This document shows positions 1-42,129 of a stretch of 42,129 bases of DNA, one piece after another. This DNA is from Erysipelotrichaceae bacterium. Lineage in GTDB: Bacteria; Bacillota_I; Bacilli_A; RFN20; CAG-826. The translations under genes were made by a program, and so were the position numbers. The DNA lies in NCBI GenBank assembly GCA_022777645.1, contig JALFFX010000024.1, positions 1 to 42,129 on the forward strand, read 5' to 3'. The first letter of the stretch is position 1, and each line of letters opens with the position of its first letter. The notes under the pieces are model-generated. The model had not been told where the DNA came from. It searched no databases and saw only the letters and a program-made list of their open reading frames with translations.

Positions 1-2069
1 GAACATGTTGCTGATGCAGTTCCAACTGTAGCAGTAATTGTTGCTGTTCCGGCTTTTAAATCTGTAACAACACCTGAAGTTGATACTGTAGCAACAGCGC
101 TCTTACTTGTTGACCAAGTGACTGTTCCATTTGCTGTAGCAGTTAAGGTGATAGATTCACCAACATACATGGTGAGTGAAGTAGGATTAAGTGTAACTGA
201 ATCTGGCTCAGAGACATCACCGCCTCCAGATGAAGTGTTTTGTGTGTACGCAATTGTATATGATTCAATATACAAACTTTTCGCGCTTGCGGTGATTGTA
301 AGAGTAACATTCTCGCCAGATTGAATTGAATAAGAAGCATTGCTCATAGTTGGAGTAATATCAACATAACTTGTTGACCATGCACCGTTCCAATTAGCAT
401 CGCTAAACATTGAATCGACAATTGAAGCAATCGTTGTTGTTCCGGCTTTTGCAGTAAACGATCCAGATCCGCTTGATTTGTTCGATTTCATCGAAAGAGT
501 GATTCCGGTAATAACACAATTATCATAACCAGAAAGAGTTAGAGTAGCGGATTTTCCGCTAGTCAATTGTCCAGCAGTAGTATAATTTTGTGAATAGGTT
601 GCAGATGATCCGCTTGGTGCTCCGCTTGATGAAACTGCATCTTTTGCTGTAATTGTATATGTAGCAGTTCCAGTTGTGGCTATGGCTTGTGTAACAGTAA
701 GTCCACTTACAGTAACGGATAAACCTCCATAAGTGCCTGTAACTGTTCCGTTAGTTGATGGCTTTGACCAAGCAACATCGTTTGTTACATTAGCGGTTGA
801 TCCATCAGAATAATTAGCAGTGACGGTTAAACCTGTTGAATCAAAATTATCGGCTGTTGTATATGATGTTTTTGTTGGAGTTCCACTAGTGGAAAGACTT
901 GAAAGTCCTTTAACAGTAACTAAAAGTGTTGCAGAAATTGATGTATCAACTGTAGATGTTGCAGTGATAGTTGCTGTTCCTGCTTTTACACCGGTAACAA
1001 CACCTGTTGTTGATACTGTAGCAACAGCGCTATTACTTGTTGACCAAGTGACTGAAGTTGATGCTCCGCTTGTTGTTGTTGATACGCTTAATTGACTTGT
1101 TCCACCAACAGAAATTGTGCTTGAACCGGTAATTGTTAAGTTTTCTGGAGCAGTTGTTGTAGTTCCTCCTGTTCCAATTTCAACTCCGCCCCATAAATAA
1201 TCAGCGTATTCTGGGTGATCGATAAATGGATTTCTATTTCCTTGGACTGATTCAGCACGACTATTTCTTTGAAGTTCCCATGCATCGACTGGATCAGCTT
1301 TATGCCATTCATAGAATAATTTTTTAGCATAATTCGTTAATCCATAGTTTGTGTTGTCATTGCCACTAAAAACGCTTGAACCATTGCCTTTAGTCATGCT
1401 AACAGTATTCCATTTCGCACGAGCATAGAAATAAATGCGAGCAAAATCGCCTTTCCATTGATCATTTGGTTCAAAAACTGTTCCACTATAATCGCTTCTT
1501 GCTGATGTTCCTAATTTTGAATAACCGTTATTAGATTTTTCTGAGATAGTTCCAACTACGCCAAATGCATAGTTGCTTCTCATAGAGTTAACCCAAGCAT
1601 CTGTAGGAACAACAATATAAATGTCACATCCTTGATTACTTTCTGATCCACCCCACCATGATTTTGGAATTGAGTGTTCTCGATTATAGCAGCCACCTTC
1701 TACACCATTATTACTACCACATTGTCCAGAAGTAGATGTCCAGTTAGTTGTGTTGGAATAATAGTCCATTAAACTGCCGTCGTCTTTTACGTCTGTTGTC
1801 CAATACCAAGTCCATAATGAAGAGTATGATCCGCCTTTATAACCACTATTAGCAGCAGTTTTTACGCTTGACCAAAGATTTGATAAAGATTTGCTTGCAA
1901 CAGCAGATTCGCAACTGCTATAAAGTGTTGTTAAATCTTGAGCTGCATGCGTTTCAATTGCACTTTTTGATTTAGCTAAATTTGTATTAGTTACCGAAAA
2001 AATAGTTGCAAATGACAAAAAAGACAATGCCAATAATTTATTCATTGGCGATAATTTGTTATTTCGCAT
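1..2069 (-). CDS. Secreted endonuclease I with bacterial Ig-like domains (C-terminus cut by window edge)
   Basis: An uninterrupted minus-strand frame runs from an ATG at 2069 (AAAGGA ribosome site just upstream) off the left edge, 689 residues visible. Residues 1-30 form a signal peptide (basic start, hydrophobic 11-26). Residues about 45-295 match the endonuclease I family (Pfam Endonuclease_1, Vvn/EndA-like): N129-R130-E131-H132 with the SIPKSWW continuation, PTDAWVNSMRSN (155-166, metal-ligand Asn likely N161), FEPNDQWKGDFAR (199-211) and QGNRNPFIDHPE (276-287). A Ser/Thr-rich tail follows: a Big_2 Ig-like domain (about 309-387), a second Ig-like segment (about 388-460), a beta-rich segment (470-611), and a second Big_2 copy (621 onward, truncated). 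The likely role is an exported, possibly surface-attached, non-specific nuclease for nutrient scavenging. Oddity: the usual D-L-H-H of the family reads D149-I-Y-I152. Family call sure; C-terminal anchoring not visible. Confidence 0.9.
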   Translation of the reverse strand, partial: MRNNKLSPMNKLLALSFLSFATIFSVTNTNLAKSKSAIETHAAQDLTTLYSSCESAVASKSLSNLWSSVKTAANSGYKGGSYSSLWTWYWTTDVKDDGSLMDYYSNTTNWTSTSGQCGSNNGVEGGCYNREHSIPKSWWGGSESNQGCDIYIVVPTDAWVNSMRSNYAFGVVGTISEKSNNGYSKLGTSARSDYSGTVFEPNDQWKGDFARIYFYARAKWNTVSMTKGNGSSVFSGNDNTNYGLTNYAKKLFYEWHKADPVDAWELQRNSRAESVQGNRNPFIDHPEYADYLWGGVEIGTGGTTTTAPENLTITGSSTISVGGTSQLSVSTTTSGASTSVTWSTSNSAVATVSTTGVVTGVKAGTATITATSTVDTSISATLLVTVKGLSSLSTSGTPTKTSYTTADNFDSTGLTVTANYSDGSTANVTNDVAWSKPSTNGTVTGTYGGLSVTVSGLTVTQAIATTGTATYTITAKDAVSSSGAPSGSSATYSQNYTTAGQLTSGKSATLTLSGYDNCVITGITLSMKSNKSSGSGSFTAKAGTTTIASIVDSMFSDANWNGAWSTSYVDITPTMSNASYSIQSGENVTLTITASAKSLYIESYTIAYTQNTSSGGGDVSEPDSVTLNPTSLTMYVGESITLTATANGTVTWSTSKSAVATVSTSGVVTDLKAGTATITATVGTASATC
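41..124. repeat. Direct repeat, copy 1 (Big_2 domain coding)
   Basis: This 84-base stretch is nearly identical to 971-1054, 930 bases away. Both encode the strand ending in TWSTS(K/N)SAVATVST(S/T)GVVT of a Big_2 domain in the nuclease gene. It is an internal domain duplication, not a mobile element. Confidence 0.8.
971..1054. repeat. Direct repeat, copy 2 (Big_2 domain coding)
   Basis: Partner of 41-124. Only a handful of mismatches are visible, far fewer than between other parts of the two Ig domains. This suggests recent duplication or gene conversion. It is also a place where the nuclease gene could gain or lose domains by recombination. Confidence 0.8.
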
Positions 2070-2142
2070 ATTGATATTCCTTTCAATATATTCAAAATAT
2101 ATAACAATCTAATATTAAAATTTATTGGAATTATTTTATCAT

Positions 2143-2171
2143 TTGTATATCTTGATTTTATATTATAAAAT
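2143..2171 (+). promoter_or_regulatory. Predicted glpK promoter, leaderless geometry
   Basis: TTGTAT (2143-2148), a 17-base spacer, and TAAAAT (2166-2171). Six bases separate the -10 box from the glpK ATG at 2178, so the expected +1 is the A of the start codon. No Shine-Dalgarno precedes that ATG. The -35 match is moderate. Confidence 0.6.
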
Positions 2172-2177
2172 AAGAAT

Positions 2178-3668
2178 ATGTTGAAATATGTTTTAGCGAT
2201 TGACCAAGGCACAACATCATCACGTGCCATTCTTTTTGACAAGCAAGGCCATAAAGTCGCGATGGCTAGTCGGGAAGTAAAATGCCTTTATCCAAATGAA
2301 GGATATGTTGAAGAAGACGCAATGGAGATTTGGATTAGCGTCGTTGATGTTTGCAATGAAGTGCTTATCAAATCAAACACAACTTGGAATCAAATTGATT
2401 CTATTGGTATAACAAACCAAAGAGAAACCACAGTTGTGTGGGATAAAGAAACAGGTCAACCTGTATACAATGCGATTGTGTGGCAATCACGTCAATCAAG
2501 TCAAATATGCGATTCTTTGTTGCATAAAAAAGATTTTATTCATGAAAGAACTGGTCTTTTGATTAACCCTTATTTTTCTGCTAGCAAAATTAGATTTATT
2601 TTAGACCATATTGAAAATGGTCAACAAAGAGCAGAAAATGGTGAATTGTTATTTGGCACAATTGATACATGGCTCATTTACAAAATGAGCAATGGCAAAA
2701 AACATTTGACCGATGTCACAAACGCATCTAGAACAATGCTATATAACATCTTTTCAATGCGTTGGGACAAACAATTATTATCTTTATTTAATATTCCAGC
2801 GTGCATGTTACCTCGCGTCTGCGAATCAAGTTATGATTATGGCATTGCTAGTGCCTTTAACAACCATGTTCATATTTTAGGAGTGGCAGGTGATCAACAA
2901 GCATCATTATTTGGTCATTGTTGCTTTGAATCCGGCCAATCAAAAAACACATACGGAACAGGTTGCTTTATGCTTATGAATATTGGTGAAAAACCAATTT
3001 TATCAAAAAATGGATTATTAACAACTGTCGCTTGGAAATTAAACGGAAAAACTACATACGCCCTTGAAGGATCAGTTTTTATTGGTGGTGCATCCGTCCA
3101 ATGGCTGCGCGATGGATTAAAAGTCATTAGCGATGCTTCCGATAGCGAAAAACAAGCAAAAAAAGTTGAATCTTCTAATGGAGTTTATCTTGTGCCAGCA
3201 TTTGTTGGATTAGGAACTCCATATTGGGATGATGATGTTCGTGGGGCGTTATTTGGCGTTACAAGAGCAACAAATAAATACCATATTATTCGCGCGACAC
3301 TAGAAAGCATTGCTTTCCAATCAAAAGATGTTTTTGATGTGATGATTAAAGAAGCTAATATAAATATTAAATCTTTACAAGTTGATGGAGGAGCGACTGC
3401 TAATAATATATTGATGCAATTCCAAAGCGACATTCTTCAAATTGATGTCAATAAACCAGCATGTCTTGAAACAACTGCATTAGGTGTTGCCTATCTTGCC
3501 GGACTTAAATCAAAATATTATGATGATTTAGCGTCAATTTCTGATAGTCATGAATGCGTTGCAACTTATTCGCCTAAACTGAGTAAAAAAGAAGTCGATA
3601 AATTGTGGAAAGGTTGGAAGTGCGCTGTTAAAGCTGCTATGATATTTAAACCTGGTGAAGAACAATGA
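2178..3668 (+). CDS. glpK: Glycerol kinase
   Basis: Phosphorylates glycerol to sn-glycerol 3-phosphate with ATP in the cytosol. The 496 residues match normal family length. Visible FGGY-kinase motifs are the N-terminal AIDQGTTSSRA (phosphate 1), GDQQASLFG, KNTYGTGCF, ALEGSVFIGGASVQWLRDGL region, LGTPYWDDDVRGALFG, and DGGATANNILMQFQSDIL near the C-terminus. In Enterococcus-type enzymes a histidine just before the GDQQ motif is phosphorylated by HPr. Here that loop is shorter and no clear equivalent can be aligned, so PTS control is doubtful. The start has no Shine-Dalgarno and fits a leaderless message. The stop overlaps the next start (ATGA), so the two genes are translationally coupled. Neither a glpF nor a glpO/glpD gene adjoins it. 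Function confident. Confidence 0.95.
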   Translation: MLKYVLAIDQGTTSSRAILFDKQGHKVAMASREVKCLYPNEGYVEEDAMEIWISVVDVCNEVLIKSNTTWNQIDSIGITNQRETTVVWDKETGQPVYNAIVWQSRQSSQICDSLLHKKDFIHERTGLLINPYFSASKIRFILDHIENGQQRAENGELLFGTIDTWLIYKMSNGKKHLTDVTNASRTMLYNIFSMRWDKQLLSLFNIPACMLPRVCESSYDYGIASAFNNHVHILGVAGDQQASLFGHCCFESGQSKNTYGTGCFMLMNIGEKPILSKNGLLTTVAWKLNGKTTYALEGSVFIGGASVQWLRDGLKVISDASDSEKQAKKVESSNGVYLVPAFVGLGTPYWDDDVRGALFGVTRATNKYHIIRATLESIAFQSKDVFDVMIKEANINIKSLQVDGGATANNILMQFQSDILQIDVNKPACLETTALGVAYLAGLKSKYYDDLASISDSHECVATYSPKLSKKEVDKLWKGWKCAVKAAMIFKPGEEQ

Positions 3669-4765
3669 TAAGTAGAGAACAATTTGATAAAATTTATCAA
3701 AATCTAAATATTAATCCTGAACTTGATAAAGAATTTGTTTTCAAGTGTTTTTCATTATGCCTTGATGGTGCAGAGCAAATATCAAACAACGGAATGTTTG
3801 GGAAAATTCTTCCGGTCAATCCTGTTGTTCTTCTTTTATATATTGTTCATGAATACAATTATGTATTTCAATTGAACAAAAATATCGAATTAAATGATAA
3901 ATTATTAGGTCAAATTGTATCTATTTCAATGGATAAATATTTTACGAATGAGCATCTAAATTTTAAAAATGAAAGAGCAATTACAAAATTTGATCCTGAA
4001 ATATCAACACTTGAAACTTATCTCAATTTCGCTTTAAGTGTTCTCAATAAAGAAAGCAAAAAAGCTCCGAATAAGTCACTTGTCTATGATGTGATGCATA
4101 AAGGATTTTCAATGTGCAAAGCAATTATCCAATTGATGGAAGATGGTTTTGAAACCGAAGCATTTTCAACTTGGCGAACGCTTCATGAAACTGAATGCAT
4201 TTTAATATTGCTTTATAAATATGGAGAAAGCATCCAAAAGAATTATATAAAACATATCGAATACACTTTGGCATTCCGTGGTGTTATTCAAGACAAAGAA
4301 AAAGTCGATAAAATATTTGAAAATATCAAAGCGGAGATGAAAGAACTCAATCTCAAGAGCAAAGATATGAAAAAATATATTGAATATGGTTGGTTAACAT
4401 CAATACCTTCATATAATGAAGATCCACAATTCAAATTCAATTTCCGCGATGCTGTTGAAAAATTAGCAGGTCTTTCAAGTTATTCTAAAATTTATGAAAT
4501 GGCGAGTGAAATTGCCCATAGTTCTCCAATGCTAATATATGCCAGAAATTCTCGATTCTATCATTTGACACTTCTTAATTTGTATGAATCATTTTTCCGT
4601 ATCGAAAGAATATTTTCAGAAATATATTTAAAAAACGCCAGTGAAGATGAAAAGCAAAAATTTGATATGATGAAAAAGATTTATTATGTTGGTTTGATCA
4701 ATATTTATAATCGTGAAAAGAAGCTTCAAATGGAATTGATGAAAACCATAAAAGAGAATTCATAA
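3665..4765 (+). CDS. Unknown alpha-helical protein coupled to glpK
   Basis: A 366-residue soluble protein whose ATG overlaps the glpK stop by four bases. No signal peptide or membrane segment is apparent, and the predicted content is almost entirely helical with many charged residues. The stretch around residues 157-200 (a Trp-Arg-x-Leu-His-Glu core, then HIEYTLAFRG) and a later AHSSPMLIYARNS stretch (about 286-298) resemble DUF5677-type helical proteins, but this is a weak impression. No catalytic motif is recognisable. It is followed by a terminator, so glpK and this gene form a two-gene unit. Its link to glycerol metabolism is inferred only from the overlap. Confidence 0.4.
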   Translation: MISREQFDKIYQNLNINPELDKEFVFKCFSLCLDGAEQISNNGMFGKILPVNPVVLLLYIVHEYNYVFQLNKNIELNDKLLGQIVSISMDKYFTNEHLNFKNERAITKFDPEISTLETYLNFALSVLNKESKKAPNKSLVYDVMHKGFSMCKAIIQLMEDGFETEAFSTWRTLHETECILILLYKYGESIQKNYIKHIEYTLAFRGVIQDKEKVDKIFENIKAEMKELNLKSKDMKKYIEYGWLTSIPSYNEDPQFKFNFRDAVEKLAGLSSYSKIYEMASEIAHSSPMLIYARNSRFYHLTLLNLYESFFRIERIFSEIYLKNASEDEKQKFDMMKKIYYVGLINIYNREKKLQMELMKTIKENS

Positions 4766-4779
4766 ACCAAGCAAAATAA

Positions 4780-4810
4780 AAAACTGCTAGCAGCGAATGT
4801 TAGCAGTTTT
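4780..4810. terminator. Bidirectional intrinsic terminator
   Basis: AAAACTGCTA (4780-4789) pairs with TAGCAGTTTT (4801-4810) around an 11-base loop. T-rich tracts lie on both exits (TTTTCGTTTTC on plus, TTTTTATTTTG on minus). It separates the convergent genes ending at 4765 and 4819. Confidence 0.7.
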
Positions 4811-4818
4811 CGTTTTCT

Positions 4819-6453
4819 TTAATCAGCGTAGCAAGATCCGCCAATAAATTCTCTCATAAGAGAATTGCATGGCACCCATTCATCTGGCATATCATCGAAA
4901 TATTTAAGCATTCTGATGAGACGTTCAGCAATTGGGAAATATTCATTATCTTGTTCGATATTTTTAAGAAGTGGCATGGCATATTTTTTCATGACACATA
5001 ATTCGTAAGAAAGCATTGAATTGTAAACGTAGTTAGCGTCTTCTTGTGTATCATAAATCCATTTGAATTCGCCACGTCTAACGCTTGGCCACATTGACAT
5101 TGTTTCTTCGGCAGAAGCACCACGGAATTTGTAATCGCGGACAATTCTTCTCAATAATCTTAAATCGGTAATAGATACTGGGTTTGTGTTATCAAGATTG
5201 ATTTGTGCTTGAGGTGCGATAAAGATTTTGAATTTTTGGTGACGCGGAATAAGAGTTGTCATTCTTTCATTCAAAGCATGAATTCCTTCGATGATAATTG
5301 GTTCATTTTCACCAACTTTTAAGATGCGTCCTGGAACACGTTTTCCTAATTTGAAATCAAATTTAGGAAGTTGAACTTCTTCGCCTTCAATTAATGCAAG
5401 CATATCTTTATTGAATAAATCGATGTCGAGAGCTTCGATGCTTTCAAGATCTGGCTTACCATCTTCATCGATTGGGGCGAGTGATTTTGGCAAATAATAA
5501 TCATCAATAGAAATGCGAATTGGTTTAATACCACGTGATAATAATTCAATTCTTAAGCGGTTTGCGAATGTTGTTTTGCCAGATGATGATGGTCCAGCAA
5601 TACAAATAAGGCGAATATTAGAAATATCTCCTTCGATAATATCACCGAGTTCCGATAACATTCTGTTGTGACGAGCTTCGCATAATTGAATGAAATCGAT
5701 AACGCCATCAACAGCGATATGATTATTAATTCCGGCAACTGAATCAGCTCCAGCAATTTGTCCCCAGGCGTGTGATTCTTTTAAGGTTTTGCCAAATGTT
5801 GGTGCATCAACGAATTCTGGAATTTCGCCTTTGCATTCAGCACGTGGATATTGAAGAATTAATCCTGGTTGATAAAGTCTTAATTTAAATGCTTTAAGAT
5901 ATCCAGTTGATGGAACCATATGTGAATACATATAGTTGACATAACCATCGCAGTCATAAAGATGAACTGTTTTTTCTGGACGATATTGAAGAATGTCGAG
6001 TTTATCTAATAAATTATTTTTTTCGTAAACTTCTTTTGCTTCTTCTTTTGAAACGACAAAGCGTTTGAGTGGAAGATCTGCATCAATTATTTTGTTCATC
6101 TCTTTTTCAATCTTGTTTTTCATATCAAGATTGGCTTTGCCATTAAGTAATTGAATAAAGATTGAACGAGAAACATTGTAGCAGAATCTCACTTTTATAT
6201 TTGGATAGACTCTAGCAAATGCCATTGCGACAACAAAGCGAAGTGAAGCTTCATAAATCTTAATAGCGTCGATATCTTTAACAGTTAAAAATTCAACATT
6301 AGCATCATAATATACTTCGTATGTTAATTCTCTTAAGCGATTGTTAACTCTAGCACATATATATGATTTATCATTATTTTCTATTAAATCTAACAATTTA
6401 ACATTTTTTTCAAACTCTTTTTCTTTACCTAAAAATTTTAATTTAAACGACAT
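4819..6453 (-). CDS. TGS-domain nucleoside (uridine-kinase-like) kinase
   Basis: A 544-residue cytosolic protein of the large nucleoside-kinase family found in Clostridia and relatives, in which a threonyl-tRNA-synthetase-like N-terminus is fused to a uridine kinase/phosphoribulokinase domain. Residues 1-60 look like a TGS beta-grasp domain and 61-230 like a ThrRS second-additional-domain remnant. The kinase core follows: Walker A GPSSSGKTT (287-295), then the SIDDYY segment typical of uridine kinases and a REF-rich C-terminus. Substrate specificity cannot be read from the sequence. The frame is open upstream to 6546, but the start is placed at 6453 because GGAGG lies at 6464-6468 and the extra 31 residues would be encoded across a promoter-like region. 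Single gene, convergent with the glpK unit and divergent from pfp. Confidence 0.8.
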   Translation of the reverse strand: MSFKLKFLGKEKEFEKNVKLLDLIENNDKSYICARVNNRLRELTYEVYYDANVEFLTVKDIDAIKIYEASLRFVVAMAFARVYPNIKVRFCYNVSRSIFIQLLNGKANLDMKNKIEKEMNKIIDADLPLKRFVVSKEEAKEVYEKNNLLDKLDILQYRPEKTVHLYDCDGYVNYMYSHMVPSTGYLKAFKLRLYQPGLILQYPRAECKGEIPEFVDAPTFGKTLKESHAWGQIAGADSVAGINNHIAVDGVIDFIQLCEARHNRMLSELGDIIEGDISNIRLICIAGPSSSGKTTFANRLRIELLSRGIKPIRISIDDYYLPKSLAPIDEDGKPDLESIEALDIDLFNKDMLALIEGEEVQLPKFDFKLGKRVPGRILKVGENEPIIIEGIHALNERMTTLIPRHQKFKIFIAPQAQINLDNTNPVSITDLRLLRRIVRDYKFRGASAEETMSMWPSVRRGEFKWIYDTQEDANYVYNSMLSYELCVMKKYAMPLLKNIEQDNEYFPIAERLIRMLKYFDDMPDEWVPCNSLMREFIGGSCYAD

Positions 6454-6480
6454 TAGTTTGATTCCTCCGATTATGTGAAT

Positions 6481-6509
6481 ATGATACACGATATATGTAT
6501 ATTTTTCAA
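6481..6509 (-). promoter_or_regulatory. Predicted promoter of the nucleoside kinase gene
   Basis: On the minus strand TTGAAA (6509-6504), a 17-base spacer and TATCAT (6486-6481). The expected +1 is near 6474, giving a short leader that contains the GGAGG site. This supports the start codon at 6453. Confidence 0.6.
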
Positions 6510-6563
6510 GTTCAACATAAAATTTAGATATACTTTTGCGTAGCATTTTTATATAGAAAAAAA

Positions 6564-6576
6564 TTAAGCGCTTACT
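6564..6576. promoter_or_regulatory. Cre-like LacI-family operator candidate upstream of pfp
   Basis: TTAAGCGCTTACT contains the perfect 10-base palindrome TAAGCGCTTA (6565-6574), the central part of a CcpA-type cre site. The nine bases AGCGCTTAC (6567-6575) recur at 15623-15631 upstream of the pyrophosphatase gene. Here the site lies about 50 bases upstream of the predicted pfp -35, a position that would suit activation. The match to the full cre consensus is only partial. Confidence 0.45.
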
Positions 6577-6617
6577 TTTTCAAAAAATAACCTTCTTTAA
6601 AATGACGTAATACTTCT

Positions 6618-6645
6618 TTGTATGCGTTTTCTTTTTTGGTATAAT
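6618..6645 (+). promoter_or_regulatory. Predicted pfp promoter
   Basis: TTGTAT (6618-6623), a 16-base spacer, and a perfect TATAAT (6640-6645) preceded by TTGG. The +1 would be near 6652, leaving a leader of about 27 bases with AAAGGAG (6664-6670). Confidence 0.7.
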
Positions 6646-6678
6646 TATTAATGTATTTTTTCAAAGGAGAACTTTTTC

Positions 6679-7887
6679 ATGGCAAAAAAAGCAATGGTAT
6701 ATATTCAAAGTGGTGGACCTACTTCCGTTATTAACTCATCACTTTATGGAGCAATCAAAGAAGCACGTGAACACGGCGATGTTATCGATGGAATTTATGG
6801 TTCCTTATATGGCATCGAAGGCCTTCTTTGCGACCAATTAATTGATTTAAATCAAGAAGACGAAGCAACAATTGAATTATTAAAGCAAACTCCGGGTTCA
6901 ATTCTTGGCACTTCTCGTCATAAATTACCAAAAGACATTCATAGCGATGAATATAGCAAGATTATCGCTACATTAAAAAAACACAACATCGGTTATGTAT
7001 TTGTTAATGGTGGCAATGACTCAATGGATACATGCGCCAAATTGTCATCACTTTGCAAAGAACTTAATCTTGATGTCAAAGTTATGGGCGTTCCAAAAAC
7101 AGTTGATAACGATTTAGCTGAAACCGATCATTCAAATGGTTTTGGAAGTGCTGCTAAATACATCATTAACACAGTTAAAGAAATTGTTATTGACGCCAAA
7201 TGTTACAAGAAAAGCAAAGTTTTCATTATTGAAATCATGGGTAGGAATGCTGGCTGGTTAACTGCATCAGTCGATTTATTACCAGAAGGTGTGAGACCAG
7301 ATTTTATCTATCTTCCAGAAAATCCATTCGATCCAGAAGATTTCTTAGCTAAAATCAAAAAGCAACATGAAGAACACGGAAGTGCAATCGTCGCTGTTTC
7401 AGAAGGCATTGATTTTAGTGAAGGTGCAACAAATGTTCGTGTTGATAGCTTTGGTCATAAACAACTCGGTGGTTTAAGTGCTCGTCTTGCTCAACTTGTT
7501 GAAACTCGTCTTGATTTACCAACAAGATCAATTGAATTATCCCTTCCTCAAAGAGCATATTCATTCCTTACAAGTAAAGTCGACCAAGAAGAAACAATTA
7601 TGTGCGGTCGTCTTGCTGTAAGACACGCTGTCGAAGGTATGAGCGGACATATGATTGCTATTAAACGCTTATCTAGTGAACCATATGCAGTTGATTTCAC
7701 ACCGGTTGATATTACTAAAATCGCTAACGTGGAAAGAAAAATCCCACAATCAATGATGGTTGATGAAACAAGAATGGCAGATTCATTTAGAGAATATTGC
7801 CTTCCTCTTATTCAAGGTGAAATTCCTGTTGAATACGAAAATGGCATCATCAAATCAGCGGTCTTGAAAAAAGTATTAGTCAAATAA
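6679..7887 (+). CDS. pfp: PPi-dependent 6-phosphofructokinase
   Basis: Interconverts fructose 6-phosphate and fructose 1,6-bisphosphate using pyrophosphate; a cytosolic glycolytic enzyme that is reversible, unlike ATP-PFK. The 402 residues match the PPi-PFK clade. Residues diagnostic for PPi use are GGNDS (111-115, Asp where ATP enzymes have Gly) and PKTVDND (139-145, Lys where ATP enzymes have Gly); MGRNAGW (187-193) binds fructose 6-phosphate. The start follows a strong AAAGGAG. Monocistronic between its own promoter and a hairpin terminator. With pyrophosphatase at 15678 it forms a PPi-handling pair that shares an upstream sequence element. High confidence. Confidence 0.95.
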   Translation: MAKKAMVYIQSGGPTSVINSSLYGAIKEAREHGDVIDGIYGSLYGIEGLLCDQLIDLNQEDEATIELLKQTPGSILGTSRHKLPKDIHSDEYSKIIATLKKHNIGYVFVNGGNDSMDTCAKLSSLCKELNLDVKVMGVPKTVDNDLAETDHSNGFGSAAKYIINTVKEIVIDAKCYKKSKVFIIEIMGRNAGWLTASVDLLPEGVRPDFIYLPENPFDPEDFLAKIKKQHEEHGSAIVAVSEGIDFSEGATNVRVDSFGHKQLGGLSARLAQLVETRLDLPTRSIELSLPQRAYSFLTSKVDQEETIMCGRLAVRHAVEGMSGHMIAIKRLSSEPYAVDFTPVDITKIANVERKIPQSMMVDETRMADSFREYCLPLIQGEIPVEYENGIIKSAVLKKVLVK

Positions 7888-7890
7888 TTA

Positions 7891-7912
7891 GGAAGCATTT
7901 GCTTCCTTTTTT
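7891..7912 (+). terminator. Intrinsic terminator after pfp
   Basis: GGAAGC (7891-7896), loop ATTT, GCTTCC (7901-7906), then six T residues. A compact classical Rho-independent terminator. Confidence 0.85.
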
Positions 7913-7944
7913 GTTCCGTCCAATCGATATTATTTTAATAATAA

Positions 7945-7972
7945 TTGACTTTTTTTGATTTAATACCATAAT
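7945..7972 (+). promoter_or_regulatory. Predicted ATP synthase operon promoter, near-leaderless
   Basis: TTGACT (7945-7950), a 16-base spacer and CATAAT (7967-7972). The +1 is expected at 7979-7981, on or within two bases of the atpI-like ATG at 7981. A second TATAAT-like string at 7974-7979 is too close to the ATG and too far from a -35 to be the main -10. Confidence 0.6.
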
Positions 7973-7980
7973 TTATAATT

Positions 7981-8424
7981 ATGAAAGAAAATAAAGTCGA
8001 ATTGATTAAAATGCTTGAATACGCCGCAATTATTGCCCTTGCGCTTTGTTTGCTAGCGTTAATTCCTCTATTTGTTTTTGGACAACCTGGTTGGTTGATT
8101 GGCGTTGCTATTGGCAGTGTTATTGAAATCATCAATTTATTTTTGCTTTTCAAAGGCTCTGAACTCTCGCTAAAAAAACTTAAGGTAACAATGTACATGT
8201 TATTTTATTTTTTGCGAATGGTTTTATTTTTAGCTGGCATTTTAATAACAGCTATATTTTCCTTTGGATTTACTTCAATTCTCGAACCAGTTCCAGAGAT
8301 GGCCAATTCGATATGGGGAGTTGTTATTGCTTATGCTCCAATGCAAGTAATTGTTTTTGTTGTTATGAAATTAAATCACAAAAACACTGTTACAATTGCT
8401 GAACAAGATGAAAAGAAGGAATAA
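7981..8424 (+). CDS. AtpI-like ATP synthase accessory membrane protein
   Basis: First gene of the ATP synthase operon, 147 residues with four predicted transmembrane helices (about 10-30, 33-56, 67-93, 108-127) and a charged C-terminal tail. Its position directly before atpB, its size and its topology match subunit I (AtpI/UncI), which helps assemble the c-ring or import its cations in other bacteria. Sequence similarity to known AtpI is not obvious by eye, so the call rests mainly on context. The start lacks a Shine-Dalgarno and agrees with a near-leaderless transcript. Two bases separate its stop from atpB. Confidence 0.55.
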   Translation: MKENKVELIKMLEYAAIIALALCLLALIPLFVFGQPGWLIGVAIGSVIEIINLFLLFKGSELSLKKLKVTMYMLFYFLRMVLFLAGILITAIFSFGFTSILEPVPEMANSIWGVVIAYAPMQVIVFVVMKLNHKNTVTIAEQDEKKE

Positions 8425-8426
8425 AC

Positions 8427-9176
8427 ATGTCTTTATTTGGTCCTGGTAATCTTGAATTTAAACCAAATGCCGAAACAATTATCTGTTTGTGCATTTGTTT
8501 TGTTGTTGCTCTTGTTTTTGTAATCGGAGGCATTTTAGCAAGAAAACAAGATCCAACCAAACCATCTAAAGGGCTATTATTTTTGCTTGAATGGGCTGTT
8601 GAAAAAGTTGATAACTTTACAGCGACATCAATGGGAGAAGGCTTTCCAAATTTTGGTGGCGTTGTTCTTCCGATTATTTGTTTCCTTTTCTTAAATTTCG
8701 TCATCGGAATAAGTGGACTTCCAACTCCAATGGCTTATCTTCCTATCCCTTTGGCGCTTGGACTATTCACATTTTTAATGATTCATATCACATCAATTCG
8801 TTATACGAAATGGTCATATTTTAAACGATATATTGATCCAATTCCTATTTTCCTTCCAATTAACTTGTTAAGCATGTGGTCTCCACTTTTATCTTTGTCT
8901 CTACGTTTATTTGGTAATGCAATTTCTGGTTATGTATTATTAACTCTTACCAATTGGGGACTTAAAAATGCTGCGACAGTATTAACGGGACTAACCGGTG
9001 GGCCAGAAGCAATGGTCTTAATTCCAATTGCTACTCCACTTCTTCATGCTTATTTTGATGTTTTTTCATCATTCATCCAAACACTAGTGTTCATTTCATT
9101 ATCGTGTTTATTCATCGCACAAGAAAGACCTGAACAAGATATGCAACTTGCTGTTGGGTCTAGAAAGGAGTCATAA
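8427..9176 (+). CDS. atpB: ATP synthase F0 subunit a
   Basis: Stator channel subunit that passes ions to and from the c-ring. The 249-residue integral membrane protein has five or more hydrophobic helices. The essential arginine is in LSLSLRLFGNAISG (R160), and the C-terminal helix region TPLLHAYFDVFSSFIQTLVFISLSCLFI is typical. Preceded by AGAAGGA (from 8413) and followed by atpE with one base between stop and start. High confidence. Confidence 0.95.
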   Translation: MSLFGPGNLEFKPNAETIICLCICFVVALVFVIGGILARKQDPTKPSKGLLFLLEWAVEKVDNFTATSMGEGFPNFGGVVLPIICFLFLNFVIGISGLPTPMAYLPIPLALGLFTFLMIHITSIRYTKWSYFKRYIDPIPIFLPINLLSMWSPLLSLSLRLFGNAISGYVLLTLTNWGLKNAATVLTGLTGGPEAMVLIPIATPLLHAYFDVFSSFIQTLVFISLSCLFIAQERPEQDMQLAVGSRKES

Positions 9177-9177
9177 A

Positions 9178-9420
9178 ATGACAGATTTAGGTTTAATCGC
9201 AATTGCCGCTGCTATTGCAATCTTCTCGTCTGGTTGTTCATCTATTGGTGAAGGCTTACTTATTTCCAAAGCAATGGAAGGTATGGCGCGTAACCCAGCT
9301 GCCGCTAAAGATTTACGTTCTTCAATGATTTTAGGCGCAGCTTTAGTTGAAACTTGTGGTATTTACGCCTTACTTATTTCAATTTTGATCATCTTCATTC
9401 TTCCAGGCTACATTCATTAA
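9178..9420 (+). CDS. atpE: ATP synthase F0 subunit c with two-carboxylate ion site
   Basis: An 80-residue proteolipid of two hydrophobic hairpin helices joined by the polar loop ARNPAAAKD (37-45). The rotor carboxylate is E58 in ALVETCGIY. Aligned to the Ilyobacter tartaricus c subunit with a seven-residue offset, its Na+ ligands Q32, E65 and S66 fall on E25, E58 and T59. Glu at the Q32 position gives the two-carboxylate motif described for the Na+-driven Fusobacterium nucleatum c-ring. Na+ coupling is therefore inferred but unproven. The start at 9178 is chosen for GAAAGGAG at 9163-9170; the frame is open further upstream but overlaps atpB. Confidence 0.95.
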   Translation: MTDLGLIAIAAAIAIFSSGCSSIGEGLLISKAMEGMARNPAAAKDLRSSMILGAALVETCGIYALLISILIIFILPGYIH

Positions 9421-9442
9421 TTTTTTGAAAGGAGGCACATTT

Positions 9443-10027
9443 ATGAAAAAGGCTAATTTGATTTCAATATTAATATTGTCATCAGTTTTATTGACTAGTT
9501 GCAGCGATGCTCCGATAAGTGGCGATGACTTTATTAGTAAAATATCTCCTAACCTTTGGGATTTTCTCGCTGTTTTTGCTGCCTTTATCGTCTTAATTCT
9601 CATCGTTTTCTTTTTTGGTTATAAGCCAATCAAAAAGCTGCTTCAAAAAAGAAGAGATTACGTTGAAGGAAAAATTAATAACGCTGAACAACGTGAAAAC
9701 AAATCAAAACAAATTCTTTCCGATGCTGAAAAAGTTTTAAGCGACAGCAAAAAGGAAGCTATTGAAATTGTTGAACAAGCCAAAAATGATGCCTTGAAAC
9801 AAAAAGAAATTATCTTGAATCAAGCTAAAGAAGAAACAAAGATTGAAAAACAAAAACTCAAAAATGAAATTGCTCAAGAAATTGAATCGAGCAAAGATGA
9901 AATTCATCATCAAATCGTTGATGTCGCTTTAAGCGCATCAGAAAAAGTTCTCAATCGTGAAGTTAGTAAAGAAGATAATTCTCGTCTTGTTGACGAATTT
10001 ATCAAATCTTTAGATAAGGATGAATAA
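9443..10027 (+). CDS. atpF: ATP synthase F0 subunit b, predicted lipoprotein
   Basis: Peripheral-stalk subunit, 194 residues from the ATG that follows AAAGGAGG (9428-9434). The N-terminus MKKANLISILILSSVLLTSC is a lipoprotein signal with lipobox LTSC (cysteine 20). Then a short extracellular segment, one transmembrane helix (about 39-60), and a long charged coiled coil (about 65-170) that dimerises and contacts delta. Lipid-modified b subunits are known from Mycoplasma and are unusual elsewhere. The stop overlaps the atpH start (TAATG). Confident. Confidence 0.9.
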   Translation: MKKANLISILILSSVLLTSCSDAPISGDDFISKISPNLWDFLAVFAAFIVLILIVFFFGYKPIKKLLQKRRDYVEGKINNAEQRENKSKQILSDAEKVLSDSKKEAIEIVEQAKNDALKQKEIILNQAKEETKIEKQKLKNEIAQEIESSKDEIHHQIVDVALSASEKVLNREVSKEDNSRLVDEFIKSLDKDE

Positions 10028-10572
10028 TGGATAGCGTATTTTCAAGATATTCTAACGCATTGGTCTCGCTTGCCATTGAAGAGAAAAAACCTCTTGAATA
10101 TAAAATGGCGATCAATCTTTTAAATGACTATTTTGAAAATAATAGTGATGTATTTTCCTATCTAAAATCATATTTCGTAAGCGACGAAAGAAAATATGAA
10201 ATAATCGATTGTTTATGCAAAGATATTGATATTAAAAATATCAATTCATTCTTGAAATTATTAATTAAAAAACATCGACTTATTCATTTTAAAAAGATTG
10301 CTAAGGAATTTAATAAATCCATAAATACTGTTTTAGGTATTGCTGAAGGAATTATTTATTCCACAACTATGATGGATAAAAAGGAAATCGAACGAATCGA
10401 AACTGCAATCGCTAAAAAAATCGGTCAAAAAGTTGAACTCACAAACAAAATTGATGAGTCACTTATCGGCGGATTTAAAGTCGCAATTAACGATTTTGTC
10501 TTTGACTACTCACTTAAAAACAAGTTAGAACTTTTGAAAAATAATCTCAATGAAAGGAGAAGCGCCAAATGA
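10027..10572 (+). CDS. atpH: ATP synthase F1 subunit delta
   Basis: Links the b stalk to the top of F1. The 181 residues have the OSCP/delta pattern: helical N-terminus with [13 protein letters not shown], central PFEYKM-like region, and a C-terminal segment with [26 protein letters not shown]. This Gly-Gly-Phe motif is characteristic. Overlaps atpF by one base and atpA by four (ATGA). Confidence 0.9.
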
Positions 10573-12074
10573 AAATAGATTCTTCAGAAATATCAGCATT
10601 AATCAAACAACAAATCAAAGATTTTGACGCCAAAATCGAATCCGACGACGTCGGCACTGTTATTACCATTGGTGATGGTGTTGCTTTAGTATATGGTCTT
10701 GATAAAGCAATGCTAGGTGAATTAGTTGTTTTTCCTCACGATATTTATGGCATGGTCATGAACCTTGAGGAAGAAAATGTTGGTGTTGTCCTTCTCGGTA
10801 GTGATAGCGAAATCAAAGAAGGAGACGTTGTTCGTAGAACAAAAAGTGTTGTTGAAGTGCCAACAGGCGACGCTATGCTTGGCCGTGTTGTCAATGCTTT
10901 AGGTCAACCACTTGATGGACTTGGTGATATCAAAACAACATCGACTCGTCCAGTCGAAGTTATTGCTCCAGGTGTTATGTATCGTAAAAGTGTTGATACT
11001 CCACTTCAAACTGGTATCAAAGCTATTGACGCGATGATTCCAATCGGACGTGGACAACGTGAACTTATCATTGGCGATCGCCAAACTGGAAAAACTGCTA
11101 TTGCGATAGATACAATCATCAACCAAAAAGGTAAAGGTGTTTATTGTGTTTATGTTGCAATTGGCCAAAAGAATTCAACAGTTGCCTCGATTGCTGATAA
11201 ATTAAAAAAAGCCGGAGCGATGGATTATACAGTTATCGTCAGTGCAACGGCAAGTGAACTTGCTCCACTTCTTTATATTGCCCCATATTCTGGCATGGCT
11301 ATTGCTGAAGAATGGCTTCACAAAGGTAAAGATTGCTTAATTGTCTTTGATGATTTAAGCAAACACGCGGTAAGTTATCGTACTTTATCACTTTTACTTA
11401 AACGTCCTAGTGGTCGTGAAGCTTATCCTGGCGATGTATTTTATCTCCATTCACGCCTTCTTGAAAGAGCGTGTAAATTAAGTGATGAATATGGTGGTGG
11501 ATCTATTACTGCTCTTCCAATCATTGAAACACAAGCTGGCGATATTTCAGCATATATTCCAACAAATGTAATTTCTATTACCGATGGACAAATATTCCTT
11601 GTCAGCGATTTATTTAATGCTGGTCAACGTCCTGCTATTGATAGTGGTTTGTCTGTTAGCCGTGTTGGAAGTGCCGCCCAAATCAAAGCGATGAAACAAG
11701 TTGCTAGTTCATTAAAAATTGAACTTGCAAACTACAACGAATTATTAGCGTTCTCCCAATTCGGAAGTGATTTAGACAAAGAAACAAAAGATGTTTTAAA
11801 TCACGGCAAAATATTGATGGAAGTATTAAAACAAAATCAATATGATACATATCCAGTAGATCGTCAAATCATCGAATTGTTTGCTGCTAAAAATCGTTAT
11901 TTAGAAGAATTTGATATTGCTCTTATCAAACCTACTTTAACAAAATTATATGAGCACATCGTTTCATCACATCACGATATTATTGATGAAATCAATGATA
12001 AAAAGATATTAAGCGATGAATTAATAAAGAAAATGAATGATGTAATTTCATCATTTATCCAAACAATTAAATAA
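10569..12074 (+). CDS. atpA: ATP synthase F1 subunit alpha
   Basis: Non-catalytic nucleotide-binding subunit, 501 residues, full length. Walker A GDRQTGKT (169-176), and the ATPase alpha/beta signature [10 protein letters not shown] followed by RVGSAAQ, with the usual catalytic-interface arginine in SVSRVG. Start overlaps the atpH stop (ATGA) and is preceded by GAAAGGAG. High confidence. Confidence 0.95.
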
Positions 12075-12076
12075 AT

Positions 12077-12916
12077 ATGGCTGGAAATTTAAACAAAACC
12101 AAACATCGAATTGCCTCCATTAATTCAACTAAAAAGATCACAAAAGCAATGGAACTTGTTTCCACAGTTAAATTAAAAAAGTTTAAAAATGTCATGCTTA
12201 AAAATGAACTTTATAGCAATGAATTAAAATCTTTAACATGTACTTTATTTTCGCGACTCGATGATGAAGAAAATAAATACACAAAATTAAATGATGCAGA
12301 AAAAGATTTACTAATTGTTGTTAGTTCAAATCTTGGATTATGTGCTGGGTATAATAATGATATTTATCATTATGTCGAACAAAATTTTGATAAAAACGAA
12401 GTTGTTATTATTCCAATCGGCATGAAAGGTGATTCATATTTTAAAAAGAATGGTTTTGCTTTAAATGAAGAATTTGTTTTGCTAAACGAAAAAATAAATT
12501 ATCTAGATATTACAAGATTAGGAAAAACAGTTCTTTCATATTTTGAAAACAAAAAATATCGTTCAATCAAACTTGTTTATACAAAATATGTAAATTCAAT
12601 TAAATTTGTTCCTAACACTTTATCTTTATTTCCTTTGGAAATAGAAAATGTAAATGATTCAACTTTAATTGAGCCACTTTACGATCCTGACCTCAAGACC
12701 TTGATCGATAATTTGGTTCCACTTTATGTAAATATAAATTTATATCAAAAAATAGTTGAATCTCAGGTGTGCGAGCAAGCTAGTCGAAGAAACGCAATGG
12801 AAAATGCAACCGACAATGCTGACGAACTCATTTCAACTTTGACGCTTGAATACAATAAAGCCCGTCAAGCTCAAATCACCCAAGAAATCAGCGAAGTTAT
12901 CGCTGGTCAAAAATAG
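12077..12916 (+). CDS. atpG: ATP synthase F1 subunit gamma
   Basis: Central rotor shaft, 279 residues. The N-terminal coiled-coil begins with KHRIASINSTKKITKAMELVS (residues 8-28; the family pattern of an I-x-S-x-x-x-x-x-K-I-T-x-A-M helix), and the C-terminal helix contains ASRRNAMENATDNADELI. Both termini form the coiled coil that turns inside alpha3beta3. Two bases after atpA, no clear Shine-Dalgarno, so expression probably depends on coupling. High confidence. Confidence 0.95.
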   Translation: MAGNLNKTKHRIASINSTKKITKAMELVSTVKLKKFKNVMLKNELYSNELKSLTCTLFSRLDDEENKYTKLNDAEKDLLIVVSSNLGLCAGYNNDIYHYVEQNFDKNEVVIIPIGMKGDSYFKKNGFALNEEFVLLNEKINYLDITRLGKTVLSYFENKKYRSIKLVYTKYVNSIKFVPNTLSLFPLEIENVNDSTLIEPLYDPDLKTLIDNLVPLYVNINLYQKIVESQVCEQASRRNAMENATDNADELISTLTLEYNKARQAQITQEISEVIAGQK

Positions 12917-14316
<1,400 letters not shown>

Positions 14317-14317
<1 letters not shown>

Positions 14318-14715
14318 TGGCATTTAAAATTGATATCATAACTCCAAACGGACTCTATAAAAGTGTTAATGCTTCTTCTTTAACTATCAAAACTAGTAGT
14401 GGTTATCGCACAATTTTAGAAGGGCATACCGCGCTTATTGCTGCTCTTGATTATGGAAAAGCAACAATAAAAATTGATGGTAAAGAGAAATATTTTGCAA
14501 TTCATGGTGGTGCGATGAATATTAAAAATGATGGTGTAGTCCTTCTTTTAAATTCAATCGAGGAAAAAGATGAAATCGATATTGAACGCGCTAATAAAGC
14601 ACTTGAAAGAGCAAAAGAAAGAATCGAAAATAAAGACGATCCTAACTTAGATATTAAACGTGCTGAATTAGCTCTTAAAAGAGCGTTAGCGCGTATTGAT
14701 ACATTCAATTCATAA
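14317..14715 (+). CDS. atpC: ATP synthase F1 subunit epsilon
   Basis: Rotor and regulatory subunit, 132 residues: an N-terminal beta sandwich (1-85) with the family pattern around FKIDIITPNGLYK and HGGAMNI, and a C-terminal two-helix hairpin (about 88-130) rich in Glu/Lys/Arg that can inhibit ATP hydrolysis. The start overlaps the atpD stop (TAATG). Last gene of the operon, followed by a terminator. Confidence 0.9.
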
Positions 14716-14740
14716 AATACTGCTGAAAAGCAGTTTTTAT
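14714..14740. terminator. Bidirectional terminator after atpC
   Basis: ACTGCT (14719-14724), loop GAAA, AGCAGT (14729-14734), flanked by A-rich and T-rich tracts (AAAAT before, TTTTATTTT after). Serves atpC and the convergent lipoprotein gene ending at 14742. Confidence 0.75.
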
Positions 14741-14741
14741 T

Positions 14742-15569
14742 TTATAAAGAATCATCCATGAATTGCGTATTTTGCGCAATATCGTTTGTGAAATTGTATT
14801 TTGTTTCGTTATTGTTATTTACGTTAATCGCAAATGGATATTGATTTAATGAAATATCATAAAATGATTCAAAATTTGCTTTGTTGTTTTCATTAATCTC
14901 AAATATTGCCACAGTTTTATTTGCTGTTTTTATTTTATTTTTTATTTGAGCATTATAAATATTTGTTGCCCCTTTATTTGCATAATCAAAAGCAAATGTT
15001 ACATAATCATTATTTGTTTCCGTAAATTTTTGATAAGCCTCAAAAGAAGTGAATGAATAGACATTTGCTATATTAGCGTAATCATTAAATGCGTTTTTAA
15101 ACATCAATGATGTTGAATATCTTGAATTAGGAATTTTATCAGCAAATTGTTCGCCTTTAACAATATATATTTGAGGAGTTAAAACATTGCCATTAATAAA
15201 TAATAAATCGCTATAGGAATCTAATATTTTTTTAAAGGTTTCAGTATAAACTGAAACATCTCCAGATGTGTCAAATATTTCTAAGCGCATTACTTTAGTT
15301 TTTTTCTCTTTTACAAAATCAAAAATCTTATCTTTAAATTCATAGCAATGCGAACATTCTTGAGAAGTTAGATATAACACAAATTCTTGTTCTGATTTGA
15401 CGTAATTATCAAATTGTTCAAAGTTGATATCGACAAATGAATTTTCATAAGTTAATTCGTTTAACGCAAACAAATCCCCGTTTTTATAAACAAAAGGGAG
15501 ATTGTTTTTCATTCCACAACTAGATAAAGTCAAAGCAAAAAATGGAATAAGCAAATGTTTTGATTTCAT
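14742..15569 (-). CDS. Thioredoxin-fold lipoprotein
   Basis: A 275-residue predicted lipoprotein: basic start, hydrophobic core 5-16, lipobox LSSC with cysteine 18. The mature part contains a thioredoxin-like segment FVLYLTSQECSHCYEFKD (63-80) with a C72-S-H-C75 redox pair, followed by an alternating alpha/beta pattern. It probably acts at the outer face of the membrane in disulfide exchange or as a substrate-specific thiol protein. No DsbA/DsbD partner is nearby. The C-terminal 120 residues may be a second, degenerate thioredoxin-fold repeat (a hydrophobic strand near 190 and FAIN near 250), but this is weak. ATG lacks a Shine-Dalgarno and sits six bases after a GATAAT box. Confidence 0.7.
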   Translation of the reverse strand: MKSKHLLIPFFALTLSSCGMKNNLPFVYKNGDLFALNELTYENSFVDINFEQFDNYVKSEQEFVLYLTSQECSHCYEFKDKIFDFVKEKKTKVMRLEIFDTSGDVSVYTETFKKILDSYSDLLFINGNVLTPQIYIVKGEQFADKIPNSRYSTSLMFKNAFNDYANIANVYSFTSFEAYQKFTETNNDYVTFAFDYANKGATNIYNAQIKNKIKTANKTVAIFEINENNKANFESFYDISLNQYPFAINVNNNNETKYNFTNDIAQNTQFMDDSL

Positions 15570-15575
15570 AACTTT

Positions 15576-15604
15576 ATTATCTTATATTTATTGGCCTTAT
15601 TTAA
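15576..15604 (-). promoter_or_regulatory. Predicted promoter of the thioredoxin-fold lipoprotein gene, leaderless geometry
   Basis: On the minus strand GATAAT (15581-15576) lies exactly six bases before the ATG at 15569, the same geometry as glpK and gmk. The -35 at 17-base spacing is weak (TTAAAT, 15604-15599). It is back to back with the ppa promoter. Confidence 0.5.
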
Positions 15605-15618
15605 TAACTTCTTTATTT

Positions 15619-15650
15619 CGGTAGCGCTTACATACAATTTAGTTTATAAT
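15619..15650 (+). promoter_or_regulatory. ppa promoter region with cre-like element
   Basis: A perfect TATAAT (15645-15650) has no good -35. At the expected -35 position lies GTAGCGCTTACA (15621-15632). Its complement TGTAAGCGCTACCG (15632-15619) matches the CcpA cre pattern TGNAANCGNNNNCA except for the last base. The core AGCGCTTAC is identical to the one upstream of pfp. Confidence 0.5.
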
Positions 15651-15677
15651 AGTTTAGTCAAAAAAGGAGGATTTTTC

Positions 15678-16223
15678 ATGAACATTTGGCATAGAGTCGA
15701 TCCTAAACGAATTACCCCTGAATCTTTTTTAGCATGTATCGAAATATCAAAAGGCTCAAAAAATAAATATGAAATCGATAAATATTCTGGAGCCTTATAT
15801 CTTGATAGAATTTTATATACATCAACCCATTATCCACAAAATTATGGATTTATTCCACGCACCTTAGCAGATGATGGTGACGCTCTTGACGTATTAGTTA
15901 TTTGCAGTGAATCCATTGTTCCACTTGCGATTGTTGATTGCTTTCCTATCGGTATCTTAGAGATGACTGATGGTGGATCAAAAGACGCAAAAATTATTGC
16001 TGTTTGTAAAAACGACCCTGTTTTTAACTCATTTACAGATATTAAAAATATTCCAGATCACATTTTACAAGAAATTAAGCACTTCTTTGTAGTTTACAAA
16101 GAACTAGAAGGCAAAAAACCAGTTGTTGACCAAATTCATGGCCGTAATAAAGCAATGGAAGTTATTAAAGCATGTATTGATGCTTATATCGAAAGATTTG
16201 GCGATGGTTCTAAATATTATTAA
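15678..16223 (+). CDS. ppa: Inorganic pyrophosphatase, family I
   Basis: Hydrolyses PPi to two phosphates in the cytosol. From the ATG after AAAGGAGG (15663-15670) it has 181 residues, typical for bacterial family I. Active-site pattern: KYEIDKYSG (30-38), YPQNYGFIP (52-60), and the metal-binding D66-G-D68-A-L-D71 (the usual Pro or Glu after the second Asp is Ala), then K-D-A-K. The frame is open further upstream, but there it runs through the promoter. Its 3' end overlaps the convergent choline-kinase-like gene by 14 bases with no visible terminator. Coexistence with PPi-PFK implies that PPi is partitioned between hydrolysis and glycolysis. Confidence 0.95.
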   Translation: MNIWHRVDPKRITPESFLACIEISKGSKNKYEIDKYSGALYLDRILYTSTHYPQNYGFIPRTLADDGDALDVLVICSESIVPLAIVDCFPIGILEMTDGGSKDAKIIAVCKNDPVFNSFTDIKNIPDHILQEIKHFFVVYKELEGKKPVVDQIHGRNKAMEVIKACIDAYIERFGDGSKYY

Positions 16224-16989
16224 GAGATTTATATTTTTCTTCTTTAATAATATTAAATATTTGCTTGTTAGTTAATTTATACATATAACTAGCCCAATAA
16301 TACCAAAGGATGTTTTCAAAATTTATCATTGTTTGAACATCCTTTTTATTTATGTTTTCAAATTGTGAAAGGAAATATTCTTTTTCTTTTTTTGATAAAT
16401 TATTTTCACTGATAAAGCTAGCGATATCAAAAAGAGAGATATTTAGTCCAGCGTATTCAAAATCAAGCACGATTAATTTTTTATCTTTGAATAACAAATT
16501 GCCTTTTACTAAATCATTATGAGCATAAACAAGCGGATATTTTTCATATAATTTCTGTGCTTCAAAAATAATTTCTGATTCATTTTTGATATACAAATTA
16601 TTATAGGAATTATCTTTATAAAAAGATAATCTATCAAATGGGCGAAATTCAAAATCAATCCTATTATCAATTTTTGCAATTGTTTTTATGAACGTTGCTA
16701 CCAGATCCATTTCTTCTTTTTTAAGCGGTGAAGAAAGGCGCGTTGTTTTATCGATAAATAGCGATAATTTTTCGCCAGTATTTATATCATATTCAATAAT
16801 TTGCTCGGTGTTTATTTTATCTTTTATGGCGTTATAAAAAGATATTTCATTAATCGGTTTATTGAATGGATCTAAACTACTTTCTTTGTGGCGATAAACA
16901 AATTTATCATCAATTAGGTAAGATGTATTGCTTATTCCTTCGTTTAGAAGTGGATAATTTATATAGTTTTTACAATTTTCAATTTTCAT
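16210..16989 (-). CDS. Choline/aminoglycoside kinase-family protein (LicA-like)
   Basis: A 259-residue phosphotransferase with the kinase-like catalytic motif H-N-D-L-V-K-G-N-L-L-F (the Brenner motif) and the metal-binding VLDFEYAGLNISLFDIASF. An N-terminal segment (LNEGISNTSYLID) resembles the LicA nucleotide loop. Probable substrate is choline or ethanolamine, or another small alcohol; length and motifs fit LicA-type choline kinases. No licB/licC genes adjoin, so the pathway is uncertain. The ATG is only 22 bases from the divergent trmL start and has no Shine-Dalgarno. Confidence 0.8.
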   Translation of the reverse strand: MKIENCKNYINYPLLNEGISNTSYLIDDKFVYRHKESSLDPFNKPINEISFYNAIKDKINTEQIIEYDINTGEKLSLFIDKTTRLSSPLKKEEMDLVATFIKTIAKIDNRIDFEFRPFDRLSFYKDNSYNNLYIKNESEIIFEAQKLYEKYPLVYAHNDLVKGNLLFKDKKLIVLDFEYAGLNISLFDIASFISENNLSKKEKEYFLSQFENINKKDVQTMINFENILWYYWASYMYKLTNKQIFNIIKEEKYKSLNNI

Positions 16990-16991
16990 TG

Positions 16992-17007
16992 TGTTAATAT
17001 ATTAACA
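16992..17007. promoter_or_regulatory. Palindromic divergent promoter between the LicA-like gene and trmL
   Basis: TGTTAATATATTAACA is a perfect 16-base palindrome filling most of the 22-base gap between two divergent ATG codons. Each strand therefore carries an extended -10 element TGTTAATAT. Predicted starts are near 17007 (plus) and 16992 (minus), giving leaders of about three to five bases. Neither side has a convincing -35, consistent with extended -10 promoters. Confidence 0.5.
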
Positions 17008-17011
17008 TATT

Positions 17012-17512
17012 ATGATCAATATTATTTTATATCATCCTGAAATTCCTGCTAATACAGGCAATATCCTTCGCACCGCGATGGCGAGTAATTCAAAAGTTCA
17101 CATCATCGGTCCTATCCCTTTTTCTCTTGACGATAAATCACTTAAAAGAGCAGGGATGGATTATCTTCTTGATGCCAATTATGTATATTATGAAAATTAT
17201 GAGCAATTTGTAAAACAAATTGGCGATGTTGAAATATATTATGTGACAAAATATGGTAAACAATTATATTGCGATGTTGATTTTAAAGATCCTGCAAGTG
17301 ATGCTTACATTATGTTTGGTCGCGAATCAACAGGCATTGATAAAGAAATATTAAAAGAACATTTAGACCACACTTTACGTATTCCAATGCTTTCAACAGC
17401 GAGAAGTTTAAATTTGTCCAACTGTGTGGCACTTGTAACATATGATATTTTACGCCAGAAAAAATTCCCTGGCTTAGCCACCTTTGATATGATTCACAAA
17501 TACGACATTTAG
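17012..17512 (+). CDS. trmL: tRNA (cytidine/uridine-2'-O-)-methyltransferase TrmL
   Basis: SPOUT-fold methyltransferase modifying the wobble base of tRNA-Leu. The 166 residues match the family. Motifs: N-terminal HPEIPANTGNILRTA (motif 1), FGRESTGID (motif 2) and RIPMLSTARSLNLSNCVALVTYD (motif 3, forming the trefoil-knot SAM site). ATG has no Shine-Dalgarno and lies next to the palindromic divergent promoter. Its stop overlaps the convergent rqcH stop by four bases (17509-17512). High confidence. Confidence 0.95.
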   Translation: MINIILYHPEIPANTGNILRTAMASNSKVHIIGPIPFSLDDKSLKRAGMDYLLDANYVYYENYEQFVKQIGDVEIYYVTKYGKQLYCDVDFKDPASDAYIMFGRESTGIDKEILKEHLDHTLRIPMLSTARSLNLSNCVALVTYDILRQKKFPGLATFDMIHKYDI

Positions 17513-18858
17513 TCGCGTTTAGCTTTATCTATTAATTCTTGTGCAAGCGGTGAGACGTTATTTATTTTTATTGTTGAATAATTTTTCAATATTGCTTGAC
17601 CTAAAAATTTTCCGCGGCGAACATTTTTCTTTTTTGTATAACTTACTTCTCCTACTTGAAGATGCGATAATTGCAAAGCAATTGAAGAGGCGACTAACAA
17701 TAATTTTTCACTTACGGTTTTAGAGGCGATAACAAGATGGGAACCAGTATAATTTTTAACATGGAGCCAAGTGAAGTCGCGGTCAAGTTTTTTGCTAAAT
17801 GATAAATAATCATTTTGATTGGCATTTTTTCCAAAATATATAATCGTGCCACAATAATTTATTTTATAAGGTTTATTAAATGGAGTTTCAAATGTTTCTT
17901 TTTTCTTTTTGCTTTGAATTATTTGGAGTTTTAAAACATCTTTTTCTTTTTCACTTTTTGCATCAAATTCTTTTTGGAAAGATAAATAATAATCTTTTTC
18001 ACTATTTGCTTTTGCGATATTATCATTTGCTAAGCGAATTGTTTCTTTCGCTTTCTTAATTCTTTTATAAATATTGTTGATATTGTCTTTAATTGAAAGA
18101 GTTTGATCTAATTGGATTATTTCATCGTTAAGTTCAACTTCTTTTTGATGTTTTGATAAATCAAGACCAAGACTAAAAATATAATCAATATTGGTATATT
18201 TATTAATTGTCTCGTTAGCTACTTTGATATCATCTTTAATATTATTTATTTTTCTATCGATGCGCTTGATTTTATTGTTTATCGTTTTATAGACTTCTAA
18301 ATATTTATCGTTTCTTCTTTTTTCAAGTTCGATTTCCAATACATTTTGAATGTAATTATTTATGTCAATATTGCCATCTTTAAAATTAGCTTTTTCAATC
18401 TTAAAGATGGCATTTTTATTGTATTTGTAATTTTTATATTCTAAGAATATATGCTCAATCTTATTGTCTTTGTTACACAAAATAACATTAGGTTGATTTT
18501 TGATTAACAATACATAAATAATTTTTTCTTCATTTGGGAAATATGCTTGCTTTATTTTAATGGCAATGACATTGTCTAAATTAGATAAACAAATATCAAT
18601 TAAATAAAAATCATCAATTAATTTCTTAAGTTGCAAATATTTTTCATTTTCTAAGGAAATTAAATGTTTTTTATATTCATTCATGCATACGAGTGGTTTT
18701 TCTTTATCAAGCGAGATTAGCAAGGCATTTTTGCTATCTTTTTGTAAAAACAAAAGACAAGAATAATTTAAAAGAAGAGGAAAAGTAAAAAGAGTGTTTT
18801 TATTTTCTTTACTGATTCTTTCTAAATATTTTTGATATTTGTCTCTTGAAAAATCCAT
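17509..18858 (-). CDS. rqcH: Shortened RqcH/NFACT-family protein
   Basis: Homologue of RqcH (YloA/FbpA), which binds stalled 50S subunits with peptidyl-tRNA and adds alanine tails. It has 449 residues against about 570 in Bacillus. Residues 1-150 are a reduced NFACT-N domain; about 165-335 are coiled coil; 340-449 are NFACT-R, with TWLHVKNYTGSHLVIAS and a basic KKKNVRRGKFLGQAILKNYSTI stretch. The DR motif needed for Ala tailing appears as D95-N96 (LDNV for LDRI), and the helix-hairpin-helix region after NFACT-N is missing. The start is set at the ATG at 18858. An in-frame TTG at 18894 would add 12 residues but is the -35 box of a TTGAAT-N17-TATAAT promoter. Confidence 0.85.
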   Translation of the reverse strand: MDFSRDKYQKYLERISKENKNTLFTFPLLLNYSCLLFLQKDSKNALLISLDKEKPLVCMNEYKKHLISLENEKYLQLKKLIDDFYLIDICLSNLDNVIAIKIKQAYFPNEEKIIYVLLIKNQPNVILCNKDNKIEHIFLEYKNYKYNKNAIFKIEKANFKDGNIDINNYIQNVLEIELEKRRNDKYLEVYKTINNKIKRIDRKINNIKDDIKVANETINKYTNIDYIFSLGLDLSKHQKEVELNDEIIQLDQTLSIKDNINNIYKRIKKAKETIRLANDNIAKANSEKDYYLSFQKEFDAKSEKEKDVLKLQIIQSKKKKETFETPFNKPYKINYCGTIIYFGKNANQNDYLSFSKKLDRDFTWLHVKNYTGSHLVIASKTVSEKLLLVASSIALQLSHLQVGEVSYTKKKNVRRGKFLGQAILKNYSTIKINNVSPLAQELIDKAKRD

Positions 18859-18865
18859 CAATCTA

Positions 18866-18894
18866 ATTATAAATTGATAATTAGTCTCATTCAA
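18866..18894 (-). promoter_or_regulatory. rqcH promoter, leaderless
   Basis: Minus-strand TTGAAT (18894-18889), a 17-base spacer, and a perfect TATAAT (18871-18866). Seven bases then separate the box from the ATG at 18858, so +1 falls on or one base before the start codon. Confidence 0.7.
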
Positions 18895-18916
18895 CCTTTA
18901 TTATAAATAATAAACA

Positions 18917-18945
18917 TTGATATGATGTTCGTTCTTTTATATAAT
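18917..18945 (+). promoter_or_regulatory. gmk operon promoter, leaderless
   Basis: TTGATA (18917-18922), a 17-base spacer, and a perfect TATAAT (18940-18945), followed six bases later by the gmk ATG at 18952. The expected +1 is the A of the start codon. This is the clearest leaderless promoter in the window and drives a ten-gene operon. Confidence 0.75.
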
Positions 18946-18951
18946 TATGTT

Positions 18952-19521
18952 ATGAAACGTGGTTTATTAATTATTATGTCCGGCCCAAGTGGAGTCGGCA
19001 AAGGCACAGTTCGTCTAGAACTGATGAAAGATGAATCTTTAGATTTATTTTATAGTGTCTCAATGACAACAAGATCTCCGCGACCAGGAGAAAGAAATGG
19101 TGTGGAATATTATTTCACGACCAAAGAAGATTTTGATCGACAAATTAAAGAGGGCAATTTGCTAGAATACGCCGAATTTGTTGGCAATAAATACGGAACG
19201 CCAAAAGACAAGGTGAACAGCAAACGTGACGAAGGCAAAAATGTTTTACTTGAAATCGATGTCAAAGGAACATCACAAGTCTTAGAAAAACTAAAAGGTG
19301 ATGAAGGCGTTATTTCCATCTTTTTAGTTCCACCTTCTTTAGAAGAACTTGAAGCGCGCATCAGAGGACGTTCAACTGAAACTGAAGAAGTCATTCAAAA
19401 ACGCTTAAAAACTTTCCAAGAAGAAGTTGTATACAAAGATCAATATCAATATATTGTTGTTAATGATGATTTGAATAAATGTGTCGAAGAAATTAGACAA
19501 ATTATTAAATCAAAAATGTAA
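18952..19521 (+). CDS. gmk: Guanylate kinase
   Basis: Converts GMP to GDP with ATP. From the ATG at 18952 it has 189 residues, normal for the family, with P-loop GPSGVGKGT (11-19), MTTRSPRPGERNGVEYYF (GMP binding), and LEIDVKGTSQV. The frame extends ten codons upstream, but that ATG lies within the promoter, so it is rejected. First gene of the gmk-priA-rsmB-rlmN-stp-prkC-rsgA-rpe unit; the rpoZ and coaBC genes that sit between gmk and priA in Bacillus are absent. Confidence 0.95.
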   Translation: MKRGLLIIMSGPSGVGKGTVRLELMKDESLDLFYSVSMTTRSPRPGERNGVEYYFTTKEDFDRQIKEGNLLEYAEFVGNKYGTPKDKVNSKRDEGKNVLLEIDVKGTSQVLEKLKGDEGVISIFLVPPSLEELEARIRGRSTETEEVIQKRLKTFQEEVVYKDQYQYIVVNDDLNKCVEEIRQIIKSKM

Positions 19522-19535
19522 TAATAAGGGCGATA

Positions 19536-21731
19536 ATGAAAATTGTAGATGTTTTAATTGAAAGAAAAATACAATCATTAAATCGTCCTTTTTCTTATGT
19601 TGTTAAAGACGATGCATTAATTGAAGTGGGTGAACGCGTTTTAGTTCCTTTTAACAATAAAAATATTGTCGGTTATGTGATTAATGTAACAAAATCTGAT
19701 AAATCAATAGCAGAACTTGAAAAGGAATTTGGCTATAAATTATTTGAAGTTAGAAAAATTATTGATGAAAAGCCTCTTTTAACACCGGAATTAATTTTGC
19801 TTGCTAATGAAATTAAAAATTATTATTTAGCGCCCTATATTTCTATTCTTCAAGCAATGCTTCCCCTTTCATTAAAACCGACATCATCTTCACTTAAGGG
19901 TCCAAAAATTGCCTATGAATATTTTGTGAAGATTGTATCTGATAACGAAGACAATCTAACTCCAAAACAAATTGAATTATTACGACTTGTCAAAAACAAT
20001 GGTGAGGTTAATAAAAAAGATATAAAATCACCTTCAATATTAAAAAAATTAATTGATAATAATCATCTTCAAATCATAAAAAAAGAAAAGAAGAGACTTG
20101 TTATTAACGCCACAAAAGAGCAAAAGAATTTTGTTTTGACAAATGAACAAAATCAAGCGATAGAATCAGTGCTTCATTCCAAACAAAATGTCACTTTATT
20201 GCAAGGCATTACTGGTTGTGGAAAAACAGAAATATATCTTTCTCTTGCTGAAAAAGTTATTGAAACTGGCAAAAATGTATTGATATTAGTTCCAGAAATA
20301 TCATTAACTCCAATCATGGTTAATAATGTCTATTCTCGTTTTAACGAGAAAGTCGCAATTCTTCATAGCGGTCTTACCAATGCCGAAAGATATGATGAAT
20401 ATCGCAAGATTTTAAATAAGGAAGTTAATGTTGTTGTCGGTACAAGAAGTGCGATTTTCGCCCCACTTGATAACATCGGATTAATCATTATTGATGAAGA
20501 GCATTCCGAATCATATAAGCAAGATAATTTACCATATTATCACGCTAGAGAAGTGGCAATAATGCGTTCAAAAATTAATAACGCAAAAGTGTTATTGGGA
20601 AGTGCAACACCATCTTTTGAATCGAAAACAAAAGCGATGAAAGGCATATATAATTTTATAAAAATAGATAAGCGAATTAACAAACTAAAATTACCTGAAA
20701 CATTAATTGTTGATATGTCTAAATCGATGAATTTAAGTCGTGATTCATATCTCTTTTCAAAACCATTAATTTCAGCAATAAATGAAGCATTAGCAAGAAA
20801 AGAACAAATAATTTTATTGCTTAATCGCCGCGGTTATTCCACTTATGTTTCTTGCCGTAAGTGTGGTCATATTTTTAAATGTCCAAACTGTGATATCGCA
20901 TTAACTTATCATAAAAATGATAAAATGCTTAAATGTCATCATTGTGGCCATGTCGAACTAATGAGCGAATATTGTCCAGAATGTGGCTCAAATTATATTG
21001 CTTATACTGGTTTTGGCTCTGAAAAAATTGTCTCGGAAGTCAATCGATTATTCCCATCTGCTCGCGTCCTTCGTCTTGATAGTGATGTTAGTGAAGTTAG
21101 GGGCAATATTAAGAAAGCAATCGCCTCATTTAGCAATTATGAAGCAGACATTTTAGTTGGCACTCAAATGATTGCAAAAGGTCACGATTTTCCTCGTGTC
21201 ACTTTAGTGGGTATTGTCCTTGCTGATGTTGGATTATCCTTGCCTTCTTTTAGATCGAGTGAAAGAGTGTTTCAACTCATCACTCAAGCCATTGGTAGAA
21301 GCGGTAGAAGCGATTTAAGTGGTAAGGCTATTATTCAAACATATTTGCCGAATCATTATTCAATATTGCTTGCAAGCAAGCAAAATTATGATGCATTTTT
21401 CAATTATGAAATGAGAATTAGGCATATTCAACAATATCCTCCATTTTCATTTTTACTCTCAATTGAGGTAAGCGCCAAAAACGAAGAATACGTGATTTTA
21501 GCAGCGAATGATATCGTCAATAATTTAAATTCAAAACTCCAAGACGAAGCAACAATTTTAGGCCCTGTCGCCCCATATTTTGCCTATCAAAATAACACTT
21601 ATAAAAGACTTATATTAATAAAATATAAAAATAGTGATAAAATAAAACAAGAGATAAATAAATTGCTGGAAACATTTAAATTCAATAACGTCGTAAACGT
21701 GAAAATAAATGTTGATCCATATGATTTTTAA
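19536..21731 (+). CDS. priA: Primosomal replication helicase PriA
   Basis: 3'-5' DExH helicase that restarts stalled forks by loading DnaB. The 731 residues are in the range of Firmicute PriA. The N-terminus (3'-DNA binding) reads VLIERKIQSLNRPFSYVV; Walker A is GITGCGKTE (residues 223-231); the DEEH box follows; the zinc region contains eight cysteines arranged as four CxxC pairs; helicase motifs V/VI are GTQMIAKGHDFPRV and QAIGRSGR. Preceded by AAGGGCG. High confidence. Confidence 0.95.
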   Translation: MKIVDVLIERKIQSLNRPFSYVVKDDALIEVGERVLVPFNNKNIVGYVINVTKSDKSIAELEKEFGYKLFEVRKIIDEKPLLTPELILLANEIKNYYLAPYISILQAMLPLSLKPTSSSLKGPKIAYEYFVKIVSDNEDNLTPKQIELLRLVKNNGEVNKKDIKSPSILKKLIDNNHLQIIKKEKKRLVINATKEQKNFVLTNEQNQAIESVLHSKQNVTLLQGITGCGKTEIYLSLAEKVIETGKNVLILVPEISLTPIMVNNVYSRFNEKVAILHSGLTNAERYDEYRKILNKEVNVVVGTRSAIFAPLDNIGLIIIDEEHSESYKQDNLPYYHAREVAIMRSKINNAKVLLGSATPSFESKTKAMKGIYNFIKIDKRINKLKLPETLIVDMSKSMNLSRDSYLFSKPLISAINEALARKEQIILLLNRRGYSTYVSCRKCGHIFKCPNCDIALTYHKNDKMLKCHHCGHVELMSEYCPECGSNYIAYTGFGSEKIVSEVNRLFPSARVLRLDSDVSEVRGNIKKAIASFSNYEADILVGTQMIAKGHDFPRVTLVGIVLADVGLSLPSFRSSERVFQLITQAIGRSGRSDLSGKAIIQTYLPNHYSILLASKQNYDAFFNYEMRIRHIQQYPPFSFLLSIEVSAKNEEYVILAANDIVNNLNSKLQDEATILGPVAPYFAYQNNTYKRLILIKYKNSDKIKQEINKLLETFKFNNVVNVKINVDPYDF

Positions 21732-21744
21732 GAGGTAGAAAAGC

Positions 21745-22353
21745 ATGATTACAATTTCTGTTATAGGTCTTGATCAATATGTTGTTGGTCATTATTCAAA
21801 ACAACACAGTAAAAATTTAGCCGCTTTGTTTGAAACAAGCGAAGACAATATATCTTTTATTGCCCCAGACTGTTATATATTCCATAATGGGGTTGAACAA
21901 ACAAGTTGGAACAGTATTGTTCGTGTAACTGCTCCAAGACAATTTGAAAAATTAGAAGCTAATGTTGCTAAATATTTATTAAAAACATTAAAACAATTTT
22001 CCATCAATATTCGCGTTGAATTTTTCTATTTCGACAAGAATCATTGTTATGAATTCGTCAACAACGAATACCCTCACTTCATCAAAGAAGAAAACGTTGT
22101 TAACGTTGAAGAAGGCGAATTAGAAGAAGGCGAAGAAATATATGATGGAAATATTTTTGAAGAATTCGCACCCGAATTAAGCAAAAAGGAGGAAGGTGGA
22201 CATTGTCATTGTCATGATGACTGCGATTGCGACGATGATTGCGACTGTGATTGTGATTGCGACTGCGATTGTGATTGCGATTGCGACTGCGGTGATGACT
22301 GCGATTGTGATGATGATTGTGACTGCGAATGTTCGTGCCACCATAAGCATTAA
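21745..22353 (+). CDS. Unknown protein with a Cys-Asp repeat tail, probable metal binder
   Basis: A 202-residue protein in three parts. Residues 1-115 form a small alpha/beta domain resembling the DUF1904/tautomerase-like fold (weak call). Residues 116-150 are an acidic linker rich in Glu. Residues 152-202 form a tail with 19 cysteines, mostly alternating with aspartate: nine uninterrupted Cys-Asp-type units, then further CDC and CDCECSC groups, framed by histidines (HCHCH at the start, CHHKH at the end). Such a tail should bind soft or borderline metals in many thiolate-carboxylate sites, in a metallothionein-like way. Codons alternate between TGC/TGT and GAC/GAT, so the repeat is held at protein level rather than being a fresh slippage tract. 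It sits where def and fmt occur in Bacillus and overlaps rsmB (TAATG). Function unknown. Confidence 0.5.
   Translation: MITISVIGLDQYVVGHYSKQHSKNLAALFETSEDNISFIAPDCYIFHNGVEQTSWNSIVRVTAPRQFEKLEANVAKYLLKTLKQFSINIRVEFFYFDKNHCYEFVNNEYPHFIKEENVVNVEEGELEEGEEIYDGNIFEEFAPELSKKEEGGHCHCHDDCDCDDDCDCDCDCDCDCDCDCDCGDDCDCDDDCDCECSCHHKH
22199..22350 (+). repeat. Six-base TGYGAY tandem-like repeat encoding the Cys-Asp tail
   Basis: Degenerate TG(C/T)GA(C/T) units, densest at 22238-22290, interrupted by GGTGATGAC and GATGATGAT. Third-position variation is irregular, arguing for coding selection. The unit could still expand or contract by slippage. Confidence 0.8.
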
Positions 22354-23603
22354 TGAAAGAAATTGTATTAGCTAATCAAGTTTTAAACGAAATCATCTTT
22401 GAAGGCGTATCTTTCAAAAAAGCCTTGAAAAATGTTTTTGCTGAAAATTATAAAGACCGTAAGCAAGCTTCGATTGTCTCTATTTTTGTTGGTTGTGCAT
22501 TAAGACACAATCTCCTTTTCAAAAAAGTTTTAGAAAACGTTAAATTTGTTGAAAAAGATCCTGATGAAAATCTTTTATTTTTAGCGTTGGCGAACAAATT
22601 TTTCCTCCATCGCTTAGATGAAAATCAACTTCATGATTTTGTAAAAAAACAATTAGGCGAAAAATATACACCAGAAATTGAAAAGATTTTAAAATATGAT
22701 GGAAAAATTAACGAACTTGTCGATGTTGAAAAAGATAGTTTTGAAAGTGTCTCGATTCGTTTTAATACTCCAGTTTGGCTTGTGAAAATGTGGAAGAACC
22801 ATTTTGGCACAAGAAATTCTTTTAAATTATTGAAAACAAATATTTCTGCAGATAAAACTTATCTTCGTTACAATCCATGTTTTGCTAGACCAGTTGAATT
22901 GGATGATGCTTCTTTGTTTAAACAAAGCGAAGTTGAAAATGTCTATGAATATATTGGTAAAGAATCATATAAACGTCTTGAAGGATATCAAAAGAATGCT
23001 TTATTTGTTTTAAAGCCTGTTATTAAAGAATTGTTTGATAAATACATTAATCCGTTAAGTGAACAAATTAGTTTGTACGCTAACGAAGATGAATATTTAA
23101 TCAAAGAATTACACGCTCAATCAAATAACAAACAAGGCATAAATGTCGTTGTCTCAAAACTAGATGAACACGTCGAATCACAAAGATATATTCGCGTTAA
23201 CAAAATAACAAATATCAATTTATTTGAAGCAAATGAAATTTATGGTTATAAAGTCGGAATTACTTCTCCTCAAGATTTAGTAATTGTTAATCCAACATCA
23301 TCATCATTTAATAAGATTCGTTCCTTGCCTGATTATTTGCTTCATTTTGATCCTCAAAATCTCGATAAATATATAGCGAAACAAAAAGAAGTCTTAAAAG
23401 ACTTATCTACATTTGTAAATGATGGCGGTATTCTTATTTATATGGTTGATACCTTAAATAAAAAAGAATCTTTAAGTGTTGTTTCATCATTCCTTCTTAA
23501 CAATCCAGAATTTGAACTAATTGATGAAAGACAAATTTTCCCATTTGAAGATGAAGATGTTGCATTATATTATGCGGTAATGAAAAAAGAAATTCAGAAA
23601 TGA
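22353..23603 (+). CDS. RsmB-like protein lacking catalytic cysteines
   Basis: Lies in the rsmB position and is collinear with RsmB (16S rRNA m5C967 methyltransferase): a NusB-like helical N-terminus (about 1-130), the SVSIRFNTPVWLVKMWKNHFG linker (about 130-150), then a methyltransferase-like domain. The catalytic features are gone. The SAM loop expected as CAAPGGKT reads as an unrelated polar stretch; motif IV DAPCSGTG reads VNPTSSSF, so the PC cysteine is Thr; motif VI YxTCS reads YMVDT, so the second cysteine is lost. RSLPD and the QxEIL-like helix survive. With 416 residues and no frameshift it looks like a maintained pseudoenzyme, perhaps an rRNA- or ribosome-binding factor. The start overlaps the upstream stop (TAATG). 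Confidence 0.7.
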   Translation: MKEIVLANQVLNEIIFEGVSFKKALKNVFAENYKDRKQASIVSIFVGCALRHNLLFKKVLENVKFVEKDPDENLLFLALANKFFLHRLDENQLHDFVKKQLGEKYTPEIEKILKYDGKINELVDVEKDSFESVSIRFNTPVWLVKMWKNHFGTRNSFKLLKTNISADKTYLRYNPCFARPVELDDASLFKQSEVENVYEYIGKESYKRLEGYQKNALFVLKPVIKELFDKYINPLSEQISLYANEDEYLIKELHAQSNNKQGINVVVSKLDEHVESQRYIRVNKITNINLFEANEIYGYKVGITSPQDLVIVNPTSSSFNKIRSLPDYLLHFDPQNLDKYIAKQKEVLKDLSTFVNDGGILIYMVDTLNKKESLSVVSSFLLNNPEFELIDERQIFPFEDEDVALYYAVMKKEIQK

Positions 23604-24652
23604 TTAATTTATACGGACAAGAAATAAAAAAACTTGAAGAGTTGTTGATTTCACGTGGTCAAAAGAAATACCGCGCGACTCAACTATATGATTGGATTTA
23701 CTCAAAAGAAGCAAAAACTTTTGATGAAATGAGTGATATTTCCAAATCTTTTCGTGAAGAATTAAATCGCGATTTTGTTCTTGCGCTTCCCAAAATATTT
23801 ACAAAGCAAGAAAGCAAAGATGGCACGATTAAATTGCTATTAGAACTTGAAGATGGCAATAAAATTGAAACAGCAATGCTTCCATATAATTATGGAAACG
23901 CCATATGTGTGACTTCACAAGTTGGCTGCAATATGGCCTGCTCTTTTTGTGCTTCCGGTTTATTAAAAAAGATTAGAAATTTAAAAGTTGAAGAAATGGT
24001 GGGGCAAGTTCTTGTCATGAATTCTCTTTTGAAAGAGAAAGATAAACGCATTACCCATGTTGTTATCATGGGAACTGGTGAGCCTTTTGATAATTACGAT
24101 AATGTCCTTGATTTCGTGCGAATTATCAATCATCCAAAAGGATTAGCTATTGGGGCAAGACATATCACTATTTCAACATGCGGATTAATCGAAGGTATTT
24201 TACGTTACGCTAATGAAGGTCTTCAAACAAATCTTGCAATATCTCTTCACGCCCCGAATGATGAATTGCGAAATAAATTAATGCCAGTAAATAAAGCTTA
24301 CCCGCTTAAGAAATTATTTGACGCTATCAAATATTATGAAAGCCACGCGAATAGACGTGTTACTTTTGAATATATTTTGCTTAAAGGCGTTAATGATAAT
24401 CTTGAATGTGCTAAACAATTAGCAGATTTAATCGATAATGCTTCAACATACATTGTCAATTTGATTCCTTATAACCCTGTTAATGAAAATTCTTATCAAA
24501 GAAGCGATGATAAATCTGTTCACGCCTTCTTTTCATATTTAAAAAAGCGTCATATTAATGTGACAATCCGCAAAGAATTCGGCAACGATATCGATGCTGC
24601 CTGCGGACAATTAAGAGCGAAACAATATTATGAAGAAAACAATAAAAGGTAG
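23600..24652 (+). CDS. rlmN: 23S rRNA (adenine2503-C2)/tRNA adenine37 methyltransferase RlmN
   Basis: Radical SAM enzyme making m2A. 350 residues. The 4Fe-4S motif is C110-x3-C114-x2-C117 (VGCNMACSFC), with GTGEPFDNYDN, ISTCGLIEG and ISLHAPNDE segments and the C-terminal catalytic cysteine C335 in AACGQL. The start overlaps the rsmB-like stop (ATGA), so they are coupled. High confidence. Confidence 0.95.
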   Translation: MINLYGQEIKKLEELLISRGQKKYRATQLYDWIYSKEAKTFDEMSDISKSFREELNRDFVLALPKIFTKQESKDGTIKLLLELEDGNKIETAMLPYNYGNAICVTSQVGCNMACSFCASGLLKKIRNLKVEEMVGQVLVMNSLLKEKDKRITHVVIMGTGEPFDNYDNVLDFVRIINHPKGLAIGARHITISTCGLIEGILRYANEGLQTNLAISLHAPNDELRNKLMPVNKAYPLKKLFDAIKYYESHANRRVTFEYILLKGVNDNLECAKQLADLIDNASTYIVNLIPYNPVNENSYQRSDDKSVHAFFSYLKKRHINVTIRKEFGNDIDAACGQLRAKQYYEENNKR

Positions 24653-25385
24653 ATTTGCTTCAAAGATTGATATTGGAAAAGTCCGATTGACCAATGAAGA
24701 CCAAGCGTTCGCGCTTATCAATTCTTCGGGGGATGTTTTACTTGGCGTTTGCGATGGGATGGGCGGACATAATAAAGGTGATTATGCCTCTCGCCTTGCT
24801 AAAGAAATTATTTGTGAAGCATTTCGATCGAAAGACAAATTTTTCTCCAATGCCTCTGCTAAACATTGGCTTGCAAAAGTTGTTAAACAAGTTAACCTCA
24901 AGATTTATAACGATTCATATAATAATGAAATTTATCGAGGAATGGGGACAACTCTTGTTATGGCACTTATATTTCGCGACCAAATTCATGTTTTGAATAT
25001 TGGTGATTCTCGAGCCTATATAGTTCGCTATACGGATTTAAAGCGATTAACTGAAGATCAAACATATGTTGAATATCTTTACCATATGGGAAAGATTAGC
25101 AAAGAAGAAATCGAAACATCTTCAGATCGTCATATTTTAATGAACGCTCTTGGAACATTCCCATCTGTGAGTTTTAAGATTACTTCATTCCCTAATTTAA
25201 AAAATCCAATCTTTTTATGCTCTGATGGTGTCTATAACAATTCAAGTGAGAAAGAAATTCATCAAGCTTTATCCACAAACGAAAGAATTGAACAAAAAAT
25301 TGATAGTTTAATAGCAATTGCAAATAGCAATGGTGGATCAGATAATATGGCTATCGCCTATTGGGAGGCAATCGAAAATGATTAA
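24630..25385 (+). CDS. stp: PP2C-type Ser/Thr protein phosphatase
   Basis: Metal-dependent phosphatase (PrpC/Stp) that reverses the adjacent kinase. 251 residues. Motifs: D-I-G-K-V-R-L-T-N-E-D (14-24), VCDGMGGHNKGD (40-51), GTTLV, NIGDSRAY, and GGSDNMA near the C-terminus. Its ATG lies 23 bases inside rlmN with no clear ribosome site, so translation probably follows rlmN. Overlaps prkC by eight bases. High confidence. Confidence 0.95.
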   Translation: MKKTIKGRFASKIDIGKVRLTNEDQAFALINSSGDVLLGVCDGMGGHNKGDYASRLAKEIICEAFRSKDKFFSNASAKHWLAKVVKQVNLKIYNDSYNNEIYRGMGTTLVMALIFRDQIHVLNIGDSRAYIVRYTDLKRLTEDQTYVEYLYHMGKISKEEIETSSDRHILMNALGTFPSVSFKITSFPNLKNPIFLCSDGVYNNSSEKEIHQALSTNERIEQKIDSLIAIANSNGGSDNMAIAYWEAIEND

Positions 25386-26256
25386 AATAGGTGATAGAAT
25401 TGATAATCGATATCGAATAACATCGCGTATTGGAACAGGCGGCATGGCCGAAGTTTTTGAAGCGACTGATTTCATATCAAAAAAGATTGTAGCTATTAAA
25501 ATAATGCGTGAAGAATTGCTTCGCGATGAAGAAAATATTCGCCGTTTTGATATGGAAGCAAAAGCTTGTGCTGCGATGCATCATCCAAATATTATTCGCG
25601 TTTATTCTCGTGGCGAAGTCGAAAAAAGACCATACATGGTTTATGAATACATTAGAGGACAAACTTTAGCTGATAAACTTGATTTTTTAACACAGTTAAC
25701 TGTTTATGAATCATGTCAGATAATGATGCAACTTCTCGACGCTGTTAGTTATATTCATGAACGCAATATCATCCATCGCGATATCAAACCACAAAATATT
25801 TTTTATCTTTCTGATGGCACCATCAAATTAGCGGATTTCGGTATCGCTGTTGATGCTAATATGCACGAAACTACAACTGAAAAAGGTATTGTTGGCTCAA
25901 TTTTCTATCTCGCTCCTGAAATATGCGAAGGAAAAGCACCAACTGTTCAAAGTGATATTTATTCTTTAGGTGTTACCTTTTTTGAATTGTTAACAGGTAG
26001 ACTTCCATATGAAGAAGGTCACGCTGTCGATGTTGCCATAGCCCATATCAAAAAGCCATTCCCGAGCGTTTTAAAATATGCTCCCCATGTTTCAAAAGAA
26101 ATTGACTCCATTATTGCTAAAGCTTGTCGAAAACGACCATCTGATCGTTATCAAAGCAGCAAAGAAATGCTTGAAGCAGTTAAAAATGCTTTTGAGAATC
26201 GCGATAATTTCAAAGAGAAAAAATCTATTCTTAAACGAATCTTTGGTTTTAAATAA
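25378..26256 (+). CDS. prkC: Ser/Thr protein kinase without membrane or PASTA region
   Basis: Hanks-type kinase paired with stp. 292 residues from the ATG preceded by GGGAGG (25364-25369). Kinase motifs in order: GTGGMAEVF glycine loop (19-27), VAIK with K41, E60, HRDIKPQN (133-140), DFG (153-155), activation-loop threonines TTT (165-167), APE (179-181). The chain ends about 20 residues after the kinase fold with a basic KEKKSILKRIFGFK tail, with no transmembrane helix and no PASTA repeats. Bacillus PrkC senses muropeptides through PASTA, so this version should be cytosolic or peripherally bound, with another signal. High confidence for kinase; regulation inferred. Confidence 0.95.
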   Translation: MIKIGDRIDNRYRITSRIGTGGMAEVFEATDFISKKIVAIKIMREELLRDEENIRRFDMEAKACAAMHHPNIIRVYSRGEVEKRPYMVYEYIRGQTLADKLDFLTQLTVYESCQIMMQLLDAVSYIHERNIIHRDIKPQNIFYLSDGTIKLADFGIAVDANMHETTTEKGIVGSIFYLAPEICEGKAPTVQSDIYSLGVTFFELLTGRLPYEEGHAVDVAIAHIKKPFPSVLKYAPHVSKEIDSIIAKACRKRPSDRYQSSKEMLEAVKNAFENRDNFKEKKSILKRIFGFK

Positions 26257-27119
26257 TGCGCGGAAAAATTTTATCGTCTAAAGGAAATGTTTACGTTGTC
26301 TTGGGAGAAGACGGGATTTTTTATAATGTTTTTCCTCGTGGTCTTTTAAAATTTCGCAATAAAAATGTGATGGTTGGTGATGAATGCAATATCGATGATG
26401 AAAATTTTTCAATCGAAGATATTTTGCCACGTAAAAATAGTCTGATTCGTCCAAAAGTCAGCAACGTCGATCAAATATTTGTGATGATGTCGGTTAAGCG
26501 CCCTGAATTATCAAAAGAATTGATTTTTAAATTTTTGACTTATGTCAATATGAACAATGTTGAGCCAAAATTAATATTAACAAAATATGATTTACTCGAA
26601 GATAAATCGATATATAACGACTTCATTGATGAACTTAATAAATTGGGCGTTGAAGTATTTTTGATTAGCAAATATGATGAATCATCAATCTCATTATTAA
26701 AAGAAAAACTTAAAAATAAAACTTCGATGTTTATGGGACAAACAGGTGTTGGAAAATCATCATTTATCAATATGCTTGATGCATCTTTTGAAAGAAAAGA
26801 AGGTGAATACAGCGAAGTCCTCCATCGTGGAAAGCATCAGACAAAGGAAGTAATTTTACTTCCTTATGAAGGTGGATATATCATCGATACTCCCGGATTT
26901 TCATCTCTTGACTTAGATATTTCAAAACATGACCTTGCTCATTTTTTTCCAGGATTTAGTAAGCTTTATACATCTTGTTTTTACACTGATTGTCTTCACA
27001 AAAACGAAAAGAATTGTAAAATCAAAGAAGAAATGGCGAATAATTTGTTTTCAGATGAAACATATAATATATATTTAAAATTATTAGAAGAATTACCTTT
27101 TGAAAGGAGAAAATATTAA
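26256..27119 (+). CDS. rsgA: Ribosome small-subunit GTPase RsgA
   Basis: Circularly permuted GTPase in late 30S maturation. 287 residues: OB-fold N-terminus (1-60), then G4 TKYD before G1 GQTGVGKSS and G3 DTPGF, and a C-terminal zinc site C-x4-C-L-H-x5-C (FYTDCLHKNEKNC). Start overlaps the prkC stop (TAATG). High confidence. Confidence 0.95.
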   Translation: MRGKILSSKGNVYVVLGEDGIFYNVFPRGLLKFRNKNVMVGDECNIDDENFSIEDILPRKNSLIRPKVSNVDQIFVMMSVKRPELSKELIFKFLTYVNMNNVEPKLILTKYDLLEDKSIYNDFIDELNKLGVEVFLISKYDESSISLLKEKLKNKTSMFMGQTGVGKSSFINMLDASFERKEGEYSEVLHRGKHQTKEVILLPYEGGYIIDTPGFSSLDLDISKHDLAHFFPGFSKLYTSCFYTDCLHKNEKNCKIKEEMANNLFSDETYNIYLKLLEELPFERRKY

Positions 27120-27773
27120 ATGAATAATTTTGTTGCCCCAAGTTTACTCGCTGCTGATAAAACTAAATTATTAGACGAGATTAAATTAGTTGAAAATGAA
27201 GGATGTGAATATCTTCATTGGGATGTGATGGATGGCGTATTTGTTCCAAATACTTCCTATACCGTAGAAGACGTATCTTCATTTGCAAAAAAACATAAGA
27301 TGATTAACGATGTCCATATTATGGTCGCCAATCCAAAAGAAGAAGCGATTAAATTTGCGAAAGCAGGTGCCGATATTGTTACATTCCATATCGAAGCCGT
27401 TAATTGCCCTGTCTGCGCTGGCAAGATCATCAATTCCTTACATGCATTAAATTGCAAAGCCGGCATATCAATTAAACCAGGCACTAAAGTTAAAGCAATC
27501 GAACCACTTCTCGACAAAGTCGATCTTGTTTTAGTAATGAGTGTTGAACCTGGAAAAGGTGGGCAAAAATTCATGCCAGTCGCTTTACGAAAAATCAAAA
27601 AATTACGTCGCTTAATTGATAAAAATAATTATAATTGTCTCATCGAAGTTGATGGTGGAATCAATAATGAAACTGCTAAAAAATGCCGAAAATGTGGCGC
27701 CGATATTTTAGTGGCTGGAAGTTATTTATTTGGCCATGAAGATATAAAAGAAAGGATCCAAACTTTGCGATGA
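27120..27773 (+). CDS. rpe: Ribulose-phosphate 3-epimerase
   Basis: Interconverts ribulose 5-phosphate and xylulose 5-phosphate in the pentose phosphate pathway. 217-residue TIM barrel with APSLLAAD, the metal-binding DVMDGVFVPN and VHIMVANP, MSVEPGKGGQKF, and VDGGIN near the C-terminus. ATG directly abuts the rsgA stop; AAAGGAG (from 27100) lies at the end of rsgA. High confidence. Confidence 0.95.
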   Translation: MNNFVAPSLLAADKTKLLDEIKLVENEGCEYLHWDVMDGVFVPNTSYTVEDVSSFAKKHKMINDVHIMVANPKEEAIKFAKAGADIVTFHIEAVNCPVCAGKIINSLHALNCKAGISIKPGTKVKAIEPLLDKVDLVLVMSVEPGKGGQKFMPVALRKIKKLRRLIDKNNYNCLIEVDGGINNETAKKCRKCGADILVAGSYLFGHEDIKERIQTLR

Positions 27774-28444
27774 TAGAGATTAATTTAATTTGGGTTTTAG
27801 CGTTACTCGCATATATCGCTATTTTTACCATTTTAATATTAATTCCGACTCTTTCTTATAAGAAAAAACATAACGATTTTTCCTTTTTAAGAACTTTTCC
27901 GTTTGAAGTTATGGCAGATAAAAGATTCGATGTAATCTTACTTATTTTTGCTATTTCTTCATTTTCATCTTTATTAATTACAATTCCTTTATTTGCTGAA
28001 TTTTCATCTTTTGCAATTTTTAATGTTGCCCTTTCATTTTTCTTTGGATTAAGTGGAATTTTAGTTGCAACAATATTTAAAATTGGCACAAAATACATTC
28101 GACCTCATTTATATTTATCGACATTTTTGCTCGCTGATGCATTTATGTCTTCTGCTCTTGTGTGTCTTCATTTATTTTTAAATTTTTCAGCTAAAAATAA
28201 ATTTAATGAAGGTGGGATGACTTTATTATTTGCAATCCTTTCTGGCGTGATTTGTGTTTTATCCATGCTTATATGTTTTAATCCAAAATTAAAGAATTGG
28301 TCACAACTTGAAGAAAGAATTATTAACGATGAAAAAGTCTTTGATCGCGGTAAAGTTTTTCCACTTGCATACAGTCAATATGCATCAATTTTAATTATCG
28401 CAATATCTTATATATTGTTCTTCTTATCGCTTATTGAGTTATAG
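27770..28444 (+). CDS. Unknown six-helix membrane protein
   Basis: 224 residues with about six transmembrane helices (5-28, 53-76, 78-104, 114-137, 147-168, 200-221). No family is recognised and there is no signal for transport or catalysis. It overlaps the rpe stop (ATGA), occupies the place of thiN in the Bacillus order, and is the last gene before the terminator at 28457. Confidence 0.5.
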   Translation: MIEINLIWVLALLAYIAIFTILILIPTLSYKKKHNDFSFLRTFPFEVMADKRFDVILLIFAISSFSSLLITIPLFAEFSSFAIFNVALSFFFGLSGILVATIFKIGTKYIRPHLYLSTFLLADAFMSSALVCLHLFLNFSAKNKFNEGGMTLLFAILSGVICVLSMLICFNPKLKNWSQLEERIINDEKVFDRGKVFPLAYSQYASILIIAISYILFFLSLIEL

Positions 28445-28456
28445 AAAACAAAAAAA

Positions 28457-28482
28457 GAATTCCCAAAAGGAATTCATTTTTT
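28457..28482. terminator. Bidirectional terminator between the rpe operon and rpmB
   Basis: GAATTCC (28457-28463), loop CAAAA, GGAATTC (28469-28475), with TTTTTT on the plus exit and a matching T-run on the minus exit (complement of AAAAAA at 28451-28456). Confidence 0.8.
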
Positions 28483-28499
28483 ATATGAAGTGAAGTTTC

Positions 28500-28688
28500 T
28501 TATTTTGCTTTTTTAAGTAAAGCACGGTGAGCACGTGCGGTCATGCGAACAGTGACCATTTGGCCATTGATATTCATTCTATATTTTTGAAGATTTGCAT
28601 TCCAAACACGGCGTGTTGCGATATTACTGTGTGAACGAGCATTACCACTCATTCTTCCGACACCACTAATTTGACATACTCTTGACAT
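28500..28688 (-). CDS. rpmB: 50S ribosomal protein L28
   Basis: 62-residue basic protein with the L28 pattern MSRVCQISGVG, SHSNIATRRVWNANLQK, and VTVRMTARAHRALLKK. Only one of the zinc cysteines remains, i.e. a zinc-free (C-minus) paralogue type. GAGG in the leader (28696-28699 on plus as cctc) serves as ribosome site. It is convergent with the rpe operon, as in Bacillus, and has its own promoter. Confidence 0.95.
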   Translation of the reverse strand: MSRVCQISGVGRMSGNARSHSNIATRRVWNANLQKYRMNINGQMVTVRMTARAHRALLKKAK

Positions 28689-28724
28689 AACTTAACCTCA
28701 CTTTTTCTAAAAATTGCAAGTATG

Positions 28725-28753
28725 ATTTTATCATGATTAATTATACTTGTAAA
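28725..28753 (-). promoter_or_regulatory. rpmB promoter
   Basis: Minus-strand TTTACA (28753-28748), a 17-base spacer and TAAAAT (28730-28725). An inverted repeat CAAGTAT (28717-28723) / ATACTTG (28743-28749), centred on TCATGA (28731-28736), overlays the promoter and could be an operator. Confidence 0.6.
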
Positions 28754-29215
28754 CTATAGTTTTACATTTGGGAATCTTTGTTGAAATTCTTCCCTACTTA
28801 GCAATGGTGATCTTTCTAAAATAGCTTGATAAATTTCGCCATTTTTATCAAATGCTAAAAATCGAGAATGACCATCTTTTTGATAAAAAAGAACAGTTTT
28901 ATGCTTTTCCGACCATTTTTCATCAACATAAATTATTTCTGAGAAATAATATTGAAATGCTTTTCCCATTTTGACATGGATGATTCTTTTCTTTTCGATA
29001 ACGTAATATGTTTGCTTGATTGACATATAGCAAAACAATACGCTTAAGAAAATAAGAAAAGGAGTGTAAATATAAAAACTAAAATGAAAAGGATAAAAAT
29101 CTTTTCCTTGGAACGAAAAATAAAATATCGCTTCAAAGATGACAAACATAATAATAAAAATTGTGATAATTCGTTTAGCAGATAAATATAATCTATTTTC
29201 TTTTTGTTCAGGCAT
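28754..29215 (-). CDS. Small membrane protein with a PH-like cytosolic domain
   Basis: Two transmembrane helices (about 15-37 and 45-67 of the shorter form) followed by about 85 residues alternating beta strands (TYYVIEKKRIIHVKMGKAFQYYFSEIIYV...), reminiscent of bacterial PH-like (bPH) membrane proteins; the family call is tentative. Two starts are possible: ATG 29233 (159 residues) or ATG 29215 (153 residues). The inner one is preferred because GATAAT lies exactly six bases before it. No Shine-Dalgarno supports either. Upstream of rpmB on the same strand, function unknown. Confidence 0.45.
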   Translation of the reverse strand: MPEQKENRLYLSAKRIITIFIIMFVIFEAIFYFSFQGKDFYPFHFSFYIYTPFLIFLSVLFCYMSIKQTYYVIEKKRIIHVKMGKAFQYYFSEIIYVDEKWSEKHKTVLFYQKDGHSRFLAFDKNGEIYQAILERSPLLSREEFQQRFPNVKL

Positions 29216-29348
29216 GCTTTTATTATCTAACATTTTCTATGTTTTTAAAAATGCATTTTAAATTAATTAAGCGAGTGAGTCATCTTGTGAAAACATAATG
29301 TAAGAAAATGAAAAAAAGCGAAATTGTTATTTTATATGTGTGCGTGTG

Positions 29349-29389
29349 TGTTATTATATAAGTGAAATTTTATAGAAAATATTTTCTAT
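29349..29389 (+). promoter_or_regulatory. glg operon promoter and leader palindrome
   Basis: An extended -10 TGTTATTAT (29349-29357) lies upstream of a perfect 18-base palindrome ATAGAAAATATTTTCTAT (29372-29389), which would fall just after +1. The core GAAAATATTTTC differs by one base from GAAAACATTTTC in the lacI-gene promoter at 39617-39628. A repressor bound here would block transcription of glgC-glgD-glgA and, through coupling, perhaps leuS. Confidence 0.5.
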
Positions 29390-29411
29390 GATGTATTCCT
29401 GGAGGTAGTAT

Positions 29412-30545
29412 ATGGCTGAAAAAATGGTGGCTATGATTCTAGCCGGTGGCAAAGGAACGCGTCTTGAAGCTTTGACCAAAAAGGTTGCAAAGCCTGCGGT
29501 TAGTTTTGGTGCTAAATATCGCATTATCGATTTTCCTTTGTCCAATTGTGCAAACTCAAAAATTCACACTGTTGGGGTATTGATGCAATATGAGTCTGTA
29601 GCATTAGATCAATACGTTGGTAACGGTAGTAATTGGGGTCTTAATGGTGTTCGTTCACACACTGCAACTCTTACTCCGCGTCAAACCGAAGAAGGACTTA
29701 GTTGGTTTAAAGGCACAGCAGATGCAATTTATTGCAATATCGATTTCCTTGATTCGTGCGATCCTGAATATGTGTTGATATTAAGTGGCGATCATATTTA
29801 TTGCACTTCTTATGAAGAAATGCTTGATGTCCATGAAGAAAACAATGCTGATTGCACAATCGCTGTATATCGTGTTCCTCTTGAGGAAGCAAGCCGCTTC
29901 GGCATTCTTGTTACCAACGAAAATAAACAAATCGTTGAATTCCAAGAAAAACCAGCTCATCCTACTAGCGATTTAGCAAGTATGGGCATTTATATTTTCA
30001 ATTACAAAACACTTAGAAAATATTTAATTGAAGATGCGAAAAATGAAAAATCTTCTCACGATTTTGGTAAAGATATCATCCCTGCTATGCTCAACAGTGG
30101 CAAAAAGATGATGGCTTATGAATATAAAGGCTATTGGAAAGATGTTGGCACAATCGCATCACTCCATCAAGCAAATATGGATCTTCTTAAAGAAGGAACC
30201 ACAATTGAAGAAATTTCTTCCACAAATCGTCTTTATAGCGAAGATACCAATTCTCATCCTCAATATATTGGCGCAAATTCAGACGTTCGCAACTCCTTGA
30301 TTAACCAAGGTGCGATTGTTCTTGGCGATGCAATTCACTCTGTTATTTCAAACGAAGTATTAATCGGCCCTGGTTCACATGTTGAGAACAGTGTCGTTAT
30401 GACTGGTGCAAAAATTGGTAAAAACGCGAAAGTTTACAATGCTGTCGTTGCCCCTGGTTCAATTGTCGGAGAAGGCGAAACCGTTGGAGCCCTAGATGGC
30501 GATGTAGTTTTATATGCAAAAAAGGTGGTAAAGAGTCATGAGTAA
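29412..30545 (+). CDS. glgC: Glucose-1-phosphate adenylyltransferase, catalytic subunit
   Basis: Makes ADP-glucose from glucose 1-phosphate and ATP, the committed step of glycogen synthesis. 377 residues: AGGKGTRL (11-18), KPAVSFGAKYRIIDFPLSNC, ILSGDHIY, ASMGIYIF, GYWKDVGT, and a C-terminal left-handed beta-helix (hexapeptide repeats from about 280). Strong ribosome site TGGAGG (29400-29405). Overlaps glgD by eight bases. High confidence. Confidence 0.95.
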   Translation: MAEKMVAMILAGGKGTRLEALTKKVAKPAVSFGAKYRIIDFPLSNCANSKIHTVGVLMQYESVALDQYVGNGSNWGLNGVRSHTATLTPRQTEEGLSWFKGTADAIYCNIDFLDSCDPEYVLILSGDHIYCTSYEEMLDVHEENNADCTIAVYRVPLEEASRFGILVTNENKQIVEFQEKPAHPTSDLASMGIYIFNYKTLRKYLIEDAKNEKSSHDFGKDIIPAMLNSGKKMMAYEYKGYWKDVGTIASLHQANMDLLKEGTTIEEISSTNRLYSEDTNSHPQYIGANSDVRNSLINQGAIVLGDAIHSVISNEVLIGPGSHVENSVVMTGAKIGKNAKVYNAVVAPGSIVGEGETVGALDGDVVLYAKKVVKSHE

Positions 30546-31656
30546 AAAAGTTATCGGTTTTTTAAATCTTTATAGTTCACCAAATCTTGGTCCATTAACT
30601 GAAAAAAGAACACTTGGTTCAACATCATTTTTAGGAAGATATGCATTAATGGACTTTCCTCTATCAAATTTTACAAATTCTGACATTGATGAAGTTAACA
30701 TCTTAGTCAAAGATAATTTCCGTAGTGTTTCAAAACACGTTGGCTCGATGAAAACTTGGGTCAATAATACAATCATTGCGCGTCAAAATATTCTCATCAA
30801 CGAAAAAGGCATTCGCAATCCAAAAGAAAATTCTGATTTGGCTTGTATTTTACAAAATGACTGGGTTTTATATGAAGCAAAAGCTGATTTGATCGTTGTT
30901 CAACCAAGTCATATTGTCGACGTTATTGATTTCCGTCCAATTATCGAAGAGCATTTTGAAAAAGACGCAGATGTCACAATTATTTATAAAAATATTGATG
31001 ATGCCGACAAGACATTCTCTTCCAGTAATTTGTTAAAAATTGAAGGAGACAAAGTCATCTCTTTCAAAAAGAACAATGGATCAGTTAAAAAAGCCAATGT
31101 TTCTTTAGAAACATATATTATTGGTTATAACACCCTTCAAAGACTTATTCATAGCAGCGAATATCTTCAAACAAAATCGCTTAAGAAAGCTATAGAAAAA
31201 TTAATTGTTAACAAAGTAGCGCGTGTATATGCTCATGAATACAAAGGCTATGCTCGTTGTTTCGATACATTCCAACATTATGTTGACTATTCATTCGAAT
31301 TGCTCGATTACAATGTATTCTCAGAATTATTTAAACATGGCTCACCAATTTATACTTTATCGCATAACACCCCACCAACTAGATATGGTTCAGCATCAAA
31401 GATTTCAAATTCTTTCATCGCTAATGGTTCAAAAGTTGATGGTCAAGTTAAAAATTCGATTATTTCTCGTTATGTCACAATTGGTGAAGGCGCAGTTGTT
31501 GAAAATTCAATTATTTTGACTGGAACATATATCGATGCTGGCGCAGTTGTTAAAAACGCTGTTGTCGATAAATATTGCCACGTCACTTCTGAAGGAGTTG
31601 TCGAAGGCAGAATGACTAGTCCAGTTTATCTCGAACAAGGAACATTAATAAAATGA
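30538..31656 (+). CDS. glgD: ADP-glucose pyrophosphorylase regulatory subunit
   Basis: GlgC paralogue, 372 residues, with the same fold but without the catalytic GGKGTRL loop (its place reads as LYSSPNLGPLTEKRTL). YALMDFPLSNF and the C-terminal beta-helix are retained. In Bacillus and Geobacillus GlgD pairs with GlgC and modulates its activity. Overlaps glgC (eight bases) and glgA (ATGA). High confidence. Confidence 0.95.
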   Translation: MSKKVIGFLNLYSSPNLGPLTEKRTLGSTSFLGRYALMDFPLSNFTNSDIDEVNILVKDNFRSVSKHVGSMKTWVNNTIIARQNILINEKGIRNPKENSDLACILQNDWVLYEAKADLIVVQPSHIVDVIDFRPIIEEHFEKDADVTIIYKNIDDADKTFSSSNLLKIEGDKVISFKKNNGSVKKANVSLETYIIGYNTLQRLIHSSEYLQTKSLKKAIEKLIVNKVARVYAHEYKGYARCFDTFQHYVDYSFELLDYNVFSELFKHGSPIYTLSHNTPPTRYGSASKISNSFIANGSKVDGQVKNSIISRYVTIGEGAVVENSIILTGTYIDAGAVVKNAVVDKYCHVTSEGVVEGRMTSPVYLEQGTLIK

Positions 31657-33098
31657 AAATAGCAATGATCACAAGCGAAGCTAATCCATTATGCAAATCT
31701 GGTGGATTAGCGGACGTGGTATATTCTTTATCACGGGAATTTAATAAAGCAAATAAAGACTCTGAAGCAGTCATCTTTTTGCCGTTATATCAATCAATCA
31801 AAAATAAAAATATCGAAAACCTTACCTTTTTAGGTAGCATTAATGTCGAAATGTCTTGGCGTAAACAATACGCTGGTTATTTTGAAACATATATTGATGG
31901 AATTCGCTATATTTTAGTAGATAATGAATATTATTTTGGCCGTCCAGATTTATATGGTTACGGTGATGATATTGAACGTTTTGCCTTTTTCTCCCTTGCT
32001 ACTTTAGATATTATGCGCATTATTGGCTTTAAGCCAAATATTGTTCATGTCCACGATTGGCAAGGAGGCATGATTCCAACTTTATTAAAAGAAAAATTTG
32101 CAAATGACCCATTTTATAAAAATACAAAATCTGTATTAACAATCCATAATCCGGCATTTAAAGGAATGATGGATAAATATTATTTGGGCAACTATTATGG
32201 CTTACCTGATTCCCTTTTTGAAAAAGGTTTGGTGAGATTTGAAGGACAAGTATCAACATTAAAATCCGCGATTGTCTATTCGGATATGATTACGACCGTT
32301 TCTCCAACTCATCGCAATGAATTGCTTACAAAAGAATTATCACACGGTTTAAGTGGTGTCCTTAAACTTCGTGAAGATGACTTTGTTGGGATAGTTAACG
32401 GTCTTGATGTTGTTGAATTTGATCCACAAAAAGACCCAAAAATTGTTAAAAATTATAACGCTCGCGCCTTTATAAAAGCCAAGAAAGAAAATAAAGCTGA
32501 TTTGTTAGCGACTTTCCACGTCAAAGACAATAAAGGTCCAGTCTTCGGATTGGTGTCTCGACTTACTTGGCAAAAAGGTATTGATATTATCTTTGATAAT
32601 GTTAGATATATGGTTGAAAGAGGAGCATCATTAATCATACTAGGAAGTGGCGAAAAAGATTTGGAAAGAAAACTTCAAAATATTCGCGATGCATATCCTG
32701 ATAGAGTCGGTATTTATATCGGTTATAATGATGCTTTGGCTCATAAAGTTTATGCGGGAAGTGACTTCTTCCTTATGCCTTCACTTTTTGAACCATGTGG
32801 TATTGGTCAAATCATTGCTCAACGATACGGAACACTTCCTATTGTTCGAGTCACTGGTGGACTTGCTGATACTGTAATTAATTACGATAAAAATAATTTA
32901 GATACCGCAAACGGATATTCATTCTATGATTACAATGGTCTTTCATTAGGCGATGCAATTTCAAGATCACTTGAAACATTCTACGTCGATTATAAAGCCC
33001 ATCGTCAATTGATTACAAATGCCATGAAACTTGACCGCTCATGGAAAAAATCTACAGAAGAATACGTTAAGGTATATAGAAAGGCTATGAAAAAATGA
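31653..33098 (+). CDS. glgA: Glycogen synthase
   Basis: GT5 ADP-glucose-dependent glucan synthase, 481 residues. KSGGLADVV (15-23) binds ADP-glucose; [12 protein letters not shown] and the C-terminal [29 protein letters not shown] pattern are typical. Starts on the glgD stop (ATGA) and its stop overlaps the leuS start. No glgB or glgP lies in the window. High confidence. Confidence 0.95.
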
Positions 33099-35497
33099 GC
33101 TATGATCATAAAAAAGTAGAACAAAAATGGATTGAAATATATGACAAGAAAAATCCGTTTTATTGTGATGTTTATGACTTTTCAAAACCAAAATATTATG
33201 TAATGGATATGTTTCCATATCCAAGTGGACAAGGACTTCACGTCGGCCATCCTGAAGGATACACCGCAAGTGATGTTGTTGCCCGTATGAAAAGAATGCA
33301 AGGTTTTAATGTTCTTCATCCAATGGGATGGGATTCATTTGGCTTACCAGCAGAACAATTTGCGATTAAAAATAATCGTCACCCAGACGAATTTACCCAA
33401 AAAAATATTGCGAATTTTAAACGTCAAATCAAGATGCTTGGTTTTTCCTATGATTGGAGCAAAGAAATCGCAACTTCTGATCCATCATATTATAAGTGGA
33501 CCCAATGGATTTTTACCGAACTTTATAAAAGCGATTTGGCCTATGTTTGCGATATCCCTGTAAATTATTGCCCAGAACTTGGCACAGTTTTAGCAAACGA
33601 GGAAGTCGTTGATGGAAAAAGTGAACGTGGTGGCTATCCTGTTATTAAAATGCCAATGCGTCAATGGGTTTTATCAATTACAAAATATGCAGATATATTA
33701 TTATCTGGCCTTGACAATCTTGATTGGCCAAAATCAACTTTGACAATGCAAAAGAATTGGATTGGTCGAAGCGAAGGCGCAGAAATCACATTTAAAGTTA
33801 AAAATAGCGACAAATCATTCAAAGTATTTACAACTCGTGCCGATACATTATTTGGCTGTACATATTGTTGTCTTGCTCCAGAACATCCACTTGTCAAAGA
33901 ATTGATGAGTGAAGAACAAAAAGAAGCAGTTTTAAAATATATCGATTCTGTTAAATCAAAATCTGATATGGAAAGAACTGAACTTAATAAAGATAAATCA
34001 GGCGTATTTATTGGTGCGTACGCTATTAACCCGATAAACGGCAAAGAAGTTCCTATTTTTGCTGCTGATTATGTCTTGTTTGGCTATGGTAGTGGTGCAG
34101 TTATGGCCGTTCCAACTCATGACCAACGCGATTATGAATTCGCTAAAAAACATAACCTTGAAATGATTCAAGTTCTTGAAGGTGATGTTAGCGAGCACGC
34201 GATGGAAGAAGACGCTAAACACATCAATAGTGACTTCGTTAATGGTCTTTTAATCAAAGAAGCTAAAGAAGCAATTATTCAAAAGCTTGAACAACTTGGC
34301 CTTGGTTCAAAGAAAGTTAATTATAAATTAAGAGATTGGATTTTCTCTCGTCAAAGATATTGGGGTGAACCAATTCCTGTTGTTTATTTAGATAATGATA
34401 AAATTTATACATTGAGCAAAGAAGAATTACCTTTAACTTTGCCAACAATGGAAAAATATGCTCCAAGTGGTGACGGATCATCTCCACTTAAAAACGCCAC
34501 CAACTGGGTTAATGTAACAATTGATGGTGTTAAAGGAAAGCGCGAAACAAATACAATGCCACAATGGGCTGGCTCTTGCTGGTATTATATTCGTTATCTT
34601 GATCCAAAAAATAATGAGTGTTTCGCTGATCCTTCATTGATAAAACATTGGCTCCCTGTTGACCTTTATATTGGAGGTTCTGAACATGCAGTTCTTCACC
34701 TTCTTTATGCTCGTTTCTGGCATAAATTCTTGTTTGATAAAGGTTATGTATTTTGCGATGAACCATTTAAAAAATTATTCCATCAAGGTATGATTTTAGG
34801 CTCAAACGGCGAAAAAATGAGCAAATCTCGTGGCAACGTTGTAAATCCAGATGATGTTGTAAACGAATACGGCGCTGATGCGCTTCGCTTATTTGAAATG
34901 TTTGCAGGCCCTCTCGAAGAATCATTCCCATGGTCAACAAGTGGAATTGCTGGTGCTCGTCGTTTTATTGATAGAGTATATCGTCTATATACAGAAGAAG
35001 AATTTCTCAGTAAATTTAGCGACTCTAATAGTCATGAATTAGATTATATTTATAATCTTACAGTTAAAAAAGTCACACAAGATTTCGAAAATCTACAAAT
35101 CAATACAGCAATTTCGCAAATGATGATTTTCGTTAATGCTTTATTTAAAGCTAATTCGTTATATAGACCATACATGGAAGGCTTTATCAAAATGTTTTCA
35201 TGCATTTGCCCATTTGTCGGCGAAGAATTATTTACCTCTTTAACTGGCAAAGAACTTGTCGATTATGAACCTTGGCCAAAATATAATGAAGCATTATTAC
35301 AACTTGATACTGTTAAAATTGCCATTTCCGTTAACGGAAAACCACGCGCAACAATAGAAGTTGATAAAAATATAACTGATGATGACTTGAAGAAAACTGC
35401 ATTAGAAAACGAAGCGGTTAAACGCCATATCGATGGCAAAGAAATCAAACGCATTATCATAGTTAAAGGAAAGATTGTAAACATTGTCGCTTTATAA
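33095..35497 (+). CDS. leuS: Leucyl-tRNA synthetase
   Basis: Class Ia synthetase charging tRNA-Leu. 800 residues, full length. HIGH-type HVGHPEGY after PYPSGQGL, an intact CP1 editing insertion, and KMSKSRGNV. The start overlaps glgA by four bases (ATGA), so its translation is tied to the glycogen genes; no T-box or separate promoter is visible. High confidence for function. Confidence 0.95.
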
Positions 35498-35498
35498 T

Positions 35499-36263
35499 AT
35501 GAATAACACGATTATTGCCGTTGATATCGGTAATTCAACTATTTGTGTTGGATTATTTGTCGATGGAAAACTAAAACACCGTCTTGATACAATATCATCT
35601 ATTGATGATATATTGCTTTTCAAACAAAAATTTTCATACTTTTTAGCAAGTAATCATATCGATAATAAAGATATTGTTGGTGGTTTGATTTCTAGTGTTG
35701 TTCCATCATTTACAAATACGATTAAAAATGACATTTTCGAAGTGTGCAATGTCACACTTGATGTGATGAGCTTAAAACATTTTTCATTTATTGAAATGGA
35801 TATTGATAATCCGCGTGAACTCGGTTCAGATTTAGCAAGTGATTTAGTTGCTTGTAAAAAGCATTATGGTTATCCATCATTAATCATAGACATGGGGACA
35901 ATTACTAAATTCCTCCTTCTTGATGAAAAAGCTGTTTTTACTGGAACATCATTTTTCCCGGGAGTTAATGGTTGTATCAATATTATGCGTTCATCAACTG
36001 CCCAACTGCCAACTATTTCACTAGATAATAAGCCAAAAGATTTATTAGGCAAGAATACAATCGATGCAATGAAATCAGGAATATATTACCCAACGCTTTT
36101 CTTCATAAATGGAATGAAAGATGAAATGAGAAAAAAATATCCAAATGTTAAACTCATTTTAACCGGTGGAAACGGAAATACATTCAAAGATGATTTAAAA
36201 GATTTTATATATGATAAAGATTTAATTCTTAAAGGTATATATGAAATATATATTAATAATTAA
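35499..36263 (+). CDS. coaX: Type III pantothenate kinase
   Basis: First step of CoA synthesis, ATP-dependent. From the ATG at 35499 it has 254 residues: ASKHA-fold motifs AVDIGNSTICVG at the N-terminus, ELGSDLASD, DMGTITKF and FFPGVNG. One base after the leuS stop; an upstream ATG at 35484 inside leuS is not favoured. Type III enzymes are not feedback-inhibited by CoA. High confidence. Confidence 0.95.
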   Translation: MNNTIIAVDIGNSTICVGLFVDGKLKHRLDTISSIDDILLFKQKFSYFLASNHIDNKDIVGGLISSVVPSFTNTIKNDIFEVCNVTLDVMSLKHFSFIEMDIDNPRELGSDLASDLVACKKHYGYPSLIIDMGTITKFLLLDEKAVFTGTSFFPGVNGCINIMRSSTAQLPTISLDNKPKDLLGKNTIDAMKSGIYYPTLFFINGMKDEMRKKYPNVKLILTGGNGNTFKDDLKDFIYDKDLILKGIYEIYINN

Positions 36264-36280
36264 TGAAAGGACATTAAAAT

Positions 36281-37615
36281 ATGGATTATAAAAAATTAAT
36301 GAAACAATATCACGTTGATATGCTTGATGTATTGAAGCGTTTTATTTTAATTCCGTCTGTATATGATGAAAAAACAAAAACCAAAGAGATGCCTTTTGGT
36401 AAAGATGTTAATGACGCTTTAACTTTTATGGCTCGTCTTGGTGAAAGATATGGCTACGATGTTGATCGCTGTGACGGATATGCCACTGAGATTACAATTG
36501 GCGAAGGCGAAAAATTAATTTCAATTTTTGCTCACGCCGATGTTGTTCCTGCTCCAGGTGAGTGGAAATATGGCCCTTTTAATCCTGTTGTTGAAAACAA
36601 TAATTTATATGGTCGCGGAACAAGTGATGATAAAGGACCTTTAATTGCAGCATTTTATGCTGCAAAAGCATTATATGATAATTCATTAATTAAAAATACA
36701 CGAATCCGTTTTGTTGTTGGTGGCGATGAAGAAAGAGGTTCATCATGTCTCCATCATTATTTTGAAGTCCTTAAAAAAGAAGAACCTACATATGGTTTTA
36801 CTCCAGATAGTGATTTCCCTTTAATTTATGGTGAAAAAGGAATAACCGATTTCCATGTTACAAAGAAAATCGTTATTCCAAATGTTAAATCTATTAAAGG
36901 TGGAGTGGTCACTAATGCGGTATGCGATAAGGTATTAGTCGAAATGGATAAAGATGAATCATTTATCTCATATCTAAAAGATAATAATGTTGAATTTGAA
37001 CAAACTGAAAATGGCCTCATCTTTTTAGGTAAAGCAGTTCATGGTAGCACTCCTCAATTTGGTAAAAATGCTGCCCTAATCGCTTTAGAAATGCTTGGCA
37101 AATATTATCATGTTGATGAACTTATCAAAATCGGCAGTGAATTATCTGATACAACTGGTAAAGCATTTGATTTATATTCACATAGTGAACTTCTTGGCGA
37201 CACAACTTATTGTGTTGGCATTATTTCTTATGAAAATAATGAATTATATTTTACTGTCAATTTCCGTTACAACGAAAATGTAAAACCAGAATTATATAAA
37301 GCAAATTTTGATCATCATTTTAATGTTGAATCAACAATGAAAGAGCCTTCTAACCCATTATTATTTGATCCAAAATGTGATTTAGTATCGACTTTATTAA
37401 AAGCTTATCGTCTTGAAACAAATGATATGAGTGCACCTTTAACATCTGGTGGTGGAACATATGCCAAACACGCGAAAAACACAATTGCATTTGGCGCTTT
37501 ATTCCCAAATCGAGAATCAACGATGCACGAAATTGATGAATATATCAATTTAGATGAATTTTATCTTTCAAGCGCAATATATGCGCATGCGATTAAATTA
37601 TTAATTGATTTATGA
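36281..37615 (+). CDS. pepV: M20-family dipeptidase (PepV-like)
   Basis: Zinc-dependent cytosolic dipeptidase, 444 residues. Metal and catalytic motifs: HADVVPAPGEWKYGPF (metal-binding His and catalytic Asp), GRGTSDDKGP (bridging Asp), GGDEERGSS (catalytic Glu pair), PDSDFPLIYGEKG, and STMHEIDEYI (His ligand). Has a lid domain insertion. Ribosome site AAAGGA upstream. Overlaps trmB by four bases (ATGA). High confidence. Confidence 0.95.
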   Translation: MDYKKLMKQYHVDMLDVLKRFILIPSVYDEKTKTKEMPFGKDVNDALTFMARLGERYGYDVDRCDGYATEITIGEGEKLISIFAHADVVPAPGEWKYGPFNPVVENNNLYGRGTSDDKGPLIAAFYAAKALYDNSLIKNTRIRFVVGGDEERGSSCLHHYFEVLKKEEPTYGFTPDSDFPLIYGEKGITDFHVTKKIVIPNVKSIKGGVVTNAVCDKVLVEMDKDESFISYLKDNNVEFEQTENGLIFLGKAVHGSTPQFGKNAALIALEMLGKYYHVDELIKIGSELSDTTGKAFDLYSHSELLGDTTYCVGIISYENNELYFTVNFRYNENVKPELYKANFDHHFNVESTMKEPSNPLLFDPKCDLVSTLLKAYRLETNDMSAPLTSGGGTYAKHAKNTIAFGALFPNRESTMHEIDEYINLDEFYLSSAIYAHAIKLLIDL

Positions 37616-38226
37616 GAACAAAATTTAAGCCTTGGGCAGTTTCATATTTAAAAGAACATCAAGAAATTATTCTTGATGATATTGAAAAGCATCAAAACTT
37701 TTTTGCAAAAGAAATATATATAGAAATTGGTTCTGGAAAAGGCGATTTTATTTTAGGAATGTCTCGACTATATCCTGATATTAATTTTATCGCGATTGAA
37801 AAAGTTGAATCTGTCGCTGGTGTCATGGCTAAAAAGATAGTCGATAACGACATTAAAAATGTTTTAATTTATCCAGGTGACATCGTCAATTTATTTTCTT
37901 CGCTAAAAGACAAAAGTATTGGAAAGATATTTCTAAATTTCTCTGATCCATGGCCAAAAAAGAAACACGCGAAAAGGCGTTTGACTTTTATTAAATTTTT
38001 AAATGAATATTATCGACTACTTAAAGATGATGGTGAATTGATTTTTAAATCTGATAATGATGGATTATATGAATTTAGTTTAGAAGAAATCAAATTATCA
38101 AAATTTAATTTAATCGATCATACTTTCGATTATATATTCGATGATAAATGTGATGCGATGAGTGAATACGAAAAGAAATTTCGTGAAAAAGGACAAAAAA
38201 TCCATCGCTTTGTATTAAAAAAATAA
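37612..38226 (+). CDS. trmB: tRNA (guanine46-N7)-methyltransferase
   Basis: Makes m7G46 in tRNA with SAM. 204 residues: EIGSGKGDFILGM (SAM), FIAIEKVESVA, and the signature NFSDPWPKKKHAKRRL. Start overlaps the pepV stop. Followed two bases later by the YtpR-N fusion gene, matching Bacillus where trmB and ytpR are neighbours. High confidence. Confidence 0.95.
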   Translation: MRTKFKPWAVSYLKEHQEIILDDIEKHQNFFAKEIYIEIGSGKGDFILGMSRLYPDINFIAIEKVESVAGVMAKKIVDNDIKNVLIYPGDIVNLFSSLKDKSIGKIFLNFSDPWPKKKHAKRRLTFIKFLNEYYRLLKDDGELIFKSDNDGLYEFSLEEIKLSKFNLIDHTFDYIFDDKCDAMSEYEKKFREKGQKIHRFVLKK

Positions 38227-38228
38227 TT

Positions 38229-39599
38229 ATGGCTCGCTTATTTTATGACCGTAAAAATTACGGCGATTGCTTAATAATAAAATATGTTGAATTAGACTTT
38301 AATAATGTAGTCGAAAAAGAAGATTCAACTGCCTATTATTTAAACGATGAATTGGTGATGGTTAAAATTAAAAAATTTTCCAAAATATCAAAAATTCATC
38401 ACGAAGGCGAAATTATAGATCCAAGTGATAAATTTATTGAACTTGTAAATTATGTCTTAAAAAATAATTGTTATGAAACAATAAAAGGAGTTAAGAAAAT
38501 GGAACTAGAAATTAAATTAAAAGAAGAAGGAAAAATTGCTAGATTAACTAATAAAACCTTTAATTTTGATCCACGTTTAAAAGATGGCTTTTTTGCCGCT
38601 AATTACTTTTTAAAAAGTAATTATATCGTTTCGAATTTTCATCCAAATCATATTGTAACAATGCAATGGTTTCAAAGAACAGATGATGCCATGCTTTGCG
38701 GTGTTGATGAAGCAATCGCACTCATCCATACTTTTGCCAAAAACCCACAAGATTTAAAGATTGAAGCACTTAATGATGGCGATTTAATTTCTGCAAATGA
38801 ACCTGTTTTAAAAGTCACTGGTAGATATGAAGATTTTGGCTATTTAGAAAGCATGATTGATGGCATTTTAGCACGTCGAAGTTCGGTTGCCACTAATGTA
38901 TATCGCACAGTTCGCGAATTAAAGGGAAAAGATATTTTCTCAATGGCGGATAGACAAGATGAATATAGCACTCAAATCGGTGATGGATATGCAAGCTATG
39001 TTGCTGGCATTAGAAAAGTATCGACAGACGCCCAAGGATTGTGGTGGGGTGGAAAAGGTGTTGGTACAATGCCTCATGCTTTAATTCAAATTTGTGGCGG
39101 AGATATTATCAAAGCCAGCGATTTGTATCATAAAGCCTATCCAAACGAACAAGTAACTGCGCTTATTGATTACAATAATAATGTTGTTGTTGATTCTGTT
39201 AATTTAGCTAAACATTTAGGACATACATTAAGAGCAGTTCGCGTCGATACATCAAAAGCATTAATCGACCATTATTTTGATGATAAAGACACTTCCGGTT
39301 TTGACCCTCATGGAGTTTGTAAAGAATTAATCTTTGCGTTAAGAAAAGCGCTTGATGATAACGGTTTTGACTATGTCAAAATTATTGTTTCTTCATCGTT
39401 TGACGCTAAAAAGATCAAAGAATGGGTTTCATTAAATGTACCTGTCGACACATATGGTGTTGGTACATCTTTTGTCAATAATATGACTTGTGGCTTTACT
39501 GGTGATTTAGTCGTTTTAGATGGCAAGCCTGAAGCTAAAGAAGGCCGAAAAAATATTCCATCAGACCGCTTAAAACCAGTCAATTACCCAATCTATTAA
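38229..39599 (+). CDS. YtpR N-terminal domain fused to nicotinate phosphoribosyltransferase
   Basis: 456 residues in two parts. Residues 1-85 (FYDRKNYGDCLII..., ending DKFIELVNYVLKNN) resemble DUF4479, the N-terminal domain of Bacillus YtpR, without YtpR's EMAP-type tRNA-binding domain. Residues 91-456 form a nicotinate phosphoribosyltransferase of the NAD salvage pathway: NKTFNFDPRLKDGFF, VTMQWFQRTDDAMLCGVDEAIAL, ADRQDEY, VSTDAQGLWWGGKGVGTMPH, ALIDYNNN and TYGVGTSF. The join carries AAAAGGAG (38483-38490) eight bases before an in-frame ATG (38499-38501). Both the fusion and a stand-alone enzyme of 366 residues could therefore be made. No frameshift. Family calls: NAPRT sure, DUF4479 moderate. 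Confidence 0.8.
   Translation: MARLFYDRKNYGDCLIIKYVELDFNNVVEKEDSTAYYLNDELVMVKIKKFSKISKIHHEGEIIDPSDKFIELVNYVLKNNCYETIKGVKKMELEIKLKEEGKIARLTNKTFNFDPRLKDGFFAANYFLKSNYIVSNFHPNHIVTMQWFQRTDDAMLCGVDEAIALIHTFAKNPQDLKIEALNDGDLISANEPVLKVTGRYEDFGYLESMIDGILARRSSVATNVYRTVRELKGKDIFSMADRQDEYSTQIGDGYASYVAGIRKVSTDAQGLWWGGKGVGTMPHALIQICGGDIIKASDLYHKAYPNEQVTALIDYNNNVVVDSVNLAKHLGHTLRAVRVDTSKALIDHYFDDKDTSGFDPHGVCKELIFALRKALDDNGFDYVKIIVSSSFDAKKIKEWVSLNVPVDTYGVGTSFVNNMTCGFTGDLVVLDGKPEAKEGRKNIPSDRLKPVNYPIY
38483..38501 (+). promoter_or_regulatory. Internal ribosome site and second start within the fusion gene
   Basis: AAAAGGAG, eight-base spacer, ATG, in frame with the upstream domain. It is a better ribosome site than the one at the first ATG (38229), which has none. 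The site decides that the phosphoribosyltransferase can be translated alone. Confidence 0.6.
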
Positions 39600-39608
39600 T
39601 TAATTATA

Positions 39609-39637
39609 TTGTCTATGAAAACATTTTCATTTATAAT
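39609..39637 (+). promoter_or_regulatory. Promoter of the LacI-family gene with embedded operator
   Basis: TTGTCT (39609-39614), a 17-base spacer, and a perfect TATAAT (39632-39637). The dyad TGAAAACATTTTCA (39616-39629) fills the spacer, matching the arms of a LacI/CcpA-type operator (central CA instead of CG). This placement predicts autorepression. TTGGAGG (39653-39659) precedes the ATG at 39667. Confidence 0.7.
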
Positions 39638-39666
39638 GAAAATATAAATCAATTGGAGGTATTTTT

Positions 39667-40668
39667 ATGGATTATCTAAAGGATCGTGTGACTATATATG
39701 AAGTTGCTAAACAAAGTGGTGTTTCTCTTGCCACTGTCAGTAGAGTAATTAATAATCACGATAATGTTACTCCAAAAACAAGAGCAAAAGTTAACGAAAC
39801 TATCGCTCGTTTAGGATATAAGCCAAGCGGATTAGCGCAAGCCCTTGCTACAAATAAATCAACGAACATTGGCGTTGTTATTCCTTCTGCTAATTATGTT
39901 TACATTTCAAACATGTTAAATGGTATTACCGAAGTCGCTAAAGAAAAAGGCTTCACATTGTCGCTTTTTGTTACAGCCCATTCTCGTGATGACGCATTAA
40001 GAATGCTTGAAAAAGTTATTACATCGCATGTTGATGGCGCAATTATCTTCGATGATGAATTAGATGAAGAAGATGTTGCTAAATTATCTTCTTATTGTGT
40101 TCCTACCATTGTTATTAATAACAATGTTCAAGGAGATAGAGTCGGTTGTGTTGTCTTTGGATATGAACATAATTTAATTCATGTTTTAGAAAATCATTTC
40201 AAAGATGATAATTCAAAACGCCCAGTGTTCCTCCATGTTCATAACTGCGGCCGCTTATTAGCTCGTACTGAAAAAGCTTTTATAAAAGCTTGTAATGAAG
40301 CAAATCGCGATTATAAAATTATGAACGTTGATGATTCTTATTCGCGAACATATCAAGATTTCAAAGAATATTTCAAAACTCATAATAGTGGCTATTTTAT
40401 TGCTTATCGTGATTCAATTGCAGCTGCTATCTTAAATGCTGCTACCGATTCAAATCTTCGTGTTCCTGAAGATGTTGAAGTTGTTTCTTTGATTGGTACA
40501 AAATATGCAAATATCACAAGACCAACAATTTCTTCATTTGCAATTAATATGCATGAAGTTGGAAAACGCGCTATGTATATGCTTATCGATTTATCAAATC
40601 ACGCCCTTGAAAGAAAGACATATCGCTTTGAATCAACATATATCAAACGCGAATCAACAAAGGAGTAA
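39667..40668 (+). CDS. LacI/GalR-family transcriptional regulator
   Basis: 333 residues. N-terminal LacI HTH: VTIYEVAKQSGVSLATVSRVINN (8-30), hinge helix SGLAQALA (leucine lever), then a periplasmic-binding-protein-like effector domain (about 68-333) starting NIGVVIPS. Similar to CcpA in the HTH and in lying before tyrS, but the effector domain is divergent (for example, HDSIA-type residues read YRDSIAAA), so CcpA, MalR-like or a sugar repressor all remain possible. It has its own promoter with an overlapping operator. Family confident, regulon inferred. Confidence 0.9.
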   Translation: MDYLKDRVTIYEVAKQSGVSLATVSRVINNHDNVTPKTRAKVNETIARLGYKPSGLAQALATNKSTNIGVVIPSANYVYISNMLNGITEVAKEKGFTLSLFVTAHSRDDALRMLEKVITSHVDGAIIFDDELDEEDVAKLSSYCVPTIVINNNVQGDRVGCVVFGYEHNLIHVLENHFKDDNSKRPVFLHVHNCGRLLARTEKAFIKACNEANRDYKIMNVDDSYSRTYQDFKEYFKTHNSGYFIAYRDSIAAAILNAATDSNLRVPEDVEVVSLIGTKYANITRPTISSFAINMHEVGKRAMYMLIDLSNHALERKTYRFESTYIKRESTKE

Positions 40669-40671
40669 AAA

Positions 40672-41925
40672 ATGGTTAATATCATAGATGAATTAAAAGA
40701 AAGAGGACTTATCAAAGATTTTTCAAACGAAGAAGAAGTTCACAAAATGTTTGAAACTCCTCAAACAATTTATTGTGGCTTTGATCCTTCTGCATCATCG
40801 ATGCATTTAGGCAATTTCGTTATGATTTCCGTTCTCATGCGACTTCAAAAAGCTGGCCATAGAATTATTGCTGTTGTCGGTGGTGCTACTGGCATGATTG
40901 GTGATCCAAGTGGCAAAAGCAAAGAAAGAAATCTTCTCGATAAACAATCACTTGCAAACAATACCGCTTCCATTAAATCACAACTTGAAAGATTTATTAA
41001 TCTTGAAGATCCTAAAAAAGGCATAATTGTTAACAATTATGACTGGATCAGCAAATTATCAGTATTAGATTATTTAAGAGATTACGGAAAATATTTTCCA
41101 GTAAATTATATGCTTTCAAAAGATATTGTTTCCTCTCGTCTTCAAAGCGGTGTTTCATATACAGAATTCTCTTATATGATTCTTCAATCAATCGATTTTT
41201 TAACATTATATCTTAACGAAGGATGTTCACTTCAAATCGGTGGTGGCGATCAATGGGGAAATCTTACAAGTGGATTAGAACTTATTAGAAAAACACAAGG
41301 AAATGATACTGAAGTTGGCTGTTTTACTGTCCCTCTTCTTTTAGATGGCCAAGGAAAGAAATTCGGTAAATCTGAAGGTGGTGCTTTATATCTTGATCCA
41401 AAATTGGTATCACCTTATAAACTTTATCAATTCTTGCTTAATAGTAGCGATGATGACGCTCCTAGATATTTGAAGATATTCTCATTCAAAAATATGGATG
41501 AAATCAATGCTATAATCAAAGAACATTACGAATCTTTAGGTCAACGAATTGCTCAAAAAGCTTTAGCGTTTGAAGTTGTTTCTATAATCCACGGCGAAGA
41601 AAAAGCTCTTGAAGCAGTTAATATGAGCCAAGTGCTATTTTCTGGAAATGTAAAATCTTTATCTAAAGATAATCTTGTTGAATTATTAGGAGATTTAACA
41701 GTTAATCTCGATGAAAATACATTATTAGAAGACGCTCTTATCCAAATAAAAGCTGCCTCAAGTAAACGTGAAGCACGTGAATTTATTAAAGGTAATTCTG
41801 TTGCTATCAATGGTGAAAAAATCACCGATTTAACAAAAGTATTAAATCGAAGTGATGCTTTATATAATGATTACGTTGTTATTAAACGTGGTAAGAAAAA
41901 TTATTATTTAATAAAATTCAATTAA
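40672..41925 (+). CDS. tyrS: Tyrosyl-tRNA synthetase
   Basis: Class Ic synthetase, 417 residues. HIGH-type SSMHLGNFV, VGGATGMIGDPSGKSKERN, QIGGGDQWGNLTSG, and KFGKSEGGA (KMSKS); C-terminal S4 domain (SKREAREFIKGNSVAINGE). AAAGGAG upstream; three bases after the regulator gene, with no T-box leader. High confidence. Confidence 0.95.
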   Translation: MVNIIDELKERGLIKDFSNEEEVHKMFETPQTIYCGFDPSASSMHLGNFVMISVLMRLQKAGHRIIAVVGGATGMIGDPSGKSKERNLLDKQSLANNTASIKSQLERFINLEDPKKGIIVNNYDWISKLSVLDYLRDYGKYFPVNYMLSKDIVSSRLQSGVSYTEFSYMILQSIDFLTLYLNEGCSLQIGGGDQWGNLTSGLELIRKTQGNDTEVGCFTVPLLLDGQGKKFGKSEGGALYLDPKLVSPYKLYQFLLNSSDDDAPRYLKIFSFKNMDEINAIIKEHYESLGQRIAQKALAFEVVSIIHGEEKALEAVNMSQVLFSGNVKSLSKDNLVELLGDLTVNLDENTLLEDALIQIKAASSKREAREFIKGNSVAINGEKITDLTKVLNRSDALYNDYVVIKRGKKNYYLIKFN

Positions 41926-41926
41926 C

Positions 41927-42129
41927 ATGAACAAGAAATTATTTCTTTTAACTTCTATCATCCCAACCTTTTGCCTTACATCGTGCAAAGGTTTTGTGGT
42001 GTATTTAGAAACAGCAAAAGAAATTCTTGAAAACTTAAAAGCAAGCGCTAATATCGATGACTATGTATTTGACAAAGTCACATGTTTGTTTAAAGAAGTT
42101 GATAAAGATAATTCTCGTGAAATGAAAAT
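41927..42129 (+). CDS. Lipoprotein, C-terminus cut by window edge
   Basis: ATG at 41927, one base after the tyrS stop; 67 complete codons seen. N-terminal lipoprotein signal: MNKKLFLLTSIIPTFCLTSC with lipobox LTSC (cysteine 20), then an acidic/lysine-rich helical segment. No family recognisable from this piece. The same LTSC/LSSC lipobox style is used by atpF and the thioredoxin-fold lipoprotein. Confidence 0.7.
   Translation, partial: MNKKLFLLTSIIPTFCLTSCKGFVVYLETAKEILENLKASANIDDYVFDKVTCLFKEVDKDNSREMK

Follow-up and report, generated by a model that had tools for sequence, protein, structure and literature searches.

We describe a 202-residue protein with a DUF1904-like domain, encoded in the window (the whole 42,129-nucleotide stretch of DNA that was analysed), whose last 50 residues appear to be a chelating tail that has been under selection and would work like the tail of SlyD on an unrelated fold. 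The tail probably buffers or stores metal, with a housekeeping protein of the tautomerase fold as its scaffold.

The gene (21745..22353, + strand) was defined by its open reading frame and translation from an ATG start, and direct reading of the sequence located a Shine-Dalgarno-like AAGAGGT (21730..21736, + strand) 8 bases 5' of the ATG, overlapping the end of priA. The tail comprises residues 153–202 (22201..22350, + strand) and contains 19 Cys, 21 Asp, 6 His, and one residue each of Glu, Gly, Ser, and Lys; it is predicted to be disordered (pLDDT <50). With a mean Cys content of 1.19% in the large proteins of the window, the probability of finding at least 19 Cys in 50 residues is approximately 6e-24. 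A Cys-Asp-rich tail with 19 cysteines over the last 50 or so residues, as claimed in a preliminary description of this DNA, was thus confirmed by counting. The end given there, 22350, was also correct, but the start, 22199, was two bases early, since residues 153–202 correspond to 22201–22350. The same description regarded the tail as an alternating Cys-Asp polymer with flanking histidines. Strict alternation was found only in residues 166–182 (22240..22290, + strand), an uninterrupted (Cys-Asp)8-Cys run of 17 residues, whereas the flanks are mixtures of His, Cys, and Asp (HCHCH..., CDDDC, and ECSCHHKH). The pattern CDCDCDCD occurs in the window's own genome in the tailed gene only, and the second-longest C[DE] run, found in the set of 148 relatives, has a length of 6.

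The N-terminal part of the protein (residues 1–119; 21745..22101, + strand) was modelled with AlphaFold2 and compared with known structures by Foldseek. The model, for which the window protein was aligned with public relatives (folding of the single sequence gave a pLDDT of 39 only), had pLDDT values of about 80–93 across most of residues 1–100 and the secondary structure E-H-E-E-H-E, i.e. the two beta-alpha-beta units that the tautomerase superfamily requires. The first-ranked Foldseek match was 4m1a (DUF1904, Sebaldella; E 5.9e-6) and the second was 1u9d (Vibrio; E 1.5e-5), which we take to be a DUF1904 structure as well; the matches below these were MIF/tautomerase structures. The Pfam DUF1904 profile (PF08921) gave 17.4 bits (E 0.006) with the window protein, which is below its gathering threshold of 24.1 bits, and weak matches in 12 of 15 family members, the best with E 1.3e-4. 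The profile stops at approximately residue 103, leaving the C-terminal extension and the tail outside. A search of PDB sequences with the window protein returned spurious matches to designed repeat proteins only, and the literature that was searched mentions DUF1904 in passing only.

Residue 2 is Ile in 128 and Val in 20 of the 148 relatives, and Ile in the window protein. As Met1 is never followed by the catalytic Pro1, a classical tautomerase mechanism is unlikely. The part of the tautomerase literature available to us describes non-Pro1 members of the superfamily, which are uncharacterised, share the fold and lack the N-terminal proline as the window protein does, and it also describes trimers formed by members with two beta-alpha-beta units; a metal-binding tail, as proposed for the window protein, is found on no member described in that part of the source (PMC5818174). 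Judged from the model, the domain is a divergent, non-Pro1 protein of the DUF1904/tautomerase fold. We call it DUF1904-like and, because the Pfam cut-off was not reached, do not file it as a DUF1904 member. We dropped the hypothesis that the gene substitutes for an absent def, as deformylase matches are present elsewhere in the genome.

The preliminary description had called the protein conserved-looking, and the domain was indeed found in almost every genome sampled from its family (186/196; 133/146 in the order). No copy was found in genomes sampled from other orders of this class, and relatives were not found in plasmid records. At loci with enough flanking sequence, the gene (X) occupies the operon slot gmk-(priA)-X-(rsmB)-rlmN: where priA is absent gmk precedes it, and where rsmB is absent rlmN follows. 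This fixed slot and the family-wide presence indicate a vertically inherited housekeeping gene. The neighbours in the window are priA, rsmB, rlmN, and further housekeeping genes. No metal gene adjoins the tailed gene, and a search of the window against Rfam revealed no riboswitch; both points count against the metal-buffer reading.

Between the domain and the tail lie an acidic linker (residues 120–131; 22102..22137, + strand), which alignment of the tails identified as the insertion site of His/Cys clusters in other lineages, and the conserved segment IYDGNIFEEFAPEL (residues 132–145; 22138..22179, + strand) with a YxGNxF motif. This motif, kept in 143 of the 148 relatives, tailed or tail-less, is a candidate docking motif; the short helix predicted at residues 139–145 has low confidence. 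The comparison of tails, as had been proposed in the preliminary description, covered 148 distinct relatives, which were scored as carrying a cluster if they contained at least five Cys plus His within 20 residues. A Cys/His/acid cluster was present in 54 of them, after the motif in 35 (two rows labelled X being counted here), before it in the linker in 19, and at both sites in none; the other 94 had no cluster. Thus, L016 has HHCHCHDEGHECECGDDCDCEDGDCDCEEGECCCHHKH after the motif, L053 and L055 have DECDDEECEEHHHHHHEE and HHHHHHH before it, and L116, from another genus, has the metallothionein-like MCECGHQHVCCNGKSPACGKFCACGERC followed by CCEDDDCDCDCGCDHDHHHKH. His-only or His-dominated clusters are frequent (L049, L055, L152). 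In genus g6 (L116, L123, L134, L139), a metallothionein-like block, MCECGHQHVCCNGKSPACGKxCACGERC, is followed by a CD/H-rich end, so that one tail holds two kinds of chelating module.

Many relatives, including L007 and L023–L027 of the same genus, do without a tail, which is therefore dispensable to the family. On a quick tree of the domain, the state of the cluster changes about 30 times, and the gains and losses were thus repeated; as the 119 columns of this tree resolve little, only five changes between absence and presence are forced by well-supported branches alone. The simplest reading of these sequences, with their repeated changes at two sites, is convergence on a chelating stretch.

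The conserved motif beside the tail raises the possibility of a metallochaperone that docks by YxGNxF and feeds a specific metalloenzyme from its tail, in the manner of SlyD and HypB with nickel enzymes. SlyD belongs to the FKBP-type prolyl isomerases. Its tail in Escherichia coli and Helicobacter pylori is an unstructured, variable C-terminus rich in His, Cys, Asp, and Glu, absent in some homologues, which binds up to seven Ni(II) ions (PMC7055735), and this provides a precedent both for a chaperone and for a chelating buffer. The window protein likewise carries a predicted-disordered, His/Cys/Asp/Glu-rich C-terminus on a folded housekeeping protein, but its tail is dominated by Cys and Asp with few His, and its carrier is of the tautomerase fold; Pfam found no FKBP domain in it, and the fold differs. 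A client gene linked to the locus was not found, and the motif is kept in members without a chelating stretch, so it must serve something else too. We therefore regard a dedicated chaperone as unlikely. A role in buffering or storage fits better, given that the family can do without the tail, which also varies, changes its place, and recurs on unrelated carriers.

It is also possible, in principle, that the tail is a neutral low-complexity expansion, arising through TGYGAY hexamer slippage in the last part of a gene whose product accepts any C-terminus. The exact (CD)n run of the window occurs in one genome only, so its length cannot be compared between relatives; this counts against the metal-buffer reading and in favour of neutrality, as do the relatives without a tail. 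The highly variable tail length likewise favours neutrality. Tandem Repeats Finder (TRF) reported periods of 6, 18, and 24 bp, which suggest block duplications; all are degenerate (63–73% matches), and the tail is hence not a clean microsatellite. Tail-less close homologues, or homologues varying randomly in composition, had been named in the preliminary description as signs of a neutral microsatellite. The former do exist (e.g. L007 at 63% domain identity, and L023–L027), whereas composition and cysteine positions turned out to be constrained. In ten pairs of sister species, substitutions affected 6 of 71 Cys columns, compared with 107 of the remaining 387 (Fisher p 0.0003), a contrast flattered by alignment programs, which favour matched Cys; 20 of 65 retained Cys codons had changed silently. 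The gap-free pair L009/L014 retained 11/11 Cys while other residues changed.

Codon choice in the window tail itself (TGC 11, TGT 8, GAT 14, and GAC 7) is in line with that of the surrounding genes (Fisher p 0.46 and 0.08). In the repeat core, the minority silent base is present in 12 of 37 codons, and a single codon encodes a residue other than Cys or Asp. When a perfect (TGCGAT)n repeat was left to decay neutrally in simulations, this pattern never arose over the range reported, although copying of mixed blocks of several codons, for which the 18- and 24-bp periods give a hint, would reduce the number of mutations needed. The earlier argument that irregular synonymous codons point to selection on the protein was thereby supported. 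Neutral expansion is improbable, since cysteines are kept between sister species while their codons drift silently, the same residue classes recur at two sites and on other proteins, and silent variants far outnumber the single departure from Cys and Asp; slippage may have supplied the length but leaves the retention unexplained. The comparative pattern, in which stretches composed mostly of C, H, D, E, and G occur at two sites and keep their Cys while silent positions drift, fits selection for metal chelation in which length is held only loosely, and speaks against a microsatellite evolving neutrally. The length of the tail was probably made by slippage and its chemistry most likely kept by selection.

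In the preliminary description, the tail was taken for a metal-binding or redox-buffer module unlike ordinary metallothioneins. Chelation accords with the comparative pattern, which is as expected under selection, whereas the redox alternative gathered no support. The high thiol density speaks for a thiol redox buffer or oxidant scavenger in place of a metal store; however, the His-only and His-dominated clusters of L049, L055, and L152 would bind metal but could not buffer as thiols do, and Cys alternating with Asp or Glu together with His is a ligand pattern, making this reading very unlikely. As to metallothioneins, the bacterial proteins SmtA, MymT, and PsdMT are rich in Cys, use His as co-ligand and form metal-thiolate clusters (PMC7387436). 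The window tail is similarly Cys-rich with His, and metal-thiolate clusters would be expected in it; its C-x-C spacing is also typical of metallothioneins. The earlier claim holds for the architecture, as the tail is part of a 202-residue protein with a folded domain and not a small stand-alone protein, and uses Asp as spacer. Neither Pfam nor NCBIfam matched the window protein to a metallothionein family, and the hits that the tail gave to MSCRAMM SD-repeat proteins in NCBIfam were discarded as low-complexity artefacts. Since the defining features of SlyD and of metallothioneins are absent from it, the window protein was assigned to neither.

A chemical parallel to the Cys-Asp run, and a precedent for chelation by it, is the synthetic phytochelatin EC20, a translated (Glu-Cys)20-Gly that chelates Cd, Hg, Zn, and other metals in bacteria (PMC4611968). 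Both are ribosomally made alternating polymers of an acidic residue and Cys, but EC20 is man-made and contains Glu, whereas the window tail is a natural appendage of a domain and contains Asp. Literature searches for Cys-Asp repeats returned nothing relevant.

Two further alternatives concern the surroundings of the gene. The stop codon TAA shares bases with the ATG of the gene that follows, an rsmB-like gene identified from the list of open reading frames and synteny (22353..23603, + strand), to form TAATG, and the tail contains no clear ribosome-binding site. Pausing of the ribosome on the Cys-rich end could tune a translationally coupled rsmB, but this is highly improbable, because rlmN and not rsmB follows the gene in the tailed relatives L009, L014, L016, L021, and L022, and clusters also occur inside the protein, before the motif. 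The radical SAM maturase PapB forms thioether linkages between Cys and Asp (PMC9413430), and another genome of the same family encodes a 103-residue Cys/Asp/Asn-rich peptide (DCDCNCDCDC...CDCDCDCDCNCN; L167:1264-1575, + strand) 3' of a radical SAM gene starting at 278, a candidate ranthipeptide-like Cys-Asp RiPP. That the window tail, with its Cys/Asp composition, is such a substrate is hardly credible, as it is carried by a folded protein of 150 residues with no adjacent maturase, leader, peptidase, or exporter, the nearby radical SAM gene is by sequence and operon order presumably rlmN, and the His-only clusters of relatives offer nothing to link.

The patterns C[DE]C[DE]C[DE]C and C[DE]CGC were searched for in other proteins of the family, and the same kind of tail was found on histidyl-tRNA synthetase (HisRS; L180, L182). 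Among the HisRS C-termini of 91 genomes of the family, variable tails rich in Cys, His, Asp, and Glu, with as many as 15 Cys or 15 His, occur in many genera (L180, L182, L222–L311; e.g. GCCCGDECEGDDCCCGHHHDHEEGHGEHCCGHHHDHEEGHEGHCCCGHHHKDDGDN in G125) and are missing in others, including the genomes read from the window's genus; a second family of the class shows the same mixture (L192–L202, L204–L206, L208). In G589, G593, G596, G602, G613, G615, and other genomes of this second family, the matched HisRS frame holds one in-frame TAG or TAA, which may be a sequencing error, a pseudogene, recoding, or the end of the gene. A third unrelated carrier is a DUF1292 protein (L315 in genome G076; Pfam E 3.7e-9), which ends in EECECGCDEHDHEHDCECHHCHGDKKN. 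The HisRS and DUF1292 cases suggest that chelating tails were grafted repeatedly in this lineage. DUF1904-like and HisRS tails co-occur somewhat more often than expected (20/32 versus 15/44, Fisher p 0.02) in genomes that are not a random sample; a real link was not accepted, as it is inseparable from kinship, with three independent pairs on supported branches. Genome G049 also encodes two large extracellular-looking proteins with long internal Cys-Glu/Asp-rich stretches (L179 and L184), one 5'-nucleotidase-like and one with a lipoprotein-like start (L320).

In the metal-buffer reading, the window protein would be a cytosolic, probably trimeric housekeeping protein without catalytic Pro1, whose disordered C-terminus combines the conserved docking-like motif with a lineage-variable chelating tail, grown in this species into a His-flanked (Cys-Asp)n string. 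Clusters of soft or borderline divalent metals, most likely zinc and possibly Cd, Cu(I), Ni, or Co, would form on the Cys thiolates with help from Asp and His. The domain would supply oligomerisation and localisation, with three tails per trimer if it trimerises like its fold relatives, and the putative benefit would come from a metal buffer or store, perhaps passing metal on.

More tentatively, we consider it possible that these small-genome Bacilli have repeatedly grafted Cys/Asp/Glu/His chelating tails on unrelated housekeeping proteins (the DUF1904-like protein, HisRS, and a DUF1292 protein), giving a distributed metal buffer that replaces metallothionein, of which the near-pure Cys-Asp tail of the window protein would be the most extreme case. 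Nickel-chaperone tails are known, but neither a natural acid-Cys polymer on a tautomerase-fold protein nor repeated tail grafting onto HisRS and other proteins within a single bacterial lineage is described in the literature that was searched. If true, the tail would be a natural counterpart to the engineered synthetic phytochelatins and a model for the evolution of disordered chelating tails, and the distributed buffer would offer a testable idea on how metal is buffered in reduced gut genomes.
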